In this document: positions 1-64,000 of the stretch, one piece after another | Position numbering within the stretch: position 1 is the stretch's first letter | Layout: every line of letters starts with the position of its first letter | Assembly: GCF_900116425.1 (NCBI RefSeq) | Contig: NZ_FPAS01000006.1 | Span: 186,001 to 250,000 of the forward strand | Origin: Lishizhenia tianjinensis | GTDB taxonomy: Bacteria > Bacteroidota > Bacteroidia > Flavobacteriales_D > Crocinitomicaceae | Reading direction: 5' to 3' | DNA: 64,000 bases | Notes under the pieces: generated by a model | Told to the model about the DNA's origin: nothing | The model's input: the letters and a program-made list of their open reading frames with translations, nothing else | Databases searched by the model: none | Made by a program: the position numbers and the translations under genes

Positions 1-1164
1 GATTTAAGAAAAGATCCTATGGCATTGCAAAGATTGAAGGAAGCTGCTGAGAAAGCAAAAATTGAGCTTTCATCTACAACTTCAACTGAAATCAACTTGC
101 CTTACATTATGCCAGTTGACGGAGTGCCAAAACACTTAGTAAGAACTTTACAACGTGCTAAATTTGAGCAATTAATTTCTGACATCGTTGAGCGTACAAT
201 TGCGCCATGTAGATCAGCTTTGAAAAACGCAGGTTTATCTACAAGCGATATAGACGAAATCATTTTAGTAGGTGGATCTACACGTATCCCAGTTATTCAG
301 GATGCAGTGAAGAACTTCTTCGGAAAAGAGCCTTCTAAAGGAGTTAACCCAGACGAGGTTGTTGCAGTAGGTGCCGCTATCCAAGGTGGAGTTTTAACTG
401 GAGAGGTGAAAGACGTATTATTGTTAGACGTTATTCCACTTTCTTTAGGTATCGAAACTATGGGTGGTGTATTTACAAAGTTGATCGAAGCGAACACAAC
501 GATTCCTACAAAGAAATCAGAAGTATTCTCTACGGCAGCAGACAACCAGCCTTCAGTAGACATTCACGTGTTACAAGGTGAGCGTCCTATGGCAACGGAT
601 AACAAGACATTGGGTAGATTCCAATTGACTGATATTCCACCAGCACAAAGAGGAGTTCCACAAATTGAAGTAACATTTGACATCGATGCTAACGGTATCA
701 TGCACATCTCTGCGAAAGACAAAGGAACTGGTAAAGAGCAATCTATCAAGATCGAAGCTTCTTCTGGATTAAGCGAAGAAGAAATTGCAAAAATGAAGGC
801 TGAGGCAGAAGCAAACGCAGATGCAGATGCTAAGAAAAAGCAAGAAGTTGATACCTTGAACAAAGCTGACTCTTTAATTTTCCAAACGGAAAGACAAATG
901 AAAGAGTACGGTGATAAGTTACCAGAAGACAAGAAGTCTGAAATCGAAGGAGCTTTAGCTGAATTAAAGACTGCTTTCGAAGCGAAGAACATGGAAGCTT
1001 TAGAACCAGCAATGGAGAAATTAAACACAATTTTCCAAGCGGCTTCTCAAGACATGTACAACGCAGGTAATGCAGAAGGTGCGGCACAAGGTGGAGCACA
1101 AGAAGCAAACTCTGAAGACGAAGTAACAGATGTTGACTTTGAAGAAGTAGAAGAAACAAAATAG
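1..1164 (+). CDS. dnaK: Chaperone protein DnaK (Hsp70), 3' part
   Basis: ATP-dependent Hsp70 chaperone that binds unfolded peptides in the cytoplasm together with DnaJ and GrpE. The reading frame is open from base 1, so the start lies outside the window; 387 residues are visible. They cover the end of the nucleotide-binding domain ([17 protein letters not shown]), the interdomain linker DVLLLDV near base 412, the substrate-binding beta domain ([30 protein letters not shown]), the helical lid and the acidic tail DVDFEEVEE typical of bacterial DnaK. Two terminators follow. No dnaJ or grpE follows. Identification is certain from family knowledge; only the N-terminus is missing. Confidence 0.98.
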
Positions 1165-1180
1165 TTTTCTATACATAAAT

Positions 1181-1217
1181 AAAAAATCCGCTAGTCGAAA
1201 GATTAGCGGATTTTTTT
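1181..1217 (+). terminator. Rho-independent terminator of dnaK (first of two)
   Basis: A hairpin with arms AATCCGCTA/TAGCGGATT sits 17 bases after the dnaK stop and ends in a run of seven T. A-rich sequence on its left side lengthens the stem. Confidence 0.9.
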
Positions 1218-1250
1218 ATGTATAATACTCAAAAGTTTAGGTATAAAAGA

Positions 1251-1280
1251 AATCCGCTCGGTTAGAAGCGGATTTTCTTT
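1251..1280 (+). terminator. Second terminator with the same stem as the first
   Basis: The hairpin AATCCGCT / AGCGGATT with an 8-base loop is followed by TTTCTTT. Its stem is identical to the core of the terminator at 1181, while the loop differs. It probably acts as a backup stop for the strongly expressed dnaK. Confidence 0.75.
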
Positions 1281-1676
1281 GATTTGGGGTTCAAAACCAC
1301 CAGATCATGGATCTAGGTGGTTAGGAAAATGAATAAACTATGTGGACTTCTCCACTACTAAGCGTTTATACTTAGTTGACTGGTACAAACATAAGTCAAA
1401 GGAGATGAAATGCACTGCATAATTTTTTTATCTGCCTGTCTTAATTTCTTAACGACATATTTAATTTTTAAAATGTCGTTCTTATCTCGATGAACAATTA
1501 TCAAAAAACAAAAACTAACTCTAATTATCAGTGATTTACACTTCAATAAAAATTATTCGAATTAAAACTTTCTAACACATTAACTAAATAATTAAGAGAA
1601 AGTTTATTATCTTGGTTAGCAGACGCGAATTAATATTTTGTGAGTTTTAGAACTCATTTTCAGTAAAACTTCGACT
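1281..1676. other. Intergenic region, no gene recognised
   Basis: This AT-rich spacer between the dnaK terminators and the LuxR gene holds an imperfect hairpin at 1295-1322 (AACCACC...GGTGGTT, with an inner GATC/GATC pairing and one bulge) that lacks a T run. A 62-codon reading frame on the minus strand has no recognisable content. The only other feature seen is the candidate promoter at 1612-1640. Confidence 0.6.
1612..1640 (+). promoter_or_regulatory. Candidate promoter of the LuxR-type regulator
   Basis: TTG at 1612-1614 is followed by a 19-base spacer and TATTTTG at 1634-1640, one base short of the Bacteroidota -7 consensus TAnnTTTG. It would leave a leader of about 30 bases before the ATG at 1677. 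Confidence 0.4.
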
Positions 1677-2420
1677 ATGACCACAGCTAAAGACTTTCAT
1701 AAGACGGTTTTTACAAAAGAGTATTTTGTATTGCCCGATGAGGAAAAACTGTATTATGGAAAACTACTAAAAAGAAAAGAAGAAGAAGCTTTATTTGTTT
1801 ACAACCTCCGGGATAAGCGCATGGTATATGACGACGGTTGGTTAGACCTTTTAGGCTTAAGAAAGGGTGAAGTAAACATGCTTTATTTGTTAGACTGCAT
1901 AGATCCTAACTTTAAAGATTTTGTGATCGCCGTTACGGATAATTCTCTTTTCTACCTCTCCGAGAATAGACCTAATATACTAGACTACAGTTTCACCATA
2001 GAATTTAAACTCATCCATCAGCTTAGTGGTGAAGGGTTGCCTATACGGGCCACCATTTTTAGTTTTGAATCTGACGAGGAAGGTTACCTAACAGCCATTC
2101 TTGGAAGGTTTGAATTGGACAGAACTATTAGTTTCAACAATTTCACCAAGTACACGGTTTACTCTCCTGATAAGCTCAGATATATAGAAGGAATAGACAA
2201 CAAACTTTTTGAATCGCACCACATCACTTATAAAGAATTAGAAGTACTTCAATTAATATCTAAGGGCTTGGCCATTAAACAGGTTGCAGATGAACTGGAA
2301 GTTTCTAACTCTGCGGTAGAAAAACGCATTTACACTTTATATAAACGCTTTGATGTAAAATCTCACGCCCATTTGATTAGCTTTTGCTACAATAATTTGA
2401 TACTTCCTTTGGAGAAGTAA
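1677..2420 (+). CDS. LuxR-type helix-turn-helix transcriptional regulator
   Basis: A 247-residue DNA-binding regulator. The last 65 residues form a GerE/LuxR HTH domain: ITYKELEVLQLISKGLAIKQVADELEVS is followed by the recognition helix NSAVEKRIYTLYKRF. The first ~170 residues have the look of a PAS-like sensor fold (alternating strands; DDGWLDLLGLRKGEV) but no recognisable ligand motif. There is no receiver domain and no transmembrane segment, so it is a cytoplasmic one-component regulator. It stands alone, with its own promoter-like sequence and 65 bases before the next gene. The signal it senses and its targets cannot be read from the sequence. Confidence 0.85.
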   Translation: MTTAKDFHKTVFTKEYFVLPDEEKLYYGKLLKRKEEEALFVYNLRDKRMVYDDGWLDLLGLRKGEVNMLYLLDCIDPNFKDFVIAVTDNSLFYLSENRPNILDYSFTIEFKLIHQLSGEGLPIRATIFSFESDEEGYLTAILGRFELDRTISFNNFTKYTVYSPDKLRYIEGIDNKLFESHHITYKELEVLQLISKGLAIKQVADELEVSNSAVEKRIYTLYKRFDVKSHAHLISFCYNNLILPLEK

Positions 2421-2473
2421 AGAAGTGTCGACCAAAAAGCAACTTATTAGTACCAGATATACAAAGTGCTGCT

Positions 2474-2481
2474 TATTTTTG
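2474..2481 (+). promoter_or_regulatory. -7 element TATTTTTG directly before the next start codon
   Basis: A perfect TAnnTTTG lies only four bases before the ATG at 2486. No TTG is seen at the expected -33 distance. If used, transcription would begin at or next to the start codon, giving a leaderless mRNA. Confidence 0.45.
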
Positions 2482-2485
2482 CGCT

Positions 2486-2830
2486 ATGGATTACAATTTA
2501 GAATTAGAATTTCAAAAATTAACCAAGCGTTTAAATGAGCAGTTTGATGCTGACTTAGACGTTCAAGCTATCTTGTTCTTAATTGGTGTTCAAGAATTGG
2601 GGCAGGGTTACGACAAATACTCTAAACAAGAGAAAACAGAATTAATGCACGTGGCCGTTTGTACTTTATTAGAGCCTTATGGTCATTACAAATTTGTGGG
2701 ACGCGACAGTGAAAACTGGCCTCATTTTGAGAAAATAGACGATCTACCTTATTTGGATGAAAGACAACAACAGCACCTTATTAAGGAAGCCATACTCGAC
2801 TATTTTAAAGCAGAACAATACGACTTTTAA
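2486..2830 (+). CDS. Conserved small cytoplasmic protein, function unknown
   Basis: A 114-residue soluble, acidic protein, mostly predicted helical, with no signal peptide or membrane segment. It contains regular helical stretches (LDVQAILFLIGVQELGQGYDKYSKQEKTEL) and an aromatic C-terminus. It reads like the small uncharacterised proteins conserved in Flavobacteriia, but I do not recognise a named domain. The start codon is supported by a -7 promoter element four bases upstream. It is followed by a strong terminator, so it is monocistronic. Confidence 0.75.
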   Translation: MDYNLELEFQKLTKRLNEQFDADLDVQAILFLIGVQELGQGYDKYSKQEKTELMHVAVCTLLEPYGHYKFVGRDSENWPHFEKIDDLPYLDERQQQHLIKEAILDYFKAEQYDF

Positions 2831-2871
2831 GCAGTACCGATAGGAAGGGCATTTTTGAAACAGCAAAGTAT

Positions 2872-2930
2872 TAAAAAGGCAAACCTAAGAAAGCGACAAC
2901 AGAAGCTCTTTTTAGGTTTTGCCTTTTTTT
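2872..2930 (+). terminator. Terminator of the small conserved gene
   Basis: Arms AAAAAGGCAAACCTAA and TTAGGTTTTGCCTTTTT pair around a loop of about 25 bases, ending in a T run. Confidence 0.75.
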
Positions 2931-2976
2931 GTTTGCGTTGAAAAAATATACTGGATAGCGGGTTAAACTGCCCTCC

Positions 2977-3006
2977 AAAAAAAATCCCTCTTCGTTAAAA
3001 GAGGGA
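2977..3006 (-). terminator. Terminator of sppA
   Basis: On the minus strand, TCCCTCTT and AAGAGGGA pair around a six-base loop just after the sppA stop, followed by a run of eight T. Confidence 0.85.
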
Positions 3007-3012
3007 CTTGAA

Positions 3013-4782
3013 TTATTCTAATATTATCTCTGGTATTCTTACCTGTACACCCATGTGATTTTCTATGGCTTTGAGTTTTTCGAAATGTGCCATCAATTCT
3101 TGCGGCAAAGCTTGAGTTTGTACACTCTCTTGCTGTTCTTCGCTAATAATCTCCAAGTAAGCATCTATAGGATTAACTTTTCTGGCTGGGAAATACTCGA
3201 TAACTGGATCTTCTATTTGCGCATCTTCTACGGCAAACGCAATGGCATCTTTTAAACCACCTATCTCGTCAACCAAACCAACTCTTAGTGCATCTTCACC
3301 TGTCCAAACTCTACCTCTGGCTATCGTGTTCACCTGATTTAGGGTTAAACCTCTTCCATCCGCAACGCGTTGCATAAATTGTTGGTACGTGTTGTTTACC
3401 TCTCCTTGTATTAAACGCATCTGCTCGTCTGTTAATTTTTCGTTGGTAGTTAAGACCGCGTAAGGATTGGTCCCCACCCTATCGAAACTTAACCCAAGGT
3501 TATTTTCCAAGGCTTTTCCTGTGTAAGGAATAACTCCAAAAACACCAATAGACCCCGTAATTGTATTTGAACTTGCAAAAATTCTCTTGGCCGGTGCAGC
3601 AACGTAATAACCTCCAGATGCTGCTAAATCTCCCATAGATACAATGACTGTTTTTTCTTCGTTGGCCAATTTTACCTCTCTCCAAATCTCATCACTGGCA
3701 AGTGCACTACCACCTGGAGAATTCACTCTAAATACTATGGTTTTAATGTGTTTTGACAAACGCGCCTCACGCAACAATTTTACGTATTTCTCTGATGAAA
3801 ACTCGCTCCCTCTTTTGGTGATATCTCCTTGAGCTAAAACCACAGCAACGTTGGCCTTTTTAGCACGTACTATATTTTGATCCTCGTAAAATTTATTTCT
3901 AGCGTAGTCAGAAAACTTCTTCAACTTTAATTTTTTAAGTGAAGCTGCTCCTACTTTATCTTTGATTTTGTTCAGTACTTCATCTTGGTAAAGGATAGAA
4001 TCTACCATACCTAATTGATAAGCATCTTCCATGCGCTTTACTTCGTATTTTTCGGCAATTTGGTTTAACTCTTCCTTACTTTTCTTTACGTCATCTGCAA
4101 TGGTTGCTCTGTAGTTTTCCCAAACATTATCTAAAAGCACTTGGTTTTGCAAACGAGCAGAATCACTCATCTTTGTAAGGAAATATGGTTCTACAGCACT
4201 TTTAAAATCATTATTGGCTCCACGTACAACTTGCATTTCAACACCAACTTTATCTAACAATCCTTTAAAGTACATGAGTTCCATTCCCATACCTCCAAAT
4301 TCCATCATGGTAGAAGAAAAGGCATATTTCTCGTTGGCTACAGAACCTATAAAGAAGTCCTTGAGTCCAACCACCTCACCATTAAAATAAGTCACCAAGA
4401 ATTTCCCAGAATTTTGGAAGTCTTTCAAGCCCTCGCGAATTTCTTCGGCTGAAGCCAACCCACAACGCACACCTTTTAAATCTATGTATATCCCTTTTAC
4501 GCGTTCGTCGTTTTTAGCAGTTTCTAAGCCATACAAGATATCGGCCAACCCAATTCTGTCTTCCACTTGAAAATCGTAAGGATTCAATTTACGAGAAGAA
4601 TTCTCCACAACCGTTCCTTTTAATTCTAGGTGCAATACTGTATTGGAAGGAATACCATATTTCACATCTGGAATTGCAGCAGAAATCACTAAAAAAATTA
4701 TTCCAAAGATTCCACCTATAACTATAATCAAGGCTAAAAAACTTGGCCAAAAAACTCTTCCGAAACTCACTTTATTATTCAT
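3013..4782 (-). CDS. sppA: Signal peptide peptidase SppA, 67K type
   Basis: A membrane-anchored serine protease that degrades cleaved signal peptides. This is the long, tandem-domain form (589 residues from the chosen start). The N-terminal transmembrane helix is at about residues 10-35. The general base is Lys194 in DFKSAVEPY and the nucleophile is Ser389 in GDLAASGGYYVAAP, matching the Lys/Ser dyad split over two domains in E. coli SppA. GSIGVFGVIPYTGK follows. I chose the ATG at 4782 (MNNKVSFGR) rather than one 18 codons upstream, because the upstream stretch carries a Cys-containing tail before the membrane segment and overlaps the promoter at 4810. It is transcribed alone, convergent with the small gene at 2486. 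Confidence 0.95.
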   Translation of the reverse strand: MNNKVSFGRVFWPSFLALIIVIGGIFGIIFLVISAAIPDVKYGIPSNTVLHLELKGTVVENSSRKLNPYDFQVEDRIGLADILYGLETAKNDERVKGIYIDLKGVRCGLASAEEIREGLKDFQNSGKFLVTYFNGEVVGLKDFFIGSVANEKYAFSSTMMEFGGMGMELMYFKGLLDKVGVEMQVVRGANNDFKSAVEPYFLTKMSDSARLQNQVLLDNVWENYRATIADDVKKSKEELNQIAEKYEVKRMEDAYQLGMVDSILYQDEVLNKIKDKVGAASLKKLKLKKFSDYARNKFYEDQNIVRAKKANVAVVLAQGDITKRGSEFSSEKYVKLLREARLSKHIKTIVFRVNSPGGSALASDEIWREVKLANEEKTVIVSMGDLAASGGYYVAAPAKRIFASSNTITGSIGVFGVIPYTGKALENNLGLSFDRVGTNPYAVLTTNEKLTDEQMRLIQGEVNNTYQQFMQRVADGRGLTLNQVNTIARGRVWTGEDALRVGLVDEIGGLKDAIAFAVEDAQIEDPVIEYFPARKVNPIDAYLEIISEEQQESVQTQALPQELMAHFEKLKAIENHMGVQVRIPEIILE

Positions 4783-4809
4783 ATGTATCTGGGATGTCTT
4801 ATTTTCGCA

Positions 4810-4836
4810 CAAATATAGAGTTTGAGAATTAAACAA
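4810..4836 (-). promoter_or_regulatory. Candidate sppA promoter
   Basis: TATATTTG (read on the minus strand, 4817-4810) is a perfect -7 element. A TTG lies 16 bases upstream, slightly shorter than usual spacing. Its position inside the extended reading frame supports the shorter sppA start at 4782. Confidence 0.5.
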
Positions 4837-4894
4837 CTTGTTGAATTATTATAGATGGTTGTTAATTCGTGTTTGGAGGTTAATTATTCGTTGA

Positions 4895-5383
4895 ATGAGT
4901 GTAACAGTATTTTTAGGACTAGGTGGAAATCATGATAATTCTGAAGAATTATTAAAGATTGCGCTACGAAAAATAGGCGAACTAGCTACAAAAATAGTTG
5001 CTACTAGTTCCTTTTACCAAACTCCACCATGGGGTTTTGAAGCCGATAATGACTTTATTAACTGCGTAGTTGAAATTGAATATACAGGACATGCAGAGGA
5101 ACTATTGACGGCCATCAATGCCTTAGAAGCCGAAATGGGGCGCATCAGAACGGGTGAAGGTTATGCCAGCAGACCTATGGATATAGATATACTATACTTT
5201 GGTAATCAAGTGATTACGAATGATGTTTTAGACATTCCTCATCCAAGAATGTATCATAGAAACTTTGTCATGCACCCCCTTCATGAAATTGCGCCAAATT
5301 GGATAGACCCCTTGCAGAATAAAACGGTAAAAGAACTCTTTGAAAAGTGCGAGGATGACTCTGAAATAATCGCTTTATCTTAA
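4895..5383 (+). CDS. folK: 2-amino-4-hydroxy-6-hydroxymethyldihydropteridine pyrophosphokinase
   Basis: HPPK transfers pyrophosphate from ATP to 6-hydroxymethyl-dihydropterin in folate synthesis. The 162-residue length is normal for the single-domain enzyme. Family signatures are clear: FLGLGGNHDNSEE at the N-terminus, SSFYQTPPWGF (pterin-binding loop), and RPMDIDILYFG carrying the two metal-binding Asp residues, then IPHPRMYHRNFVMHPLHEIAP. It lies divergent from sppA with a 112-base spacer and reads toward the OmpA-like lipoprotein gene. No other folate gene is nearby. The ATG at 4895 directly precedes the conserved N-terminal strand. Confidence 0.97.
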   Translation: MSVTVFLGLGGNHDNSEELLKIALRKIGELATKIVATSSFYQTPPWGFEADNDFINCVVEIEYTGHAEELLTAINALEAEMGRIRTGEGYASRPMDIDILYFGNQVITNDVLDIPHPRMYHRNFVMHPLHEIAPNWIDPLQNKTVKELFEKCEDDSEIIALS

Positions 5384-5487
5384 AGTATTTGCGAATAATA
5401 GAATTGTATCTCCCTACTTTTTTGGGGGTGAAATTTTCATTATAATTGCACCGTAGAAGTCAATAAAGTTGAATTAAAAATTAAATA

Positions 5488-7197
5488 ATGAAAAATAATA
5501 GAATCGCAGGTTTTGCATTCATTGCTGCAGCTGGTTTATACACAACAAGTTGTGATTTAGTTAAGGATGTTGATTACACAGTAACACCAGATCCTTTAGA
5601 AATGCACGGAGACAGTGTACGTGTAAAAGTTGATATTACTTTCCCAGAGAAAAGCATCAACAAAAGAGCTTACGCAGAAATTACACCTATGATAGGTGAA
5701 ACAGCGTTGAAGCCTATAGCTGTTAAAGGAGAAAAAGCAACTGCGAATGGAGAGGCTATTCCTTACAAAGCTGGTAAAACAATTACTTACACAGATGTTG
5801 TTGCCTACACACCAGATATGAAAGTATCTAGCTTAGATGTTACAGGTAAAGTATTTAAAGGTGATTCTGAGAATGCACAATTAGACAGAACTAAAATTGC
5901 AGAAGCTACTATTGTTACTCCATTATTGGTTAATAAAGACTTCCAAGTGATTTACGCGGCGGATAAGTTTGAGCGTGTAACACAAGAATTATACAATGCT
6001 GACATTCACTTCACAAAAGGAAGACACAATGTTAGAACTACAGAATTAAGCGAGCAAGACATCAAAGATTTCTTAGCTTGGTTAACAGAAGAGCAAGGAA
6101 ACGAGCGTTTGAAAATTAAAACTATCAACATCGTTGGTTACGCATCTATCGAAGGTGAAATCATCAAAAACGGTAACTTATCTATAGACAGAGCAACTGC
6201 TGCGAAGGAAGCTATCATGAAATTAGCTGCGAAGAAGGGTGTTGCGAATGAAGCTGCTCAAAACGATGCATCTTACGTTACTACAGGAAGAGGTGAAGAC
6301 TTCGAAGGATTTAAAGAAGCATTAGCGTTGGCTGATGATATCAATGACAGCGACAAGCAATTGGTATTACGTATTTTAGAATCTTACAAAGATCCAGTTC
6401 AAAGAGAACAAGAAATCAAAAACTTGGGAGCAACGTTCACATCTATGGATAAGAACATCTTCCCAATGCAAAGAAGAGCTGAGATCAACGTTGAGTACGA
6501 AAAAACAGGTTACACAGACGAAGAATTAGTTGCTTTAACAAAAAACAACATCGATACTTTAAAAATTGAAGAGTTAATGTTTGCTGCTACTTTGGTAGAA
6601 GACTTAAATGAAAAATTAAGAATTTACAAAGAAGGTCAGCGTTTATTCCCGAACGATTACAGAGTATTCAACAACGCAGGTGTAGTATTATACATGCAAG
6701 GAAATGTTGCTGATGCTAAAACGGAATTCAATGCAGCAAAAAACATAGAAGAGGCAGCTGAGGTTATGAATAACTTAGGTGCAGTAGCTGGAGTAAACGG
6801 AGACAGAGCAGCAGCGAAGAACTTATTAAACGCAGCAAACGGAGCAGGAGAAGAAGTTGGATACAACCAAGGTATCTTGGCTATTCAAGATGGAGACTAC
6901 GCTTCAGCTGTAAGTAACTTTGGAAGCAATGATTCATTCAACAAAGCATTGGCTCAATTGTTAAATGGAGATGCAAACGCAGCTACAGCTACAATTTCTA
7001 ACTCTGCAGATGCATCATCAGCTCAAGGGTACTACTTGATGGCGATTGCAGCAGCAAGACAAGATGATTTAACAAATGTTGTTAGCAACTTGAAAAACTG
7101 TTTCAACCAAGATGCAGCTTACAAGCAAACGGCATTAGAAGATAGAGAATTTTTAGCATACGCAGAGAATACAGCGTTTACAGCTATCATAAAATAA
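5488..7197 (+). CDS. Lipoprotein with OmpA-like domain and TPR repeats
   Basis: A 569-residue outer-envelope lipoprotein. The N-terminus carries a lipoprotein signal ending TTSC (Cys23). Residues ~25-160 look like a beta-rich domain. Residues ~170-330 resemble an OmpA-like peptidoglycan-binding fold, with VGYASIEG in place of the usual GHTDxxG and LSIDRATAAKEA matching the LSxxRA helix. The last ~200 residues are tandem TPR-like helices (FNNAGVVLYMQGNVADAKTEFNAA and similar). The region is Ala/Asn-rich and uses a narrow codon set, suggesting high expression. It ends at a strong terminator. The overall architecture resembles uncharacterised Bacteroidota lipoproteins; the precise role is unknown, and anchoring to the wall is an inference. 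Confidence 0.8.
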   Translation: MKNNRIAGFAFIAAAGLYTTSCDLVKDVDYTVTPDPLEMHGDSVRVKVDITFPEKSINKRAYAEITPMIGETALKPIAVKGEKATANGEAIPYKAGKTITYTDVVAYTPDMKVSSLDVTGKVFKGDSENAQLDRTKIAEATIVTPLLVNKDFQVIYAADKFERVTQELYNADIHFTKGRHNVRTTELSEQDIKDFLAWLTEEQGNERLKIKTINIVGYASIEGEIIKNGNLSIDRATAAKEAIMKLAAKKGVANEAAQNDASYVTTGRGEDFEGFKEALALADDINDSDKQLVLRILESYKDPVQREQEIKNLGATFTSMDKNIFPMQRRAEINVEYEKTGYTDEELVALTKNNIDTLKIEELMFAATLVEDLNEKLRIYKEGQRLFPNDYRVFNNAGVVLYMQGNVADAKTEFNAAKNIEEAAEVMNNLGAVAGVNGDRAAAKNLLNAANGAGEEVGYNQGILAIQDGDYASAVSNFGSNDSFNKALAQLLNGDANAATATISNSADASSAQGYYLMAIAAARQDDLTNVVSNLKNCFNQDAAYKQTALEDREFLAYAENTAFTAIIK

Positions 7198-7216
7198 GAG
7201 GTTCATTCCTCACCGT

Positions 7217-7247
7217 AAAAGCCCATTCATCTGAATGGGCTTTTTTT
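7217..7247 (+). terminator. Terminator of the OmpA-like lipoprotein gene
   Basis: The perfect hairpin GCCCATTC-atct-GAATGGGC is followed by seven T. The same 8-bp stem recurs at 7972. Confidence 0.93.
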
Positions 7248-7328
7248 ATGAAAAAATATTATATTTATCACACTAATTTTAAACCAACCAGAAATAAAAA
7301 TCATTCAACCTGGTTAAATTTATTTTTT

Positions 7329-7952
7329 ATGAAACTACTTAAATTAATTGCCGTGGCAACGCTATTGCTTGCTGGAAAATCACAATCTTTTGGTCAGATC
7401 TACCTAGGAGGACAAGCAAATTACACCAACTATGCAGGATACGATCTGAGTTTTATAGGTGTAGGATTTAATGGAGATTATGTTAGTGACAGAATTACCT
7501 ACCGTGCTACATTCAACCTTGGTTTACCAAGAAGTTACGACAGAACTTATCATTTAAACTCTAATGATTGGACAATGCCAGATTCTGAAGTTGAAGGAGT
7601 AGAAAAGTACAGTGTATTAAACCTGTGGCTTGATGTAAACTACTTTTTTACTGGAGACGGTGAAGATGGAGGATTTTATGGTAAAGGAGGTTTAGGATTC
7701 TCTTTTTTAAGAGTAGCCAATAATCTTGGAGATTACAATGAAAATATGTACCATACGAATTTCGAAGATAGAGAAAACTATTTGCAACCGATATTAAGAT
7801 TTGGTTTAGGGTACGATTTAGAATTAGATTTCGGAAATGTCTTTTTTGAGGGGTATGGAAATTTACCAGCTAATACGGTTAATGGAGTAGCTATTGATGT
7901 TCAATTGCCTTTCTCTTTTGCTGCTGCAGCAGGAGTTAGAATCCCTCTATAA
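7329..7952 (+). CDS. Outer membrane beta-barrel protein, unknown function
   Basis: A 207-residue exported protein. The signal peptide MKLLKLIAVATLLLAGKSQS ends at SFGQ, giving a mature N-terminus near QIYLGGQ. The rest alternates aromatic/glycine strands (FIGVGFNGDYVSD; FYGKGGLGFSFLRVA; RFGLGYDLELDFGNVFFEGYG) and ends in a C-terminal strand AAAGVRIPL, as small outer-membrane barrels do. I use the internal ATG at 7329; the frame opens upstream at 7248, but that codon lies inside the preceding terminator and would destroy the signal peptide. It is a single-gene unit between two terminators with identical stems. Confidence 0.75.
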   Translation: MKLLKLIAVATLLLAGKSQSFGQIYLGGQANYTNYAGYDLSFIGVGFNGDYVSDRITYRATFNLGLPRSYDRTYHLNSNDWTMPDSEVEGVEKYSVLNLWLDVNYFFTGDGEDGGFYGKGGLGFSFLRVANNLGDYNENMYHTNFEDRENYLQPILRFGLGYDLELDFGNVFFEGYGNLPANTVNGVAIDVQLPFSFAAAAGVRIPL

Positions 7953-7971
7953 TATTAAAAACCCTATATGT

Positions 7972-8003
7972 AAAGCCCATTCAAACGAATGGGCTTTTTT
8001 TTA
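7972..8003 (+). terminator. Terminator of the barrel gene, at a convergent junction
   Basis: The perfect hairpin GCCCATTC-aaac-GAATGGGC is followed by eight T. Its T run includes the stop codon of the convergent gene that ends at 8001, so it may also act on that mRNA. Confidence 0.92.
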
Positions 8004-10229
8004 TTTCAATACGTTGATATGACCGGTGAGCAATTTGTCTTGTTCATCCAATGCCTGATAGCGGAGTATATAAACATATACCCCTTCTGGAACCAACTTC
8101 CCTTTATAACTGCCGTCCCAATTAAACTCAGGATCCGAAGATTGGAAGATCAATTCTCCCCATCGGTTGTAAATACTCAATTCATACTGATTAAATGTAC
8201 AAGATGAACGTGGAGTGAATTGATTGTTGTAAGGATCCCCATCTGGAGTAAAGGTGTTAGGTATATAGATATTACAACTACAATCTATACCTTCTAATTC
8301 AAAGTATTTCGTTGAAGTTCCACAGTAGTTTGTTGCATCTAAAATATATTCTCCTTCTTGCCCGAGATAAAAGTAGTTTGGAATAGCTTCACTATTTAGG
8401 GTATAACTATATTCTGGATTTAAATTAAAGTAAATTTGATCTCCAGCACAAAGTGTTGTGTCGAGCTTGTTTATTACAGGTGTGTACAATTTCTCTAGAC
8501 TAAAACTATCTATAAATACACAATGCTCTTGGTACACTTCAACCCAATAAATATTGGGGAGTTGAAAGGTTGTAATGGAATTGGTACTCCCCTCATTCCA
8601 CGCTAAACTATCTATCCAAGGCTCATTAATTTCTACCGAAATACTTTCATCATCGCAGAGCAAAGTGTCGGTATCTAGTTCAAACTCTTCTGCCAGCCTC
8701 AATGTAATACTATCCCTAAAAGAGCATCGTTCATCTTCTATTTCAAACCACCAATTTCCAGCTGTTAAAACACGTTGATTACTTTGAACACTATCATTCC
8801 AAAGAGTACTCCATACATTGCCATTGATCAACACTTCCATTTCATCCTCTACACACAGCAAGGTGTCACCCGTAAAACTGACGGTAAAATCCATTTGGTG
8901 TAAGTATAGGTTCATGGTATCGGACTGACTTCCACATTTGTTGTAAAATGTTACAATGTACATTCCTGTATCCATCACAGCCGTTGTTAAGGAATCTGAG
9001 CCCGTATTCCAAAGTAAACTATCGTATACCTGTGCCGAGGCGGTGACGTTAAAGGCATTCAATGCACACACGGTTGTATCTTGCAGCGGAACAATTTCAG
9101 GTACATCAATAAATCCAAATTGAAAAGCATCCCGCCCTTCACAAAAACCATCAACGAGGGCCAATTCATATCCATAAGGTATGGTAACATCAATGCTATC
9201 TTTCTCAAAAATCAAAATATTCATCCAATATAAGCGTTGCACCAAAGAGGAATCCTGATTAATAATTTGAAGGGTATCATCTGTACATAATAAAGTATCG
9301 GGATAGTCCACTACAGGAGGATTAACGAATTCTACCTGAATAGAATCCACTAGATGACAATCATCAAAATTTAAGGTGTAAATGTAAGTACCTGAAGTTT
9401 GAACGGTAATATTGCTCAAAGTATCGCCCGTACTCCAATAGCCACTGTCGGCACTTAAAACAGTATGCGCCATCAAGGTTACCGAATCACCATAACAAAG
9501 CCGTAAATCACTCAAAGTGTCCATGGTAATAGAATTGGTAAGCTCGAGCTCGCAGACCTCTGCTTCTTCAATATACACCTCATCAATCAAATAAAAACAA
9601 TGTGAATAATTAGAAGTCATGACCAAATCTACTGGTGTATAAAAATTACCGATGGTTAAATAATCTTCTCCTCCTTGGGCCAAATAATAGCCCGACACCA
9701 ATTCCCATACTCCCGTGGTATTGATTTTTACTTGAGGAAAGGCTGGAGTAACCGCACCTTGCAGAGTAGACATACCCACTGCCGCATTAAAAATAGATGA
9801 ATCAGTTAAAGCCACTCCTAAACTATTGGCATTCCCCGTGGTGGTTTCACCTAAATAACAATAAAAACTAATGGAATAGACTTGTCCGGCCACCAAAGGC
9901 GATGTAAGTTGAACTTGTAAATATTCGCAGTAAGAATTTGCGCCATCGGAAGTTGTCACCCTAATTCCTCCCACACCGTCTCCACTGTAGGGTGTTCCAC
10001 TATTAGAATACCAAGAACCCAACATAGAATAACCGCAATCATTCATATAATCAGCCGAAGAACTAATGTTGGTGGCATTCCCCCAAGGATAGGCAAAGGC
10101 AATGTTTCCAATACTATTGGGACAAGAAGTATAAGCTTCAAAACCGGGGTTGGGAACCAGACCTTGCGCCATTGAAAAGATGGGCAAACACAATAAGGCA
10201 AAGAAAAGTGTCAGTAGTCGTTGATTCAT
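8001..10229 (-). CDS. Secreted multi-domain protein with T9SS type B sorting domain
   Basis: A 742-residue exported protein, probably surface-bound or secreted by the type IX system. Signal peptide: MNQRLLTLFFALLCLPIFSMAQ. Residues ~20-230 form a carbohydrate-binding-like beta domain (GLVPNPGFEAYTSCPNSIGN). Then come several Ig-like repeats, each with a Cys pair and a phrase like DTLLCxDD. The last ~90 residues are the CHU_C/gliding-motility-associated domain: YIPNTFTPDGDPYNNQF, YELSIYNRWGELIFQS and WDGSYKGKLVPEGVYVY. I chose the ATG at 10229 because it starts the signal peptide; an in-frame start 13 codons upstream does not. No enzymatic motif was seen; adhesion is a guess. Confidence 0.88.
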   Translation of the reverse strand: MNQRLLTLFFALLCLPIFSMAQGLVPNPGFEAYTSCPNSIGNIAFAYPWGNATNISSSADYMNDCGYSMLGSWYSNSGTPYSGDGVGGIRVTTSDGANSYCEYLQVQLTSPLVAGQVYSISFYCYLGETTTGNANSLGVALTDSSIFNAAVGMSTLQGAVTPAFPQVKINTTGVWELVSGYYLAQGGEDYLTIGNFYTPVDLVMTSNYSHCFYLIDEVYIEEAEVCELELTNSITMDTLSDLRLCYGDSVTLMAHTVLSADSGYWSTGDTLSNITVQTSGTYIYTLNFDDCHLVDSIQVEFVNPPVVDYPDTLLCTDDTLQIINQDSSLVQRLYWMNILIFEKDSIDVTIPYGYELALVDGFCEGRDAFQFGFIDVPEIVPLQDTTVCALNAFNVTASAQVYDSLLWNTGSDSLTTAVMDTGMYIVTFYNKCGSQSDTMNLYLHQMDFTVSFTGDTLLCVEDEMEVLINGNVWSTLWNDSVQSNQRVLTAGNWWFEIEDERCSFRDSITLRLAEEFELDTDTLLCDDESISVEINEPWIDSLAWNEGSTNSITTFQLPNIYWVEVYQEHCVFIDSFSLEKLYTPVINKLDTTLCAGDQIYFNLNPEYSYTLNSEAIPNYFYLGQEGEYILDATNYCGTSTKYFELEGIDCSCNIYIPNTFTPDGDPYNNQFTPRSSCTFNQYELSIYNRWGELIFQSSDPEFNWDGSYKGKLVPEGVYVYILRYQALDEQDKLLTGHINVLK

Positions 10230-10264
10230 AGTGATGTACAAATTACAACAATCACCGTTTATGC

Positions 10265-10299
10265 ACAAAAAAAGGCCTGATGAATTTTCACCAGGCCTT
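10265..10299 (-). terminator. Terminator of the DPP-IV gene
   Basis: The palindrome AAGGCCTG...CAGGCCTT extends inward by three more pairs after one mismatch, and is followed on the minus strand by seven T. It overlaps sequence just upstream of the next minus-strand gene and separates the two transcripts. Confidence 0.88.
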
Positions 10300-10319
10300 G
10301 ATATTTTAACAAAGTACTT

Positions 10320-12443
10320 TTACTTATTATGTTCAATCACGTAAGTCAAAACTTTGGTCATTAAATGCACTCTATCTTTTCCTCTTACGTTGTGCTCGTG
10401 CATAGGGTAAGGGAAGTAATCCATCTGTATACCTAAATCCACAAACTTTTGTACCAATGCGTAGTTGTGTTGTAATACAACTGTTGGGTCTATAGTACCG
10501 TGGATCAACAATAAATTTCCTTCTAAATTCTTAGCGTGTGTTAACAAACTTGCTTGCTCGTAACCAGCTGGATTTTCTTCCGGTCTGTCCATGTAACGCT
10601 CACCGTACATTACCTCATAGTATTTCCAATCAGTTACTGGTCCACCCGCTACACCCGTAGTAAATGTTCCTGGCTCACGCAACATTAAAGAAGTCGTCAT
10701 AAAACCACCAAAACTCCATCCGTGAACAGCCAACCTATTTTCATCTACATAAGGTAAAGATTTAAGGTATTCTACCCCTTTCAATTGATCTTCGATTTCT
10801 GCCGTACCTAATTGACGGTGAATTACACTTTCAAATGCTTTTCCTCTTTCTCCTGAACCTCTGTTATCAACTGTGTACACTAAGTATCCTTGTTCTGCCA
10901 TCCAGTACATCCATAAGCTAGCACCATCTAACCAAGAGTTGGTTACCAATTGTGCATGTGGCCCTCCGTATACATAAACTAAAACTGGGTATTTCTTATT
11001 CGGATCAAAGTTACTAGGCTTAATCAAACGTTGGTAAAGATCTGTTTTTCCATCTGCTGATTTTATCGTAGAAATCTCAGCGGTACCCATAGTTACATTT
11101 TCGTAAGGATTTTTAGCTGTCAACATATTGCTAACTTTTCCTTTACTGGTAATCATTTGTGCCACATTCGGTGTTGAATGATTTGAGTACTGATCGAAAA
11201 TGTACTTTCCAGAAGGACTTACAGACACACTGTGCGTACCTTCAACTTCAGTTACTAAAGATTGTTTCCCCATGTAATCTACCTTGTACACCATCGTATT
11301 CATTCCATTCTCTCCTGTTGCGTAGAAGTAAACTTCATTTGAGTTAGAAGAAATGATGTCTTTCGTTACAAATTTGTTTGAAGTCAATTTTTGAATCAAA
11401 CCACCATCAATGGTATAGTAGTACAAGTTGTTGTAACCGTCTTGCTCAGAAATCCAGATAAAGTTATTACTTCCTTCTTTTGGGAAATAAGCTGGGTGTT
11501 CTGGTTCTGTCCACGTTCCACTTTTTTCAGTAATCAAGGTAGCCACAAATTCACCCTCTACGGTGTATTTGTTCAAGTTCATTTCATTTTGATCACGGTT
11601 TACCTCAGCAACTAAAAAGAACTTTTCATCTGGTGTAAAAGTAACATTGGTTAAGTAGGCATCTTCTGCTCCTCTTGGTGTTATGTAAACGATGTTTCCT
11701 TTCGAAACATTGTAAATCCCAACACTTGGCTTTTCACTTTTTTGTCCGGCCATTGGGTATTTAATCGACTTCAATTCTCCAGGGTAAGAAGCGTTATCCA
11801 ACATCGGGTAGTCGTGTACTTCAGATTCATCCTTTTGGTAGAATGCCAAGTAATTACCTGCTTTCGACCAAAATAGGCCCTCTGTAATTCCAAACTCACT
11901 TCTTGCAAAAGCTTGTCCAGCTACGATATTTGCATCCGTGTGTTTTGTTACTTGTATGTTTTGATTTCCTTTATTGATAAACACATTGTTATCAACCGTA
12001 TATGCTACTGTTTTAGAACCAGTATGTACTTTTGGGTTGGCTCCCCCCTCTTCTAATTCAGCAAACAATAGACCTTTGTCTGTATCTACATTATAGCTAT
12101 AAAACTTCTTTCCTTGTTCTACCACCATAAACTCATTCCCAGAAAGCCAATCGAATCCTGAGAACCAACGCAATTTACCGTTAACCGCTGCATTTACTTC
12201 GGCAATTTTAGCTAAAGTATCTACCGCATTTGCCTTTTTAGCACTTCCTTCTAACAAAGAGGTATAAGCTCCTAGATAAGAGAAATTATCTGAGTTTGGT
12301 ATCCATGAAAAGCCCATGATGTGCTCAGGATAGTATTTTCTGTATTGGTTCATTACAGCTGATTCTATGGTCAGGTTTTCTTTTTGACCATAAGAAAGCA
12401 TATTTAGACCCACACAGGTCATTACTACTAACTTTTTAAACAT
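10320..12443 (-). CDS. Dipeptidyl peptidase IV family protein (S9B)
   Basis: An exported serine exopeptidase that removes X-Pro or X-Ala dipeptides from peptide N-termini. It has 707 residues, close to Bacteroidota DPP-IV. A signal peptide ends near LSYGQ. Residues ~40-440 form the beta-propeller (SWIPNSDNFSYLG; repeated strand motifs). The C-terminal alpha/beta hydrolase carries the nucleophile Ser577 in GWSFGGF, Asp652 in GTIDPTVV and probably His684 in MHEHNV. A conserved RGSGERGKAF segment precedes the nucleophile. It starts six bases after the stop of the DUF2461 gene and is likely cotranscribed with it. Its likely role is periplasmic or surface peptide use. Confidence 0.93.
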   Translation of the reverse strand: MFKKLVVMTCVGLNMLSYGQKENLTIESAVMNQYRKYYPEHIMGFSWIPNSDNFSYLGAYTSLLEGSAKKANAVDTLAKIAEVNAAVNGKLRWFSGFDWLSGNEFMVVEQGKKFYSYNVDTDKGLLFAELEEGGANPKVHTGSKTVAYTVDNNVFINKGNQNIQVTKHTDANIVAGQAFARSEFGITEGLFWSKAGNYLAFYQKDESEVHDYPMLDNASYPGELKSIKYPMAGQKSEKPSVGIYNVSKGNIVYITPRGAEDAYLTNVTFTPDEKFFLVAEVNRDQNEMNLNKYTVEGEFVATLITEKSGTWTEPEHPAYFPKEGSNNFIWISEQDGYNNLYYYTIDGGLIQKLTSNKFVTKDIISSNSNEVYFYATGENGMNTMVYKVDYMGKQSLVTEVEGTHSVSVSPSGKYIFDQYSNHSTPNVAQMITSKGKVSNMLTAKNPYENVTMGTAEISTIKSADGKTDLYQRLIKPSNFDPNKKYPVLVYVYGGPHAQLVTNSWLDGASLWMYWMAEQGYLVYTVDNRGSGERGKAFESVIHRQLGTAEIEDQLKGVEYLKSLPYVDENRLAVHGWSFGGFMTTSLMLREPGTFTTGVAGGPVTDWKYYEVMYGERYMDRPEENPAGYEQASLLTHAKNLEGNLLLIHGTIDPTVVLQHNYALVQKFVDLGIQMDYFPYPMHEHNVRGKDRVHLMTKVLTYVIEHNK

Positions 12444-12449
12444 TTACTA

Positions 12450-13118
12450 TTACTTTATGTGTTGTGTAAAAAACTTATTTAATTTTTGAGCGGCTTGGTA
12501 TTGTTCAAGAATGAATTCATCCAAGTCATCTCTTAGAATAGTTTCGGGGGTAAATTTGGCAAAATAATACCAATTCTTATTAAAAATTAAGGGTTCTTTC
12601 GCCGCTGCTTCTTTTAGATGTTTGGGTAGAATTTTATTTTTTTCACCTCTAATTTCACCAAAGGTAGATAAGAAGTTTTCATCTTGATAAGCGCTTTGAA
12701 ACTCTTCTAAATTCTCAGCAATTGCCTCTCGAACTTCTAAAAGTTGCTCCTTATCTAAGGTATAAACACCACCATATACGCGTAAATCTTCCGGACCCAT
12801 TTCAAAATACAGGCCTGGTGTACTGTGATTTTTCTTTCCGCCTTCCACTAATACTGCAGAACGGTTGAGCTTATAAGGTGTTTTATCTTTAGAAAAACGT
12901 ATATCTCTGTTAATTCTAAAAATACAATCTTTCGCCTCTAGTTCTCCCCATGCAGGGTTAATCGCTTTCCCTTTTTCAATAAGGTGCTCAACGAAGGCTT
13001 TCATTGGGTCTTTCACACTTTTGGTGTATCTCTTTCGATTTTCATCGAACCAATCTTTGTTATTGTTGGGTGCCAACTCTATAAAGAAGTCTAAATAATC
13101 TTGGGTGAAAAATGCCAT
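12450..13118 (-). CDS. DUF2461 / TIGR02453 family protein
   Basis: A 222-residue soluble protein of the widespread DUF2461 family, whose function is unknown. The family signature is clear: NNNKDWFDENRKRY near the N-terminus, DCIFRINRDIRFSKDKTPYK around residue 70, and GLYFEMGPEDLRVYGGVY around residue 100. There is no signal peptide. It lies just upstream of the DPP-IV gene with a six-base gap, which suggests a shared transcript but no obvious functional link. Confidence 0.92.
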   Translation of the reverse strand: MAFFTQDYLDFFIELAPNNNKDWFDENRKRYTKSVKDPMKAFVEHLIEKGKAINPAWGELEAKDCIFRINRDIRFSKDKTPYKLNRSAVLVEGGKKNHSTPGLYFEMGPEDLRVYGGVYTLDKEQLLEVREAIAENLEEFQSAYQDENFLSTFGEIRGEKNKILPKHLKEAAAKEPLIFNKNWYYFAKFTPETILRDDLDEFILEQYQAAQKLNKFFTQHIK

Positions 13119-13285
13119 AATTTAGTTTTGAAGTGGGAAGATAAGCAATAATTATTCTTCCTGCTTTTAGATTGTTATTGGAGGTAGAATTTCAGGATGA
13201 GAGTGATACTATTTCTTCTTTCGCACTACTGATTTAGAAAGTTTCTAACGTCAATGAAATACTCATTTTTCGTACATTCGCGACC

Positions 13286-14407
13286 ATGGGGTATAGGATA
13301 GCTGTAAATGCAAGATTTCTATTGAAACACAAAATGGAAGGATTCGGGTGGTATACATTCGAAAACCTAAAGCGCATCGTTACCCAACATCCTGAGCACG
13401 AGTTTTTCTTCTTTTTTGACCGCCAATATGATCCTAAATTTGTGTTCGCCGATAATGTAACTCCTGTGGTGGTGCACCCGCAAGCTAGGCATCCAGAACT
13501 TTATAAAATTTGGTTTAACTATTCGGTGACCAGAGCCATTAAAAAGTACAAATGTGATGCATTTATCTCTCCTGATGGTTATTTGAGTTTACGAACGAAG
13601 GTTCCACAGCTCATCGTAATGCACGATTTAAATTTTGAACACAACCCGCAAGATTTACCCAAAAGTGCCCTGAATTATTATAAAAAGTACTTTCCCATTT
13701 TTGCTCAAAGGGCGAAAAGAATTGTAACTGTATCAGAGTTTTCTAAGCAAGACATCATTCAACAATATCATATTGCTCCGCACAAAATTGATGTAGGACA
13801 CAATGGTGCCTCTCCTGTATTTAAACCCATTTCAGAGGAGGATAAAGAAATCGTAAAACAAAAATTTAGCAAGGGAAAAAACTACATTCTTTTTGTAGGA
13901 GCCTTGAGCCCGAGAAAGAACTTAGGTCGCTTAATTGCTGCTTTTGATGCGCTGCACCAAGAAGGACATAACGACCTTGAATTGGTAATTGTAGGTGAAG
14001 ATTTGTTCAAATCTATGGAAACGAAGATAGAAGCTTCAACCAAGGTACATATACATTTTACGGGACATTTAAGTCAAACCGACCTTGCCCAAGTGGTAGC
14101 AGGCGCGCATATTTTTGCCTTTGTTCCTTACTTTGAAGGATTTGGTATTCCTTTATTAGAAGCCATGCAAAGTGGCGTTCCATGTTTGGCAGCAAATGCT
14201 ACTTCACTCCCAGAAGTGGGTGGTGATGCTGTACTATACTGCGATCCTTACGATGTAATTTCTATAAAAGAAGGTTTAATTCGCTTAAAAGAAGATAAGA
14301 CCTTGCGAAGCACTTTAAAAGAAAAAGGACCCCAAAGGGCCCTAAATTTTTCTTGGGATAAGAGTGCCGAAGTACTCTGGTCTGCCTTCCTTAAAATGAT
14401 GGATTAA
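13286..14407 (+). CDS. GT4-type glycosyltransferase
   Basis: A 373-residue GT-B fold glycosyltransferase, probably using a nucleotide sugar to build an envelope glycan. The N-terminal half starts YRIAVNARFLL. The C-terminal donor domain carries GALSPRKNLGRLIAAF and the E-x7-E motif EGFGIPLLEAMQSGVPCLA, then SLPEVGGDAVLYCDPYD. No signal peptide or membrane segment was found, so it acts at the cytoplasmic face. It stands alone rather than in a polysaccharide cluster; acceptor and sugar are unknown. A weak -7 element (TACATTCG) lies five bases before the ATG. It shares its TAA stop with the convergent lipoprotein gene. Confidence 0.9.
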   Translation: MGYRIAVNARFLLKHKMEGFGWYTFENLKRIVTQHPEHEFFFFFDRQYDPKFVFADNVTPVVVHPQARHPELYKIWFNYSVTRAIKKYKCDAFISPDGYLSLRTKVPQLIVMHDLNFEHNPQDLPKSALNYYKKYFPIFAQRAKRIVTVSEFSKQDIIQQYHIAPHKIDVGHNGASPVFKPISEEDKEIVKQKFSKGKNYILFVGALSPRKNLGRLIAAFDALHQEGHNDLELVIVGEDLFKSMETKIEASTKVHIHFTGHLSQTDLAQVVAGAHIFAFVPYFEGFGIPLLEAMQSGVPCLAANATSLPEVGGDAVLYCDPYDVISIKEGLIRLKEDKTLRSTLKEKGPQRALNFSWDKSAEVLWSAFLKMMD

Positions 14408-15225
14408 TTCCAAGAAGCGCGCTCATAAATTTGTGTCCTAACCCTTCCCGAAGTAACATAAAACTTAACGTCTATAGGTTTGTTTAAATATTCCTCCTCG
14501 TGGTCGATTAAATCTGCGATGAAATCATCTTGATGCGTGACTTTAACCGCTGAGAAATACCCAACATTCACATGTGGTTCACCCAATAACATGTATACTT
14601 CATTTTGTGCTTCCAGGAAACCTATAAAATGTGGTTGAAACCTGCCTTTTCTTTCCACCAATTCCAACACGCGTTGGGTACTATTTTCCTCCGTTCTTAT
14701 TTTTGAAAAAGCTAAATTCGGAAGCTCTTCGTAGAGATCAGTAGTTCTGAATTGTGTAAAAACAGGTTTTCCTTTTTCGTAATAAGTCCTTTTCTCCGAA
14801 AACATTGTTACTTCATTTTCCGAGTACTCATCATAGTTATGGAACACGGCCTGAAGGTTCTGCTCTTCATCAAAATAAAACACTCTAGTTCCTGATTTCC
14901 CATCAAACCCCTCCTGATATTTTTCCACAGCTTTCACCAATACACCTTCCAAGTAATATGCATCTACTTGCTCAACATAACCAGAATCAGCAATTTCAAA
15001 ACGCAAACTCTTATCTACCACAAACTGCTCTATGGGCGTCAACTCTATCTCTTTTACAAAAGCCATAGATGGACCATTGTACGTTTCTGAGTTATTCGCT
15101 ACATCTGATTCTCCCTGCTTCTCAGGCATAGGTATTAATGTAACTTCTTTATCTGCTATTGTTTTCTGCTCGCAGGCTGTTGTAAGTAACAACGCTGCTA
15201 AGGTAAATCCAAGTAGTTTGTGCAT
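14404..15225 (-). CDS. Lipoprotein of unknown function
   Basis: A 273-residue lipoprotein. Signal peptide MHKLLGFTLAALLLTTAC has a clear lipobox with Cys18, followed by a low-complexity, mainly polar linker. The rest is a soluble mixed alpha/beta domain rich in Tyr and Glu (RVFYFDEEQNLQAVFHNYDEY; TYYEKGKPVFTQF); the repeated strand-turn phrases about a value being edited resemble MORN-like or toxin-antidote-style repeats, but I do not assign a family. It is a single gene with its own promoter; its stop codon shares the four bases TTAA with the convergent glycosyltransferase stop. Confidence 0.72.
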   Translation of the reverse strand: MHKLLGFTLAALLLTTACEQKTIADKEVTLIPMPEKQGESDVANNSETYNGPSMAFVKEIELTPIEQFVVDKSLRFEIADSGYVEQVDAYYLEGVLVKAVEKYQEGFDGKSGTRVFYFDEEQNLQAVFHNYDEYSENEVTMFSEKRTYYEKGKPVFTQFRTTDLYEELPNLAFSKIRTEENSTQRVLELVERKGRFQPHFIGFLEAQNEVYMLLGEPHVNVGYFSAVKVTHQDDFIADLIDHEEEYLNKPIDVKFYVTSGRVRTQIYERASWN

Positions 15226-15244
15226 ACTTTTTTATTTATGAATA

Positions 15245-15276
15245 CAAAAATAGCATTTCGTAACAGATGTTTTCAA
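15245..15276 (-). promoter_or_regulatory. Promoter of the lipoprotein at 15225
   Basis: Reading the minus strand: TTG, a 21-base spacer, then the perfect -7 element TATTTTTG at 15252-15245. This gives a leader of about 15-20 bases. Confidence 0.65.
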
Positions 15277-15277
15277 A

Positions 15278-15306
15278 GAAAAAAGTCCCGACAAATTGCC
15301 AGGACT
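15278..15306 (-). terminator. Probable terminator of the OmpA/TSP3 gene
   Basis: A short stem AGTCC/GGACT with a 13-base loop lies about 20 bases after the stop at 15329, followed on the minus strand by CTTTTTTC. The stem is only five pairs, so it is modest. Confidence 0.5.
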
Positions 15307-15328
15307 CTCAAATTATTTTTGGTAAGAA

Positions 15329-17716
15329 CTATTCAAACACCAAGGTCATTTCTACTCTTCTATTCTGAGCTCTCCCTTCCTCTGTATCATTAGAAGCTAT
15401 GGGTTGTGTTTCACCGAAAAACAAGGTTTCTATTCTTTGTTCCTCTACCCCTTGTTCCATTAAATAGGCCTTTACTGCTTCTGCTCTTTCCTTCGATAAC
15501 TGAAGGTTATTCTCTGGAGAACCAACGTTATCGGTATGACCTTCTATTTTTAAATTAAACTCATTGTTTTCCTTCAATACTTGAGCAAGTGCCTCTAATG
15601 AACTTAAAGAGGCATCCTTAATTACTGCTTTGGCAGTTTCGAACTCTAAGTTATCGAAAGCGGTTTGTATCACTTTTTTCACTTCTTCTTTTACTACAGG
15701 ACAACCATTATTTTCTGGAACTCCAGGAGTTTTTACACAAACATCATCTTTATCGAGCACCCCGTCACCATCTGTATCAGGGTAAGGACATCCGTTGTTA
15801 TCCTTTGGTCCGGCTACATCAACACATTCATCTTCTGGGTCTGCAATACCATCTTTATCGGTATCCGGACATCCATTGAATACTTTGAGTCCTGCCGTAT
15901 TTGGACAAGCATCCTCGCTATCCTGAACACCATCTTGATCACTATCTGGACAACCTTCAAATTCCTCCAATCCTATAACATCGGGACAACGGTCATTTTT
16001 ATCGATAATTCCATCCCCATCCGTATCTGGACATCCTTTGTTTACATGATTACCAGGAAGAGAAGGACATTCATCTTCACTGTCTTGAATTCCATCTCCG
16101 TCAGAATCTGGACATCCTTTAAAAGCTAAAACACCCGCATCATCCGGACACTTATCCTCCTTGTTTTTGATTCCATCTCCGTCTCTATCTGATTTCTTCA
16201 CCTTGTTCACGACCTCTTGGGGTTCGCGTTCTTTGGCTTTACGTACCTTTTCTTTGGCCTGTTCCCTTTTATTTTTTTCTCTATTTCCAATAGCCACATT
16301 AAACCCTACGCGCGCTTGGAAGTGTTTGGCACTATATGGCAAGGTAATGCTTTGTGTAGAGGTGGTAGGATTTCCAAATTCATCTTCTTCTGAAACCGTA
16401 CTGGTAAGATCAGCGGTATTAACAGCTAAAACATTATCTACAATGGCATGAATTTGAAAGGCACCTAAACCTAAAACTAGTCCTGCTCCAACATTAGAAC
16501 GCTTATCTAATAAGGTATAATTGGCCGTTAATTGAATTTTACGAGTTAGGTTTTGGGTATAAGAAAGCGTAAGTGATGGACGTAAAGTTCCTCTGTACAA
16601 CTCTCCGAAAAACAAAGCTCCGGCCTGCCCTTTCAGTTTAGGATTTTCTATCAACGTATAATTCGCTCCTACATAGAAACGCGTAATTAAAGAAGTAGTG
16701 AAGGAGTTTGTATTTCCATTCGTTTGAACTTGATTTTCAAACTCCTCACCCAGTGCAGTATAATGATCTCCGGCAGGGTCTGCAGTTGTATCTGAACTAA
16801 ACAAAGAACTACTAAAATCTATTCCCGTGTAAGCGATGTCTACGTCTTGTGATTCAAAATTGATATTACCATTTTTCCAATTGATAAAACCAAGATCAAT
16901 AACACTAGCGCTAACATTCAACTTTGGTGTAACGTTGTAAGAAGCTCCTAAATCTAAGGCTATCCCATAATTTCCGTTTACATTTCTGTAGTAGGCATCC
17001 ATGGGGGCATTCTCCGTAGTATCTATCCCTGAGGTATACATGGCATAACGTCCAGTTACAGCTAAATCATACGTGGTAGTATCTGTAGTTAATTTAAACG
17101 TAGATGACTTCGTATAAACACTATTCATCCCACTTAATAATTTCACTTTAGCTCCAAAGGTCCATTTATCATTTACTTTTCTTTGGTAACCCAATCCAAA
17201 ACTTCTGTAATGAAAGGCGTCAACACCCATATTTGAAAAATCTAAAACACCCTCTGTTTCCTCAAAATTTCCATTACCGGTAAAGGGGAAAGTTAGTAAA
17301 TCTTTAGGGAGGGTTACACGGGTGAAAATATTTTCATTTGCCGTAAAGTGTATATAATTCTTCTCTCTGATTTTGAAACCAAATGAAAGTAGCTCTACAT
17401 TAATGCTTGCACCAACATAGTTCTTTTGGTTCCACAAATTGGTTAAGTGATTCACACGTAGACGAGTACCCGTTGGGGTATTTTCAAATAAATCTTTCGG
17501 CGTTGCCAAATTGTTGGTGAAATTAAAGTACAGGGAAGAAATTGCTGGTATACCAATGTAAATTTTCCCATCAACCGTATTGGCAGGATTGGTGTAAAGC
17601 GTGTGTTGCAAACTAGAGAGTGTATACAAACTATAATCTTGCTGAGCGCGAACTTGTGTTACCAAAGTTAATACAAGTAAAACTAGGCTCGTTTTAAAAA
17701 ACATACTATTTCTCAT
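15329..17716 (-). CDS. DUF5723-like barrel with TSP3 repeats and OmpA domain
   Basis: A 795-residue outer-membrane protein. After a signal peptide ending VRAQ, residues ~25-480 look like a beta-barrel of the DUF5723 type (LYTNPANTVDGKIYIGIPAISS). A basic linker (REPQEVVNKVKKSDRDGDG) leads into six thrombospondin type-3 repeats with the calcium-binding pattern DxDxDGxxDxxDxCP (genomic 15700-16185). The last ~115 residues are an OmpA C-terminal domain: IEGHTDNVGSPENNLQLSKERAEAVK and GRAQNRRVEM, which bind peptidoglycan. It follows the lipoprotein gene at 17725 by eight bases. I chose the ATG at 17716 over the GTG just before. Likely role: linking the outer membrane to the wall. Confidence 0.88.
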   Translation of the reverse strand: MRNSMFFKTSLVLLVLTLVTQVRAQQDYSLYTLSSLQHTLYTNPANTVDGKIYIGIPAISSLYFNFTNNLATPKDLFENTPTGTRLRVNHLTNLWNQKNYVGASINVELLSFGFKIREKNYIHFTANENIFTRVTLPKDLLTFPFTGNGNFEETEGVLDFSNMGVDAFHYRSFGLGYQRKVNDKWTFGAKVKLLSGMNSVYTKSSTFKLTTDTTTYDLAVTGRYAMYTSGIDTTENAPMDAYYRNVNGNYGIALDLGASYNVTPKLNVSASVIDLGFINWKNGNINFESQDVDIAYTGIDFSSSLFSSDTTADPAGDHYTALGEEFENQVQTNGNTNSFTTSLITRFYVGANYTLIENPKLKGQAGALFFGELYRGTLRPSLTLSYTQNLTRKIQLTANYTLLDKRSNVGAGLVLGLGAFQIHAIVDNVLAVNTADLTSTVSEEDEFGNPTTSTQSITLPYSAKHFQARVGFNVAIGNREKNKREQAKEKVRKAKEREPQEVVNKVKKSDRDGDGIKNKEDKCPDDAGVLAFKGCPDSDGDGIQDSEDECPSLPGNHVNKGCPDTDGDGIIDKNDRCPDVIGLEEFEGCPDSDQDGVQDSEDACPNTAGLKVFNGCPDTDKDGIADPEDECVDVAGPKDNNGCPYPDTDGDGVLDKDDVCVKTPGVPENNGCPVVKEEVKKVIQTAFDNLEFETAKAVIKDASLSSLEALAQVLKENNEFNLKIEGHTDNVGSPENNLQLSKERAEAVKAYLMEQGVEEQRIETLFFGETQPIASNDTEEGRAQNRRVEMTLVFE

Positions 17717-17724
17717 CACTTGTA

Positions 17725-19416
17725 TTAATTAGAAAGGTTAACATTAAGATTGATTTTCGCGGAGAGTGAAACCGTTAATTCATACTCAGGGTAGAATTTC
17801 ACATCTTGCTGCTGATCTGCATTAGTGGTGTTTAAGTTTGCTCTATATACCACCTTTTTGGTTCCTCCAGAAATTAGATTTTGCAGCTGACCGTTGTTCA
17901 GAGGTACATCTGTTATTCTTCTAGAACTCTCTACCACCTTACCATAATTAGGGTCTGTTACAGGAAGAGAAACATCAACAATTCCGGCTGGAATCAAATT
18001 ATCTAAACTCGGGTTGGCAAAGAGTGAATCTAGCACCACATCATTTTCATCTAAGAAATAAATTTGCGCACCCAATGCCAAGGGCAAACCGTTATCACTA
18101 ATAATTCGAATAGTTGCGCGGTTTACATCTTTATCGTCAAAGTTAGATTCTGGATCTAAATCCAAGGCTTCTCCCAAATCTAAATCGGAGGTGTCTTGAA
18201 AAGAGAAGTTGTATGCATATCCAAATATGGGCAAGATTACTTCCACATCTCCCCAGGCCATGGCATCACTGCTTAAAAAATTCTGACTGAAACCATCTGG
18301 ATTTGTTTCTGCTGCTAGTTCGTAAACGATGTTGTCTGGACTCGCATCTATCAACTGAGATAAACTCGGTGTTGTATTACCATTGTTTATACTGTGAAAA
18401 AAGTCTGCTGTATCCCCTAAAAAACTTGCCCCTGGTATGGTTGGTATATTCGTTAAACCAGGTCCTCCTAAACTCTGACTTGAACCAGAATTTCCATCGT
18501 ATAAACCTGAGAAATTAATTCCCAGTGGTAACCCTGCAGAAGAACGTATGTATAAATTCAATTGTGGATCGGCAAAATGTAAATCACCTGAAATAAAATT
18601 ATTAAACACCGGTAAATCTTGGGTATCCTGCGCTACTATATTTTGGAAATTTCCAAAGTATCCGAATATACTCTCAAAGCCTGTGAGGTCTAGATTCAGA
18701 TCAAAAGAAATACTTTCCGTACCGGTGTAGGGCTGTCCTGTCTTGGTAAGTGTAACATCAACCACAACCTCTAATTCATTATTGGTTTGTCCACCCTTGG
18801 TTAAATCCATCACGTAGTTAGACAAATCTATATTGAGCATTTCCTGTGTAGGTGTGGACCCTTGAAAAGATAAATCTACAGTAGTGTTAAAAGAATTCCC
18901 GTTTTGTTTTAGGTAGGGGATGGAAATATTCAAGGTAACATCGTGCTGCATGTCTGTAAAGGCATCTATGTTCAATGTTCCGGATGACAAACGTATACTA
19001 TCTACCTCTTCTCCATTGGAAAAAGCGAAGGTTTCGCTCAGGGTTTCTCCAAAATTAACACTGGTGCCAGCTGGTGCAAAACTAAAAGCTGTTACGGTAG
19101 AAGGTGGCACTGAAACAGCATAGTTTAAATTTTGACTTGGTAATTCTATTAATTCACCGGCGTTAAATTCAAAAATATTCTGTCTGTAAACCAAGCGAAA
19201 TAATTCATCCGCATCATTGTAAATTAGTTCACCTTCATCAAATTCTTTTTCTAAGTCTCCGAGGTTAATGGTTGCTTTTGCCAAAGGTATTGCAAAGCTG
19301 GGATCAGCCTCAGACAAGTCTAGCTTATCTACCTCAAAGGTTTCTTTTTTACAGCTTACAATAATTCCAACCAATAGCAGTGGCAAGATAAAGTAGCTTA
19401 GTGGGTACTTTTTCAT
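17725..19416 (-). CDS. Large lipoprotein, function unknown
   Basis: A 563-residue exported lipoprotein. The signal ends in the lipobox IVSC (Cys22), followed by KKETFEVDK. The body is almost entirely beta-strand, rich in Asn, Asp, Ser and Leu (VDLSFQGSTPTQEMLNIDLS), with repeated immunoglobulin-like patterns and few charged catalytic-type residues. No family is recognised. It lies eight bases upstream of the DUF5723/TSP3/OmpA gene on the same strand, so the two are almost surely cotranscribed and may form an outer-membrane complex; that pairing is inference. Confidence 0.75.
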   Translation of the reverse strand: MKKYPLSYFILPLLLVGIIVSCKKETFEVDKLDLSEADPSFAIPLAKATINLGDLEKEFDEGELIYNDADELFRLVYRQNIFEFNAGELIELPSQNLNYAVSVPPSTVTAFSFAPAGTSVNFGETLSETFAFSNGEEVDSIRLSSGTLNIDAFTDMQHDVTLNISIPYLKQNGNSFNTTVDLSFQGSTPTQEMLNIDLSNYVMDLTKGGQTNNELEVVVDVTLTKTGQPYTGTESISFDLNLDLTGFESIFGYFGNFQNIVAQDTQDLPVFNNFISGDLHFADPQLNLYIRSSAGLPLGINFSGLYDGNSGSSQSLGGPGLTNIPTIPGASFLGDTADFFHSINNGNTTPSLSQLIDASPDNIVYELAAETNPDGFSQNFLSSDAMAWGDVEVILPIFGYAYNFSFQDTSDLDLGEALDLDPESNFDDKDVNRATIRIISDNGLPLALGAQIYFLDENDVVLDSLFANPSLDNLIPAGIVDVSLPVTDPNYGKVVESSRRITDVPLNNGQLQNLISGGTKKVVYRANLNTTNADQQQDVKFYPEYELTVSLSAKINLNVNLSN

Positions 19417-19434
19417 AGGGTTAATTTTTCAAAA

Positions 19435-19442
19435 CAAAGGTA
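19435..19442 (-). promoter_or_regulatory. -7 element of the lipoprotein-OmpA operon
   Basis: A perfect TACCTTTG on the minus strand lies 18 bases before the ATG at 19416. The -33 position reads TTT rather than TTG. Confidence 0.45.
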
Positions 19443-19516
19443 GGCTAAAACTACCTTAGAAAAAAGAAAAAGTCCTATATATCCCTTAGGTTAAATCCTG
19501 ATTTTAATTCAATTAT

Positions 19517-21658
19517 TTAAGCATTAATGGAAGTTGAATAGATGATTAAATTTTGTTCAACTTGACTTAAAACGAGTAGTTCTTGCGTAGCTTTGTTGTA
19601 CACAAATGATAATAATCCTTCGCCTTCTTTTGGCCAATCTTTCACCAATTCCCCCTCGTTGTTGAAGAGGTAAATATTATTTTCTAATTGGTCAAGGATT
19701 AAAGTATAATATCTGCCCTGTACTTCTAGAGTATGAATTTGCGTAACTTCTTGGTTACTTTTATTGAGTCTGGTCAGAGCATCCCCATAAGCCGAGTATA
19801 CTATAATCACCCCGTCTTTTAAACCGTAGAAATAATTGGCGTCTTTCCAAAATTTGTTTCCGTCCACACTTCCTACAACTTCACCGGCTATGTTTAACAG
19901 TTCTTGTTTTTCATTTTGGTTGAGCACGGCAATCACATCTCCGCCTGATTTTAGCTGCAAGGGAGAAAAGTTAGCAACCTTGTTTTTTAGTTTGGACTTT
20001 TCTAATTCAACACAGTACGCCTGTTCTTCTGTTCTTACCCAAGCACTTAAGGTTCCTTTTCTGTTTAAACCATGAATTTCTCCAATTATAGCTTGCTGTG
20101 CCGTTTTTTGAATGATCAATTCCATTCCTTTGGCATTTAGCATAATTACTTCGCCTACATGGGTTCCAAAAATATATTTCGACTCACCTCTCCAAGATAC
20201 TGCAGCGAAATTTGCTGTTAAGGCCTGCTCAAAGTTTACAGGAAATCCACTTACATTATTACCGTTTAGGTCTAAGATATGAAAGGATTGCTCGGTAGTG
20301 AAAGCGATTTGATGCTTCTTATTTTGGTAAACATCCACCACCTGTACATCTTTAATTTCTCCTTCTATTTTTCCGTCCCATATTCTTTTCCCTTCAGAGG
20401 AGAATAGAAAATAAGCTCCGTCTTTAGCACTCACAAAATAAGAATAGGCTCCTCGTATATGGTCCCAAATAGGCAGTATATTTTGCATGGCTTTTCCAAC
20501 CGCAATGGTTCTCACTTTACTTCTCTGGTCTCTATCAGAAGGCCTTATCTCTCCTTCAATTTTATCCACTTTAAAACTTTGAAGTTCTGAATAACTAATA
20601 GAAGTTGCCCGTTTATCTTCCACCTTTCTGTAATGTACTTCTCGGGTTAAATCTCCATAAATCCTATTCTGTTTACTCACATTTAACGCCAATGTTTTCC
20701 CCAATTTATAGTGTAAGGCAATTTGTTTACAAAGGGCTTCTGATTCTGCAAGAACTACCTTATCCTCAACTTCCAAAACATAAATCGCTTTCCCCTTTTT
20801 TGGAAAATCACTTGTTAGTTGGAAACCTTCAAAATGCTTTACTTCATTCTCCAAATAGTTGGTATCCACTTTATCGCTTTTCTCCAACAATATTAGAATG
20901 GGGTTTTGTTGCGCGCTGTAATCTGAGATAATAAATGTCTGACCTTTTAACTCACCTTTGACTATGCCCTTATCTACCCACTCGGCCATTAAACCCTTTG
21001 CGTAAACACTGTCATGATGTTGTAAATAAGCGTATTGATAAAAAGTATAATCTTCCACTTCTTCCGGAACTAAATAAGCAAAATTCAGCTGGTCATCTAC
21101 CGCACTTCCGAAAGCTTCGTGTGCCAATTTACTTTTGTATTGGTAATTCCCTTGTTGGGTTTTGTAAATATCTGTATTGGCCCCAGTAGTAAAATCAACC
21201 GTACTTGCGGAGGCATTTTTGTCGTTTAGGCCTATAAAACTTAACTTTTCTTCATTGAGTTGGATATCCTTCTTTGCCACCAAAAGGTAATCACCATTGT
21301 TATACTTTATCTCTGAAGGGTGAAGGTTTAACTGATCGGCAAAGTCCTTTAGTTCTTCTGGGTTCCACTTTCCTTTTTTCTGAGCAATGAAAAAGGGTCT
21401 ATTGGCTGAAAAATAATATTTGAATTGCGTGTATGGAGGAGTAATTTGTAAGTGTAAATAAGGATTTTTTGCAGGCAATAGCTGTGCTGCATCTTCAATT
21501 TCTGACCAACGATTAACCACTAAAACAACACTGTCTTGGTCATTAAAAACAAACTCTGGGTGATAAGAAAACTTCTCTTTTTCTATCAATGAAAATCCTG
21601 AATATGCTATCCAAGCTAAACTTCCCAAAAGAAGAAGGACAATCAAAACTGCTCTCAT
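19517..21658 (-). CDS. Membrane-anchored protein with propeller-like C-terminus
   Basis: A 713-residue protein of unknown function. Residues 4-24 form a single N-terminal membrane segment, without a clear cleavage site, leaving the rest in the periplasm. The first ~380 residues resemble a DUF3352-style domain (NDQDSVVLVVNRWSEIEDAAQLL). From ~residue 385 onward, repeated strand phrases such as GAYSYFVSAKDGAYFLFSSEG and QIAFTTEQSFHILDLNGNNVSGFPVNF read like PQQ/beta-propeller blades. No catalytic motif is visible. rnhB lies 77 bases upstream on the same strand. The fold assignments come from pattern reading only. Confidence 0.7.
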   Translation of the reverse strand: MRAVLIVLLLLGSLAWIAYSGFSLIEKEKFSYHPEFVFNDQDSVVLVVNRWSEIEDAAQLLPAKNPYLHLQITPPYTQFKYYFSANRPFFIAQKKGKWNPEELKDFADQLNLHPSEIKYNNGDYLLVAKKDIQLNEEKLSFIGLNDKNASASTVDFTTGANTDIYKTQQGNYQYKSKLAHEAFGSAVDDQLNFAYLVPEEVEDYTFYQYAYLQHHDSVYAKGLMAEWVDKGIVKGELKGQTFIISDYSAQQNPILILLEKSDKVDTNYLENEVKHFEGFQLTSDFPKKGKAIYVLEVEDKVVLAESEALCKQIALHYKLGKTLALNVSKQNRIYGDLTREVHYRKVEDKRATSISYSELQSFKVDKIEGEIRPSDRDQRSKVRTIAVGKAMQNILPIWDHIRGAYSYFVSAKDGAYFLFSSEGKRIWDGKIEGEIKDVQVVDVYQNKKHQIAFTTEQSFHILDLNGNNVSGFPVNFEQALTANFAAVSWRGESKYIFGTHVGEVIMLNAKGMELIIQKTAQQAIIGEIHGLNRKGTLSAWVRTEEQAYCVELEKSKLKNKVANFSPLQLKSGGDVIAVLNQNEKQELLNIAGEVVGSVDGNKFWKDANYFYGLKDGVIIVYSAYGDALTRLNKSNQEVTQIHTLEVQGRYYTLILDQLENNIYLFNNEGELVKDWPKEGEGLLSFVYNKATQELLVLSQVEQNLIIYSTSINA

Positions 21659-21735
21659 AGACCTCTAAATTAATTCAATTCTCCATCAAGGCATGTAGGC
21701 ACATGAAAAGATGCAAACATTCTAACTTTAAAAAA

Positions 21736-22344
21736 CTAAAATTTTAGAGAAAGTTGTTCATCAGAAAGCAACTTAAAACTCTTTCTATGGTAAGGCGTTT
21801 CTCCATGCTCGAAAATGGCTGCTCTATGTTTTTTGGTAGGATAACCTTTGTTCTTTTTCCAATCATAATATGGAAATTCTTCATGCAGCTCTTCCATAAT
21901 ATCATCTCTGTAGGTTTTGGCTAAAACGGACGCCGCGGCTATGCTTAAAAACCTTCCATCACCCTTTATCATACAGCTATGTGCTACTTCTGGATAGGGG
22001 TTAAAACGATTTCCATCAATCAGTAAATGTTCAGGTCTTAATTCCAATTGGTCTATGGCCCTGTGCATCGCCAAAAAACTAGCATTTAAAATATTGATTT
22101 CATCTATCTCTTTATGGTCAACTATTCCAACTCCAAAACTTAAGGCATGTTCTTCTATAATCGGTCGCAACAAATAACGTTGTTTCTCGCTTAATTTTTT
22201 TGAATCATTTAAGAGATCGTGCGTGAAGTCCTGTGGTAATATAACAGCGGCTGCCACAACTGGTCCAGACAAACAACCTCTTCCAGCCTCGTCGCACCCC
22301 GCTTCTACGCGGCCTTCAACTTCAAATGCTAATAGATTTCCCAT
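21736..22344 (-). CDS. rnhB: Ribonuclease HII
   Basis: RNase HII cleaves the RNA strand of RNA-DNA hybrids and starts removal of misincorporated ribonucleotides. Its 202 residues match the family. The active-site acidic residues begin with Asp18-Glu19 in AGCDEAGRG; the third is in LLIDGNRF and the fourth follows in the [13 protein letters not shown] block, which also carries the conserved Ser-Ile-Ala-Ala loop. The segment [12 protein letters not shown] near the C-terminus is typical. It is a likely single-gene or first-gene unit, divergent from the secreted protein at 22519. Confidence 0.97.
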
Positions 22345-22518
22345 AGTGCTACAAGATTACAAAATTCTGAGCTTGTAGTAGGTATAAGGCATAAAAGTTG
22401 TAGTCTTAGAACTGTAAAAAAGTGAAGCAACTTTTCCTAAGCTTTTTACGTTTAATTGTTTAAGAAACTCAATTATTACTAACTTTAGTGAAAATTGCTT
22501 GACTATAAAATATAAAAC

Positions 22519-22887
22519 ATGAAAAAATTATTTGCATTCTTATTGGTAGTAACCTGCAGCTTTTTAAGCTTTGGACAAGAAAACCAAGCTGTAGCTCAAG
22601 GCACAGAAACTACGTTTAGCGAAAATGTAGCAAAAGGAGTTTTTAGCTTTATTCTACCAGAAGGAACAAGTGCAGAAGAGGTTGAAAAAAACAGTGCTTA
22701 TTACACATCTTTTTTCACAGTTGAATACGATGCTACAACGCGCAAAGCAACTTTAAAAATGGCGGATAACACAGCAGAATCAAGACACGTTGTGGTGCGT
22801 TTTTTAATCTCAAACAAAGTAAGAACAGTAAAGCTAGGGAATACAGAATACACTGTTTCTGAATTCTACGAAAAGCATTTAAAATAA
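22519..22887 (+). CDS. Small secreted protein of unknown function
   Basis: A 122-residue exported protein. The signal peptide MKKLFAFLLVVTCSFLSFG is followed by QENQAVAQGTETTF. The mature ~100 residues form an alternating alpha/beta pattern (GVFSFILPEGTSAEEVEKN; YYTSFFTVEYDATTRKATLKM; HVVVRFLISNKVRTVKL), suggestive of a ferredoxin-like fold of the kind seen in periplasmic domains, but no family is recognised. It has its own terminator and looks like a monocistronic gene. Confidence 0.7.
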   Translation: MKKLFAFLLVVTCSFLSFGQENQAVAQGTETTFSENVAKGVFSFILPEGTSAEEVEKNSAYYTSFFTVEYDATTRKATLKMADNTAESRHVVVRFLISNKVRTVKLGNTEYTVSEFYEKHLK

Positions 22888-22907
22888 AAAACCTTAATTA
22901 CCGTAGG

Positions 22908-22938
22908 GCCGCTACTAATTTTTGTAGCGGCTTTTTTT
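22908..22938 (+). terminator. Terminator of the small secreted protein gene
   Basis: The perfect hairpin GCCGCTAC/GTAGCGGC with a nine-base loop is followed by seven T. Confidence 0.93.
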
Positions 22939-22950
22939 GTGCCAAAAGTT

Positions 22951-22978
22951 TTGTATACCCCCTGAAAGTTTATTTTTG
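22951..22978 (+). promoter_or_regulatory. Promoter reaching into the start of the glycosyltransferase
   Basis: TTG at 22951, a 17-base spacer, then the perfect -7 element TATTTTTG at 22971-22978. The ATG at 22983 follows only four bases later, so the transcript would be leaderless or nearly so. Confidence 0.6.
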
Positions 22979-22982
22979 AACT

Positions 22983-24059
22983 ATGGCTACTGGCACTCCA
23001 CATATCTTTTTTATTGCCCCCTATCCCAAAGGAGCTGCTCCCTCGCAACGTTTTCGATTCGAACAATACCTAAGCTTTCTCGAAAAAGAAGGTTATAGTT
23101 ATGAATTCCATCCCTTTTATGATGAGGATGCCTGGAAAACCTTGTACGCAGAAGGTCAAGTTTTAAAAAAATCTTACCACCTCCTGCGTAGTTTTTGGAG
23201 GCGTTTTTTGCTCTTGTTTCAACTCCGAAAAGCCGATTTTATTTTTGTCCACAGAGAAATGTCGCACGTTGGTCCACCCATTTTTGAATGGATTACCACT
23301 CAACTTTTAGGCAAGAAAATTATATATGACTTCGACGATGCTATTTGGCTGCCAAATTATAGCGAACAAAATGCACGTTTTCAGCAATTAAAAATGTACA
23401 AAAAAGTGTTTCGCATTATGCGTTGGGCTCACTTAATAAGCGCGGGTAATGAATTTTTATGTTCTACCGCACGCAAGTACAACTCCAAAGTAAATTTCAT
23501 ACCTACCACTATAGATTTAAATTATCATCAATCTCCTCCTCGAAAAAAAGGAAGGCTTACCGTAGGTTGGACAGGTACACATACCACCGCTAAATATTTG
23601 CACGCTGTATTACCTGTACTAGAAAAATTACAATCCAAATACGATTTCGATTTCTTGGTAATTTCTAACGAAAACCCAGCCTTTGCTTTGCCCAACTTTA
23701 CCTATATCCCTTGGAATAAAACCACAGAGATACAAGATTTAAATAGCATAGATATAGGTATTATGCCTTTGGAAGACAGTGTGTGGACCCAAGGAAAATG
23801 TGCTTTTAAAATACTCCAATACATGGCACTATCTAAGCCCTGTGTTGCTTCTCCTGTAGGGGCGAATTTGTCGGTAATAGAAGAAGGGGTTAACGGACGA
23901 TTTGCCAAAAGCGAAGAAGAATGGTTCTATGCATTGGAAGAACTACTTAGCAATGAAGACTTGCGTATCCAACTCGGTAAAAAGGCATTTGAAACCGTTC
24001 GAGAAGGATATTCTGTTGAAGCCAATCAAGAAAAATACCTTAAATTATTTCAGAAATAG
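22983..24059 (+). CDS. Glycosyltransferase, GT4-like
   Basis: A 358-residue GT-B glycosyltransferase. The N-terminal domain carries APYPKGAAPSQRFRFEQYL, which is typical of one flavobacterial glycosyltransferase group. The C-terminal half has VGWTGTHTTAKYL, then DIGIMPLEDSVWTQGKCAFKILQYMALSKPCVAS, and finally YSVEANQEKYLKLF. It has no signal peptide and no membrane segment. It lies alone, so acceptor and sugar are unknown; the neighbouring yebC is functionally unrelated. The start is supported by the promoter four bases upstream. Any link to the second glycosyltransferase at 13286 is speculation. Confidence 0.88.
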   Translation: MATGTPHIFFIAPYPKGAAPSQRFRFEQYLSFLEKEGYSYEFHPFYDEDAWKTLYAEGQVLKKSYHLLRSFWRRFLLLFQLRKADFIFVHREMSHVGPPIFEWITTQLLGKKIIYDFDDAIWLPNYSEQNARFQQLKMYKKVFRIMRWAHLISAGNEFLCSTARKYNSKVNFIPTTIDLNYHQSPPRKKGRLTVGWTGTHTTAKYLHAVLPVLEKLQSKYDFDFLVISNENPAFALPNFTYIPWNKTTEIQDLNSIDIGIMPLEDSVWTQGKCAFKILQYMALSKPCVASPVGANLSVIEEGVNGRFAKSEEEWFYALEELLSNEDLRIQLGKKAFETVREGYSVEANQEKYLKLFQK

Positions 24060-24102
24060 AGCTTAAGCCCGCTCATAACTAGGCAAATTCCTAACATTTT
24101 TT

Positions 24103-24110
24103 TACTTTTG
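24103..24110 (+). promoter_or_regulatory. -7 element upstream of yebC
   Basis: TACTTTTG lies 24 bases before the ATG at 24135. No TTG is found at the right distance. Confidence 0.4.
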
Positions 24111-24134
24111 AATTCCTAAAATTTAAGACAAGAA

Positions 24135-24848
24135 ATGGGTAGAGCATTTGAATATCGCCGAGCTGCGAAAGAGAAACGATGGGATAAGATGTCGAAATTA
24201 TTCCCAAAACTTGCTAAGGCCATCACTATGGCGGCAAAAGAAGGAGGAGATGATCCTGCTATGAATGCTACTTTGCGTACTGCGATTCAAAACGCGAAGG
24301 CGCAGAACATGCCAAAAGACAATATTGAAAACGCGATAAAAAGAGCAACTTCTAAGGATGTTGAGAACTTTACAGAAGTAAACTACGAAGGTAAAGGTCC
24401 ACATGGTGTATTGGTTTACGTAGAATGTGCTACAGACAATACAACTAGAACAGTTGCCAACGTTAAATCTTACTTCAATAAAGCAGGTGGTTCTGTAGTT
24501 CCAAATGGATCTTTAGAATTCATGTTTAACCGTAAGGCTGTATTTAGAATTGAAGAAAACTTAGACGCCATAGACGTTGAAGAACTTGAGTTTGAATTAA
24601 TCGATGCAGGTTTGGAAGAAATCGTTAAAGAAGACGATAACATTACTGTTTACGGTGACTACACAAGCTTCGGTACTTTACAAACTGCCTTGGAAGAGAA
24701 AAATATTGAAGTAGCGAAAGCAAACCTTCAACGTATACCTACAAGCTCTGTTGAATTTACAGAAGAGCAATTGGTAGACATAGAAAAGATGTTAGACAAG
24801 ATAGAGGATGACGATGATATCCAACAAGTCTTTACAAATATTGCTTAA
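24135..24848 (+). CDS. YebC/PmpR family protein
   Basis: A 237-residue soluble protein of the conserved YebC family (TACO1 in mitochondria). Older annotations call it a transcriptional regulator; more recent work links it to translation of difficult sequences. Signatures: [51 protein letters not shown], and [19 protein letters not shown]. The three-domain layout and length match the family. A strong bidirectional terminator follows, shared with the convergent DUF4382 gene. Confidence 0.95.
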
Positions 24849-24860
24849 TACTTAAAGCAT

Positions 24861-24898
24861 AAAAAAAGCCGAGTGAATCATCACTCGGCTTTTTTATT
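24861..24898. terminator. Bidirectional terminator between yebC and the DUF4382 gene
   Basis: A long stem AAAAAAGCCGAGTGA/TCACTCGGCTTTTTT with a four-base loop has A and T runs on both flanks. Confidence 0.93.
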
Positions 24899-24919
24899 TG
24901 TCATCGTTTTTAGCTGATA

Positions 24920-25435
24920 TTATAGCGTGTCTACTACTTTCAATACCGGTTTCAAGATATACTTTCCGTTTCCAGTTTGGTGAACAGAAGCTTCTGCGTC
25001 AAAGTCTATCAATAACTCTACTCCATCATCTGGAATATTTACGTTCTTAATTTTCAATCCTGATTGTTGACCAGAAGGAGTCTTTAGATCATAGTAAACG
25101 CTGTCTACTAATACAGTGTTGGCGTCTCCTAATAAAAATCTTAATTCTGTAATAACACCCACTGGTAAAGATGCATCGTATGCTACCTCAAATGAGTTTG
25201 TGTCTTGGTATTCTAATAAATCGTAAATCCCTTGATTTGTCGGTAGGTCATACCATCCCGATTGGTTGGGATCATCTGCATCAATTTGTGCACTTACTTG
25301 TTCTATTTCTACGTTCACCTCTTGGTAATCACCAGGTGCGTCTGTCATTCTTATGCGTAAAGATGCTTCTTCACTTTTATTACATGAGAAAAGTAATACT
25401 GATAATGCAAGTAATGATAAAATCTTGTTTTTCAT
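24920..25435 (-). CDS. DUF4382 domain lipoprotein
   Basis: A 171-residue lipoprotein. The signal MKNKILSLLALSVLLFSC has a lipobox Cys18. The mature part is one DUF4382 domain: LRIRMTDAPGDYQEVNVEIEQV at its start, then a beta-sandwich with ELRFLLGDANTVLVDSV and VELLIDFDAEASV. The family is common in Bacteroidota; its function is not established. I used the ATG at 25435; the frame opens nine codons earlier but would prepend basic residues, and a good promoter covers that part. Confidence 0.88.
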   Translation of the reverse strand: MKNKILSLLALSVLLFSCNKSEEASLRIRMTDAPGDYQEVNVEIEQVSAQIDADDPNQSGWYDLPTNQGIYDLLEYQDTNSFEVAYDASLPVGVITELRFLLGDANTVLVDSVYYDLKTPSGQQSGLKIKNVNIPDDGVELLIDFDAEASVHQTGNGKYILKPVLKVVDTL

Positions 25436-25459
25436 GGTTCTTTTTCTTTTAGTACACTT

Positions 25460-25490
25460 CAAAGGTAGAGCCTTGTTGAAGCGAAACCAA
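25460..25490 (-). promoter_or_regulatory. Promoter of the DUF4382 lipoprotein gene
   Basis: On the minus strand: TTG at 25490-25488, a 20-base spacer, then the perfect -7 element TACCTTTG at 25467-25460. It supports the start at 25435. Confidence 0.7.
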
Positions 25491-25520
25491 AGAATCCATG
25501 ATATTCGAGAAGCTGAATTA

Positions 25521-26213
25521 TTATTCGTGGGTAATCTCCAATTTAAAGCCTATACCATGTACGTTTTCTATGCTAACTTTTTGGTCCTGACTTAAATATT
25601 TGCGCAATTTGGTGATGAAAACGTCTAAACTTCTTCCTACGAAGTAATCATCTTGCCCCCAAACAGCGTTTAAAACGATCTCTCTGGGTAATACCTGATT
25701 TTTAAACTTACAAAGCATGGCTAAAATTTGTGCTTCCTTTTTTGTAAGCTTCTTTTCAAACTCAGGATGGGTGAGCATGTAGTTGTCTTTGTCGTAAGTA
25801 TAACTCCCTAATTTCACCAGGTGCTCCTCCTCTTCTTCTACATCAACATTAACGCGCTTAAGCAAAGCTTTTACCCTAAACTGAAGTTCTTCGTGCGAAA
25901 AGGGCTTGGTTAAATAATCATCTCCCCCTGCTTTAAAACCTTCAATTTTATCCTCTGTCATAGATTTGGCCGTCAAGAATAAAATGGGCACATCTGCATT
26001 TACCTTTCTCACATCTCTTGCCAACATAAAACCATCTTTCTTGGGCATCATTACATCGAAAATACACAGGTGAAAATGGTCTTCATTAAAAGCTTTAAAT
26101 CCTTCTTTCCCGTCAGAGGCCAAGTGTACGTCATAGCCCAATGACTTTAATTGATCTGCAATGATGAATCCTAAACTAGTATCGTCTTCGCATAAAAGAA
26201 TCTTTGCTTTCAT
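25521..26213 (-). CDS. OmpR-family response regulator
   Basis: A 230-residue two-component regulator. The receiver domain (1-120) carries the acidic pocket CEDD near residue 10, the phosphoacceptor Asp53 in CIFDVMMPKKDG, Thr81 in FLTAKS and Lys103 in YLTKPFS. The DNA-binding winged helix (~135-228) contains LTKKEAQILAMLCKFKNQVLPREIVLNAVWG and RSLDVFITKLRKYLSQD. Its stop is the end of the operon; it begins five bases after the stop of the histidine kinase. The two surely form one signalling pair. Targets and the sensed signal are unknown. Confidence 0.96.
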   Translation of the reverse strand: MKAKILLCEDDTSLGFIIADQLKSLGYDVHLASDGKEGFKAFNEDHFHLCIFDVMMPKKDGFMLARDVRKVNADVPILFLTAKSMTEDKIEGFKAGGDDYLTKPFSHEELQFRVKALLKRVNVDVEEEEEHLVKLGSYTYDKDNYMLTHPEFEKKLTKKEAQILAMLCKFKNQVLPREIVLNAVWGQDDYFVGRSLDVFITKLRKYLSQDQKVSIENVHGIGFKLEITHE

Positions 26214-26218
26214 ATCTA

Positions 26219-27565
26219 TTATTTAAAAGGTAAAAAGATGGTAAATGTTGTTCCTTCGCCTAAATTACTATTTACTTTAATACTTCCGCCATGTTGCTCT
26301 ACGATCAATTTCACATAGTATAGCCCTAAGCCAAATCCTTTTACATTGTGAAGATTACCTGTAGGAACCCTGTAGAATTTATCGAAAATCATGCGTTGAT
26401 CTTCTTTTTTCATACCAATTCCATTATCGGTTATCTTCAAAGCAACTCCTTGGTTGTAATTATTGGTAACAATATGTATATCAGGATTCACTTCACAATA
26501 CTTAATGGCATTGTCCAGCAAATTAAAAATTACATTGGTGATGTGTACCTCATCGGCGAACACCTCATCTTTACGTGCATTCAATTCTAAGGAAATTTGC
26601 CCTTTATCTTTTAATTGATTGAACTCAAAATTGTCTTTGGCTTCCTCTAGAATTTCATGCAGAGAGAAAACAGATTTACTCAATTTCAACTCTTCTTTAT
26701 CGAGCTTGGCAACATTTAAAACTCGTTCTACTTGATTCTCTAAGCGTTTATTTTCCTTGTAAATAATACTTGCATAGCGCTCAAGTCTTTCCTTGTCTTG
26801 CGATAAATCCTCTCTCAATATCGTTTCACTCGAAAGGGCGATGGTTGAAATGGGCGTTTTCAACTCGTGGGTCATGTTATTGATGAAATCGGTCTTGACT
26901 TCTGAGAGTCTTTTCTGACGAATAATCACACGAATTGAATAAGCAAAAAACAATAAAATAAATGCGACGATGGCAATTAAATACATCCAAGGAGATCTAC
27001 TTCTTGGGTAATTGGCCAAAGAGATGGGGGTTACATTGGGAAAGAAAACCGTAAAATAATGTCCATCCTCTTGGTCCCAATCTAAATTGGGTGAAGTGAT
27101 ACCGGCTACCGTATCTGATATAGGTTCGTAGTATTTTTCTGTAGAATAACGAATGATGTTTCCAAAAACGATACTGTCGTTGAAACAATCGTAAATACCG
27201 TACTGAAAACTTTGGGTGATGTTCTGGTCGTAAAACTCGCGTTTTAATAATTGCTCTAGGTAATAAGGATGCAGATCTTCGTTAATATCTACTTGGTAGT
27301 AGTTCGTGCTGACTTGTTTAACCCTACCGTAAAGGTCAGAACTATCAGCGATATAGGTAGAAATTTCTTCCGTCACGTTTCTGAGTGCTACCTTCACTTG
27401 TTCATGAAACTGACGCAATTGTAAACTGTCTTGTTTTGCTTGTATATTGATATTGGTTTCTTGCGCCTTGAGGGTACTGTTGATCCAAAAAGCTTGAATA
27501 ACCAAAATGCTGAGAATAGAACATATTCCCAGCACAATTACGGTATTGATAGTTTTTCTTTGCAA
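26219..27565 (-). CDS. Membrane sensor histidine kinase
   Basis: A 448-residue sensor kinase partnered with the regulator at 25521. Two membrane helices (residues ~8-28 and ~195-216) flank a periplasmic domain of about 165 residues with no recognised ligand fold. HisKA follows, with His233 in NMTHELKTPIS, and HATPase_c with the N box NVIFNLLDNAIKYC, the G1 box ITDNGIGMK and the G2 box KGFGLGLYYVK. The start is TTG, as no ATG precedes the first membrane helix; it lies seven bases after the MoeB-like gene, which makes a three-gene operon likely. Confidence 0.95.
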   Translation of the reverse strand: MQRKTINTVIVLGICSILSILVIQAFWINSTLKAQETNINIQAKQDSLQLRQFHEQVKVALRNVTEEISTYIADSSDLYGRVKQVSTNYYQVDINEDLHPYYLEQLLKREFYDQNITQSFQYGIYDCFNDSIVFGNIIRYSTEKYYEPISDTVAGITSPNLDWDQEDGHYFTVFFPNVTPISLANYPRSRSPWMYLIAIVAFILLFFAYSIRVIIRQKRLSEVKTDFINNMTHELKTPISTIALSSETILREDLSQDKERLERYASIIYKENKRLENQVERVLNVAKLDKEELKLSKSVFSLHEILEEAKDNFEFNQLKDKGQISLELNARKDEVFADEVHITNVIFNLLDNAIKYCEVNPDIHIVTNNYNQGVALKITDNGIGMKKEDQRMIFDKFYRVPTGNLHNVKGFGLGLYYVKLIVEQHGGSIKVNSNLGEGTTFTIFLPFK

Positions 27566-27572
27566 ACTCTAA

Positions 27573-28691
27573 TTATTGGGCGTCCAACCAAGCAAGGATT
27601 CCACCTTCTAGGTTGTACAAGTTCTCCAAACCATGGTTCTGCTCTAAGTAGGCAATAACATTTGCACTACGCGCACCTGATCTGCAGTGAACTACAACTT
27701 TCCCTTCTTTTTTAAAAGCCTCTACATTGTTTGGCACTTCATTCATAGGTATAAGTTGAGCATCCATGTTTGCTTGATCGTACTCGTATTGTTCTCTTAC
27801 ATCAATCAAAGTGAAATTTTCATTGGCTGCTTGCCATTGCTTTAGTTCTTGAACATTAATAGATTTCATTCCATTTAAATTTTGGACTCCACAAAACTCG
27901 TGGTAGTCAATTAAAGTAGTTTGTTTATTTTCTTTTCGTGTTAACGGATTGTTCTCATCCTTTTGAAAGCTTAAATTAAACGTTTCTTGTGTAAGTCCAT
28001 TGTAAAACATCATTTTCTCACACAGCACCTCGCCAATTCCTGTGATTACTTTGACCACTTCCAAGGCCTGCATACTCCCCATAATACCCGGTAAAACTCC
28101 TATTACTCCTGCTTCAGAGCAACTTTTAACTTCTCCTGCAGCAGGTGGTTGTGGGTAAATATCTCTGTAATTCGCAGATCTACTTCCATCCTTTTTAAGG
28201 AAATTAAATACGGAAAGTTGACCTGTAAATTCATTGATAGAAGCGTGAACGTTTACTTTATCTTTTAAAACACAAGCATCATTAATAAGGTAACGCGTGG
28301 GGAAATTATCTGTTCCATCTACTACGATGTCGTAGTCTTCTATTACCTCAAAAATATTGTCTGCTTGTAGGGAAAGATCAAATACTTCGAAATTTACGTA
28401 AGGGTTTTGGGCTTTCAAATGTTCTACAGCTGCCCGCGTTTTTTTACTACCAACATCTTCCACTTTGTAAAGGGTTTGACGTTGCAAATTAGAAACATCC
28501 ACGGTATCAAAATCTACGATTCCTATGTTCCCAACACCTGCAGCACATAAATAAGAAAGTAAGGGGGATCCTAGTCCACCCGCACCAACTACAAGTACAC
28601 GTGCCTCCTTTAATTTCAATTGGGCTTCTTCTCCAAAACCTTGTAAAATTAAATGACGATTATATCTTACTTTTTCTTTCTCTGTTAACAC
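27573..28691 (-). CDS. MoeB/ThiF-like adenylyltransferase fused to rhodanese
   Basis: A 372-residue E1-like enzyme that adenylates the C-terminus of a ubiquitin-like sulfur carrier (MoaD or ThiS type); the rhodanese part can then supply sulfur. The ThiF domain shows the nucleotide-binding VVGAGGLGSPLLSYL, DFDTVDVSNLQRQ and DGTDNFPTRYLIND, and a catalytic-type Cys191 in KSCSEAGVIGVLPG. The rhodanese domain (~260-372) has the active-site loop VHCRSGARS with Cys336. Neither pair of zinc-binding CxxC motifs of E. coli MoeB is present. The start is GTG at 28691. No moa or thi gene is in this window, so the carrier is not identified. Confidence 0.9.
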   Translation of the reverse strand: MLTEKEKVRYNRHLILQGFGEEAQLKLKEARVLVVGAGGLGSPLLSYLCAAGVGNIGIVDFDTVDVSNLQRQTLYKVEDVGSKKTRAAVEHLKAQNPYVNFEVFDLSLQADNIFEVIEDYDIVVDGTDNFPTRYLINDACVLKDKVNVHASINEFTGQLSVFNFLKKDGSRSANYRDIYPQPPAAGEVKSCSEAGVIGVLPGIMGSMQALEVVKVITGIGEVLCEKMMFYNGLTQETFNLSFQKDENNPLTRKENKQTTLIDYHEFCGVQNLNGMKSINVQELKQWQAANENFTLIDVREQYEYDQANMDAQLIPMNEVPNNVEAFKKEGKVVVHCRSGARSANVIAYLEQNHGLENLYNLEGGILAWLDAQ

Positions 28692-28753
28692 AAGATAAAG
28701 GTAATCATCCTTGCTTTACCCCCTTGTCGTTTTGACGAAAAATCTTTCTTCTT

Positions 28754-30346
28754 TTAACTTCCGTTGGCCGACAAGTTTTTCGTATTTCGTCCTTTGTTCA
28801 CGTAAGAAATTTCTATGTTCTCTATTTTAGCACGTTGATGAAATTCTCGTATGATGTCTTTAATGTCTTCGGCCATGTGTACAACACGTCGTTTGTCTAT
28901 AACAACCTTCGCTTCTCTGGGAATACTATCAAAAGTTGCATTTAAAGAAGCCTTGTTTAAAAAGGTCATGTGTTCCGATAACAACACTACATATTTCTCT
29001 TCGCCATCTACCTCCTTTTTTTCCAAATAATGAGAAAGCTTGAAGTTATCATAGAGTATAAAAAGCACAGACACCACTAAACCTAAAGCGATTCCTTTGA
29101 GTAAGTCTGTAGCTAATATGCCAACTATGGTAACCATGAAAGGGATGAACTCCGTCCAACCTCTTGCAAACATTTGTTTAAACAAGCTCGGTTTGGCCAA
29201 CTTGTATCCTACCACAAAAAGAATGGCAGACAAAGATGCAAAAGGAATTAGATTCAGTATGAAAGGGATAGTAAATACACAAATCACCAAAAACACACCG
29301 TGATAGACTGCAGCCATTTTCGTTTTACCACTGGCCTCTATATTCGCCGATGAACGTACAATTACTTGGGTAATGGGCAAACCTCCGATAACACCAGCAA
29401 CAATATTCCCTATCCCTTGGGCCATTAACTCTCGGTTGGGAGGTGTTGCATGTTTCTCCGGGTCTATTTTGTCTGTAGCTTCTACACACAACAAGGTTTC
29501 TATGCTGGCTACTATGGCTATAGTAAAAGCTGCTATCCAAACACCCGTATTTGTAATTCCTGCAAAATAAGGCAAGACAATTAAATCCTGAAAAGATCTC
29601 CCCTCCACAGCAACGTCCACTCGGTGGGTTGGTATAATTTCCCAACTAGTTCCTTGCGTTAAATACGTGAAAACAATACCCAATACAACCACCACTATGG
29701 CCCCTGGTAAAGTTCCTAAAATGGATTTTTTAATAAAGTCGCGCTCCCAAACAATAAGTATGAATAGAGAAATTAATGTTAAACCAAGGATAACAGGAGA
29801 AATGGCTCCTTCCGTGGTGAACATGATTTTCAATTCTTCGAAAAAGGTGTATTGTTCATTTACATTATCGTAATCTCCCAAAGTATCAGCATCAAAACCA
29901 AAACCATGGGTAATTTCCTTTTTGATCAAAATCAATCCTATGGCAGCCAACATACCTTTAATGACCACATTGGGGAAGTAGTAGGCAACAAAACCTCCTT
30001 TCAAAAATCCTAAAATCAATTGAATCACACCTGCGATTACCACAGCAAGAAAAAGCATGCGCAAGGCGTACATAACCGGATCCATTCCCTCGGGTATCGT
30101 TCCATTTCTAAATCCTTCGGTAGTAGAAAGTATAATGGCAATTAAACCCGCTGCCGGACCAGAAACTCCAATTCTAGATCCGCTCACAGCTCCTACAACA
30201 ACTCCTCCTATGATTCCCGCAATAATACCAGACATAGGCGGAACACCAGAAGCTAAAGCTATACCTAAACAAAGCGGTAGAGCTACTAAAAAAACCACAA
30301 CTCCTGCTTTTATATCGGCTGCGGTATGACGAAATATATTTTCCAT
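28754..30346 (-). CDS. SulP family anion transporter
   Basis: A 530-residue inner-membrane transporter of the SulP/SLC26 family, probably for sulfate, bicarbonate or another anion. It has about 10-12 hydrophobic segments and the family phrases AGVVVFLVALPLCLGIALASG, SGPAAGLIAI, IETLLCVEATDKIDPEKH and GLPITQVIVRSSANIEASGKTK. The C-terminal ~100 residues are a short STAS-like domain (VVLLSEHMTFLNKASL). Some Bacteroidota pair such a transporter with a carbonic anhydrase; none is seen here. It ends about 60 bases before the start of the MoeB-like gene on the same strand. Confidence 0.93.
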   Translation of the reverse strand: MENIFRHTAADIKAGVVVFLVALPLCLGIALASGVPPMSGIIAGIIGGVVVGAVSGSRIGVSGPAAGLIAIILSTTEGFRNGTIPEGMDPVMYALRMLFLAVVIAGVIQLILGFLKGGFVAYYFPNVVIKGMLAAIGLILIKKEITHGFGFDADTLGDYDNVNEQYTFFEELKIMFTTEGAISPVILGLTLISLFILIVWERDFIKKSILGTLPGAIVVVVLGIVFTYLTQGTSWEIIPTHRVDVAVEGRSFQDLIVLPYFAGITNTGVWIAAFTIAIVASIETLLCVEATDKIDPEKHATPPNRELMAQGIGNIVAGVIGGLPITQVIVRSSANIEASGKTKMAAVYHGVFLVICVFTIPFILNLIPFASLSAILFVVGYKLAKPSLFKQMFARGWTEFIPFMVTIVGILATDLLKGIALGLVVSVLFILYDNFKLSHYLEKKEVDGEEKYVVLLSEHMTFLNKASLNATFDSIPREAKVVIDKRRVVHMAEDIKDIIREFHQRAKIENIEISYVNKGRNTKNLSANGS

Positions 30347-30402
30347 TGTGTAAATGAAGGAATCGGATGAATGTGAACTTAAGGTAGGTAAAATAGAGAC
30401 AT

Positions 30403-30433
30403 AAAAAAAGTCCCCATGAACTACATGAGGACT
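30403..30433 (-). terminator. Terminator of kbl
   Basis: The minus strand shows AGTCCTCATG and CATGGGGACT pairing with one mismatch, followed by seven T. It lies about 55 bases after the kbl stop. Confidence 0.75.
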
Positions 30434-30489
30434 AATTTACAATAATATATAAGACTTTTTCTTGTATTGATTTTTATCAACGCAAGATC

Positions 30490-31680
30490 TTAGTCTATCA
30501 CCTTCAATTCCTTACCAACTTTAATGAAGGCAGCAATTGCTTTGTCTAAGTTTTCTTTAGTGTGACCCGCAGAAATTTGCGTTCTAATTCTCGCTTTTCC
30601 TTTCGGTACAACTGGGTAGAAGAATCCGATTGCATAAACACCTTCTTTCAATAACATGTCAGCAAATTTTTGTGACAATGCTGCATCATACAACATGATA
30701 GGAACGATAGGAGAATCTCCTTTTACGATGTCAAATCCTGCTTCGATGATGGCTTTTTTAAAGTAAGCTGTGTTTTCTTCTAACTTATCTCTCAACGAAG
30801 TATCTGTACTCAAAATATCAAATACTTTGTTTGCCGCTCCTACGATAGAAGGTGCCAAAGAGTTAGAGAATAAGTAAGGTCTAGATTTCTGACGCAACAT
30901 TTCAATCACTTCTTTCTTACCTGTAGTGTAACCACCCATGGCTCCACCCAAAGCTTTTCCTAAAGTACCTGTAATGATGTCTACTCTATCCAAACAGTTG
31001 TGGTATTCTGGAACTCCACGACCTGTTTTACCGATAAATCCTGCAGAGTGACACTCATCTGTCATGACCAATGCATCGTATTTATCTGCCAAATCACAAA
31101 TCTCATTCATTTTAGCGATGTCACCGTCCATAGAGAAAACTCCATCAGTAACAATGATTCTAAAACGTTGGTCTTGTGCTTTTTTCAATTGCTCTTCTAA
31201 GTCAGCCATATCGCTGTGCTTGTAACGGTAACGTTGTGCCTTACACAAACGTACACCATCAATAATAGAAGCGTGGTTCAATTCATCAGAGATAATTGCA
31301 TCTTCATCCGTAAACAAAGGTTCGAAAACTCCACCGTTTGCATCAAAAGCAGCTGCGTAAAGAATTGTATCTTCTGTTCCGTAGAAGTCAGCAATACGTC
31401 CTTCCAATTCTTTGTGAATATCTTGCGTACCACAGATAAAACGAACAGATGACATACCAAAACCGTGTGTATCTAAGGCATCTTTAGAAGCTTGAATAAC
31501 TTCTGGGTGAGACGACAAACCAAGGTAGTTGTTGGCACACATAATCACTACATCTTCTCCAGTGCTTACGTGTACTTCTGCACCTTGAGGCGTAGTAATG
31601 ATACGTTCTCTTTTAAATAAACCGTTTTCTTCTATAGCTTTTAACTCACTTGCTAAGTGATCTTGTATTTTTCCGTACAT
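30490..31680 (-). CDS. kbl: Glycine C-acetyltransferase
   Basis: A PLP enzyme that converts 2-amino-3-oxobutyrate plus CoA to glycine and acetyl-CoA in threonine breakdown. Its 396 residues match Kbl. Key motifs: [34 protein letters not shown], ESxDGDI-type [11 protein letters not shown], the substrate-site [15 protein letters not shown] and the PLP-lysine Lys242 in GTLGKALGG. The related enzyme AONS shares the fold, but the [14 protein letters not shown] signature is the Kbl type. tdh is not adjacent. A promoter lies at 31702. Confidence 0.95.
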
Positions 31681-31701
31681 AATTTCCTGTTTTCAGAGGC
31701 A

Positions 31702-31732
31702 CGAAGATAATTAAAAATTAGGGGAAAGGCAA
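31702..31732 (-). promoter_or_regulatory. Promoter of kbl
   Basis: TTG at 31732-31730, a 20-base spacer, then TATCTTCG at 31709-31702, one mismatch from TAnnTTTG. The same TTATCTTCGTG string occurs upstream of gldA at 50206. Confidence 0.5.
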
Positions 31733-31733
31733 T

Positions 31734-32633
31734 CTAGTACACAGGAGCTTTCAGCTTGTGAAAAAGGAGCTCGTTATCTTCTTCAGAAAGTTGATTGGTC
31801 CATCCTAAGAAATAAGCATTAATGGAGTCTACCTCTAATTTATTTACATCCTTATAAGACTCCAACATGATAGAATTTTGATATTTCTTTTCAATTTCAT
31901 CAAACTTAAAAAAGGAATATTCTTGCGTTGGATATAAATCAACTGCTCCAAACAAATGTAAAAATTCATGAGCAATTACAGCCGCGCTTTTACCTTCTAT
32001 GATAGCAAATTCAACGCTATGATCTGTTGCGGTATTCCAAGCATTCCCCTTTACATCTTCGTAATAGGCATTCATGAAATACATGTGAGCGATGTTTTCA
32101 TATTCATATTTATCGCGCAACACAGCATTAAAACTTTGTAAATCATTAATTCTTACATAGCTTGCCAAATTCTTGTTTACAGCAGCTCGGTTAGCTCTCC
32201 CCATGTATTTGGCAATGCCATCCGACCAATTCATATAATCCTTATACTTTGAAACTCCAGATTTGTAAAAAGCTTTATCGTAATGTTCAAAACTCACTTT
32301 AGCATTTTTCTCCTTTATGCTTTTTCTCTTAAATTGATCATGATTAACCAACTTAATTTTTAATGAAACCCCATAATTTGCAGCCTGATCTTCGATCCAA
32401 TCAATAGCCTTTTTAATAGAATCTTGTGTACTCGCTAAATCAAAAGCAGTATATGGATGATGCTTTTCAACATCAACGAAAGCTGCATATAAAATCACTG
32501 AATCTTTCAACAAACCACATACATTTTTGTCTCGCGTATCAGGAATCTTTTCCATTTCTTGATAAACATAGGTTGGCTCTAGGGTAATACAGGCGGTTAA
32601 GAAAAAGACCAAAAATGCAAGTAGTAGTTTCAT
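31734..32633 (-). CDS. Lipoprotein with a metzincin-like zinc protease motif
   Basis: A 299-residue lipoprotein with lipobox LTAC (Cys15). Near residue 222 the sequence HEFLHLFGAVDLY gives HExxHxxGxxD: zinc ligands His222 and His226, catalytic Glu223, and Asp232 in the third-ligand position, as in snapalysin-type metzincins. About 30 residues later NSIMLES could form the Met-turn. An upstream part (AAVIAHEFLH) fits the active-site helix. I do not recognise a named family for the rest. It may be an envelope zinc peptidase; activity is inferred. kbl follows on the same strand but has its own promoter. Confidence 0.7.
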   Translation of the reverse strand: MKLLLAFLVFFLTACITLEPTYVYQEMEKIPDTRDKNVCGLLKDSVILYAAFVDVEKHHPYTAFDLASTQDSIKKAIDWIEDQAANYGVSLKIKLVNHDQFKRKSIKEKNAKVSFEHYDKAFYKSGVSKYKDYMNWSDGIAKYMGRANRAAVNKNLASYVRINDLQSFNAVLRDKYEYENIAHMYFMNAYYEDVKGNAWNTATDHSVEFAIIEGKSAAVIAHEFLHLFGAVDLYPTQEYSFFKFDEIEKKYQNSIMLESYKDVNKLEVDSINAYFLGWTNQLSEEDNELLFHKLKAPVY

Positions 32634-32675
32634 AGGGGTTATTTTATATTTTATAAGCTCTAAAATAGAATTTTG

Positions 32676-33347
32676 TTACAAATATTTACTCCCCTCTCTC
32701 TTCGCTAAAGTTGAAAACTCATGTTCCTCCAAAAAGGCTTTTACAGCTTCTGGGTTATACTTAGAATATTGGCGTAAACTCCAACCTATGGCTTTTTGTA
32801 TGAAGAATTCTTTGTCACCTTTTAAAGTCAAGATTTGTTTTTTGAGCAAGTCAAAATCTACATCGTCTTTGTATTTTAATTGAAAAATCAAAGTGGAACG
32901 CTGTAGCCACAAATGACCAGAAGCGGTAAAGCGCTCTACCATGTATGGAATTTGCTCGGGGTGCTTTTTACAATGGAAACCAAGAATTGTAGAGGCAATA
33001 TAATCCACGCTGTCCCACCAGTCTTTATGGGTCAACAAGAATTCGATAAAGGCCAAATCATCGGGATGATGAAATTTCTTTTGTTGTTTGGCAAAGAGTT
33101 CTTGAGCAATGTATTGGGCTTCTCGCTCTGGGAAATCCCACAATTCTTTGACCAAGGCGCGGTAATCAAAATCAGCATCTTTTAAGGGAAGTAAAGCAAA
33201 AAACTCCTTTTGAATTTCTTTACGCTGAGGAGATTTAATACCAAAAGAGGCAAACCTATTCTTAAGGTAGGCGCTCATTTTTTCTGCGGTGCTCTCTTTG
33301 CGCTCCGCTTCTAATTTTTCTCGTATGATTTCTGCGTACTCGCTCAT
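32676..33347 (-). CDS. DNA alkylation repair protein, AlkD-like
   Basis: A 223-residue all-helical HEAT-repeat protein of the DNA alkylation repair (AlkC/AlkD) superfamily. AlkD enzymes remove 3- and 7-alkylpurines. Signatures: SFGIKSPQRKEIQKEFF near residue 35, WDFPEREAQYIAQEL, WWDSVDYIAS (Trp-Asp catalytic-region pattern) and KEFFIQKAIGWSLRQYSKYNPE. The substrate is inferred from the family. It is a single gene beside the metzincin-like lipoprotein gene, in the same direction, 42 bases apart. Confidence 0.92.
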   Translation of the reverse strand: MSEYAEIIREKLEAERKESTAEKMSAYLKNRFASFGIKSPQRKEIQKEFFALLPLKDADFDYRALVKELWDFPEREAQYIAQELFAKQQKKFHHPDDLAFIEFLLTHKDWWDSVDYIASTILGFHCKKHPEQIPYMVERFTASGHLWLQRSTLIFQLKYKDDVDFDLLKKQILTLKGDKEFFIQKAIGWSLRQYSKYNPEAVKAFLEEHEFSTLAKREGSKYL

Positions 33348-33381
33348 TTCTCTCTTCTAATTAATTCTACATGTAGTACTT

Positions 33382-33415
33382 ATCTCGATATCTCGATATC
33401 TCGACTCCGCTCGAC
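33382..33415. repeat. Short tandem repeat of ATCTCGAT and inverted CTCGAC
   Basis: The unit ATCTCGAT occurs at 10-base spacing twice and part of a third time, followed by CTCGACTCCGCTCGAC. A diverged copy of the second part, GGACTCCGCTTGATAAACTTG, lies at about 33504-33526. The spacer between the AlkD-like gene and the M1 gene holds nothing else. It is similar to short dispersed intergenic repeats of flavobacteria; this last point is from memory. Confidence 0.5.
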
Positions 33416-33540
33416 AACCTTGGTTTTAACCTTTCATTTTGAAAAAGAAACTTTCATTTACAAGGCGAAATGATATTCCATCTGACCTTCTACTGACTGT
33501 TGGACTCCGCTTGATAAACTTGTTTTTATTCTATCGTTAC

Positions 33541-36105
33541 TTAATGTTTTCTTTCTTCAGAACTTGATAAATAAGCTTTGGCTGCTTCAATTTCTGAAAG
33601 TGCAGCGTCTAATACTTTTTGTTTTTGAGCGGCGATGGCTACATCATTGTTTTTGCGTAAAGTGTCTATTTCGTTTTGAAGTTCTTGTGCTCTAAATTCC
33701 ATGAGTCCGACTAATGATCTTAAGTAAAGTGGAACAAATTTTTCCGCATCTCCTAAACCACGTTCTGCGACTTGTTGATAGATCTTCCAATTTTCTGCCA
33801 AAACAGAAATATCTTCATCTTTCAAATACAAGGTGAAGGCACCTAGCATAGCACTGTAGGTTCCATCATTCATAGTGTTGGTATTTAGATGTGATGTAAA
33901 GAAATTCAACTGCTCCTTCTCTCCTATTTCAGCATATAAATCCGATAAGGCAATCAAGATAGAATTGGCTTGTTCCTTTTCAAATTTAGCGGCCCATTCT
34001 AAAGCCAATTTGGGTTGTAATCCACCTAAAACACTCAAGGCTTCACCTTTCACCAACCAAGAAGCATCCTCTTTTAACAGTTGCACACACAAAGCCTGTA
34101 ATTTCGATTTCTTTTCCTTATACCTCAATAGGTGCAAGGCTCTTTGTCGAACTTGAGGTTTAGCATCCTTAAGTGCTAATTCGGCGATGATATTTAGTGC
34201 TTTTTTACGTTGATCTTTGTTGAGTTTACCCACCATGGTCAACGCTTCATAACGCACTGCCCAAAAAGGATCATTTAAAGCTTCAAGGACAATATTTTTC
34301 AACGCCTCAGAAGAACTTTCCTTTACGGCTTGTAAGACCTCATACCTGTCTAAATAATTCTCTCGCTGGTGGTATTGATTCACAAAAAAGGCATCTGGTT
34401 TATCCGTACTTACCTCTGCCAACAAGCTGTTATCACCATCTAAAATAAAGTTCTCCAAACTTCCATCCAATGGAAATTCAAAAACTTCGTATTCATCCTC
34501 TATTCTGATGTTATAGGTATAGTTACCTTTTGAGGTATACACCATAAATTTCAAAGGCAATTGGTACAAAGGAGCCTTCATCAAGTTTTGGTTTTGGTGA
34601 ATTTTCACTTTTAACACGCTGTCTTTCACTTCATGATTTACAATCAAATTCGGAACGTAATCATCCAAAAACCATTGGTTAAAAAACCAGTTCAAGTCTT
34701 CTCCACTTACCTTTTCAAAAGCCAAACGCAGATTATGAATTTCAACGCTTTGGTAACTATTTTCTTCCAGGTAATACTTGATGGCATCAAAGAACAAATC
34801 ATCACCTAAATAAGTGCGCAACATGTGTAAAATACGTCCCCCTTTGTTGTAAGAGTGACCATCGAACATGTCTTCTTTATTTTCGTAATCAAACCAAATC
34901 ATGTTATGGTGACCAGCAAATGCGGCTGAATTATAAAAACCAAAAGCTTCTTGTTGGGCATTGTAGGCTGCTTCTTCCTTTCCATATTTAAATTCATCCC
35001 ACAAGTACTGTGAGTAATTAGCAAAGGACTCATTCAAAGGCAGGTTAGACCAGCTCTCACAGGTCAACAAATCTCCGAACCAATGGTGAAACAATTCGTG
35101 CGCTATGATGTCATCACTGTTTTTGTCCAAAGCTTCTGCTTCCGTTCTGTATACAAAATCACCAAAAACTACTGCCGAAGTATTTTCCATGGCCCCCGAA
35201 ACAAAATTCCTTACAATAATCTGACTGTATTTATCCCAAGGAAATTCTACACCCAATAATTTGGAAAAATGCTGAATCATCTCTCCCGTATTTCCAAAAA
35301 TCTGTTTTGCTTCCCCTTGCCACTCGGGTTCTACATAATAACTTAATGGAAGTATTCTTCCGCTCGCCAAGCGCACACTGTCTTTGATTTCTACAAAATT
35401 CCCCACTGCCATCATGCTTAAATAAGGTGCATGCTCCAACTCTTGTTTCCAGTGGTAAACCCAAGCATCCTCAGATTTCTGAATATCAATCAAGGCTCCA
35501 TTCGAAAGGGCCATGCTATTCGGTTCTACAGTAATATAGATGTCTTGCGCGTGTTTTTGGTTGGGTGTATCCACAGTCGGAAACCAAGCTGAACTCGCTT
35601 CTGTTTCGCCTTGCGTCCAAAGCTGGGGCATTCTTCCTCCCTGTTCTTTTTTAGGATTGATAAAATAGAGTCCTTTCGCTTCAGTAATGGCAGCACTACC
35701 TTCAGCTTCCAACTCTTCTGGAAAAGCAGTATACACAATGTTTATGGCCAAAGTATCTTTCCTAGTGAATGAACCCGGCAAAGTGATTTTCAAGACCAAC
35801 CCATCATAGGTATAGTGCAATGTTTCACCTTTCATACTTATCGTTTCAAACGCCATAGATTTTGCATCTAAAACCAACTCTGATATAGGGCGGTAATGAG
35901 GTGTGAAAACCAATTTTTCTTTTCCTTTCAAAGCACTATTTTCCCAATCGAAAGCCACCTCTAATTCTGTATGAATAAGGTTTACATGTTGGGTTTCTGA
36001 GGCATGATAAACGGGTTGTTTTATCCCCTCTAAGGCTTGAGAAAATGTAAAGTTCGCAAATGAACCCGCGATAAGTAAACTTGAAAATAGTTGAGAAATA
36101 CGCAT
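33541..36105 (-). CDS. M1 family aminopeptidase with HEAT-like C-terminus
   Basis: An 854-residue exported zinc aminopeptidase. The signal peptide MRISQLFSSLLIAGSF ends near FTFSQ. The zinc site is His336-Glu337-x-x-His340 in HELFHHWFGD, with Glu359 in NESFANY giving the HExxH-18-E pattern; the exopeptidase motif GAMENTSAV lies about 30 residues earlier. Residues ~610-830 form a HEAT-like helical repeat domain (ALNDPFWAVRYEALTMVG; KPQVRQRALHLL). I used the ATG at 36105, which begins a good signal peptide, instead of one five codons earlier. It probably degrades peptides in the periplasm or on the surface. Confidence 0.94.
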   Translation of the reverse strand: MRISQLFSSLLIAGSFANFTFSQALEGIKQPVYHASETQHVNLIHTELEVAFDWENSALKGKEKLVFTPHYRPISELVLDAKSMAFETISMKGETLHYTYDGLVLKITLPGSFTRKDTLAINIVYTAFPEELEAEGSAAITEAKGLYFINPKKEQGGRMPQLWTQGETEASSAWFPTVDTPNQKHAQDIYITVEPNSMALSNGALIDIQKSEDAWVYHWKQELEHAPYLSMMAVGNFVEIKDSVRLASGRILPLSYYVEPEWQGEAKQIFGNTGEMIQHFSKLLGVEFPWDKYSQIIVRNFVSGAMENTSAVVFGDFVYRTEAEALDKNSDDIIAHELFHHWFGDLLTCESWSNLPLNESFANYSQYLWDEFKYGKEEAAYNAQQEAFGFYNSAAFAGHHNMIWFDYENKEDMFDGHSYNKGGRILHMLRTYLGDDLFFDAIKYYLEENSYQSVEIHNLRLAFEKVSGEDLNWFFNQWFLDDYVPNLIVNHEVKDSVLKVKIHQNQNLMKAPLYQLPLKFMVYTSKGNYTYNIRIEDEYEVFEFPLDGSLENFILDGDNSLLAEVSTDKPDAFFVNQYHQRENYLDRYEVLQAVKESSSEALKNIVLEALNDPFWAVRYEALTMVGKLNKDQRKKALNIIAELALKDAKPQVRQRALHLLRYKEKKSKLQALCVQLLKEDASWLVKGEALSVLGGLQPKLALEWAAKFEKEQANSILIALSDLYAEIGEKEQLNFFTSHLNTNTMNDGTYSAMLGAFTLYLKDEDISVLAENWKIYQQVAERGLGDAEKFVPLYLRSLVGLMEFRAQELQNEIDTLRKNNDVAIAAQKQKVLDAALSEIEAAKAYLSSSEERKH

Positions 36106-36182
36106 AGCTATGAATATCAATTTTGACGTAAATATGCAGAATTTTTAAAGTATTTCCAGTAAGGATAGTCCGAAAGGAATTT

Positions 36183-36190
36183 TAAGTTTG
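36183..36190 (+). promoter_or_regulatory. -7 element upstream of the biotin carrier gene
   Basis: TAAGTTTG matches TAnnTTTG, 26 bases before the ATG at 36216. No TTG at the -33 position. Confidence 0.4.
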
Positions 36191-36215
36191 TATAATTGCA
36201 GTATATACTAGAATC

Positions 36216-36683
36216 ATGACTGAAGCAAAATACATCATCAATAATTCTGAAATTACAGCGGTAGATAATGCCACTGTTGAATGGGTAGACGATACTTTCT
36301 TCTACATCTTTTTCTTAGGACAAAAATACCACGGTGAAATTTTGGCCGCGAACCTGGAAGAAAATACCCTTACCATCAAAATTAACCAACGTACTTTCGA
36401 GGTAAAGCGCAAAGGTGCTTTGGATGATTTGATTAAGAAAATGGGATTAGACCAGAAAAAGGTGAAGAAAATGCACCAGTTGGAATCTCCAATGCCGGGT
36501 CGTGTTATTTCTTTTGCTGTTGAAGTTGGACAAGAAGTTGAAGTGGGTTCTCCTTTGTTGACTTTGGAAGCCATGAAAATGGAAAATGTAATTAAAGCAG
36601 ACGGTGTTGGAACAGTAAAAGGCTTGGCAGTAAACAACGGAGATGTTGTAGATAAAGGTCAAGTTATTATAGAGTTCGAATAA
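36216..36683 (+). CDS. Biotin carboxyl carrier protein of an acyl-CoA carboxylase
   Basis: A 155-residue carrier that holds CO2 on biotin for a biotin-dependent carboxylase. The C-terminal biotinyl domain (~88-155) has LESPMPGRVISFAVEVGQEVEVG and the biotin site EAMKMENV with Lys121. The N-terminal ~75 residues are a beta-rich region of unknown type that resembles carrier subunits of Bacteroidota propionyl/methylcrotonyl-type carboxylases rather than AccB. No carboxylase subunit is adjacent; the flippase gene follows 30 bases later with its own promoter. Confidence 0.9.
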   Translation: MTEAKYIINNSEITAVDNATVEWVDDTFFYIFFLGQKYHGEILAANLEENTLTIKINQRTFEVKRKGALDDLIKKMGLDQKKVKKMHQLESPMPGRVISFAVEVGQEVEVGSPLLTLEAMKMENVIKADGVGTVKGLAVNNGDVVDKGQVIIEFE

Positions 36684-36701
36684 AACACGGGTACTTTACG
36701 T

Positions 36702-36709
36702 TAGATTTG
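36702..36709 (+). promoter_or_regulatory. -7 element TAGATTTG at the flippase start
   Basis: A perfect TAnnTTTG four bases before the ATG at 36714, in the 30-base spacer after the biotin carrier gene. No TTG at the -33 position. If active it gives a leaderless mRNA. Confidence 0.45.
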
Positions 36710-36713
36710 CTGT

Positions 36714-38156
36714 ATGAGCAAAGGTTTTATTTCTAATATCTTCTTGATCGTTTTATTGAACGTTCTAATAAAACCTTTTTACATTTTTGGTATAGATGCT
36801 CAAATCCAGAATCAGGTAGGTTTTGAGGAGTATGGTTTGTATTTCTCTTTGTTGAACTTATCTTTTTTGTTCAACATCGTTTTGGATTTTGGGATTACCA
36901 ATTACAACAGTAAAAACATTGCTCAACACCCCAAGACACTTATAAAATATTTAGGGAGCTTAGTAGGTTTACGCCTCGTGCTCTCTTTTTTGTACCTGGT
37001 CATTACCCTTGTGGCAGCCCTGTTAATGGGGCATAATATGGAAACGATGCACCTGCTATTGTTTTTGTGTTTCAACCAAATTCTAGCAGCCTTCACCCTT
37101 TATTTCAGGAGTAATTTTGCAGGTTTACACCGCTTTAAAACAGATGCTATACTCTCTGTTCTAGACCGATTAATCTTGATTTTCTTATGTTCAGGTGTAT
37201 TGTACGCACAACTTTTTGATTTGGCTGTGAGTATAGATAATTTCATCTATGCCCAAAGCATCTCTTACTGTGTTGCAGCACTAACAGGCTTCATCTTAAC
37301 CCTGCGCTTAGGAAAAAGTAAAATCAAACTTAAAAAACATATCAGTTATGCCCTGCTAAAGAGTAGTTTTCCCTATGCATTGTTGATTTTACTGATGATG
37401 CTCTACACCCGAACGGATGCAGTAATGCTAGAACGTTTATTGCCAAACGGGAAAGAACAAACGGGAATTTATGCGGCAGGTTTTAGAATTTTAGATGCGG
37501 CGAGTATTTTCCCTCTGCTCATAGCAGGAATATTGCTTCCGATGTTTGCTCGCATGCTCAAAAAGAAGGAAAATTTGAATGCCTTACTTACAACGGCAAG
37601 TTCCATTATGCTTCCCATATCAATCATTTGTGCAACCATTTGTTTCTTTTATGCCGATCAACTCCTTGGTTTAATTTACACCCAAACCACCCCCTCAACA
37701 AGTGCTTGTTTTAAAATGATAATTCTCAACTTCATTCCTATTTCAACTACTTACATTTTTGGCACTTTGCTCACAGCCAACGGTAGTTTAAAAGCTCTGA
37801 ACATGATGGCGATTGGAGGCTTTGCTTTGAACCTAAGTTTAAACTTCATTCTAATTCCAAGTTTAGAAGCCCAGGGTGCGGCAATTGCTACCCTTTTAAC
37901 CCAAGGACTTACTTGTGTAGCACAAATTGTTATTGCACAACAGATCATTGGTTTCCAATTACAAAATAAGTTGACAATCAAACTATTTGTTTTTACGGGA
38001 ATTTTAATCCTAATCAACCTCTATGTTCAGGCACAGTTTCATTACTTCTGGAGCATAGTCATTAACTTATTACTAGCAGGTTTATTACTCTTCTCCCTAC
38101 GCATTATAGACCTAAAAGCAGCTTTGGGCTTACTGAAAGAAAAAGTGAATAAATAA
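36714..38156 (+). CDS. Polysaccharide flippase-like membrane protein
   Basis: A 480-residue inner-membrane protein with about 12-14 hydrophobic helices, of the Wzx/MATE-like exporter superfamily (polysaccharide biosynthesis protein). Typical points: FGIDAQIQNQVGFEEYGLYFSL at the N-terminus, RTDAVMLERLLPNGKEQTGIYAAGFRILD and PIFATYIFGTLLTANG-like region ISTTYIFGTLLTANGSLKALN. It probably flips lipid-linked glycans across the inner membrane. There is no surrounding biosynthetic cluster, though the two lone glycosyltransferases elsewhere in the window could work with it (inference). Confidence 0.9.
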   Translation: MSKGFISNIFLIVLLNVLIKPFYIFGIDAQIQNQVGFEEYGLYFSLLNLSFLFNIVLDFGITNYNSKNIAQHPKTLIKYLGSLVGLRLVLSFLYLVITLVAALLMGHNMETMHLLLFLCFNQILAAFTLYFRSNFAGLHRFKTDAILSVLDRLILIFLCSGVLYAQLFDLAVSIDNFIYAQSISYCVAALTGFILTLRLGKSKIKLKKHISYALLKSSFPYALLILLMMLYTRTDAVMLERLLPNGKEQTGIYAAGFRILDAASIFPLLIAGILLPMFARMLKKKENLNALLTTASSIMLPISIICATICFFYADQLLGLIYTQTTPSTSACFKMIILNFIPISTTYIFGTLLTANGSLKALNMMAIGGFALNLSLNFILIPSLEAQGAAIATLLTQGLTCVAQIVIAQQIIGFQLQNKLTIKLFVFTGILILINLYVQAQFHYFWSIVINLLLAGLLLFSLRIIDLKAALGLLKEKVNK

Positions 38157-38215
38157 GAAACAAGCTTCATCACAGATTTTTAGTTTTCTCTGCCATTTTT
38201 TATATTTTTAACGGC

Positions 38216-40234
38216 ATGAAATTCCTATACTGCCTACTACTTGGTATATCTTCTTGTGTAACTTGGGGGCAAGATACTTTAACGGATTCCTTCTGTTCCA
38301 CTTTTGAGGGGCTGGAAGAAACCTTGAAGAAATATCACTATCAAGTCCCTACACAAGATTCGGTTTTCCACCAAAACATGATACACTATTTTCTGGATGA
38401 GATTGATCCTAATGGTCAAATATTAACCCTGGAAGACGAACAAAAAATCACCACTTCCCTCTCGAATACGCCGCGTGAAATGTGCAAACAAATGGAGGAT
38501 GTAAAAGAAATCTATAAAGCCTCACTGCAACGTTTAGATCATTACTTTAAAAATTTTGAACAAGAAGAATTCCAGCTAAAAAACACTGAAATCTACACCT
38601 ACAGTTTTACTCCTTCTCGCTTAACTTTGGAAGAACATCAAAAGTTATGGAAAAAGAAAATACGACTCAAAGCCTACGCCAAACACTTGCAAAACTTTGA
38701 TGAAAAAGACAGTGTTCAACCTTTAACGCAAGACAAATTTCAAGCTTATATAAAGACGGTTCTTGTCACCGAAAACTGTAAGTTAAAAACTTACGAAAAT
38801 GAAATTGAACACATGGGCGAAAGTTTAATGAATGCCTATGCCATGAGTTTCGACCCACATTCTAATTATTTCTCGGGGAGTAGTTTAATGAATTTTGAAG
38901 AACAATTGAGCGATGAAAAACTCTCGTATGGAATAGAATTTAACAAGAACAGAGCCCAAGAAATCGTTATAGCAAGTATAGCTCCAGGTAGTTCGGCATG
39001 GAAAAGCAACCAACTCCACGAAGGTGATATCTTAATTAAGACTAAACACCTTGGTACAAGCACAGAAAACTTTGAATGTTCATCTCTTGAGTCCTTGATT
39101 GATTTATTACAAGGCTACGCTCCCTCGGCGAAAACTAGCTTCACCTTTAAGAAAAGCAATGGTGAAATTGTAGAAGTTGAACTTGAAAAATCAGAAATTC
39201 AAGTCAGTGACAATATCATTTCTTCTTACATACTTGATGGGGAACAAAAAGTAGGCTACATCTATCTCCCTTCTTTCTACACTAATGATGATTTCTACTT
39301 TCTACCCAACGGTTGTGCCAATGATTTGGCCAAGGAATTACTTCAATTAAAACGCGAAGGAATTGAAGGTTTGGTGTTAGACCTTAGAGACAATGGTGGA
39401 GGTTCTTTGTTAGAAGCTATTCGTTTGGTGGGAAGTTTTATCAATTATGGTGGTATCACTGTCATCGATGAAAGAGGAGAAGAAAGATATACCTTAAAAG
39501 ATCCGAGCAGGGGGTATGTTTTTGAAAAGCCTTTGGTGGTTATGATCAATCAATTCAGTGCTTCGGCTTCTGAGTTATTTGCCAGTGCCATGCAAGATCA
39601 AAACAGAGGTGTAGTTGTGGGATCTCCTAGTTATGGAAAATCTACCATGCAGCACGTTCTTCCTCTGGAAAGAAGTGGAGAATATTTGGCCAATCATTTT
39701 GTGAAAGTAACAACGGGGGCATTTTATAGAATAGACGGACAAACCCACCAGAACAAAGGTGTACAGCCCGATATCACGTTCCCACTACCCTATCAAGGAC
39801 TTCCTATAAGTGAAAAAAACAACGTCAACGCTTTGCAATTTGATACCATTTCTAAAAAGACGTATTATTACCCGCTATCACCCATTATACTGGATAAAAT
39901 ACAGGAGTTAAGCAAAAATCGAATTGAGCAAGACAGTAATTTTCTTGAGGTACAAAACTTCAATCAAAAACTGATAAAACAATTTACAGGTTCGCAAATC
40001 TCTTGTAAGTATGAGGATTTTGTGGAGTACTACTACAGCAATAATAGGTTGGAGAGTGATACCTCCAAAATGGCGTTTAAGGCTGATCGACCCAACTATT
40101 TCAAAGACAACCTCTACACCGCTAAAGCTGACGAAATTATTGCCAACTCTTTAGAAGGAATTAAAGATGATATTTACCTCAATGAGGCCTATCAAATCTT
40201 AATAGATCTTATAAATCAAACACAAAACAAATGA
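38216..40234 (+). CDS. S41 family C-terminal processing protease (Prc-like)
   Basis: A 672-residue exported serine protease. The signal peptide ends at TWGQ. Residues ~25-230 are a helical N-terminal domain like that of E. coli Prc; a PDZ domain follows (~235-320, with the LSYGIEFNK and APGSSAWKSNQLHEGD pockets). The peptidase domain carries Ser450 in NQFSASASELFAS and Lys475 in SPSYGKSTMQ, the same 25-residue spacing as in Prc. It cleaves unfolded or tagged proteins at their C-terminus in the periplasm. Its stop overlaps the start of the next gene by four bases (ATGA), so the two are translationally coupled. Confidence 0.92.
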   Translation: MKFLYCLLLGISSCVTWGQDTLTDSFCSTFEGLEETLKKYHYQVPTQDSVFHQNMIHYFLDEIDPNGQILTLEDEQKITTSLSNTPREMCKQMEDVKEIYKASLQRLDHYFKNFEQEEFQLKNTEIYTYSFTPSRLTLEEHQKLWKKKIRLKAYAKHLQNFDEKDSVQPLTQDKFQAYIKTVLVTENCKLKTYENEIEHMGESLMNAYAMSFDPHSNYFSGSSLMNFEEQLSDEKLSYGIEFNKNRAQEIVIASIAPGSSAWKSNQLHEGDILIKTKHLGTSTENFECSSLESLIDLLQGYAPSAKTSFTFKKSNGEIVEVELEKSEIQVSDNIISSYILDGEQKVGYIYLPSFYTNDDFYFLPNGCANDLAKELLQLKREGIEGLVLDLRDNGGGSLLEAIRLVGSFINYGGITVIDERGEERYTLKDPSRGYVFEKPLVVMINQFSASASELFASAMQDQNRGVVVGSPSYGKSTMQHVLPLERSGEYLANHFVKVTTGAFYRIDGQTHQNKGVQPDITFPLPYQGLPISEKNNVNALQFDTISKKTYYYPLSPIILDKIQELSKNRIEQDSNFLEVQNFNQKLIKQFTGSQISCKYEDFVEYYYSNNRLESDTSKMAFKADRPNYFKDNLYTAKADEIIANSLEGIKDDIYLNEAYQILIDLINQTQNK

Positions 40235-41256
40235 AACATCTAAAAATGCTTTGCGCCCTATCTTGCGCAATGTTCCTAGCTTTTACCAGCTACAGTCAAT
40301 CATCCGTAGAGTACATGAACAGTGTATTGGAACCTATCGCCGAACTCAAAAAAGAAACGTGGAATTACATGAAGGCCGTTACCAAAGGTAAAGGAGCCCG
40401 AAAAGTAGAAGGAAAGCGAATGGAATTAATCATGGGACTGAAAAATGCTAAACGTGAAGTTGCAAAAATTTCTGATTACAAAGGAGATGACAATTTACGC
40501 ACTGAGGCGGAAGAATATTTAGGAATGAGTATAACTGTTTTGGAAGAAGACTTCGGTAAAATCTTAGACATGGAAGACATCGCCGAGCAGTCTTACGACT
40601 TAATGGAAGCTTACTTGTTGGCCAAAGAAAAAGCGAACGACAAACTACAAGCGGCAGGTGATGAATTAGATGCAGCACAAAGAACTTTTGCTGATGCAAA
40701 TGACATCACTTTAGTGGAAGCTGAAAGCGACAAAACATCAGAGAAAATTAAAAAAGCAGGAAAAGCTTTGAGATACTACAACGAAATCTACTTGATTTTC
40801 TTTAAAGTTTACAAGCAAGAAGCTTACGTTATTGACGCACAGAACAGACAAGACGTTATGGCCATGGAGCAAAACATCAACACCTTGAAAGCAGATGCCG
40901 AAGCAGGTTTGGAAAAATTAGCTGCACTAGAAGCTTTTGATGGCGATAAAACCTTAATTGCTGCATGTAAAGAAGCGATGGAGTTTTACTTGGATGAAGC
41001 CGAAAACACTTTCCCAGCAATGTTGAACTTTTACTTGGCTAAAGATAACTTTGACAAAGCCAAAGAAACCTTTGAAGCAACGAAGAAAAAAGATAGAACG
41101 CAGAAAGTAGTTGATAAATACAACAACGCGGGTAAAAAATACAACGAAGCTGTAGGTGAGTTCAATAAAGTAAACGAAAGCTCTAACGACGAAAGAGGAG
41201 ATACTTTAAAAAATTGGAACAAAAGCGTAGACAAATTCTTTTCAAATCACGCTTAA
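40231..41256 (+). CDS. Secreted helical protein coupled to the S41 protease gene
   Basis: A 341-residue exported protein with signal peptide MKHLKMLCALSCAMFLAFTSYSQ. The mature part is nearly all helix, rich in Lys, Glu and Ala, with long coiled-coil-like stretches (AYLLAKEKANDKLQAAGDELDAAQRTF; NFDKAKETFEATKKKDRTQKV). I recognise no family and no catalytic motif. Its start codon overlaps the protease stop (ATGA), which points to translational coupling and a role as partner, substrate or adaptor of the protease. Its codon use, with many gaa, aaa and gct codons, suggests good expression. Confidence 0.75.
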   Translation: MKHLKMLCALSCAMFLAFTSYSQSSVEYMNSVLEPIAELKKETWNYMKAVTKGKGARKVEGKRMELIMGLKNAKREVAKISDYKGDDNLRTEAEEYLGMSITVLEEDFGKILDMEDIAEQSYDLMEAYLLAKEKANDKLQAAGDELDAAQRTFADANDITLVEAESDKTSEKIKKAGKALRYYNEIYLIFFKVYKQEAYVIDAQNRQDVMAMEQNINTLKADAEAGLEKLAALEAFDGDKTLIAACKEAMEFYLDEAENTFPAMLNFYLAKDNFDKAKETFEATKKKDRTQKVVDKYNNAGKKYNEAVGEFNKVNESSNDERGDTLKNWNKSVDKFFSNHA

Positions 41257-41260
41257 TCTA

Positions 41261-41305
41261 AATGGACCAATTCGACGTAGGTTTACCTAGAATTGGTCAT
41301 TTTAA
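41261..41305 (+). terminator. Probable terminator after the S41 operon
   Basis: Outer stem GACCAATTC/GAATTGGTC, then a four-base bulge and inner stem TAGGT/ACCTA. The following T run is short (ATTTTAATT), so termination strength is uncertain. Confidence 0.6.
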
Positions 41306-41321
41306 TTGCCCTTTCCCCTTT

Positions 41322-41355
41322 TTGATAATAATTCTTAAAAAGATGATTAATTTTG
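41322..41355 (+). promoter_or_regulatory. Promoter of the ferredoxin-NADP reductase gene
   Basis: TTG at 41322-41324, a 23-base spacer and the perfect -7 element TAATTTTG at 41348-41355. The ATG at 41380 follows with a leader of about 20 bases, which argues against the TTG at 41353 as start. Confidence 0.6.
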
Positions 41356-41379
41356 GGGACTGAAATAGACTTTAGTACA

Positions 41380-42390
41380 ATGATAGAAACAGATATAATA
41401 ATTATTGGAGCTGGTCCTGTAGGACTTTTCGCCATCTTCGAAGCTGGACTTTTAAAATTGAAATGTCACTTAATCGATTCATTGCCACAAGCGGGTGGAC
41501 AGTGTTCTGAGATTTACCCAAAAAAACCGATTTACGATATCCCTGGATTTCCATCGGTATTGGCAGGAGATTTAGTAGACAATTTAATGGAACAAGCTAG
41601 ACCTTTTAAACCTGGATTTACTTTAGGTGAGGCTGCTGAGAAAATTGAAAAGCAAGAAGACGGTTCTTTTATTGTAACTACTTCTAAAGGTACACAACAC
41701 CACGCTCCTATCGTTATGATAGCAGGAGGTTTAGGTGTATTCGAACCACGTAAACCGCCAGTAGAAAACTTGGCAGATTACGAAGATAAAGGAGTTGAAT
41801 ACATCATCAAAGATCCAGAATTCTACAGAGGTAAACGTTGTGTGATCGCAGGAGGTGGAGATTCAGCATTAGACTGGTCTATTTTCTTAGCAGAGAAAAA
41901 CATTGCTTCTGAAGTTGCTTTGGTTCACCGTAGAAGTTCTTTCAGAGGTCACTTAGATTCAGTACAAAAAGTAATGGATTTGGCCGAAGCTGGAAAAATC
42001 AAATTGATTACAGAAGCTGAGGTTGTAGGTGTTGCTGGAGAAGGTAAAGTTGAAAATGTTACCATCAAACACCAAAAACAAGGTGAGATTGTAATGGATA
42101 CAGATCACTTCATTCCTTTATTCGGATTGAAACCATCTTTGGGTCCTATCGCAGATTGGGGATTAGAGATAGAAAAGAATGCCATCAAAGTAGATACAAG
42201 AGATTACTCTACAAACATTGAAGGTATTTATGCCATCGGTGATGTGAACACTTACGAAGGTAAATTGAAATTAATCTTGTGTGGTTTCCACGAAGGTACA
42301 ATTGCTTTACAATCGGCGTTTGCACGTATTCACCCAGACAAAAAGAATGTATTAAAGTATACTACTGTAAACGGAGTTCAAGGATTCTAA
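41380..42390 (+). CDS. Ferredoxin/flavodoxin-NADP reductase, thioredoxin reductase type
   Basis: A 336-residue FAD-dependent oxidoreductase that moves electrons between NADPH and ferredoxin or flavodoxin (YumC-type). FAD-binding motif IIIIGAGPVGLFAIFEAG; GGQCSEIYPKKPIYDIPGFPSV; NAD(P)-binding IAGGGDSALDWSIFLAEK; and the C-terminal FAD phrase YAIGDVNTYEGKLKLILCGFHEG. The redox CxxC of true thioredoxin reductases is absent, which separates it from TrxB. The frame extends nine codons upstream with a TTG, but I chose the ATG that directly precedes the FAD strand. It ends at a strong terminator. Confidence 0.93.
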   Translation: MIETDIIIIGAGPVGLFAIFEAGLLKLKCHLIDSLPQAGGQCSEIYPKKPIYDIPGFPSVLAGDLVDNLMEQARPFKPGFTLGEAAEKIEKQEDGSFIVTTSKGTQHHAPIVMIAGGLGVFEPRKPPVENLADYEDKGVEYIIKDPEFYRGKRCVIAGGGDSALDWSIFLAEKNIASEVALVHRRSSFRGHLDSVQKVMDLAEAGKIKLITEAEVVGVAGEGKVENVTIKHQKQGEIVMDTDHFIPLFGLKPSLGPIADWGLEIEKNAIKVDTRDYSTNIEGIYAIGDVNTYEGKLKLILCGFHEGTIALQSAFARIHPDKKNVLKYTTVNGVQGF

Positions 42391-42415
42391 AACTTGTATA
42401 CTTGTTAATAAAATT

Positions 42416-42448
42416 AAAGTCGACTCATTTTGGGTCGACTTTTTTTTG
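42416..42448 (+). terminator. Terminator of the ferredoxin-NADP reductase gene
   Basis: Stem AAAGTCGAC...GTCGACTTT with further pairing, then eight T. Confidence 0.92.
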
Positions 42449-42490
42449 AACCTAATCTTCCCTCAGGTGTACCGTAAGAAAACACCGCAT

Positions 42491-42823
42491 ATGAAAACGA
42501 TCATTCAAATTATTGTAGCCTTACTCCTGTTCTTTTACGGAAAGACAAGTTATGGACAAACCAACGAACCTTATGACGACAGTTTAACTTTATACAATTT
42601 TGGTTTGCCTGTCGTTCATCAATACCATATTAAAGACAGCATAGCCAACAGTATGGGCTTCAATTTTAAGTTTGTGGCGGGTTGTACACCCATGCCCGGA
42701 CAAATGGAAGAAATCCAACAACACAACAAAGAAATACGCAAAAGGTTAAAGCGTTTATTAGGTCCCAATTGGGAAGAAGAATTTAATGCGAAATGCGATG
42801 AGGCTATGAAAGAAGGGGTATAA
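42491..42823 (+). CDS. Small secreted protein, FEKKY-domain-like
   Basis: A 110-residue exported protein. Signal peptide MKTIIQIIVALLLFFYGKTSYGQ. The mature C-terminal part (GFNFKFVAGC; HNKEIRKRLKRLLGPNWEEEFNAKCDEAM) resembles from memory the FEKKY block of small flavobacterial proteins of unknown function; I have not verified this. It has two Cys residues in the mature part. I use the ATG at 42491; the frame opens upstream at a TTG inside the preceding terminator's T run. It is monocistronic. Confidence 0.65.
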   Translation: MKTIIQIIVALLLFFYGKTSYGQTNEPYDDSLTLYNFGLPVVHQYHIKDSIANSMGFNFKFVAGCTPMPGQMEEIQQHNKEIRKRLKRLLGPNWEEEFNAKCDEAMKEGV

Positions 42824-42880
42824 ATTATCTACTGGATAAAGGATGGCCAACTAATCCATAAATATTTAAAGCACACAAAC

Positions 42881-42917
42881 AATTTTGAATTTTAAACTTT
42901 GAATTTTGAATTGAAAT
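42881..42917. repeat. AT-rich degenerate TTTTGAATT repeat
   Basis: The core TTTGAATT occurs about three times with small variations between the FEKKY-like gene and the convergent gene at 42939. Such simple repeats are common in Bacteroidota spacers; no function is claimed. Confidence 0.5.
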
Positions 42918-42938
42918 TCGCTTCAACCGCGGGCAGGA

Positions 42939-43463
42939 CTACTTCTTATTACGCTTCCTCCAATTGTAATCTCTGTCGTTAATCAAAACAAAACGCAAAG
43001 AAATATAGAGATGATTCGTATTGGTAAAACTTTCCGAAGGAGTTAAAAACATGTACCCCGTTTGTAGGTGTAAGGGTAAAAATTTATAGCCAATTGCCGG
43101 ACCAATTCCAAAACGTGTCTCTTCAAAATTACTGCGCAAGGCTATGCTTCCACCATAAGTCAAATTCAACCTTCCTTTTTTAAACCAATAACCGGCAGAA
43201 TAACCCAATACATTCTCTTTGAAATTATAATCAAAACCCATGTTTACCGCATGTGTTTTAGGGTGTATTAATTTCACCTGTTTGAATTGCATTTCTGCTC
43301 CAAACTCCAGCTGTCTGTATCTTCCTTGTTGTAAACCTATGTAGGGTCCGGTTTTTCTAACAGAAAGCAAGGGCTTCTTTTTTTGCTCAAACAATTTCCT
43401 ATCCTGAGCAAAAGTCAAACTAAAAGCACAACACAAAAACGCTATTAACAGACTACTCTTCAT
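42939..43463 (-). CDS. Outer membrane beta-barrel-like protein
   Basis: A 174-residue exported protein. Signal peptide MKSSLLIAFLCCAFSLTFAQ. The mature part has repeated aromatic/Gly strands (PYIGLQQGRYRQLEFGAEMQF; NMGFDYNFKENVLGYSAGYWF; LHLQTGYMFLTPSESFTN) and ends LHLYISLRFVLI-like strands, as small outer-membrane barrels do, followed by a short basic tail. Its start overlaps the end of the CvpA gene by 11 bases in another frame, so both are probably cotranscribed. Confidence 0.72.
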   Translation of the reverse strand: MKSSLLIAFLCCAFSLTFAQDRKLFEQKKKPLLSVRKTGPYIGLQQGRYRQLEFGAEMQFKQVKLIHPKTHAVNMGFDYNFKENVLGYSAGYWFKKGRLNLTYGGSIALRSNFEETRFGIGPAIGYKFLPLHLQTGYMFLTPSESFTNTNHLYISLRFVLINDRDYNWRKRNKK

Positions 43464-44088
43464 CCTTCTTCAATTTATCCTTCAACTCCTCTATACTTAC
43501 CCCCAATGAATCTGCCTTTTCTTTTAAATCCAACGCATCATTTACCGTTTCATTGAACTCTTCTAAAACGGATTTTTTCTCTTCCACATTGTTCTTTAGC
43601 CAAATTCTACTGTCTTCAACGGCAGGAATGGTAACCAAAGCCACCTGTTTCATAGGTTCATACATTTTCGATGCTTCCTTTTGTTCTGTAGGTATGAAGT
43701 TGCCACGTTCATCATAGGTCTCTACCAAGATGATAAGTATGCTCAAGGTATATACCATTTTAATGAGAGAAAGCAATACTCCTAACAACTTGTTTACCGA
43801 AGAAAGATTCACCAACTCCACCATTTTCTCGAGCATTCTTCCTGCAAAATAAATCAGAGCACCTACGACTAAAAAAGTCAAGGTAAAAGCCACCACAGGA
43901 AGGTACTTGTCTTCCATTTCTATACTCCCATTGATCTTCTCCGCGGTAAAATCTGAAAAGTGAATACCTGCATATATTCCTACTAAAAGAGCCAAGAGGG
44001 TAAATAATTCAACGATTAATCCTTTCTTAAAACCTTTCCAGGCTGCGTAAGCCAAAGGCACAAGGAGAAGTATATCTATGGTATTCAT
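43453..44088 (-). CDS. CvpA family membrane protein
   Basis: A 211-residue inner-membrane protein. Family knowledge: CvpA proteins are needed for colicin V production and outer-membrane stress resistance in enterobacteria; the general role is unclear. Four hydrophobic helices at about residues 3-22, 30-47, 65-85 and 100-125 are followed by a polar C-terminal tail with a coiled-coil-like end (LDLKEKADSLGVSIEELKDKLKKDEE). The phrase AYAAWKGFKKGLIVELFTLLALLVG is the family's N-terminal signature. It overlaps the barrel-like gene by 11 bases. Confidence 0.9.
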   Translation of the reverse strand: MNTIDILLLVPLAYAAWKGFKKGLIVELFTLLALLVGIYAGIHFSDFTAEKINGSIEMEDKYLPVVAFTLTFLVVGALIYFAGRMLEKMVELVNLSSVNKLLGVLLSLIKMVYTLSILIILVETYDERGNFIPTEQKEASKMYEPMKQVALVTIPAVEDSRIWLKNNVEEKKSVLEEFNETVNDALDLKEKADSLGVSIEELKDKLKKDEE

Positions 44089-44164
44089 GACTATAAAAGT
44101 AAAAGGGATATGCTTTAGATTTACCCTCCGAAACGGGAGTTGCTAACAGCACATTAGGGATTAC

Positions 44165-44755
44165 CTAATTCTTGCAATTACATGGAGGATCAAATTTCAC
44201 TTCAACATCCTTTAAAAGGGCTGTCCATTTCTCCACAAAAACTTCGTTAAAGGTTTGTCCACGCAAATCTACATAAGTCAGTTGTCCGTTCAATTTTGCA
44301 AATTCTTCTGGTAAGGTAGTGAGCATGCAGTCATAAAGATCCAAAACCATTAAATGTGGCAAAGAACAAATACCTGGGTTCAAATAATTCAAACTGTTCT
44401 TTGCTAAACTCAAATACTTTAAAGAAGGTATAAGATTGAGTATAGGCGGACAAGTGGTGAATTCATTTTTGTATAAATCCAAGAATTCAAGCTTATGGAA
44501 TTCCTTAATATAACTAGGTAAAACGGTAAGTTTATTCTTACTTAAATCTAAAGCCTTTAAATGCTTAAACTTTTGTAATTCGGTAGGAAGACTATCTAAT
44601 TTAGATTTAGAAAAATCAATGGCATAAACCGTATCGGGGTGTGCATTTTGGGCTACTTCCCAAGTAAGAAAAGCGTAGTTTTCTTTTACAAGATCGAATT
44701 GAGCTTGGAGACTACCAATTATGCTCAAGAATAGTATGCCTAACCAAAACCTCAT
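44165..44755 (-). CDS. Secreted leucine-rich repeat protein
   Basis: A 196-residue exported protein. Signal peptide MRFWLGILFLSIIGSLQAQ. The mature part consists of about five leucine-rich repeats with the consensus LxxLxLxxNxLxxLP (LKALDLSKNKLTVLP; LEFLDLYKNEFTTCP; LKYLSLAKNSLNYLN). It ends with two Cys (CNCKN). LRR proteins usually bind partner proteins. Its start lies 44 bases inside ribF in a different frame; the good signal peptide makes this start convincing, so the genes overlap and are probably cotranscribed. Confidence 0.88.
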   Translation of the reverse strand: MRFWLGILFLSIIGSLQAQFDLVKENYAFLTWEVAQNAHPDTVYAIDFSKSKLDSLPTELQKFKHLKALDLSKNKLTVLPSYIKEFHKLEFLDLYKNEFTTCPPILNLIPSLKYLSLAKNSLNYLNPGICSLPHLMVLDLYDCMLTTLPEEFAKLNGQLTYVDLRGQTFNEVFVEKWTALLKDVEVKFDPPCNCKN

Positions 44756-45656
44756 CTTTTTCTATTTGTGCTTTCAATGCATCTAACGATGAAAATTTCT
44801 CTTCGTTACGAATGCGTTTTAGGAAAGTCAAGGTTAATTCTTGACCGTATAAATCACCTTTAAAATCCAAGATATGAACCTCTACTGAAAGATGATCCGC
44901 GTTATCCACCGTTGGTCGCGTTCCTATGTTCAACAAACCATAAAAATCACTACCACTTTCTAAGGTCACCTTAACGGCGTAAACACCTTGTGCTGGGATT
45001 AGCTTCATGCTACCATCCACATCAAGGTTAGCTGTTGGAAACTGAATAGATCTTCCTATCTCATTTCCTCGAATTACCTTTCCTGATAAAGTAAACGGAG
45101 CACCTAAGTATTTATTGGCTGTGTAGATATCTCCATCTAACAAAGCACGACGAATTTTTGTGCTGCTCACATTCACCTCTTCTATGTCTTGGGCCGCAAT
45201 TTCTTTCACATCAAAATCATAGATAGGTGCCAGTTCTTTCAAAAGTTCTAGGGTACCTTCTCTATTCTTCCCAAACTGATGATCATATCCTATCACCATC
45301 ATTTTCGCCTGAAGTTTAGCCACCAAGTAGTCGCGTACAAATTCTGTAGCGGTTAAACGAGAAAATTCTTTGGTAAATGGAAACACCACCACATTCTTTA
45401 AACCTACCTCTTTTAACTTGTTGAGTTTTTCGATTTGGGTTTGAATGAGCTTTATGCCATGTGAATCAGGAAACAAAACCATGCGTGGGTGGGGATAGAA
45501 AGTAAAGAGCACAGATTCTCCTCCTATTTTCTCAGCCTCCTCATTCAATTGCTGAATAATTTTCTGATGCCCAATGTGCACACCGTCAAATGTACCTATG
45601 GTTATAACAGGGTTAGGAATTTGCTCAAAATTATCGAATCCTTTAATTATCCTCAC
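44712..45656 (-). CDS. ribF: Riboflavin kinase / FAD synthetase
   Basis: A bifunctional enzyme that phosphorylates riboflavin to FMN and adenylates FMN to FAD. The N-terminal nucleotidyltransferase carries ITIGTFDGVHIGHQ and the loop VIGYDHQFGKNREG; ISSTKIR-like SSTKIRRALLDGD follows. The C-terminal riboflavin kinase domain carries RGNEIGRSIQFPTANL. I chose the GTG at 45656 (VRIIKGFDNF, 314 residues), close to the usual length; a TTG seven codons upstream is the alternative. Its 3' end overlaps the LRR gene by 44 bases. It is divergent from the acyl-CoA dehydrogenase gene. Confidence 0.95.
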   Translation of the reverse strand: MRIIKGFDNFEQIPNPVITIGTFDGVHIGHQKIIQQLNEEAEKIGGESVLFTFYPHPRMVLFPDSHGIKLIQTQIEKLNKLKEVGLKNVVVFPFTKEFSRLTATEFVRDYLVAKLQAKMMVIGYDHQFGKNREGTLELLKELAPIYDFDVKEIAAQDIEEVNVSSTKIRRALLDGDIYTANKYLGAPFTLSGKVIRGNEIGRSIQFPTANLDVDGSMKLIPAQGVYAVKVTLESGSDFYGLLNIGTRPTVDNADHLSVEVHILDFKGDLYGQELTLTFLKRIRNEEKFSSLDALKAQIEKDEVLVRHTILEHNW

Positions 45657-45842
45657 GCTCGCTTTAATTTGCTTCAAATATACAGTTTTTCGTTGCCCAG
45701 TATGATGATAATTGTGTATTTTTATTAATAATGCATTAGCTTATTATTATATGCTTGCATAGTATATAATTCTTTATTATATTTAGCTGACTCAGAACGA
45801 GTATTAAAACTAATTTTTAGAACTTTAAATAAATTACACCCA

Positions 45843-47621
45843 ATGTCAAACACTATTAAAGGCGGAGAATTCATTATCCGCGAGACCAAACCAGAGGATA
45901 TTTTCACCCCCGAAGAATGGACAGAAGAGCAACAAATGATCGCCAGTTTATGTGATGATTTCATTGCTCAACACGTTACTCCTAATTTAGACAGGATAGA
46001 TAAAATGGAAGAGGGTCTTATGGTTGACATCTTGAACAAGGCCGGAGAGCTTGGTTTATTGGGGATGTCAGTGCCAACAGATTTATCTGGAATGGGAGTA
46101 GATTTCAAAACTTCTTTGCTGGCAACAGAATATTTAGGAAAAGGTCACTCTTTCTCTGTAGCCTTTGGAGCACACACAGGAATTGGAACGCTTCCTTTAT
46201 TATACTACGGTAACGAAGAACAAAAACAAAAATACATTCCAAAATTGGCGTCAGGAGAATGGAAAGCCGCTTACTGTTTAACAGAGCCAAGTTCAGGATC
46301 TGATGCGAATTCAGGAAAAACAAAAGCCGTTTTGTCTGAAGATGGAAAACACTACATCTTAAACGGACAAAAAATGTGGATTACCAATGGAGGTTTTGCC
46401 GACTTCTTTACGGTTTTCGCAAAAATAGACGACGATAAAAAACTAACAGCTTTCTTGGTTGAAGGTAACTCTGAAGGAATTTCTTTAAACCCAGAGGAGA
46501 AAAAAATGGGGATTAAGGGATCCTCTACCCGTCAAGTATTCTTTAATGATGTAAAAGTACCGGTTGAGAATTTACTTTCTGAAAGAGAAAATGGATTTAA
46601 AATCGCCTTGAACATTTTGAACATCGGTAGAATTAAACTGGCAGCAGGAGTTTTAGGGGGATCTAAGCAATCTTCTACAGACTCTATTAAATATGCCAAT
46701 GAAAGAGAGCAATTTGGTAGGCCAATTTCGAAATATGGAGCTATTCGCCATAAAATAGCAGAGCAAATCATCAAAACTTATGTTTTAGAAAGTGCTATGT
46801 ATAGAGCCGGACAAAACATTGATGATGCCATTGCGGATTTAGTAGCTGGAGGTATGGATAAAGGCAAGGCTACCTTAAAAGGAATAGAACAATTTGCCGC
46901 AGAATGTGCTATGTTGAAAGTTGCGGGTTCTGAATGTTTAGATTATGTGACGGACGAAGCTGTTCAAATTTATGGTGGTATGGGATATTCTGCAGAATCT
47001 CCGGTAGAAAGAGCCTACAGAGATGCGCGTATCAATAGAATATTTGAAGGAACTAATGAAATCAACCGTATGTTAACGGTAGATATGATTTTGAAAAAAG
47101 CTTTAAAAGGAGAATTAGATTTAATGGGCCCAGCTCAGGCGGTTGCCGGAGAATTAATGAGTATTCCTGATTTTGGAGACACACCAGAAGGTCCTTTAGG
47201 AAAAGAAGAAGGATACTTGAAAAACTTCAAAAAAGTATTGCTGATGGTTGCTGGTTCGGCGGTTCAAAAGTTAATGCAAACCTTGTCTAAAGAACAAGAA
47301 GTATTGATGAACATTGCGGACATTGCCATAGCGGTTTACCAAGCAGAAAGTGTAATGTTACGTGTACAGAAGAAAATCGCAAAAGACGGCGAAGAAGCTT
47401 CTGCAAATGAAATTGCTATCGCAAAAACATACTTCTATGACGCAGCTGATGCTATCAATAAATTTGGTAAAGATGCCATTAACAGTTTCGCCGATGGAGA
47501 TGAAGGTAGAATGATGTTGGTAGGCCTGAAACGATTCACAAAAGTAGATCCTTTCAATGCGAAGGAAGCAAGACAATTGATTGCGCAAACAGCAATAGAG
47601 AAAAATGCATACCCTCTTTAA
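45843..47621 (+). CDS. Acyl-CoA dehydrogenase, long (VLCAD-like) form
   Basis: An FAD enzyme of fatty-acid or branched-chain beta-oxidation. It has 592 residues, much longer than the usual ~380: an extra C-terminal ~180-residue domain follows, as in VLCAD/ACAD9-type enzymes. Motifs: AYCLTEPSSGSDANSGKTKA and WITNGG (FAD contacts), and the catalytic Glu402 in INRIFEGTNEINRML, preceded by DEAVQIYGGMGYSAESPVERAYRD. Upstream is AT-rich sequence with no clear promoter; ribF is divergent. Chain-length preference is unknown. A terminator follows. Confidence 0.94.
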   Translation: MSNTIKGGEFIIRETKPEDIFTPEEWTEEQQMIASLCDDFIAQHVTPNLDRIDKMEEGLMVDILNKAGELGLLGMSVPTDLSGMGVDFKTSLLATEYLGKGHSFSVAFGAHTGIGTLPLLYYGNEEQKQKYIPKLASGEWKAAYCLTEPSSGSDANSGKTKAVLSEDGKHYILNGQKMWITNGGFADFFTVFAKIDDDKKLTAFLVEGNSEGISLNPEEKKMGIKGSSTRQVFFNDVKVPVENLLSERENGFKIALNILNIGRIKLAAGVLGGSKQSSTDSIKYANEREQFGRPISKYGAIRHKIAEQIIKTYVLESAMYRAGQNIDDAIADLVAGGMDKGKATLKGIEQFAAECAMLKVAGSECLDYVTDEAVQIYGGMGYSAESPVERAYRDARINRIFEGTNEINRMLTVDMILKKALKGELDLMGPAQAVAGELMSIPDFGDTPEGPLGKEEGYLKNFKKVLLMVAGSAVQKLMQTLSKEQEVLMNIADIAIAVYQAESVMLRVQKKIAKDGEEASANEIAIAKTYFYDAADAINKFGKDAINSFADGDEGRMMLVGLKRFTKVDPFNAKEARQLIAQTAIEKNAYPL

Positions 47622-47645
47622 TCTGAACGGATAGTGGGAAACATA

Positions 47646-47676
47646 AAACAGCTGCCTAAAGGGGCAGCTGTTTTTA
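47646..47676 (+). terminator. Terminator of the acyl-CoA dehydrogenase gene
   Basis: Hairpin AAAACAGCTGCC/GGCAGCTGTTTT with a short loop and a T run. Confidence 0.88.
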
Positions 47677-47706
47677 TTTAAAGATTTAAGAATTTAATGA
47701 TTCAAA

Positions 47707-47741
47707 CAAAAAAAGGCTGCCTCAAGTGAGACAGCCTTTTA
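47707..47741 (-). terminator. Terminator of the DUF4920 lipoprotein gene
   Basis: AAAAGGCTGCCTC and GAGACAGCCTTTT pair with one mismatch, followed on the minus strand by seven T. Confidence 0.85.
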
Positions 47742-47759
47742 ATATTTTGAGAAATTCTC

Positions 47760-48365
47760 TTACATCGTTTCTGTTTCCGTAGCTGGAGCTTCTTCTGCAG
47801 TTGCAGCTTCTAAAGCAATTCCGTCTGCGTAGAATGTCATTCCGTATTTAGGACCAGTTACTTGAGCAGCAGCTTCGTCGTGAGACATACCACCATCTTC
47901 TAACAAGTGAATTTGATCATCAACAGAAGTAGTATCCTGCTTTGCTGTACCTGTTAAGTAAGCAACAGTTCCCATTTCAGTAGTTGTAGGAATTGTAAAG
48001 TGATCTACAAAACGTACCATGAAATCTTCTCCTTCTGCTGGGTGCTTAATTTTTACCCAACATCCCATTTTAGTACAAACTCCTGTCAACTCTCCTTTGA
48101 AAGTTGCAGCCATTTCTGTTTGTCCTTCGAATTGAGCCAACATTTCTGCTGTAGTAATTGCTGCTTCTTTGTTAACAGCAACTGCTCCAAACTCAGTTTT
48201 ATTTTCGTCCATTGCAGCGTGGTCATGACCTGTGTGATCTTCACCTTCGTGCTCGTGTCCTTCGTGGTTTTCAACTCCTTCTGCTGGAGTAGTAGTTTCT
48301 TCTGCGTTGTTTCCACATGATGCCAATAATGCAGCAGCTGTGAAAGCCATAAGTACTTTTTTCAT
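47760..48365 (-). CDS. DUF4920 lipoprotein with a His-rich segment
   Basis: A 201-residue lipoprotein. Signal MKKVLMAFTAAALLASC, lipobox Cys17. Residues ~31-52 are an acidic, His-rich stretch (NHEGHEHEGEDHTGHDHAAMDE) of the kind that binds metal ions. The rest is a DUF4920 domain, with its Cys pair in TGVCTKMGCWVKIK, a pattern also seen in metal- or heme-linked small domains. The C-terminus is low-complexity Glu/Ala/Thr. I chose the ATG at 48365; the frame opens 18 codons earlier but without a signal. Metal binding is inferred; it is a single gene with its own promoter. Confidence 0.85.
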   Translation of the reverse strand: MKKVLMAFTAAALLASCGNNAEETTTPAEGVENHEGHEHEGEDHTGHDHAAMDENKTEFGAVAVNKEAAITTAEMLAQFEGQTEMAATFKGELTGVCTKMGCWVKIKHPAEGEDFMVRFVDHFTIPTTTEMGTVAYLTGTAKQDTTSVDDQIHLLEDGGMSHDEAAAQVTGPKYGMTFYADGIALEAATAEEAPATETETM

Positions 48366-48386
48366 AATCTTTTTTCTATCGGTTAA

Positions 48387-48419
48387 CAAATATAGGAAAC
48401 TGTGCTTAAAATTTAACAA
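48387..48419 (-). promoter_or_regulatory. Promoter of the DUF4920 lipoprotein gene
   Basis: TTG at 48419-48417, a 22-base spacer and the perfect -7 element TATATTTG at 48394-48387, giving a leader of about 17 bases. Confidence 0.65.
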
Positions 48420-48426
48420 CTCTACC

Positions 48427-48750
48427 CTATAATTTACTATTGTTTTTATGCCTGTCTTTGTCGCGTATTGTTTTCTTTTCCATATTCTTAGCGATGGCTT
48501 CTGTTAAATCCACCCCCGTTTGATTGGCAATGCATGTTAACACGAAAAGTACATCGGCCAGTTCATCCCCTAAGTCTTTACCTTTATCACTCTCCTTTTC
48601 ACTTTGCTCACCATATCTACGCGCCATGATGCGAGCTACTTCACCAACCTCTTCCATTAAAATGGCTGTGTTGGTCAACTCATCAAAGTATCTTACACCT
48701 ATGTCTTTGATCCAAGCATCAACTTCTTCTTGGTATTTTTTAATCTCCAT
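48427..48750 (-). CDS. MazG-like nucleotide pyrophosphohydrolase
   Basis: A 107-residue all-alpha NTP pyrophosphohydrolase that hydrolyses (d)NTPs to monophosphates and pyrophosphate, a likely house-cleaning role. The metal-binding motif is present: EEVGEVARIMARRYGE and later LGDELADVLFVLTCIAN. Length and start match the MazG/iMazG single-domain type. Its ATG directly follows the stop of dtd with no gap, so the two are cotranscribed with rsgA. Confidence 0.9.
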   Translation of the reverse strand: MEIKKYQEEVDAWIKDIGVRYFDELTNTAILMEEVGEVARIMARRYGEQSEKESDKGKDLGDELADVLFVLTCIANQTGVDLTEAIAKNMEKKTIRDKDRHKNNSKL

Positions 48751-49200
48751 CTACTCTTTATGTTTAGAATCCATGGTTATGGTAACCGGACCATCATTAC
48801 ACAAACTCACCTGCATATTCGCTCCAAATTCGCCTTGCGCTACTTGAGTTATCTCACCTTGCAGTAAGCGAATAAATTCTTGGTACATGCTTTTTGCGAA
48901 ATCTGGTTTTCCAGCCTTAATAAAACTCGGTCTATTTCCTTTCTTAGTAGATGCGTGTAAAGTAAATTGAGATATAACCAAAACTCCACCCTTCACATCT
49001 TTTATTGACAAGTTCATCTTTCCTTCTTCATCCGAAAAAATGCGCATACCAATCAATTTTTTCACACACCATTCTAAGTCTTCCGAAGTATCCGCATCCT
49101 CTACTCCTATCAAAACTAAGAGTCCTTTATCTATTTTACCAATAACCTTATCATCTACCTCCACTTTTGCAGAGGAAACTCTTTGTATTACTAGTCTCAT
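48751..49200 (-). CDS. dtd: D-aminoacyl-tRNA deacylase
   Basis: An editing enzyme that hydrolyses D-amino acids from tRNA. Its 149 residues match DTD. Signatures: MRLVIQRVSSAKVEVD at the start, LVLIGVEDADTSEDLEWCVKKLIGMRIFSDEEGKMN, the active-site SQFTLHASTKKGNRPSF and the cross-subunit Gly-Pro loop NDGPVTITMDS. It overlaps the end of rsgA by four bases (ATGA) and directly abuts the MazG-like gene. No promoter of its own is apparent. Confidence 0.97.
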   Translation of the reverse strand: MRLVIQRVSSAKVEVDDKVIGKIDKGLLVLIGVEDADTSEDLEWCVKKLIGMRIFSDEEGKMNLSIKDVKGGVLVISQFTLHASTKKGNRPSFIKAGKPDFAKSMYQEFIRLLQGEITQVAQGEFGANMQVSLCNDGPVTITMDSKHKE

Positions 49201-50138
49201 CCAAATATGCTCTTTCTAAAATGATCGTCTTCGTCGTCCGTAATTAAACTTAAATAATTAATGTATCTCGACTCCGCAATTTCACCATTTTCAACGGCTT
49301 CTTTAACGGCGCATTGTGGTTCATTTTGATGTAAACAATTGTTGAATTTACAGTGATTTAAACGTTCTCTCATTTCTGGGAAGTAATGAGAAATATGCTC
49401 TTTCTCCAATTCAACAATACCAAAAGCTCTAATTCCAGGTGTATCTATGATAAAACCTCCCGACTTTAAGGGGTGCATTTCAGCGAAAGTAGTGGTATGC
49501 TGACCTTGTAAATGGGTAGCACTAATTTCATTGGTTTTAATATCCAAATTATCATCCAATGCATTAACTAACGTACTCTTTCCTACCCCAGAATGTCCAG
49601 CTATCATGACCTGTTTACCAGCAATCTCGTCTCTCAAAAATTGAACATTCTCTTCTTTTAACGCAGAGATCTTTTGACAGGTATAGCCGATTTTTTCATA
49701 CTTCTCTATCATAGCATCTACCAAAGGCAAATGTTCTTCAAAGTACATGTCCATTTTGTTAAACAACAAAGTAACCGGGATTCTGAAAGATTCTGCAGAG
49801 ACTAAAAACCTATCTATAAAAGCCAAATGTGTTTCAGGCGCTACCAATGTGACTAGCAAATATGCCCTGTCTACATTCGAAGCCAAAATGTGCTTTTGCT
49901 TAGAAAGATTAATGGATTTACGTACAATGTAATTATGACGCGGCATCACATCCTTAATCACTCCTTGGTTCAAATCTTGGTCTGTTACCTCAAAGTCTAC
50001 CTCATCGCCTACGGCAACAGGGTTGGTTGTTTTTAAACCTTGCAATCTAATCTTACCTCTAATTCTACACGAATACAAAGTGTTCTCATGCAATACACTG
50101 TATAGCTTACCGGTAGATTTTAATACTTTACCTATCAA
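49197..50138 (-). CDS. rsgA: Ribosome small-subunit biogenesis GTPase RsgA
   Basis: A circularly permuted GTPase that helps 30S maturation. An OB-fold N-terminus (~1-75) is followed by the G motifs in permuted order: LFNKMDM (G4), GHSGVGKSTLVNAL (G1), and DTPGIRAFG (G3). The zinc site is CKFNNCLHQNEPQC near residue 260. The start is TTG at 50138 (the codon before IGKVLKSTGKLY); no ATG precedes the OB-fold. Spacing: divergent from gldA with 94 bases between, and overlapping dtd. Confidence 0.96.
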   Translation of the reverse strand: MIGKVLKSTGKLYSVLHENTLYSCRIRGKIRLQGLKTTNPVAVGDEVDFEVTDQDLNQGVIKDVMPRHNYIVRKSINLSKQKHILASNVDRAYLLVTLVAPETHLAFIDRFLVSAESFRIPVTLLFNKMDMYFEEHLPLVDAMIEKYEKIGYTCQKISALKEENVQFLRDEIAGKQVMIAGHSGVGKSTLVNALDDNLDIKTNEISATHLQGQHTTTFAEMHPLKSGGFIIDTPGIRAFGIVELEKEHISHYFPEMRERLNHCKFNNCLHQNEPQCAVKEAVENGEIAESRYINYLSLITDDEDDHFRKSIFG

Positions 50139-50232
50139 ATTGTCTAATTAACGTTAATGTGTTGTAAAAATAGTAAAGTTGAATGGTTTAGATTGCCTTG
50201 AAACCTTATCTTCGTGTCCAAACGCGTAAAAT

Positions 50233-51135
50233 ATGTCGATTACGGTAAAACATCTTACAAAATATTACGGACAGCAAACCGCTGTAAACAATATTTCTTT
50301 CGAAGCTAAAAAAGGTGAAATCCTTGGTTTTTTAGGTCCAAACGGAGCAGGAAAATCAACTACAATGAAAATCATTACTGGATTTATACCTGCAAGTGAA
50401 GGTCACGTAGAAGTTTGCGGTATGGACGTAAATGAACACCCTATAGAAATCAGAAAGAAGATTGGATATTTGCCCGAACACAACCCTTTGTACCTCGACA
50501 TGTACGTAAAGGAATATTTGAGTTTTGTGGCAAAAATCTATAAGGTTAAAAACGTAAAAGCGCGCGTTGCCGAAATGATACAAAAAGTTGGTTTAGAAAA
50601 AGAACAACACAAAAGAATTGGAGCATTATCCAAAGGATACCGTCAACGTGTTGGTTTAGCTCAAGCCATTATTCACGATCCAGAGGTATTAATTTTAGAT
50701 GAACCTACTTCAGGACTTGATCCTAACCAATTGGTAGAAATCAGAGCCTTGATTAAGAAAATTGGAGAAGAAAAAACGGTTATGCTTTCTACGCACATTA
50801 TGCAAGAAGTAGAAGCAATTTGTGACAAAGTCATCATTATTAAAAATGGAGACCTCGTAGCCAACAATACCGCTGCAGAATTACAAAACCAAACGGAGGA
50901 AGTAGTTATCTACGTAGAATTTGAAGGGGATATTTCTCGTAACCAATTAAAAACAATAGAAAATGTTTCAAGAGTGGAGAAAATTAGTAACTCAGCTTTC
51001 CTATTGAGCGGAAATAAACAAAACGATTTAAGAAAAAATATTGCTTCATTTGCACAGAAGAATGAATTACTCATTCTTACTATGAAAGTTGAAGAAAAAA
51101 GTTTAGAAGAGGTATTTAAGGCCCTCACTAAATAA
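50233..51135 (+). CDS. gldA: Gliding motility ABC transporter ATP-binding protein GldA
   Basis: A 300-residue cytoplasmic ATPase. Walker A GPNGAGKSTTMK, signature LSKGYRQRVGLAQAI, Walker B VLILDEPTSGLD and the switch His in STHIMQEVE are all present. The C-terminal extension (~220-300) is typical of GldA. In Flavobacterium it pairs with the membrane protein GldF and GldG; in F. johnsoniae gldA is also located away from gldFG, and neither is in this window. The GldA/F/G transporter supports gliding in some species but is lost in others. A promoter-like TTATCTTCGTG lies 18 bases upstream. Confidence 0.92.
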   Translation: MSITVKHLTKYYGQQTAVNNISFEAKKGEILGFLGPNGAGKSTTMKIITGFIPASEGHVEVCGMDVNEHPIEIRKKIGYLPEHNPLYLDMYVKEYLSFVAKIYKVKNVKARVAEMIQKVGLEKEQHKRIGALSKGYRQRVGLAQAIIHDPEVLILDEPTSGLDPNQLVEIRALIKKIGEEKTVMLSTHIMQEVEAICDKVIIIKNGDLVANNTAAELQNQTEEVVIYVEFEGDISRNQLKTIENVSRVEKISNSAFLLSGNKQNDLRKNIASFAQKNELLILTMKVEEKSLEEVFKALTK

Positions 51136-51166
51136 AAAAAGCGCTAACATCTCCATGTTAACGCTA
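51134..51166 (-). terminator. Hairpin after gldA with its T run on the minus side
   Basis: AGCGCTAACAT/ATGTTAACGCT with one mismatch. The seven A lie on its left, so it would end minus-strand transcripts of the ssb genes rather than gldA mRNA. Confidence 0.55.
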
Positions 51167-51260
51167 TACTAAAAATAAACTCATGATTACAACTGGTCTC
51201 CACCAATTGTCTTCACGACTAACCAAACGGTGTTATTTTTAATAGCGTTGGAAAAAAGTC

Positions 51261-51297
51261 AAAAAAAAACCAGAAGAACACCTTCTGGTTTTTTTTC
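51261..51297. terminator. Bidirectional terminator between gldA and the ssb genes
   Basis: Hairpin AACCAGAAG/CTTCTGGTT with a five-base loop, flanked by A9 on the left and T8 on the right, in the middle of the convergent region. Confidence 0.9.
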
Positions 51298-51316
51298 GGT
51301 TGATTAGAAATGAGAT

Positions 51317-51643
51317 TTAGATAATAGTAAGATCACTTGCTTCAACTGCAATAATGGTCTGTCGCAATCCTTTTTTGTTCTTATAAAAGCGAGAAACCAT
51401 CCTTCCTTGTACGCCCAAAGGTCTACTCTTATACCCAAGCTCTTGGATCAATCTTGCCAATCTTCCCGTTGCAACGATATTGTGCCAATTACTCATTCTC
51501 ATCGTCTTCCCTTCTTCGTCTAAGTAAGGTTCATTCGTTCGCAAACTAAAAGTTGCTTTAATCGTTCCGTTTTCTTCCGAAAATCGAGGTTCATTCGAAA
51601 TCTGTCCAATCAGATTCACGTGGTTGATGTTTAGGATTTCCAT
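51317..51643 (-). CDS. Short single-stranded DNA-binding protein, second copy
   Basis: A 108-residue OB-fold protein of the SSB family: NHVNLIGQISNEPRF, FSLRTNEPYLDEEGKTMRMSNWHNIVATGRLARLIQEL and VQGRMVSRFYKNKKGLRQTIIAVEA are the usual SSB strands. It ends at the last OB strand and lacks the acidic tail that real housekeeping SSB uses to recruit partners. It lies five bases after the stop of the paralogue at 51649 and differs strongly from it. It probably binds single-stranded DNA but its role is unknown. Confidence 0.88.
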   Translation of the reverse strand: MEILNINHVNLIGQISNEPRFSEENGTIKATFSLRTNEPYLDEEGKTMRMSNWHNIVATGRLARLIQELGYKSRPLGVQGRMVSRFYKNKKGLRQTIIAVEASDLTII

Positions 51644-51648
51644 TTTCT

Positions 51649-52008
51649 TTAGTTTTTAGAAGTTTGGTTTTCTTTATTCTCTTTGATCAATACAAAGTTT
51701 TGCATCTCAATTTGTGTGGTGTAGTGTTTCTCACCATTCTTATCGACGTAATCATTGTTTACCAATTTACCGTCAAGAATAATCTCTACTCCTTTGGATA
51801 ACTTCCCTTCAATTGAAGAAGCGGAGTTTCCCCAGGCAACTATCTTATGCCACGATGTATTCTTTACCCATTCACCATTTTTATCGCGGTAGCTCTCGTT
51901 AATTGCAAGGGTAAACTTTGCCATTTTTCTTCCTGCTTTGAATTCTCTTAATTCTGGATCAATTCCTAATCGTCCGATTAATTGTACGTTGTTTCTTAAA
52001 TTGTTCAT
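51649..52008 (-). CDS. Short single-stranded DNA-binding protein, first copy
   Basis: A 119-residue SSB-family protein: NVQLIGRLGIDPELREF, FTLAINESYRDKNGEWVKNTSWHKIVAWGNSA and IILDGKLVNNDYVDKNGEKHYTTQIEMQ, closer to housekeeping SSB than its neighbour. The tail is Lys/Asn/Glu-rich (KENKENQTSKN) with no DDDIPF-type end. The gene starts the two-gene operon. A housekeeping ssb probably exists elsewhere in the genome; this pair may serve recombination, natural transformation or repair. Confidence 0.92.
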   Translation of the reverse strand: MNNLRNNVQLIGRLGIDPELREFKAGRKMAKFTLAINESYRDKNGEWVKNTSWHKIVAWGNSASSIEGKLSKGVEIILDGKLVNNDYVDKNGEKHYTTQIEMQNFVLIKENKENQTSKN

Positions 52009-52297
52009 GATTGAAAAGTTTTAATTAAATAATCTGTTAAGTTTTTGTCTAGCGTTGATCCTTCAATCACATCGACACTGCAAAGATTTATAGCTTTCTA
52101 GTCTGCTTTCGGTTATTAAGCATTTGTAGTCGATTATTAGTCGTTTGTAAGCGAGTAAATACGGATATAAGCAGGAAATACGATGAAAAGAATAAATTCA
52201 AATTCCAATAAAAAAAACAGCTCAATTTCTTTCTCTCGCCTTCTCCCCTCTGCTTTAATATTTCTATTTTTGGACTTCACGCTTTTTTTGCCCTAGT

Positions 52298-54286
52298 ATG
52301 ACAAAGATTCAATTAACTCTAACTTTTATTCTCGTATTTATAAGCTCAACTTGGGCATGTCAAAAGGACAGCATACCCCGTAAAACGTCTCGTTCTATTC
52401 CGGCTTTAACGCAATATCTCACGGCAGATAAAACCGGGGAGCTAGAAAAAGTAGAGGCTGTCTACAACTGGATTACTCACAACATCGCTTACGATTATGA
52501 CAAATTGGAAAGTGGTAAAATGTTGGTGGGAGTTGATCCTACGAAAATTCTGAAGTCGCGCAAAGCAATATGTTCTGGTTATGTAGAACTCATGCGCGCT
52601 ATGTTAGCAGAAATTGATATTAAAAGCGAAACCGTATCGGGTTATATTAAAGACTCTCATTGGCAAGTTGGCGACACCTTATTTGAAGAATCACATGCTT
52701 GGATTTCATTTAGAATTAAAGGGGAATGGTACCTTGCAGATCCAACTTGGGATGCCGGTTACATAGGACGAATTCCCAAAAAAGACTTTAGAGAAAGACG
52801 CTACCTTCAGCATCAATTTAAATCAGAACAAAGAGAAACAAGAGTATTAGCAAGAAGAGAAGAGCGCAAAGAAAAAAGATATGCGGCTTGGGAAGAAAAA
52901 GAGGAATACACCAATAAAACGGGCTTTGTTTATGCGCCTTCCAAAGATTATTTCATGGTTCATCCGGATACATTTTTGCTTTCTCATTTACCCACCTACC
53001 CCATCTGGCAATTGCGCAACCATCCCATTTCTCTCTTAGAGTTTACGCAAAGTGAAACTACACTCAAGAAAATTATCGCTCAAAAAAATGAGCAATTCGC
53101 CTACAAATCATCTGCTAATAACGCCTTTATCCGAGAGAACTTTTTGGATCAATTAATCATAGTTGGAGATGAAGGTCAACCCTTTAATATATACAACCCA
53201 GGCATTAAAATGCTGAATTATTTCAATTACCTCAACCTCATCACCAGAAATGATTTGCAACGCGTAGCACGTGGATCTGTATATTCAATTACTCCTTCTA
53301 AATATCCTGATTTATTAGCAAAAACGGATACAGTAAGCGAGTATCTTAAGGCCTATAAAAAATTCGAAAAGGCTTACTATAAAAAGAATAAAACCATAGA
53401 CAAAGAGGAATATAAAATTGCTCAATCTAACAACAAAGATCTTTTTAAAAACACAGAAAAGCTTCTTGAAAAACATGAAAGCTTTATCGATGACATAAAG
53501 GAAAACAGCACTAAAATTGAAGACCTCAATGAAAAATACACTGAGCTTATCAACAAGATAGCGCAATCTTATCCTAAGGCAATTAATTATGAACCTGTAG
53601 CAAGTTTTGATACGACCATAGTGGCCCATTGGATGGACTCGATATCAGAGTTGAGATCTAAAATGGACGCGCGCATGGATGAATTGAACAATAACCGTAA
53701 AAACACCTGTGTTAAACGCTATATCTATAGTCTAAGCTACAGCAATAAAGTTTTACTGGTTAACCAAAGTTTAATCCCCTACAACAACTATTCAACAAGT
53801 GCAACCATCAATGAACTAGATAGCATAGCAATAGCAGAAACTGGCTTTTTACTAGACCTCATTAACGACAGTATAGATGAGGAATTAATAGATAGAGAAA
53901 TCTATGGCTACATCAAGTCCATGGAAATGATTACAAAAAAAGCCAAACTTGAATTTAGAGAGCTCAAAGCACAAAGTAAAATCGATTACCCCTTCCGTTA
54001 TGAAATCTTCTTAAATGCTTTGTTATACGAAGAAATTCAAAGAGCTATTCGTTTTAACAACTCCTCTTTAAATTTCAATACCAACGTGGTAAAAGCACTT
54101 AAGAATTACAGCTATCTACCCAAAGAAATTCATCAAATGACAGATGAACAAGAAAATCTAAAAGAGGATAAGTTTAAGTTCAATTCAAACCTTACTGAAA
54201 AAGATCACGAAAGAACTGAGGATCTTATAAAGCACATAACAGCCAAAGTAAAAACTTGGGAAAAGAAGTACCAAACTGAAAAATAA
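52298..54286 (+). CDS. Secreted transglutaminase-like protein with a long helical C-terminus
   Basis: A 662-residue exported protein; the N-terminal signal ends near Cys21 but the site (TWAC) is a poor lipobox. Residues ~45-155 form a transglutaminase-like (Cys-His-Asp) fold: Cys92 in AICSGYVELM, His133 in SHAWISF, Asp148 in LADPTWDAG. About 500 residues follow, mainly charged helices with coiled-coil-like parts. Many such proteins are peptidases or isopeptide-forming enzymes; which one is unknown. It starts a compact operon with two small genes and menB: gaps are 2, 1 and 6 bases. Confidence 0.85.
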   Translation: MTKIQLTLTFILVFISSTWACQKDSIPRKTSRSIPALTQYLTADKTGELEKVEAVYNWITHNIAYDYDKLESGKMLVGVDPTKILKSRKAICSGYVELMRAMLAEIDIKSETVSGYIKDSHWQVGDTLFEESHAWISFRIKGEWYLADPTWDAGYIGRIPKKDFRERRYLQHQFKSEQRETRVLARREERKEKRYAAWEEKEEYTNKTGFVYAPSKDYFMVHPDTFLLSHLPTYPIWQLRNHPISLLEFTQSETTLKKIIAQKNEQFAYKSSANNAFIRENFLDQLIIVGDEGQPFNIYNPGIKMLNYFNYLNLITRNDLQRVARGSVYSITPSKYPDLLAKTDTVSEYLKAYKKFEKAYYKKNKTIDKEEYKIAQSNNKDLFKNTEKLLEKHESFIDDIKENSTKIEDLNEKYTELINKIAQSYPKAINYEPVASFDTTIVAHWMDSISELRSKMDARMDELNNNRKNTCVKRYIYSLSYSNKVLLVNQSLIPYNNYSTSATINELDSIAIAETGFLLDLINDSIDEELIDREIYGYIKSMEMITKKAKLEFRELKAQSKIDYPFRYEIFLNALLYEEIQRAIRFNNSSLNFNTNVVKALKNYSYLPKEIHQMTDEQENLKEDKFKFNSNLTEKDHERTEDLIKHITAKVKTWEKKYQTEK

Positions 54287-54288
54287 AC

Positions 54289-54852
54289 ATGATAGCGGAA
54301 GACCAGCAATACAACAATGTCGATTTTAGAAATAAAGCATTCGACGCTAACGAATACGACAACTGTACATTTACCAACTGTAACCTCTCTGAGGTAAATC
54401 TTTCGAATATAGATTTTTTAGATTGTGACTTCATAGATTGTGACCTGAGCAATGCCATAATTGGAAATACAGCTTTTAAAAACGTACGTTTCAACAATTG
54501 CAAAATGCTCGGACTCCAATTCGAATACGCCAATCCTTTTTTACTGCAGTTGTCTTTTAAAAATTGCAAGTTAGACTTCTCCAATTTTCAAGAACTCAAA
54601 ATCCCTTCTTGTTTTTTCATAGATTCATCGCTTCAAGGGGTAGAATTCACAGGAGCAAAACTAGAAAAAGCCAATTTCTCAGGATCAAATTTAGACGGAG
54701 CAGTGTTTATGAATACTACTCTAAACAGGGCGGATTTTTCACGCGCCTACAATTTCACCATACATCCAGAAAGAAACAAATTAAATCACGCTATATTTGC
54801 CAACGAAGGTTTGAGCGGATTAGTAGCTCACCTCAAAATAAAAATCAAATAG
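54289..54852 (+). CDS. Pentapeptide repeat protein, McbG/Qnr-like
   Basis: A 187-residue right-handed beta-helix protein. The repeats follow A(D/N)LxX with many Asn-Cys and Asp-Cys positions (FTNCNLSEVNLSNIDFLDCDFIDCDLS; KLEKANFSGSNLDGAVF). The order (N-terminal F(R)NKAF, middle FKNCKLDFSNFQ, C-terminal HPERNKLNHAIF) is close to McbG, the microcin B17 immunity protein, and to the Qnr group, which mimic DNA and bind gyrase. No other microcin or resistance gene is near. It sits between the transglutaminase and a small membrane-protein gene in a tight operon. Gyrase binding is an inference from family resemblance. Confidence 0.85.
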   Translation: MIAEDQQYNNVDFRNKAFDANEYDNCTFTNCNLSEVNLSNIDFLDCDFIDCDLSNAIIGNTAFKNVRFNNCKMLGLQFEYANPFLLQLSFKNCKLDFSNFQELKIPSCFFIDSSLQGVEFTGAKLEKANFSGSNLDGAVFMNTTLNRADFSRAYNFTIHPERNKLNHAIFANEGLSGLVAHLKIKIK

Positions 54853-54853
54853 A

Positions 54854-55045
54854 ATGGCAGCAAACCCAAATAAATATAGACCCTACATTTACCTTATTGC
54901 AGGGGTATTGTTAACGATAATGGTTATCATCCGTGTAATGGACAAAGAAGCAGAATTAGACGCTTTTGATTACATGCAAATGGTGGTTGGACCATTGGCA
55001 ACAGTATTGGGTATTGTAATGTTAAAGAAGAGCAAAGAAAACTAG
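54854..55045 (+). CDS. Small two-helix membrane protein
   Basis: A 63-residue protein with two hydrophobic segments (about residues 11-27 and 41-55) joined by an acidic loop (KEAELDAFDY). The C-terminus is basic (LKKSKEN). It has no recognised family. It starts one base after the pentapeptide gene and ends six bases before menB, so it belongs to that operon; its small size makes a functional guess unwise. Confidence 0.7.
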   Translation: MAANPNKYRPYIYLIAGVLLTIMVIIRVMDKEAELDAFDYMQMVVGPLATVLGIVMLKKSKEN

Positions 55046-55051
55046 AAGATT

Positions 55052-55894
55052 ATGTCAGAAATTAATTGGAAAACCGTTAAGGAATACGATGACATCACCT
55101 ACAAAAAATGCAACGGTGTGGCACGTATCGCTTTTAATAGACCAAACGTACGTAATGCGTTTAGACCAAAAACGACGAGCGAGTTATTAGACGCTTTTAG
55201 AGATGCACACGAAGATACTTCTATAGGAGTAGTTTTACTTTCTTCAGAAGGTCCATCTACCAAAGATGGAAAATACTCTTTCTGTTCAGGTGGAGATCAA
55301 GCAGCACGTGGTCACCAAGGTTATGTTGGTGAAGACGGTTACCATAGATTAAACATTTTGGAGGTACAACGTTTAATTCGTTTCATGCCAAAAGCAGTTA
55401 TCGCTGTAGTAAATGGTTGGGCAGTTGGTGGTGGTCACTCACTACACGTAGTTTGTGATTTAACTTTGGCTTCAAAAGAACATGCTATTTTCAAGCAAAC
55501 AGATGCCGATGTAACTTCTTTCGATGGTGGTTATGGTTCTGCGTATTTGGCGAAAATGGTGGGACAAAAGAAAGCGAGAGAAATCTTCTTCTTGGGTCGC
55601 AACTACTCTGCTCAAGAGGCTTTCGAAATGGGCATGGTTAACGCCGTTATTCCACACGATGAATTAGAAGATACAGCTTACCAATGGGCGCAAGAAATCT
55701 TGGACAAATCTCCAACTTCTATCAAAATGTTGAAGTTCGCCATGAACTTAACAGATGATGGAATGGTAGGACAACAAGTTTTCGCCGGAGAAGCTACACG
55801 TTTGGCCTACATGACAGAAGAAGCCAAAGAAGGTAGAGACGCATTCTTAGAAAAGCGTAAACCAGATTTCAGAAAAATTAAATGGATTCCTTAA
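55052..55894 (+). CDS. menB: 1,4-dihydroxy-2-naphthoyl-CoA synthase
   Basis: Converts o-succinylbenzoyl-CoA to 1,4-dihydroxy-2-naphthoyl-CoA in menaquinone synthesis. Its 280 residues match MenB of the crotonase family. Signatures: ARIAFNRPNVRNAFRPKT, the oxyanion-hole SFCSGGDQAARG, GWAVGGGHSLHVVCDLTLAS, SFDGGYGSAYLAKMVGQKKAREIFFLGR (MenB-specific) and the C-terminal RKPDFRKIKWIP. No other men gene is near, so it sits apart from the pathway cluster, downstream of a transglutaminase/pentapeptide group. Confidence 0.96.
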   Translation: MSEINWKTVKEYDDITYKKCNGVARIAFNRPNVRNAFRPKTTSELLDAFRDAHEDTSIGVVLLSSEGPSTKDGKYSFCSGGDQAARGHQGYVGEDGYHRLNILEVQRLIRFMPKAVIAVVNGWAVGGGHSLHVVCDLTLASKEHAIFKQTDADVTSFDGGYGSAYLAKMVGQKKAREIFFLGRNYSAQEAFEMGMVNAVIPHDELEDTAYQWAQEILDKSPTSIKMLKFAMNLTDDGMVGQQVFAGEATRLAYMTEEAKEGRDAFLEKRKPDFRKIKWIP

Positions 55895-55918
55895 GAAGGA
55901 ATATTAAATAATCTTACA

Positions 55919-55947
55919 AATCCTCAAGTACCCGCTTGGGGATTTTT
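55919..55947 (+). terminator. Terminator of menB
   Basis: AATCCTCAAG pairs with CTTGGGGATT (G-T pairs allowed), followed by six T. Confidence 0.85.
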
Positions 55948-55949
55948 TG

Positions 55950-56217
55950 TTGAAATAAATTTCCAATCTCAAATCACCAATTTCAAATTTAATTGGGCTG
56001 CCTTAACGGGCTAATGCTCTTACTCCTCACTCCAAAAAGTTTTCAAGTAAAGGTCTAGGCTAAGCTTCTAAAGTCGCTTTCCCTCCCCCAACTTTCAATA
56101 CTTTTCGTCCCTTCAGGGTAACCGCGTATATCCCTAGCAGAAAGTTTAAACTATAAATATTCTCCAATTTTAAGTCAAAATAGATGGGGGGCTATACACT
56201 AAACATTATGCCATGAT
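55950..56217. other. Intergenic region, no gene recognised
   Basis: A 270-base AT-rich spacer between menB and the convergent small gene. It holds a short low-complexity stretch (AATTTCAAATTTAATT type) and no reading frame, hairpin with T run or RNA gene that I can recognise. Confidence 0.6.
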
Positions 56218-56469
56218 TTATCTGCTCAATCCTTGTTCCCTCACAAATTCATTGAACATAAGCTGTTCATACTTTCTTTCTTCATCTAAATTCTCTAGTT
56301 TTTTATCAGACATCCCAATAGGCGAATAAAAACTCCATTTCCAATGCGGTCGGTGTTTTATAAACAAATGTTTTTCGCCAAATTCATCATGGGTATACAC
56401 ACCAAAAAATAAACGAATGAGAACAAAACCCAGGTATGCAACTACTCCTAAAACTTGCAATCTTTTCAT
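56218..56469 (-). CDS. Small membrane-anchored protein, unknown
   Basis: An 83-residue protein with one N-terminal hydrophobic segment (residues 5-25, MKRLQVLGVVAYLGFVLIRLFFG), then a polar tail with basic and acidic residues and an EKLENLDEERKYEQLMF helix. I chose the ATG at 56469; the frame opens three codons earlier with a TTG. It ends the cluster that begins with the gene at 56486, 16 bases upstream. No family recognised. Confidence 0.55.
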   Translation of the reverse strand: MKRLQVLGVVAYLGFVLIRLFFGVYTHDEFGEKHLFIKHRPHWKWSFYSPIGMSDKKLENLDEERKYEQLMFNEFVREQGLSR

Positions 56470-56485
56470 GAAACCCAATTATTAA

Positions 56486-56995
56486 TCAATCCAAAATAAA
56501 CAAACCTGAACGCTCTGCTTCTTGTTTCAATAATTCTAATTGCTTTTCGGCTAAAAAATAAAGCTGACTCGTCCAATCCCATCCTTCCCGATACACTAGT
56601 CCCAAATCAAGAAAAACAAGACCAAATCTCTTCCCTGTAAGAGATGACATTTCATCAAACTTACACTTTTTCACAATCTCACTCCGATTCTCTAATTTGT
56701 AACAATGCAAGCGTTCATGTCTTTTATACCTCCACGCATAAACTTCAGATTGTTCACTTAACGTCTTAATAAAAGCCTTAAACTTATTTCTACGATGATC
56801 TAATTCTCCTTTGTTATTGTCAACATAAATCATAGGAATACATTCCTCAGCTGTTAACCAATGATCAAATACACTTACGCTTACTTTACGATAAATTCCT
56901 TTATCTATCAGCGTTTCATCATCTTTCAATAATTCCTTTAAATCAGGAAATTTCCTTTTAAAGGTCTTGACTTCTTTAGAGGTTAAGTTCTTCAT
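56486..56995 (-). CDS. Conserved-looking soluble protein of unknown function
   Basis: A 169-residue protein with no signal peptide. The N-terminal ~40 residues are rich in Lys and Leu; then aromatic-rich beta segments (SVFDHWLTAEECIPMIYVDNN; EVYAWRYKRHERLHCYKLEN; RFGLVFLDLGLVYREGWDWTSQLYFL) and a final Leu/Glu helix. The Trp/Tyr-rich middle is unusual, but no domain is recognised. It follows nadE on the same strand; the nadE terminator lies between them, so it may be transcribed by read-through or by its own promoter. Confidence 0.65.
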   Translation of the reverse strand: MKNLTSKEVKTFKRKFPDLKELLKDDETLIDKGIYRKVSVSVFDHWLTAEECIPMIYVDNNKGELDHRRNKFKAFIKTLSEQSEVYAWRYKRHERLHCYKLENRSEIVKKCKFDEMSSLTGKRFGLVFLDLGLVYREGWDWTSQLYFLAEKQLELLKQEAERSGLFILD

Positions 56996-57004
56996 ATTAC
57001 TAAA

Positions 57005-57035
57005 TTAAAAAAGGTTCCTACAACGAGGAACCTTT
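57005..57035 (-). terminator. nadE terminator overlapping its stop codon
   Basis: AAAGGTTCCT/AGGAACCTTT with a six-base loop; the stem includes the nadE stop codon at 57018-57020. On the minus strand six T follow. Confidence 0.85.
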
Positions 57036-57803
57036 AATATCTGTTGGTATTTCACATACCGGTATGGGTTTCATTTTGTGCAAATTGGCACGGTGGAATT
57101 TGTTGTATATCTCAAGGACTTCCAAATGCCTTTTGTCCAATTCAGATCCATCTCCTTCGTAGCCCATGGCCCATTCTAGTTCTGGATACGTGGCTCCAAT
57201 TTGGTCTTCGTCACTTCTTCCGTCTTCCCAAAGTCCGTCTGTTGGTTTGGCTTCTAAGATAGAATCAACAACACCAAGCTCTCTGGCAATATCAAACACT
57301 TCCGTTTTTAAAAGATCAGCAATAGGTGAAACATCTACACCCCCATCTCCATACTTGGTAAAGAAACCAACGCCAAAGTCTTCTACTTTGTTTCCGGTTC
57401 CGGCTACCAATAAACCATCTGCTTGTCCAAGGGCATAAAGTGTTGTCATACGCAACCTTGCTCTGGTATTGGCCATGGCTAAAAAGTTGTCTAACACATG
57501 TTGGGGCAAAGCTTTCTCTATGGCTTCAAAACTTTCTGTAAGTTCTATGTCTATACTCCTAACATTATCAAACTTGCTTTCCAAATCCTTGATGTGTTCC
57601 ATGGCTCTTGTGTACTCCGCCTTGGTTTGGCGTATGGGCATACTCACCAATAACACGTCTAATTCTGTTAAAGCACATAAGGTAGAAGTTAAAGCAGAGT
57701 CTATTCCCCCAGAAATCCCAACTATATATCCCTTCACTCCAGCTCCATTGGCATAGTCTTGCAACCAATGAACAATGTAATCTGCAACTTTCTGTTTATC
57801 CAA
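57018..57803 (-). CDS. nadE: NAD+ synthetase, ammonia-dependent type
   Basis: Makes NAD+ from deamido-NAD with ATP and ammonia. The 261 residues match the short, single-domain enzyme; the glutaminase domain of the long form is absent. The PP-loop is GISGGIDSALTS (residues ~27-38). YALGQADGLLVAGTGNKVEDFGVGFFTKYGDGGVD and AKPTDGLWEDGRSDEDQIGA are typical. The start is a TTG at 57803; a run of seven G lies 4-10 bases before it. The stop lies inside a terminator. It is downstream of a barrel gene and near gldB, an arrangement that recalls the nadE-gldB-gldC neighbourhood of Flavobacterium. Confidence 0.95.
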   Translation of the reverse strand: MDKQKVADYIVHWLQDYANGAGVKGYIVGISGGIDSALTSTLCALTELDVLLVSMPIRQTKAEYTRAMEHIKDLESKFDNVRSIDIELTESFEAIEKALPQHVLDNFLAMANTRARLRMTTLYALGQADGLLVAGTGNKVEDFGVGFFTKYGDGGVDVSPIADLLKTEVFDIARELGVVDSILEAKPTDGLWEDGRSDEDQIGATYPELEWAMGYEGDGSELDKRHLEVLEIYNKFHRANLHKMKPIPVCEIPTDIKGSSL

Positions 57804-57823
57804 AACTCCCCCCTTTTTCTTTA

Positions 57824-58696
57824 TTAAAATAAGATACTCACCTTCAACATCAACTGACGTTGCTTGGCATCAAAACTTCTAAAGCTTAATGAATTATCGT
57901 TATTCTGGTTGAACAATGATTTGTTTTTATCATCACTTCCAAAAACTGCATCACCTTTAAACATAGGTGTAAAGCCATGGTAGTATGCTACCTCACCAAC
58001 TAAACTTACATTTCCAGAAAACTTCCATTCTACACCGCCAGACAATCCTAAAGCCCCTTGGTAAAAGTTGATTTCATCCTGTGGCTCCATGTCATTCATC
58101 GTAGTAACATCCTCACCTGTTGGTACCAATTGGTTTTGAGGGTTTAACTCATAACGCATACCTGTATCGTTGGCTCTGTTTGAGATGATAAAACTGTTTC
58201 TCAATCCAGCTCTACCAAAATAACGTGTGTAACCGTAGTATTTTGTATGGAAAGTCAACATTGTTGGTATCGTTAAGAATATAGGTCTGTGCTGTCTCTC
58301 ATCCAACCTAAAAATTCCATCATAGGTAGTATTTAAATCTATCATTCCATCCTCACCTACAAAATTCTTTCTTTGGTAAATGGTTCTATCCTTATACATG
58401 TAAAACAAATCTTGTTCTCCATCTGTAGTGGTTGTGTTTACTGTATATCTGAACTGTTGAATATCGAAAATAATTCCTGTACTGAACCCAAGGTATTCGG
58501 CAAACATGTAATGTAAATTTACACCTATTCCAAAGTTGTTACCAACACCTGGTGAGCTGATAAGGTTGGTTTCTGATTGATTCATTAAGATTCCTTCGCT
58601 TAACGAAATACCGGCTTGTAATTTCTTTACTTCAGCTTCTTGTGACATAGCGCAAAATCCCAAGAATACGGCGGCAATAGTAAATATCTTTTTCAT
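57824..58696 (-). CDS. Outer membrane beta-barrel protein near gldB and nadE
   Basis: A 290-residue exported protein. Signal peptide MKKIFTIAAVFLGFCAMSQ. Mature strands repeat aromatic/Gly patterns (FGIGVNLHYMFAEYLGFSTGIIF; YTRYFGRAGLRNSFIIS; GVEWKFSGNVSLVGEVAYYHG) and end with the terminal strand QLMLKVSILF. It looks like the outer-membrane barrel domain shared by PorT-like proteins, but I cannot say it is PorT. It is followed after 20 bases by nadE and read divergently from gldB with 43 bases between. Confidence 0.8.
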   Translation of the reverse strand: MKKIFTIAAVFLGFCAMSQEAEVKKLQAGISLSEGILMNQSETNLISSPGVGNNFGIGVNLHYMFAEYLGFSTGIIFDIQQFRYTVNTTTTDGEQDLFYMYKDRTIYQRKNFVGEDGMIDLNTTYDGIFRLDERQHRPIFLTIPTMLTFHTKYYGYTRYFGRAGLRNSFIISNRANDTGMRYELNPQNQLVPTGEDVTTMNDMEPQDEINFYQGALGLSGGVEWKFSGNVSLVGEVAYYHGFTPMFKGDAVFGSDDKNKSLFNQNNDNSLSFRSFDAKQRQLMLKVSILF

Positions 58697-58739
58697 ACTT
58701 TTGACAAGTTAGTTATATGCAATTATAATCATAATTTTA

Positions 58740-59759
58740 ATGGGAATCAAAAGCAAAATTCTGGGTTCAGCTCTTTTTATAGGCCTTGCTACTTCTTGCA
58801 CAGGCGACAGATTACAGGTAGATGTTTCGGATCAACAAGTGGATATTCACTACCTGAATATAGACCAAGAAGTTAACGGGAAGAGTGCACAAGAACTTAC
58901 TTCACTTCACCATCAACTAACAAAAGATTTAACAGACTTATACCAATATGAATTGAGTTTTAACCTCCGTCAAATTGGTCAAACCCTTCAACCTCAAGAC
59001 ACTGCTATTGGAGAGAAACTCCATTATTTCTATGCGCAAGAATTTATTGCAAAATTAGAAGAGGAGAAAAACAAAGCCTTTGACCTCCCAGTTCTTGAGC
59101 AAGAAATAAACGACGGTTTTAAACACGTAAAATATCACTTCCCTAACGCCCCATTGCCTACAGAAATCATCTGGATGAACAATTTATTTGCAAAGGTTCA
59201 TGCTTCAGACAGTGCTGTATCCGTAGGCTTAGAATTTTACTTGGGTGAAAATCATGAACTCATTCAAAACATACCTACAAATAACCTTTATGCTTGGCAA
59301 CGCAGACGCATGGTTAAAAGTTATATTGCCAGAGATGTGGTACAAGCTTGGTTACAAGCCAATGTCTTTAAAGTACCTACAGGAAAGCTAATCGAAAACA
59401 TCATACATGCCGGAAAGGTGATATATGCCGTTGAGGCAGCCTTTCCCAATGCCAGCGATGAGGATATAATGCGCTACTCTTCTGCCGAATTGAAATATGC
59501 CCGAGAACATGAAGGAATGTTTTGGAAGTATTTGGTAGATCAGAAATTATTGTTTGATAACACAGAACGCGACAAGGCAAATTTATTGAACGAAGGTCCG
59601 TATACAGTTGGTCTTCCAGACGACTCACCCGATAGAATGGGACAGTTTTTAGGTTGGCAAATGGTAAAATCCTTCATGGATAAAAATGAAGATGTATCTT
59701 TGCCCCAATTATTAGAAATAGACTACAACAAGATTTTACAATCTTACGATACAAAATAA
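58740..59759 (+). CDS. gldB: Gliding motility lipoprotein GldB
   Basis: A lipoprotein required for gliding and T9SS-linked secretion in Flavobacterium johnsoniae. The 339-residue product has lipobox ATSC (Cys20) and the GldB-like N-terminus TGDRLQVDVSDQQVDIHYLNIDQ. The rest is mainly helical (YDIRW-like phrases IPTNNLYAWQRRRMVKSYIARDVVQAW and GKVIYAVEAAFPNASDEDIMRYSS). It is followed by gldC after one base, so the two are cotranscribed. The gene identity rests on family recall plus the gldC partner. Confidence 0.92.
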   Translation: MGIKSKILGSALFIGLATSCTGDRLQVDVSDQQVDIHYLNIDQEVNGKSAQELTSLHHQLTKDLTDLYQYELSFNLRQIGQTLQPQDTAIGEKLHYFYAQEFIAKLEEEKNKAFDLPVLEQEINDGFKHVKYHFPNAPLPTEIIWMNNLFAKVHASDSAVSVGLEFYLGENHELIQNIPTNNLYAWQRRRMVKSYIARDVVQAWLQANVFKVPTGKLIENIIHAGKVIYAVEAAFPNASDEDIMRYSSAELKYAREHEGMFWKYLVDQKLLFDNTERDKANLLNEGPYTVGLPDDSPDRMGQFLGWQMVKSFMDKNEDVSLPQLLEIDYNKILQSYDTK

Positions 59760-59760
59760 T

Positions 59761-60111
59761 ATGTCAGAAGATAAAATAGTAAAAACATCGAGCATCAAAG
59801 TAGATGTAGGTACCAACGAGAACAACGTTCCTGTACGTATGAAATGGAACGCTGAAGATGGAAATGTAAACGATAGAGAAGCAAGTGCTATGTTACTTTC
59901 TTTATGGGATCCTAAAGAAAAGAATACCATGAAGATAGATTTATGGACAAAAGATATGTCTATAGAAGAAATGAAGCAGTTCTTCCACCAAACATTGCTT
60001 ACAATGGCTGATACCTTTGAGCGCGCAACAGGTGAGAATTTGATTACAGAAGATTTGCGTGACTACTGTTACCACTTTGCTCAAAAGATGGAGATTTTAC
60101 CGGAAGAATAA
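59761..60111 (+). CDS. gldC: Gliding motility protein GldC
   Basis: A 116-residue soluble protein, partner of GldB. Family signatures: KTSSIKVDVGTNENNVPVRMKWNAEDGN and GENLITEDLRDYCYHFAQKMEILPEE at the C-terminus. In Flavobacterium, gldC disruption slows spreading. It starts one base after gldB and ends at a strong terminator, forming a two-gene operon. Confidence 0.93.
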   Translation: MSEDKIVKTSSIKVDVGTNENNVPVRMKWNAEDGNVNDREASAMLLSLWDPKEKNTMKIDLWTKDMSIEEMKQFFHQTLLTMADTFERATGENLITEDLRDYCYHFAQKMEILPEE

Positions 60112-60127
60112 AAAATATTTTCTACCA

Positions 60128-60165
60128 CAAAAAAGAGGCTACCCATAGGATAGCCTCTTTTTTTA
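60128..60165. terminator. Bidirectional terminator between gldC and frr
   Basis: AAAAAGAGGCTA/TAGCCTCTTTTT with a nine-base loop and A/T runs on both flanks between convergent genes. Confidence 0.92.
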
Positions 60166-60183
60166 TGTCTTCTTTTCTATCGA

Positions 60184-60747
60184 TTAGATAGTCATGATAT
60201 CTTTTTCTTTCAACGCTACTTTATCATCAATACGCGCTACGTACTGGTTCGTAATCGTTTGAATTTGCTCTTCAGCAGATTTTGCTTCGTCTTCAGAAAG
60301 TCCATCATTTTTTAGGTTCTTGATAAAATCCATCGCGTCTTTTCTGTTGTTACGTACACCAACTTTTGCATCTTCACCTTCTGCTTTTGCTTTCTTACAA
60401 AGATCTTTACGTCTTTCTTCAGTCAAAGCAGGAACACTAATGATTAACATTTCACCGTTGTTTTGAGGCGCCAATCCAAGGTTACCGTTAATGATACCTC
60501 TTGAACATTCTTCTAACATCGCTTTTTCCCAAGGCTGTACAGTAATTGTTCTTGCATCAATAGTACTAACGTTTGCTACCTGAGCCAATGGTGTTGGAGA
60601 ACCGTAGTAATCTACCATTACACTTTGCAACATAGATGGGTTTGCCTTACCTGCACGTATTTTCAACAATACGTTATCTAAATGTTCTATCGTTTTTTCG
60701 TTCGCACCTTTAAACTCATCGAACGCCATTTGTACTTCCTCAGTCAT
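60184..60747 (-). CDS. frr: Ribosome recycling factor
   Basis: Splits post-termination ribosomes together with EF-G. The 187 residues match RRF. Signatures: TIEHLDNVLLKIRAGKANPSML (RRF core), YYGSPTPLAQVANVSTIDARTITVQPWEK, and VRNNRKDAMDFIKNLKNDGLSEDEAK. The order on this strand, tsf then pyrH then frr, is the conserved bacterial arrangement, but an opposite-strand gene separates pyrH and frr. Two -7 elements, TATTTTTG at 60766 and TATATTTG at 60779, lie upstream. Confidence 0.97.
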   Translation of the reverse strand: MTEEVQMAFDEFKGANEKTIEHLDNVLLKIRAGKANPSMLQSVMVDYYGSPTPLAQVANVSTIDARTITVQPWEKAMLEECSRGIINGNLGLAPQNNGEMLIISVPALTEERRKDLCKKAKAEGEDAKVGVRNNRKDAMDFIKNLKNDGLSEDEAKSAEEQIQTITNQYVARIDDKVALKEKDIMTI

Positions 60748-60765
60748 GTTCTCAAATTATTTTCA

Positions 60766-60786
60766 CAAAAATAAAAAACAAATATA
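60766..60786 (-). promoter_or_regulatory. Two -7 elements of frr
   Basis: TATTTTTG (60773-60766) and TATATTTG (60786-60779), both perfect TAnnTTTG, 18 and 31 bases before the frr start. No TTG at the usual distance for either. Confidence 0.45.
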
Positions 60787-60921
60787 ATTAATGTTTGCTT
60801 AGCATATGATGCGCCCGATTTTTTTCGTTGAGGAAATAAAGAAGATGTATCGCTTCTAAGTTTTAAGATAAGTTCATCTTTCTTTCATCTACAATTGTGG
60901 AAGAATTCTTATTTTAAGACT

Positions 60922-62565
60922 ATGGATAAAAGCAAAGCAAGAGAGGCCAGTAATGCCATTGGTAGAATTTACATCACCATGCGTCATTTAATGAACCGTG
61001 GATTTTACAAACCTATGGGTGTTTCCGGAAAAACATTAAGGGAGGCCTTGCTTGAACTACAACCTGAGATTTACGGTGCCATAGCCGAAGATAAATTGGA
61101 AATTAATGGACTCTTTTACGTTCTCGACCGTTTACCAGAAGGTATCGAGAATTGTAAGTACATCCACCTTACTTCTGATGAGGGCTATAAAGACACCCAC
61201 ATACCGGTAATTATACCTCCCAAAAGAAGAAGAAAATGTTATCCACTCGATAAGGAACAAATAAACATAGAGATTACACGCGGTAGATCTGATGTCTATG
61301 ACATCCTTACCCACCTTACTTTTCTCTTTATAGAATCACACAAAATAGCCCACCATATATTAAGGGAAGACGAAAAAGATACCATACGCGAGTGGCAAAA
61401 ATTAGAAGAAGCTCTTCAAAAATCAGAGCTAAGTAACGAGGAAATTGAACTGGCTCTAATTCATACCTCTACTATAATTGGAAGAAGTTTTACAGAAACA
61501 AAGGAAGTTTACACGCAGTTTGCAAGTGAACAGCATCCGCACCGTTTTTTGAAGTTGATATATGGATTAGGTAAACTGGCCTTGGATGAAATTCAAAACA
61601 AAGACAAACGCGTCATCACTTTTTCCAAAACCTTACGAGAACGCATAGGTCATCATATCTATGGAGATATTTGGGCAACCCAACTCAAGCACAAGTTGCA
61701 AGAACTTCACTTGATGGATAGACCACTACACATCATTTCTGCCAACATGCATAGTGTTATGAACTACTTGTATGCACGACAAGCCATGCAAACAGAAGAT
61801 GCCATGGCCTGTTTTGAAAATTTGAGTCAATCTGAAAACAAAGAAGACAGAAAAAAAGTAATGCGCTATGCCAAAAAACATGGATTACACTTCATCAAAG
61901 ACGATACAGGAACCAACATAGATGTGCAGATTATAGACCTTGCAAAGCTCAATCTCTCAGAAAGTTTTCTCAACAACGCCAAAGACAACCGAGCTGTTTT
62001 GCTGGTGATGGACTATGCTTTTGGAGAGCAAGCCTACGAAAGTATGGATGAACTCTTGAAGCCTTTGAAATTAAGTACTGGAGATATAAAATTGCACGTA
62101 GAATCTATTTCCATCATGGGAAAAGCAGGTATTTTAGAAGGCGACAAAGGCGACATCATGCTACCCACGGCCCATGTATTTGAGGGAACGGCAGATAATT
62201 ATCCTTTCCTAAATGAACTTCATCTTTCCGATTTTCAACACGAAGACCTAAAAGTACAAAGTGGTCCTATGATTACCGTATTGGGTACCTCTCTTCAAAA
62301 CAAAGATGTGTTGGAATACTTTAAAACCTCCACTTGGGGGATGATAGGCTTAGAAATGGAGGGAGCACACTATCAAAAAGCCATACAAAGCGCCTCTAGG
62401 ATACGCAAGAGCGTTAGAGAAGATGTAAAAGTGCGCTATGCCTATTACGCCTCAGACAACCCCTTAAAAACAGGTTCTACGCTCGCATCTGGTGGATTGG
62501 GATTAACCGGTGTGAAACCAACCTATATTATTACTAAAAAGATTCTACAGCAAATTTTACATTAA
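60922..62565 (+). CDS. DUF6909-type protein with nucleoside-phosphorylase-like C-terminus
   Basis: A 547-residue cytoplasmic protein. The N-terminal ~400 residues are predominantly helical (GRIYITMRHLMNRGFYKPMGVSG) with two HIA/HHI-type histidine stretches (IESHKIAHHIL; GHHIYGDIWATQ) of unknown purpose. The last ~130 residues contain GPMITVLGTSLQNKDVLEYF and the motif WGMIGLEMEGAHYQ, like the MxME loop that binds ribose in purine nucleoside phosphorylases and AMP nucleosidases. From memory it matches the Bacteroidota family DUF6909. I chose the ATG at 60922; the frame opens nine codons earlier with a TTG. It sits on the opposite strand between frr and pyrH. Confidence 0.75.
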   Translation: MDKSKAREASNAIGRIYITMRHLMNRGFYKPMGVSGKTLREALLELQPEIYGAIAEDKLEINGLFYVLDRLPEGIENCKYIHLTSDEGYKDTHIPVIIPPKRRRKCYPLDKEQINIEITRGRSDVYDILTHLTFLFIESHKIAHHILREDEKDTIREWQKLEEALQKSELSNEEIELALIHTSTIIGRSFTETKEVYTQFASEQHPHRFLKLIYGLGKLALDEIQNKDKRVITFSKTLRERIGHHIYGDIWATQLKHKLQELHLMDRPLHIISANMHSVMNYLYARQAMQTEDAMACFENLSQSENKEDRKKVMRYAKKHGLHFIKDDTGTNIDVQIIDLAKLNLSESFLNNAKDNRAVLLVMDYAFGEQAYESMDELLKPLKLSTGDIKLHVESISIMGKAGILEGDKGDIMLPTAHVFEGTADNYPFLNELHLSDFQHEDLKVQSGPMITVLGTSLQNKDVLEYFKTSTWGMIGLEMEGAHYQKAIQSASRIRKSVREDVKVRYAYYASDNPLKTGSTLASGGLGLTGVKPTYIITKKILQQILH

Positions 62566-62592
62566 TCTGTTTCGTTGGCATACCGACGGGCA

Positions 62593-62620
62593 TAAAAAAG
62601 CCACTCCAAAAGAGTGGCTC
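62593..62620 (-). terminator. Terminator of pyrH
   Basis: AGCCACTC/GAGTGGCT with a five-base loop, followed on the minus strand by six T. Confidence 0.8.
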
Positions 62621-62668
62621 GGTATTTAATAGAACGAAAAATAATTCTTCATTCTTAAGTCGTAGTTC

Positions 62669-63373
<705 letters not shown>

Positions 63374-63392
63374 CTATTCCTTTTGATTTGGA

Positions 63393-63424
63393 CAAAAATA
63401 CTTCTAAAATGTATGAAAAAACAA
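63393..63424 (-). promoter_or_regulatory. Promoter of pyrH
   Basis: TTG at 63424-63422, a 21-base spacer and the perfect -7 element TATTTTTG at 63400-63393. Confidence 0.7.
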
Positions 63425-63502
63425 GCTTTTGTTTAAAAAATACGGAGAGATTTACCAGCAACGATTATCCGTGACCAGATGAATTCGATTTGACGAAAAA
63501 CA

Positions 63503-63535
63503 AAAAAGGCTGTCCCAGAGGAACAGCCTTTTTTA
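63503..63535 (-). terminator. Terminator of tsf
   Basis: AAAAAAGGCTGT/ACAGCCTTTTTT around an eight-base loop, with A and T runs on both flanks, 20 bases after the tsf stop. Confidence 0.9.
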
Positions 63536-63554
63536 TATTTTGAATTGCTTTTTC

Positions 63555-64000
63555 TTAGCTTAAAGAGAAACGCTTGAATTCAGTTACAGTTAAGTCTTTA
63601 TCGATAGACTGTAAGTACTGCTCTACTGATTGCTTGTTATCTTTAATAGAAGCTTGGCTCAACAAAGTGTTTTCTTTGAAGAATTTACCTAAACGTCCTT
63701 CAGCAATTTTCTCAGCCATTTCAGCTGGTTTACCTTCTTGGATAGCTAATTCTTTACCAACTTCTAATTCTCTTGCGATCGTGTCAGCATCGATTCCATC
63801 TTTGTTTAACGCTAATGGATTCATTGCAGCAACTTGCATAGCAACTTGCTTACCAGCTTCTGCGTGACCTTCTTTGTTCATTGCAACTAAAGTAGCCAAT
63901 TGGTTACCTGGGTGGTTGTAAGCAACAACCTCAGCAGCTTCAACTTTCGCGAAGTGAGATAAATCTAATTTCTCTCCGATAACACCAACTTGCTCAGTAA
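63555..64000 (-). CDS. tsf: Translation elongation factor Ts, 3' part
   Basis: Guanine-nucleotide exchange factor for EF-Tu. The frame is open to the window edge, so the start lies outside; 148 residues are visible. They include EQVGVIGEKLDLSHFAKVE, AEVVAYNHPGNQLATLVAMNKEG and the dimerisation-region VGKELAIQEGKPAEMAEKIAEGRLGKFFKENTLLSQ, ending VTEFKRFSLS. The gene order tsf-pyrH-frr on this strand is conserved in bacteria. rpsB is expected upstream, outside the window. Confidence 0.97.
   Translation of the reverse strand, partial: TEQVGVIGEKLDLSHFAKVEAAEVVAYNHPGNQLATLVAMNKEGHAEAGKQVAMQVAAMNPLALNKDGIDADTIARELEVGKELAIQEGKPAEMAEKIAEGRLGKFFKENTLLSQASIKDNKQSVEQYLQSIDKDLTVTEFKRFSLS

Follow-up and report, generated by a model that had tools for sequence, protein, structure and literature searches.

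Lishizhenia tianjinensis carries, in the window (i.e., the whole stretch of 64,000 nucleotides that was analysed), two adjacent genes for short, tailless members of the single-stranded DNA-binding protein (SSB) family, which we regard, with moderate confidence, as part of an accessory SSB operon insulated from the SSB hub and representing a dedicated second system for coating single-stranded DNA (ssDNA) under its own control. Comparative sequence analyses established the anatomy and ancestry of this operon, the missing C-terminal tips, the retention of ssDNA-contact aromatics in paralogue A and in nearly all copies of paralogue B, and a private promoter array. Extra bacterial SSBs are usually encoded by single genes and have been explained by competence, phages, or plasmids; by contrast, most of the family Crocinitomicaceae keeps three tailless paralogues (A, B, and C) in a fixed-order operon with a private promoter array.

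Both genes of L. tianjinensis are located on the reverse strand. The first gene of the operon, ssb paralogue A (51649-52008), encodes a tailless protein of 119 amino acids (aa) with a short polar C-terminus, and the second, ssb paralogue B (51317-51643), encodes a tailless protein of 108 aa that groups with the B proteins of relatives; the A-B spacer comprises five bases (51644-51648), and both proteins score above the cut-off of 26 bits for the Pfam SSB family PF00436 (97.3 bits, E=6.6e-28, for A and 53.3 bits, E=3.2e-14, for B). A preliminary description had placed two SSB-family genes of 108 and 119 aa five bases apart, with which the open reading frames (ORFs) and the PF00436 matches agree; its statement that the proteins share the OB fold but little sequence is borne out by an identity of 31% between A and B over their aligned part, and the lack of an acidic tip that it reported is evident from the C-termini (...EASDLTII and ...ENKENQTSKN). 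The neighbours that it named were also identified, with gldA (50233-51135; TIGR03522, 448.9 bits, above cut-off) convergent on the downstream side and a gene for a transglutaminase-core protein divergent on the upstream side. No replication-restart or ribosomal gene was recognised beside the pair.

With regard to transcription signals, a terminator-like site consisting of an 18-pair stem and a T tract (51260-51298, reverse strand) is located 18 bases past B, where relatives continue to gene C; three terminator-like sites were found in the 1.3 kb scanned, versus 0.8 expected from shuffled sequences. Sigma-70-type promoters at the locus numbered three, versus 3.8 expected. The presumed 5' leader, defined by position, extends from a -7-like box to gene A (52009-52070, reverse strand); while hairpins were seen by eye, folding barely exceeded that of shuffled sequences (mean z of -0.95 over 71 loci, with z below -1 in 29 of the 71), and we therefore claim no leader structure.

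Relatives of L. tianjinensis carry a longer version of this operon. A B profile search identified 152 loci encoding a relative, and the best 80 of these were taken as named loci; their titles include Brumimicrobium, Fluviicola, Taishania, Lishizhenia, "Crocinitomicaceae bacterium", and others, and several titles of metagenome-assembled genomes (e.g., Chryseobacterium, Glaciecola, or Actinomyces) look wrong. As B was the bait, its presence at these loci is given by construction, and the informative part is the neighbouring A and C. Short ssb ORFs in the fixed order A-B-C on one strand were found at 79 of the best 80 of 152 loci; at the 80th (L154), the contig ends after B. The A-B arrangement is hence not absent from relatives, where it is kept within the triplet. 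Median gaps at the best 80 of 152 loci were 28 nt between A and B (range -38 to 139) and 19 nt between B and C (range 0 to 593). A triplet was also present at all 29 other-genome loci from a search with P0001 (three ssb ORFs each), and some SSB match to P0001 occurred in 99 of 100 family genomes. Of the tandem pair initially described, the chromosomal location, the lack of tails, the divergence of the paralogues, and their arrangement in one operon held, but most of the family has the A-B-C triplet rather than a pair.

In a FastTree phylogeny of 273 sequences, A (81 sequences), B (81 sequences), and C (79 sequences) each formed a single clade, with SH-like support of 0.95, 0.999, and 0.90, respectively, where the A and B clades include the proteins from the window. 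Recent duplication was rejected as an origin of the pair, as this tree places A and B in distinct clades of ancient origin. Two genomes with A and a second, A-like copy (G004 and G010) have this second copy adjoining B+C in the tree (support 0.83), suggesting that A probably arose first, followed by the pair and last by the triplet. The A-B pair of L. tianjinensis, the one genome of its genus in the collection and one from which gene C is absent, looks like the remainder of a three-gene unit that has lost C. According to the reading that we favour, A would descend from a short, tailless ssb that many Flavobacteriales have as a second gene beside a tailed housekeeping ssb; in the Crocinitomicaceae, A would then have developed into an operon encoding three OB-fold-only SSBs in the fixed order A-B-C, of which L. 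tianjinensis would have kept A and B.

The B profile was also run on 249 genomes of the order, including 91 of the same family. All B matches of at least 121 bits were in this family, and the best match outside of it reached 111 bits. B (E of 1e-35 or better) was present in 67 of the 91 family genomes, while 16 were intermediate, with A-like pairs, a diverged B, or a cluster at a contig break (G093), and eight had a single SSB match (E of 1e-12), indicating that the operon is dispensable. Genomes of other families often had two matches, representing the housekeeping SSB and an A-like gene. Two ssb clusters each were observed in Brumimicrobium salinarum (L081 and L101) and in G042 (C4 and C25).

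Conserved synteny was not found around the operon, as flanking genes are common only to subsets of loci, with the largest neighbour family present at 18 of the best 80 of 152 loci. The upstream gene points away from the operon at 59 of 76 loci, and a same-strand gene within 100 nt is present at 2 of 76 loci upstream and 4 of 76 loci downstream. Phages and plasmids commonly carry a second ssb gene, and both A and B fall into phrog_44, a broad family of phage SSBs, which would fit with the genes being mobile-element remnants, i.e., former phage or plasmid ssb genes; we consider this highly improbable, though, given that each paralogue forms one clade across the family, that the sole shared mobile neighbour is an ORF recognised by eye as REP-type transposase-like and located downstream at 6 of the best 80 of 152 loci, and that the viral contigs of IMG/VR yielded a single weak relative. 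The initial observation that no phage or plasmid gene lies near the pair extends to the relatives, in the sense that mobile neighbours common to the loci are lacking.

The L. tianjinensis genome encodes four PF00436 proteins, including A, B, a housekeeping SSB of 155 aa, and a divergent SSB of 148 aa. A tailed, full-length ssb is present elsewhere in this genome; its 155-aa product ends in DDDLPF, and the gene is flanked by gldE on one side and by a mutY-like gene (recognised by eye) on the other. The 148-aa SSB (L006, 7732-8178) ends in NEEDF and is encoded after an amidase-like gene (recognised by eye), and relatives possess this SSB as well (L191 and L192). Housekeeping SSBs in genus g2 (L219-L223) are unusually divergent, with 32-40% identity to that of L. 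tianjinensis (5 genomes), as compared to 53-68% for the other 23 genomes. While a C-terminal PF was found in all 18 housekeeping SSBs of one set, it was found in 0 of 80 A, 0 of 80 B, and 0 of 79 C proteins (best 80 of 152 loci); a C-terminal LPF was present in 26 of 26 housekeeping SSBs of a set that partly overlaps the 18 and was obtained from 29 genomes, one of which had no match and two of which were removed by a position filter. B and C mostly end at the last OB strand, and VIL/IIL and IGL are the commonest ends.

Residues that contact ssDNA are largely kept. Positions here and below are given in nominal E. coli SSB numbering, and residue frequencies refer to the best 80 of 152 loci. Position 54 is W in 80/80 A, 77/80 B, and 67/79 C proteins, position 60 is W or F in 80/80 A, 79/80 B, and 79/79 C proteins, and position 88 is Y or F in 80/80 A, 80/80 B, and 78/79 C proteins; position 40 is Y or F in 75/80 A and 79/80 B, but in 27/79 C proteins. 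In L. tianjinensis, A keeps all four ssDNA-contact aromatics and B keeps three of the four, with T at the position of E. coli F60. The AlphaFold2 model of B has an SSB OB fold (pLDDT 92.1) with SSB chains as its top Foldseek matches, and the best PDB matches of the B profile are the Thermus two-stretch chains 2ihf and 2fxq.

The three paralogues also differ at positions that may concern subunit contacts. Position 80 is a tetramer-interface site through a K7-E80 contact. This position is E in 80/80 B versus H, T, or S in 77/79 C proteins, position 76 is E in 80/80 A versus Q, K, or R in 76/79 C proteins, and position 7 is H in 78/80 B proteins. PMC3991886 assigns H55, Q76, and Q110 to tetramerisation and also describes the SSB of F. 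psychrophilum as a tetramer even though only the histidine is kept. Once the housekeeping SSB is corrected for, the distances among A, B, and C still co-vary (partial r of 0.83-0.86 in 26 genomes and of 0.71-0.80 in the 23 genomes outside genus g2), and partial r for A, B, or C versus the housekeeping SSB, given another paralogue, ranges from -0.12 to 0.55, where the housekeeping SSB serves as a single yardstick and linked genes can share history. Together, these sequence patterns suggest A/B/C hetero-oligomers. One could go further and propose a three-subunit SSB similar to RPA, with A, B, and C forming one complex of unequal OB folds, as is consistent with the fixed order on one strand, the paralogue-specific interface positions 76 and 80, the co-evolution of the three proteins, and the precedent of unequal OB folds in a single chain of Thermus/Deinococcus SSB. 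This proposal appears rather doubtful to us, however, as L. tianjinensis does without C, A is accompanied by a single further gene in G004 and G010, and other families often have A alone; in addition, an AlphaFold2 chain reading through A, B, and C (7 sequences) yielded a pTM of 0.37 and a mean pLDDT of 65. A packing of the A-B-C fusion was not retained, since at this pTM no confident packing was obtained. In the accessory operon that we favour, the roles of A, B, and C would be unequal, and the proteins might possibly form mixed oligomers.

Upstream of gene A, the promoter array of the ssb operon (52071-52155, reverse strand) consists of phased half-sites and then a -7-like box, CTTTGCAGTGTCGAT, and is in register in 75 loci. 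At 64 of 79 loci, the 200 nt preceding A contain CTTTGCA, versus 0.75 expected. When loci were stacked without gaps on [CT]TTTGCA, 75 of 81 (including the locus in the window) were in register, with the box invariant by construction and the flanking bases unselected; the six loci outside the stack either had no upstream sequence (L079 and L124), variant boxes (L085, L127, and L153), or a misplaced match (L107). When 49 rows were aligned with MAFFT, a one-base gap was introduced in just three of them, namely L105, L164, and L165, the latter two from another family. CG steps at -68, -58, -47, -37, and -26 from the box are present in 26, 66, 72, 21, and 67 of the 75 loci, respectively, with spacings of 10 and 11 bp, i.e., one helical turn. 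The box is mostly CAACTTTG and resembles the Bacteroidetes -7 element TANNTTTG, mostly without its first T; a strict TTG-N17-23-TANNTTTG promoter was found at 0 of 79 loci, versus 0.8 expected. For F. johnsoniae, PMC6847099 describes the -7 element TANNTTTG together with AT-rich motifs at distances of one and two turns on its upstream side, so that general promoter architecture may account for some of the phasing.

The array site in the window scored 63.2 bits with profile R1, of which it is one of the 49 building rows, and it showed no mismatch to a 25-position pattern for which it is the only site in its genome. When run on 26 genomes with three mismatches allowed, this pattern identified 16 sites in 15 genomes, all 16 at ssb genes by position, as well as one control hit; the triplet-bearing G008 was missed, and no site was found in three cluster-less genomes. 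A profile of the whole element had matches in 143 of the 249 genomes of the order at an E of 0.01, where the weak ones include chance matches, and in seven other families at 1e-8 or better, but none in at least six family genomes, including G016 and G075, which have several SSBs. Among its best 30 sites (one per genome), 29 were followed by an ssb ORF within 300 nt, and the other was at a contig end. As a second array in the L. tianjinensis genome, only a weak match (E of 0.09) was detected, which was attributed to chance given its core-matrix score of -17. The operon promoter looks, from these comparisons, unusual, private, and conserved with the ssb genes, and a putative regulator that binds the phased array would switch the operon.

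A small number of array cores are located away from ssb genes. The core directly precedes a gene for a tyrosine recombinase of the XerA/integron-integrase-like type (NF040815, above cut-off; cores at L274 3098-3146, L276 3043-3091, L277 3061-3109, and L280 1315-1363) in four genomes that all belong to one genus (G090, G017, G063, and G051), and in G066 a core (L275 3232-3280) is located about 230 nt upstream of recQ (TIGR01389, above cut-off). For three of the four recombinase genes, the contig ends at a distance of about 1 kb or less, which is what repeats would produce. R1, which was built without the recombinase and recQ sites, matched them with E-values of 1.6e-7 (G090), 6.0e-7 (G066), 1.7e-6 (G051), 8.8e-6 (G017), and 1.9e-4 (G063), and their core-matrix scores were 23-40, as compared to -2.9 for the highest-scoring other site of the window. 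Eighteen weak array regions, none of which scored above 17.0, were dismissed as chance, as were the array candidates in G025 (17.0) and G023 (-5.8). The core profile R2, which has the four recombinase sites, the recQ site, and one orphan among its rows, gave E below 1e-4 in 40 genomes only at these four recombinases, recQ, the orphan, and ssb arrays (assigned by position). Partial matches beside a similar recombinase were found in another family (G112, G134, and G175; 23.7-24.5 bits), and the one of these scored by the matrix fits on the opposite strand (22.2). The orphan array (L272 4209-4291) belongs to G082, which lacks the ssb cluster and has just one SSB match, and is followed by a gene A-like start and then by unrelated sequence; it looks like a deletion scar.

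As the array is common to the ssb operon, tyrosine recombinases, and one recQ, it points to recombination over replication. The sites suggest a "recombination regulon" of few cases, with most genomes having no second array target and the four recombinase cases falling in one genus. A bolder combination, in which A, B, and C form hetero-oligomers that divide labour in an RPA-like manner and are separated from the housekeeping SSB by the lost tip and altered interfaces, and in which a new candidate Flavobacteriales regulator, binding the helically phased half-sites, also governs recombinases and recQ, seems unlikely to us. Control by a Bacteroidetes LexA-like repressor, which would make the proteins DNA-damage (SOS) SSBs, could account for the recQ with an array in G066, and PMC8565304 reports evidence of SOS regulation for ssb and recQ in several Bacteroidetes. 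Nevertheless, the upstream regions of A contain GGA-N5-TCC at 0 of 79 loci (0.75 expected) and CTAA-N5-TTAG at 2 of 79 (0.2 expected), the latter in the near-identical L096 and L099, and the array consists of phased direct repeats, unlike the published palindromes, which renders this explanation quite improbable. The upstream region in L. tianjinensis has neither GGA-N5-TCC nor CTAA-N5-TTAG.

A role in competence merits more weight, although we see it as a tentative possibility. The proteins would then resemble the SsbB of Bacillus and Streptococcus, which stores ssDNA imported by ComEC and passes it to DprA and RecA. A tailless accessory SSB beside a tailed SSB fits this role, particularly as S. 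pneumoniae SsbB without its 7 C-terminal residues is reported in PMC3128108 to keep its reservoir function. ComEC and DprA are both present in L. tianjinensis, and G033 (L043) is the one genome in which a comEC match was noticed close to the triplet, on the strand of the latter and with its end about 1.4 kb upstream of gene A. However, ComEC was found in 49 and DprA in 50 of 50 genomes, including 7 of 8 and 8 of 8 cluster-less ones, respectively; as both are near-universal with or without the cluster, their co-occurrence is uninformative on competence. Moreover, no competence gene was seen under array sites in those surroundings that were read. For the accessory operon that we favour, the most economical function, by analogy with SsbB, would be ssDNA protection in recombination or uptake; the proteins would coat ssDNA, either recombination intermediates or imported DNA, without recruiting partners of the acidic tip. 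The operon allows one to ask what an SSB does once it is off the tip-docking network as well as whether bacteria build mixed SSB oligomers, and the array, which in a few genomes is common to recombinases and recQ, provides a handle on a possibly recombination-related control circuit in Flavobacteriales.

Literature searches yielded no paper in which we recognised a triplet of tandem tailless ssb genes, but several known systems share parts of this arrangement. PriB is a tailless OB fold of about 104 aa that arose by ssb duplication and is encoded with ribosomal genes. The proteins described here share its short, tailless OB fold, and the PriB structure 1woc appears at Foldseek rank 37 for the B model; however, SSB chains outrank 1woc, and a PriB model was absent among the 14 (B) and 20 (A) NCBIfam matches. 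Thermus/Deinococcus SSB likewise has unequal, duplicated OB folds, but these are joined in one fused housekeeping chain, as opposed to separate tailless chains beside a housekeeping SSB. Staphylococcus aureus is not known to have an A-B-C operon. This species resembles most Crocinitomicaceae in having three SSB paralogues per genome (SsbA, SsbB, and SsbC), as described in PMC5945547, but one of its three is the main SSB, whereas the three genes considered here are extras beside a tailed SSB and form one operon. Finally, SsbB of B. subtilis and S. pneumoniae is, like A, B, and C, an accessory OB-fold SSB beside a main SSB (B. subtilis SsbB, 3vdy, is at Foldseek rank 40 for the B model). Competence expression is stated for SsbB in PMC3128108, and SsbB is encoded by a single gene in a different phylum, unlike the A-B-C triplet of the Crocinitomicaceae.
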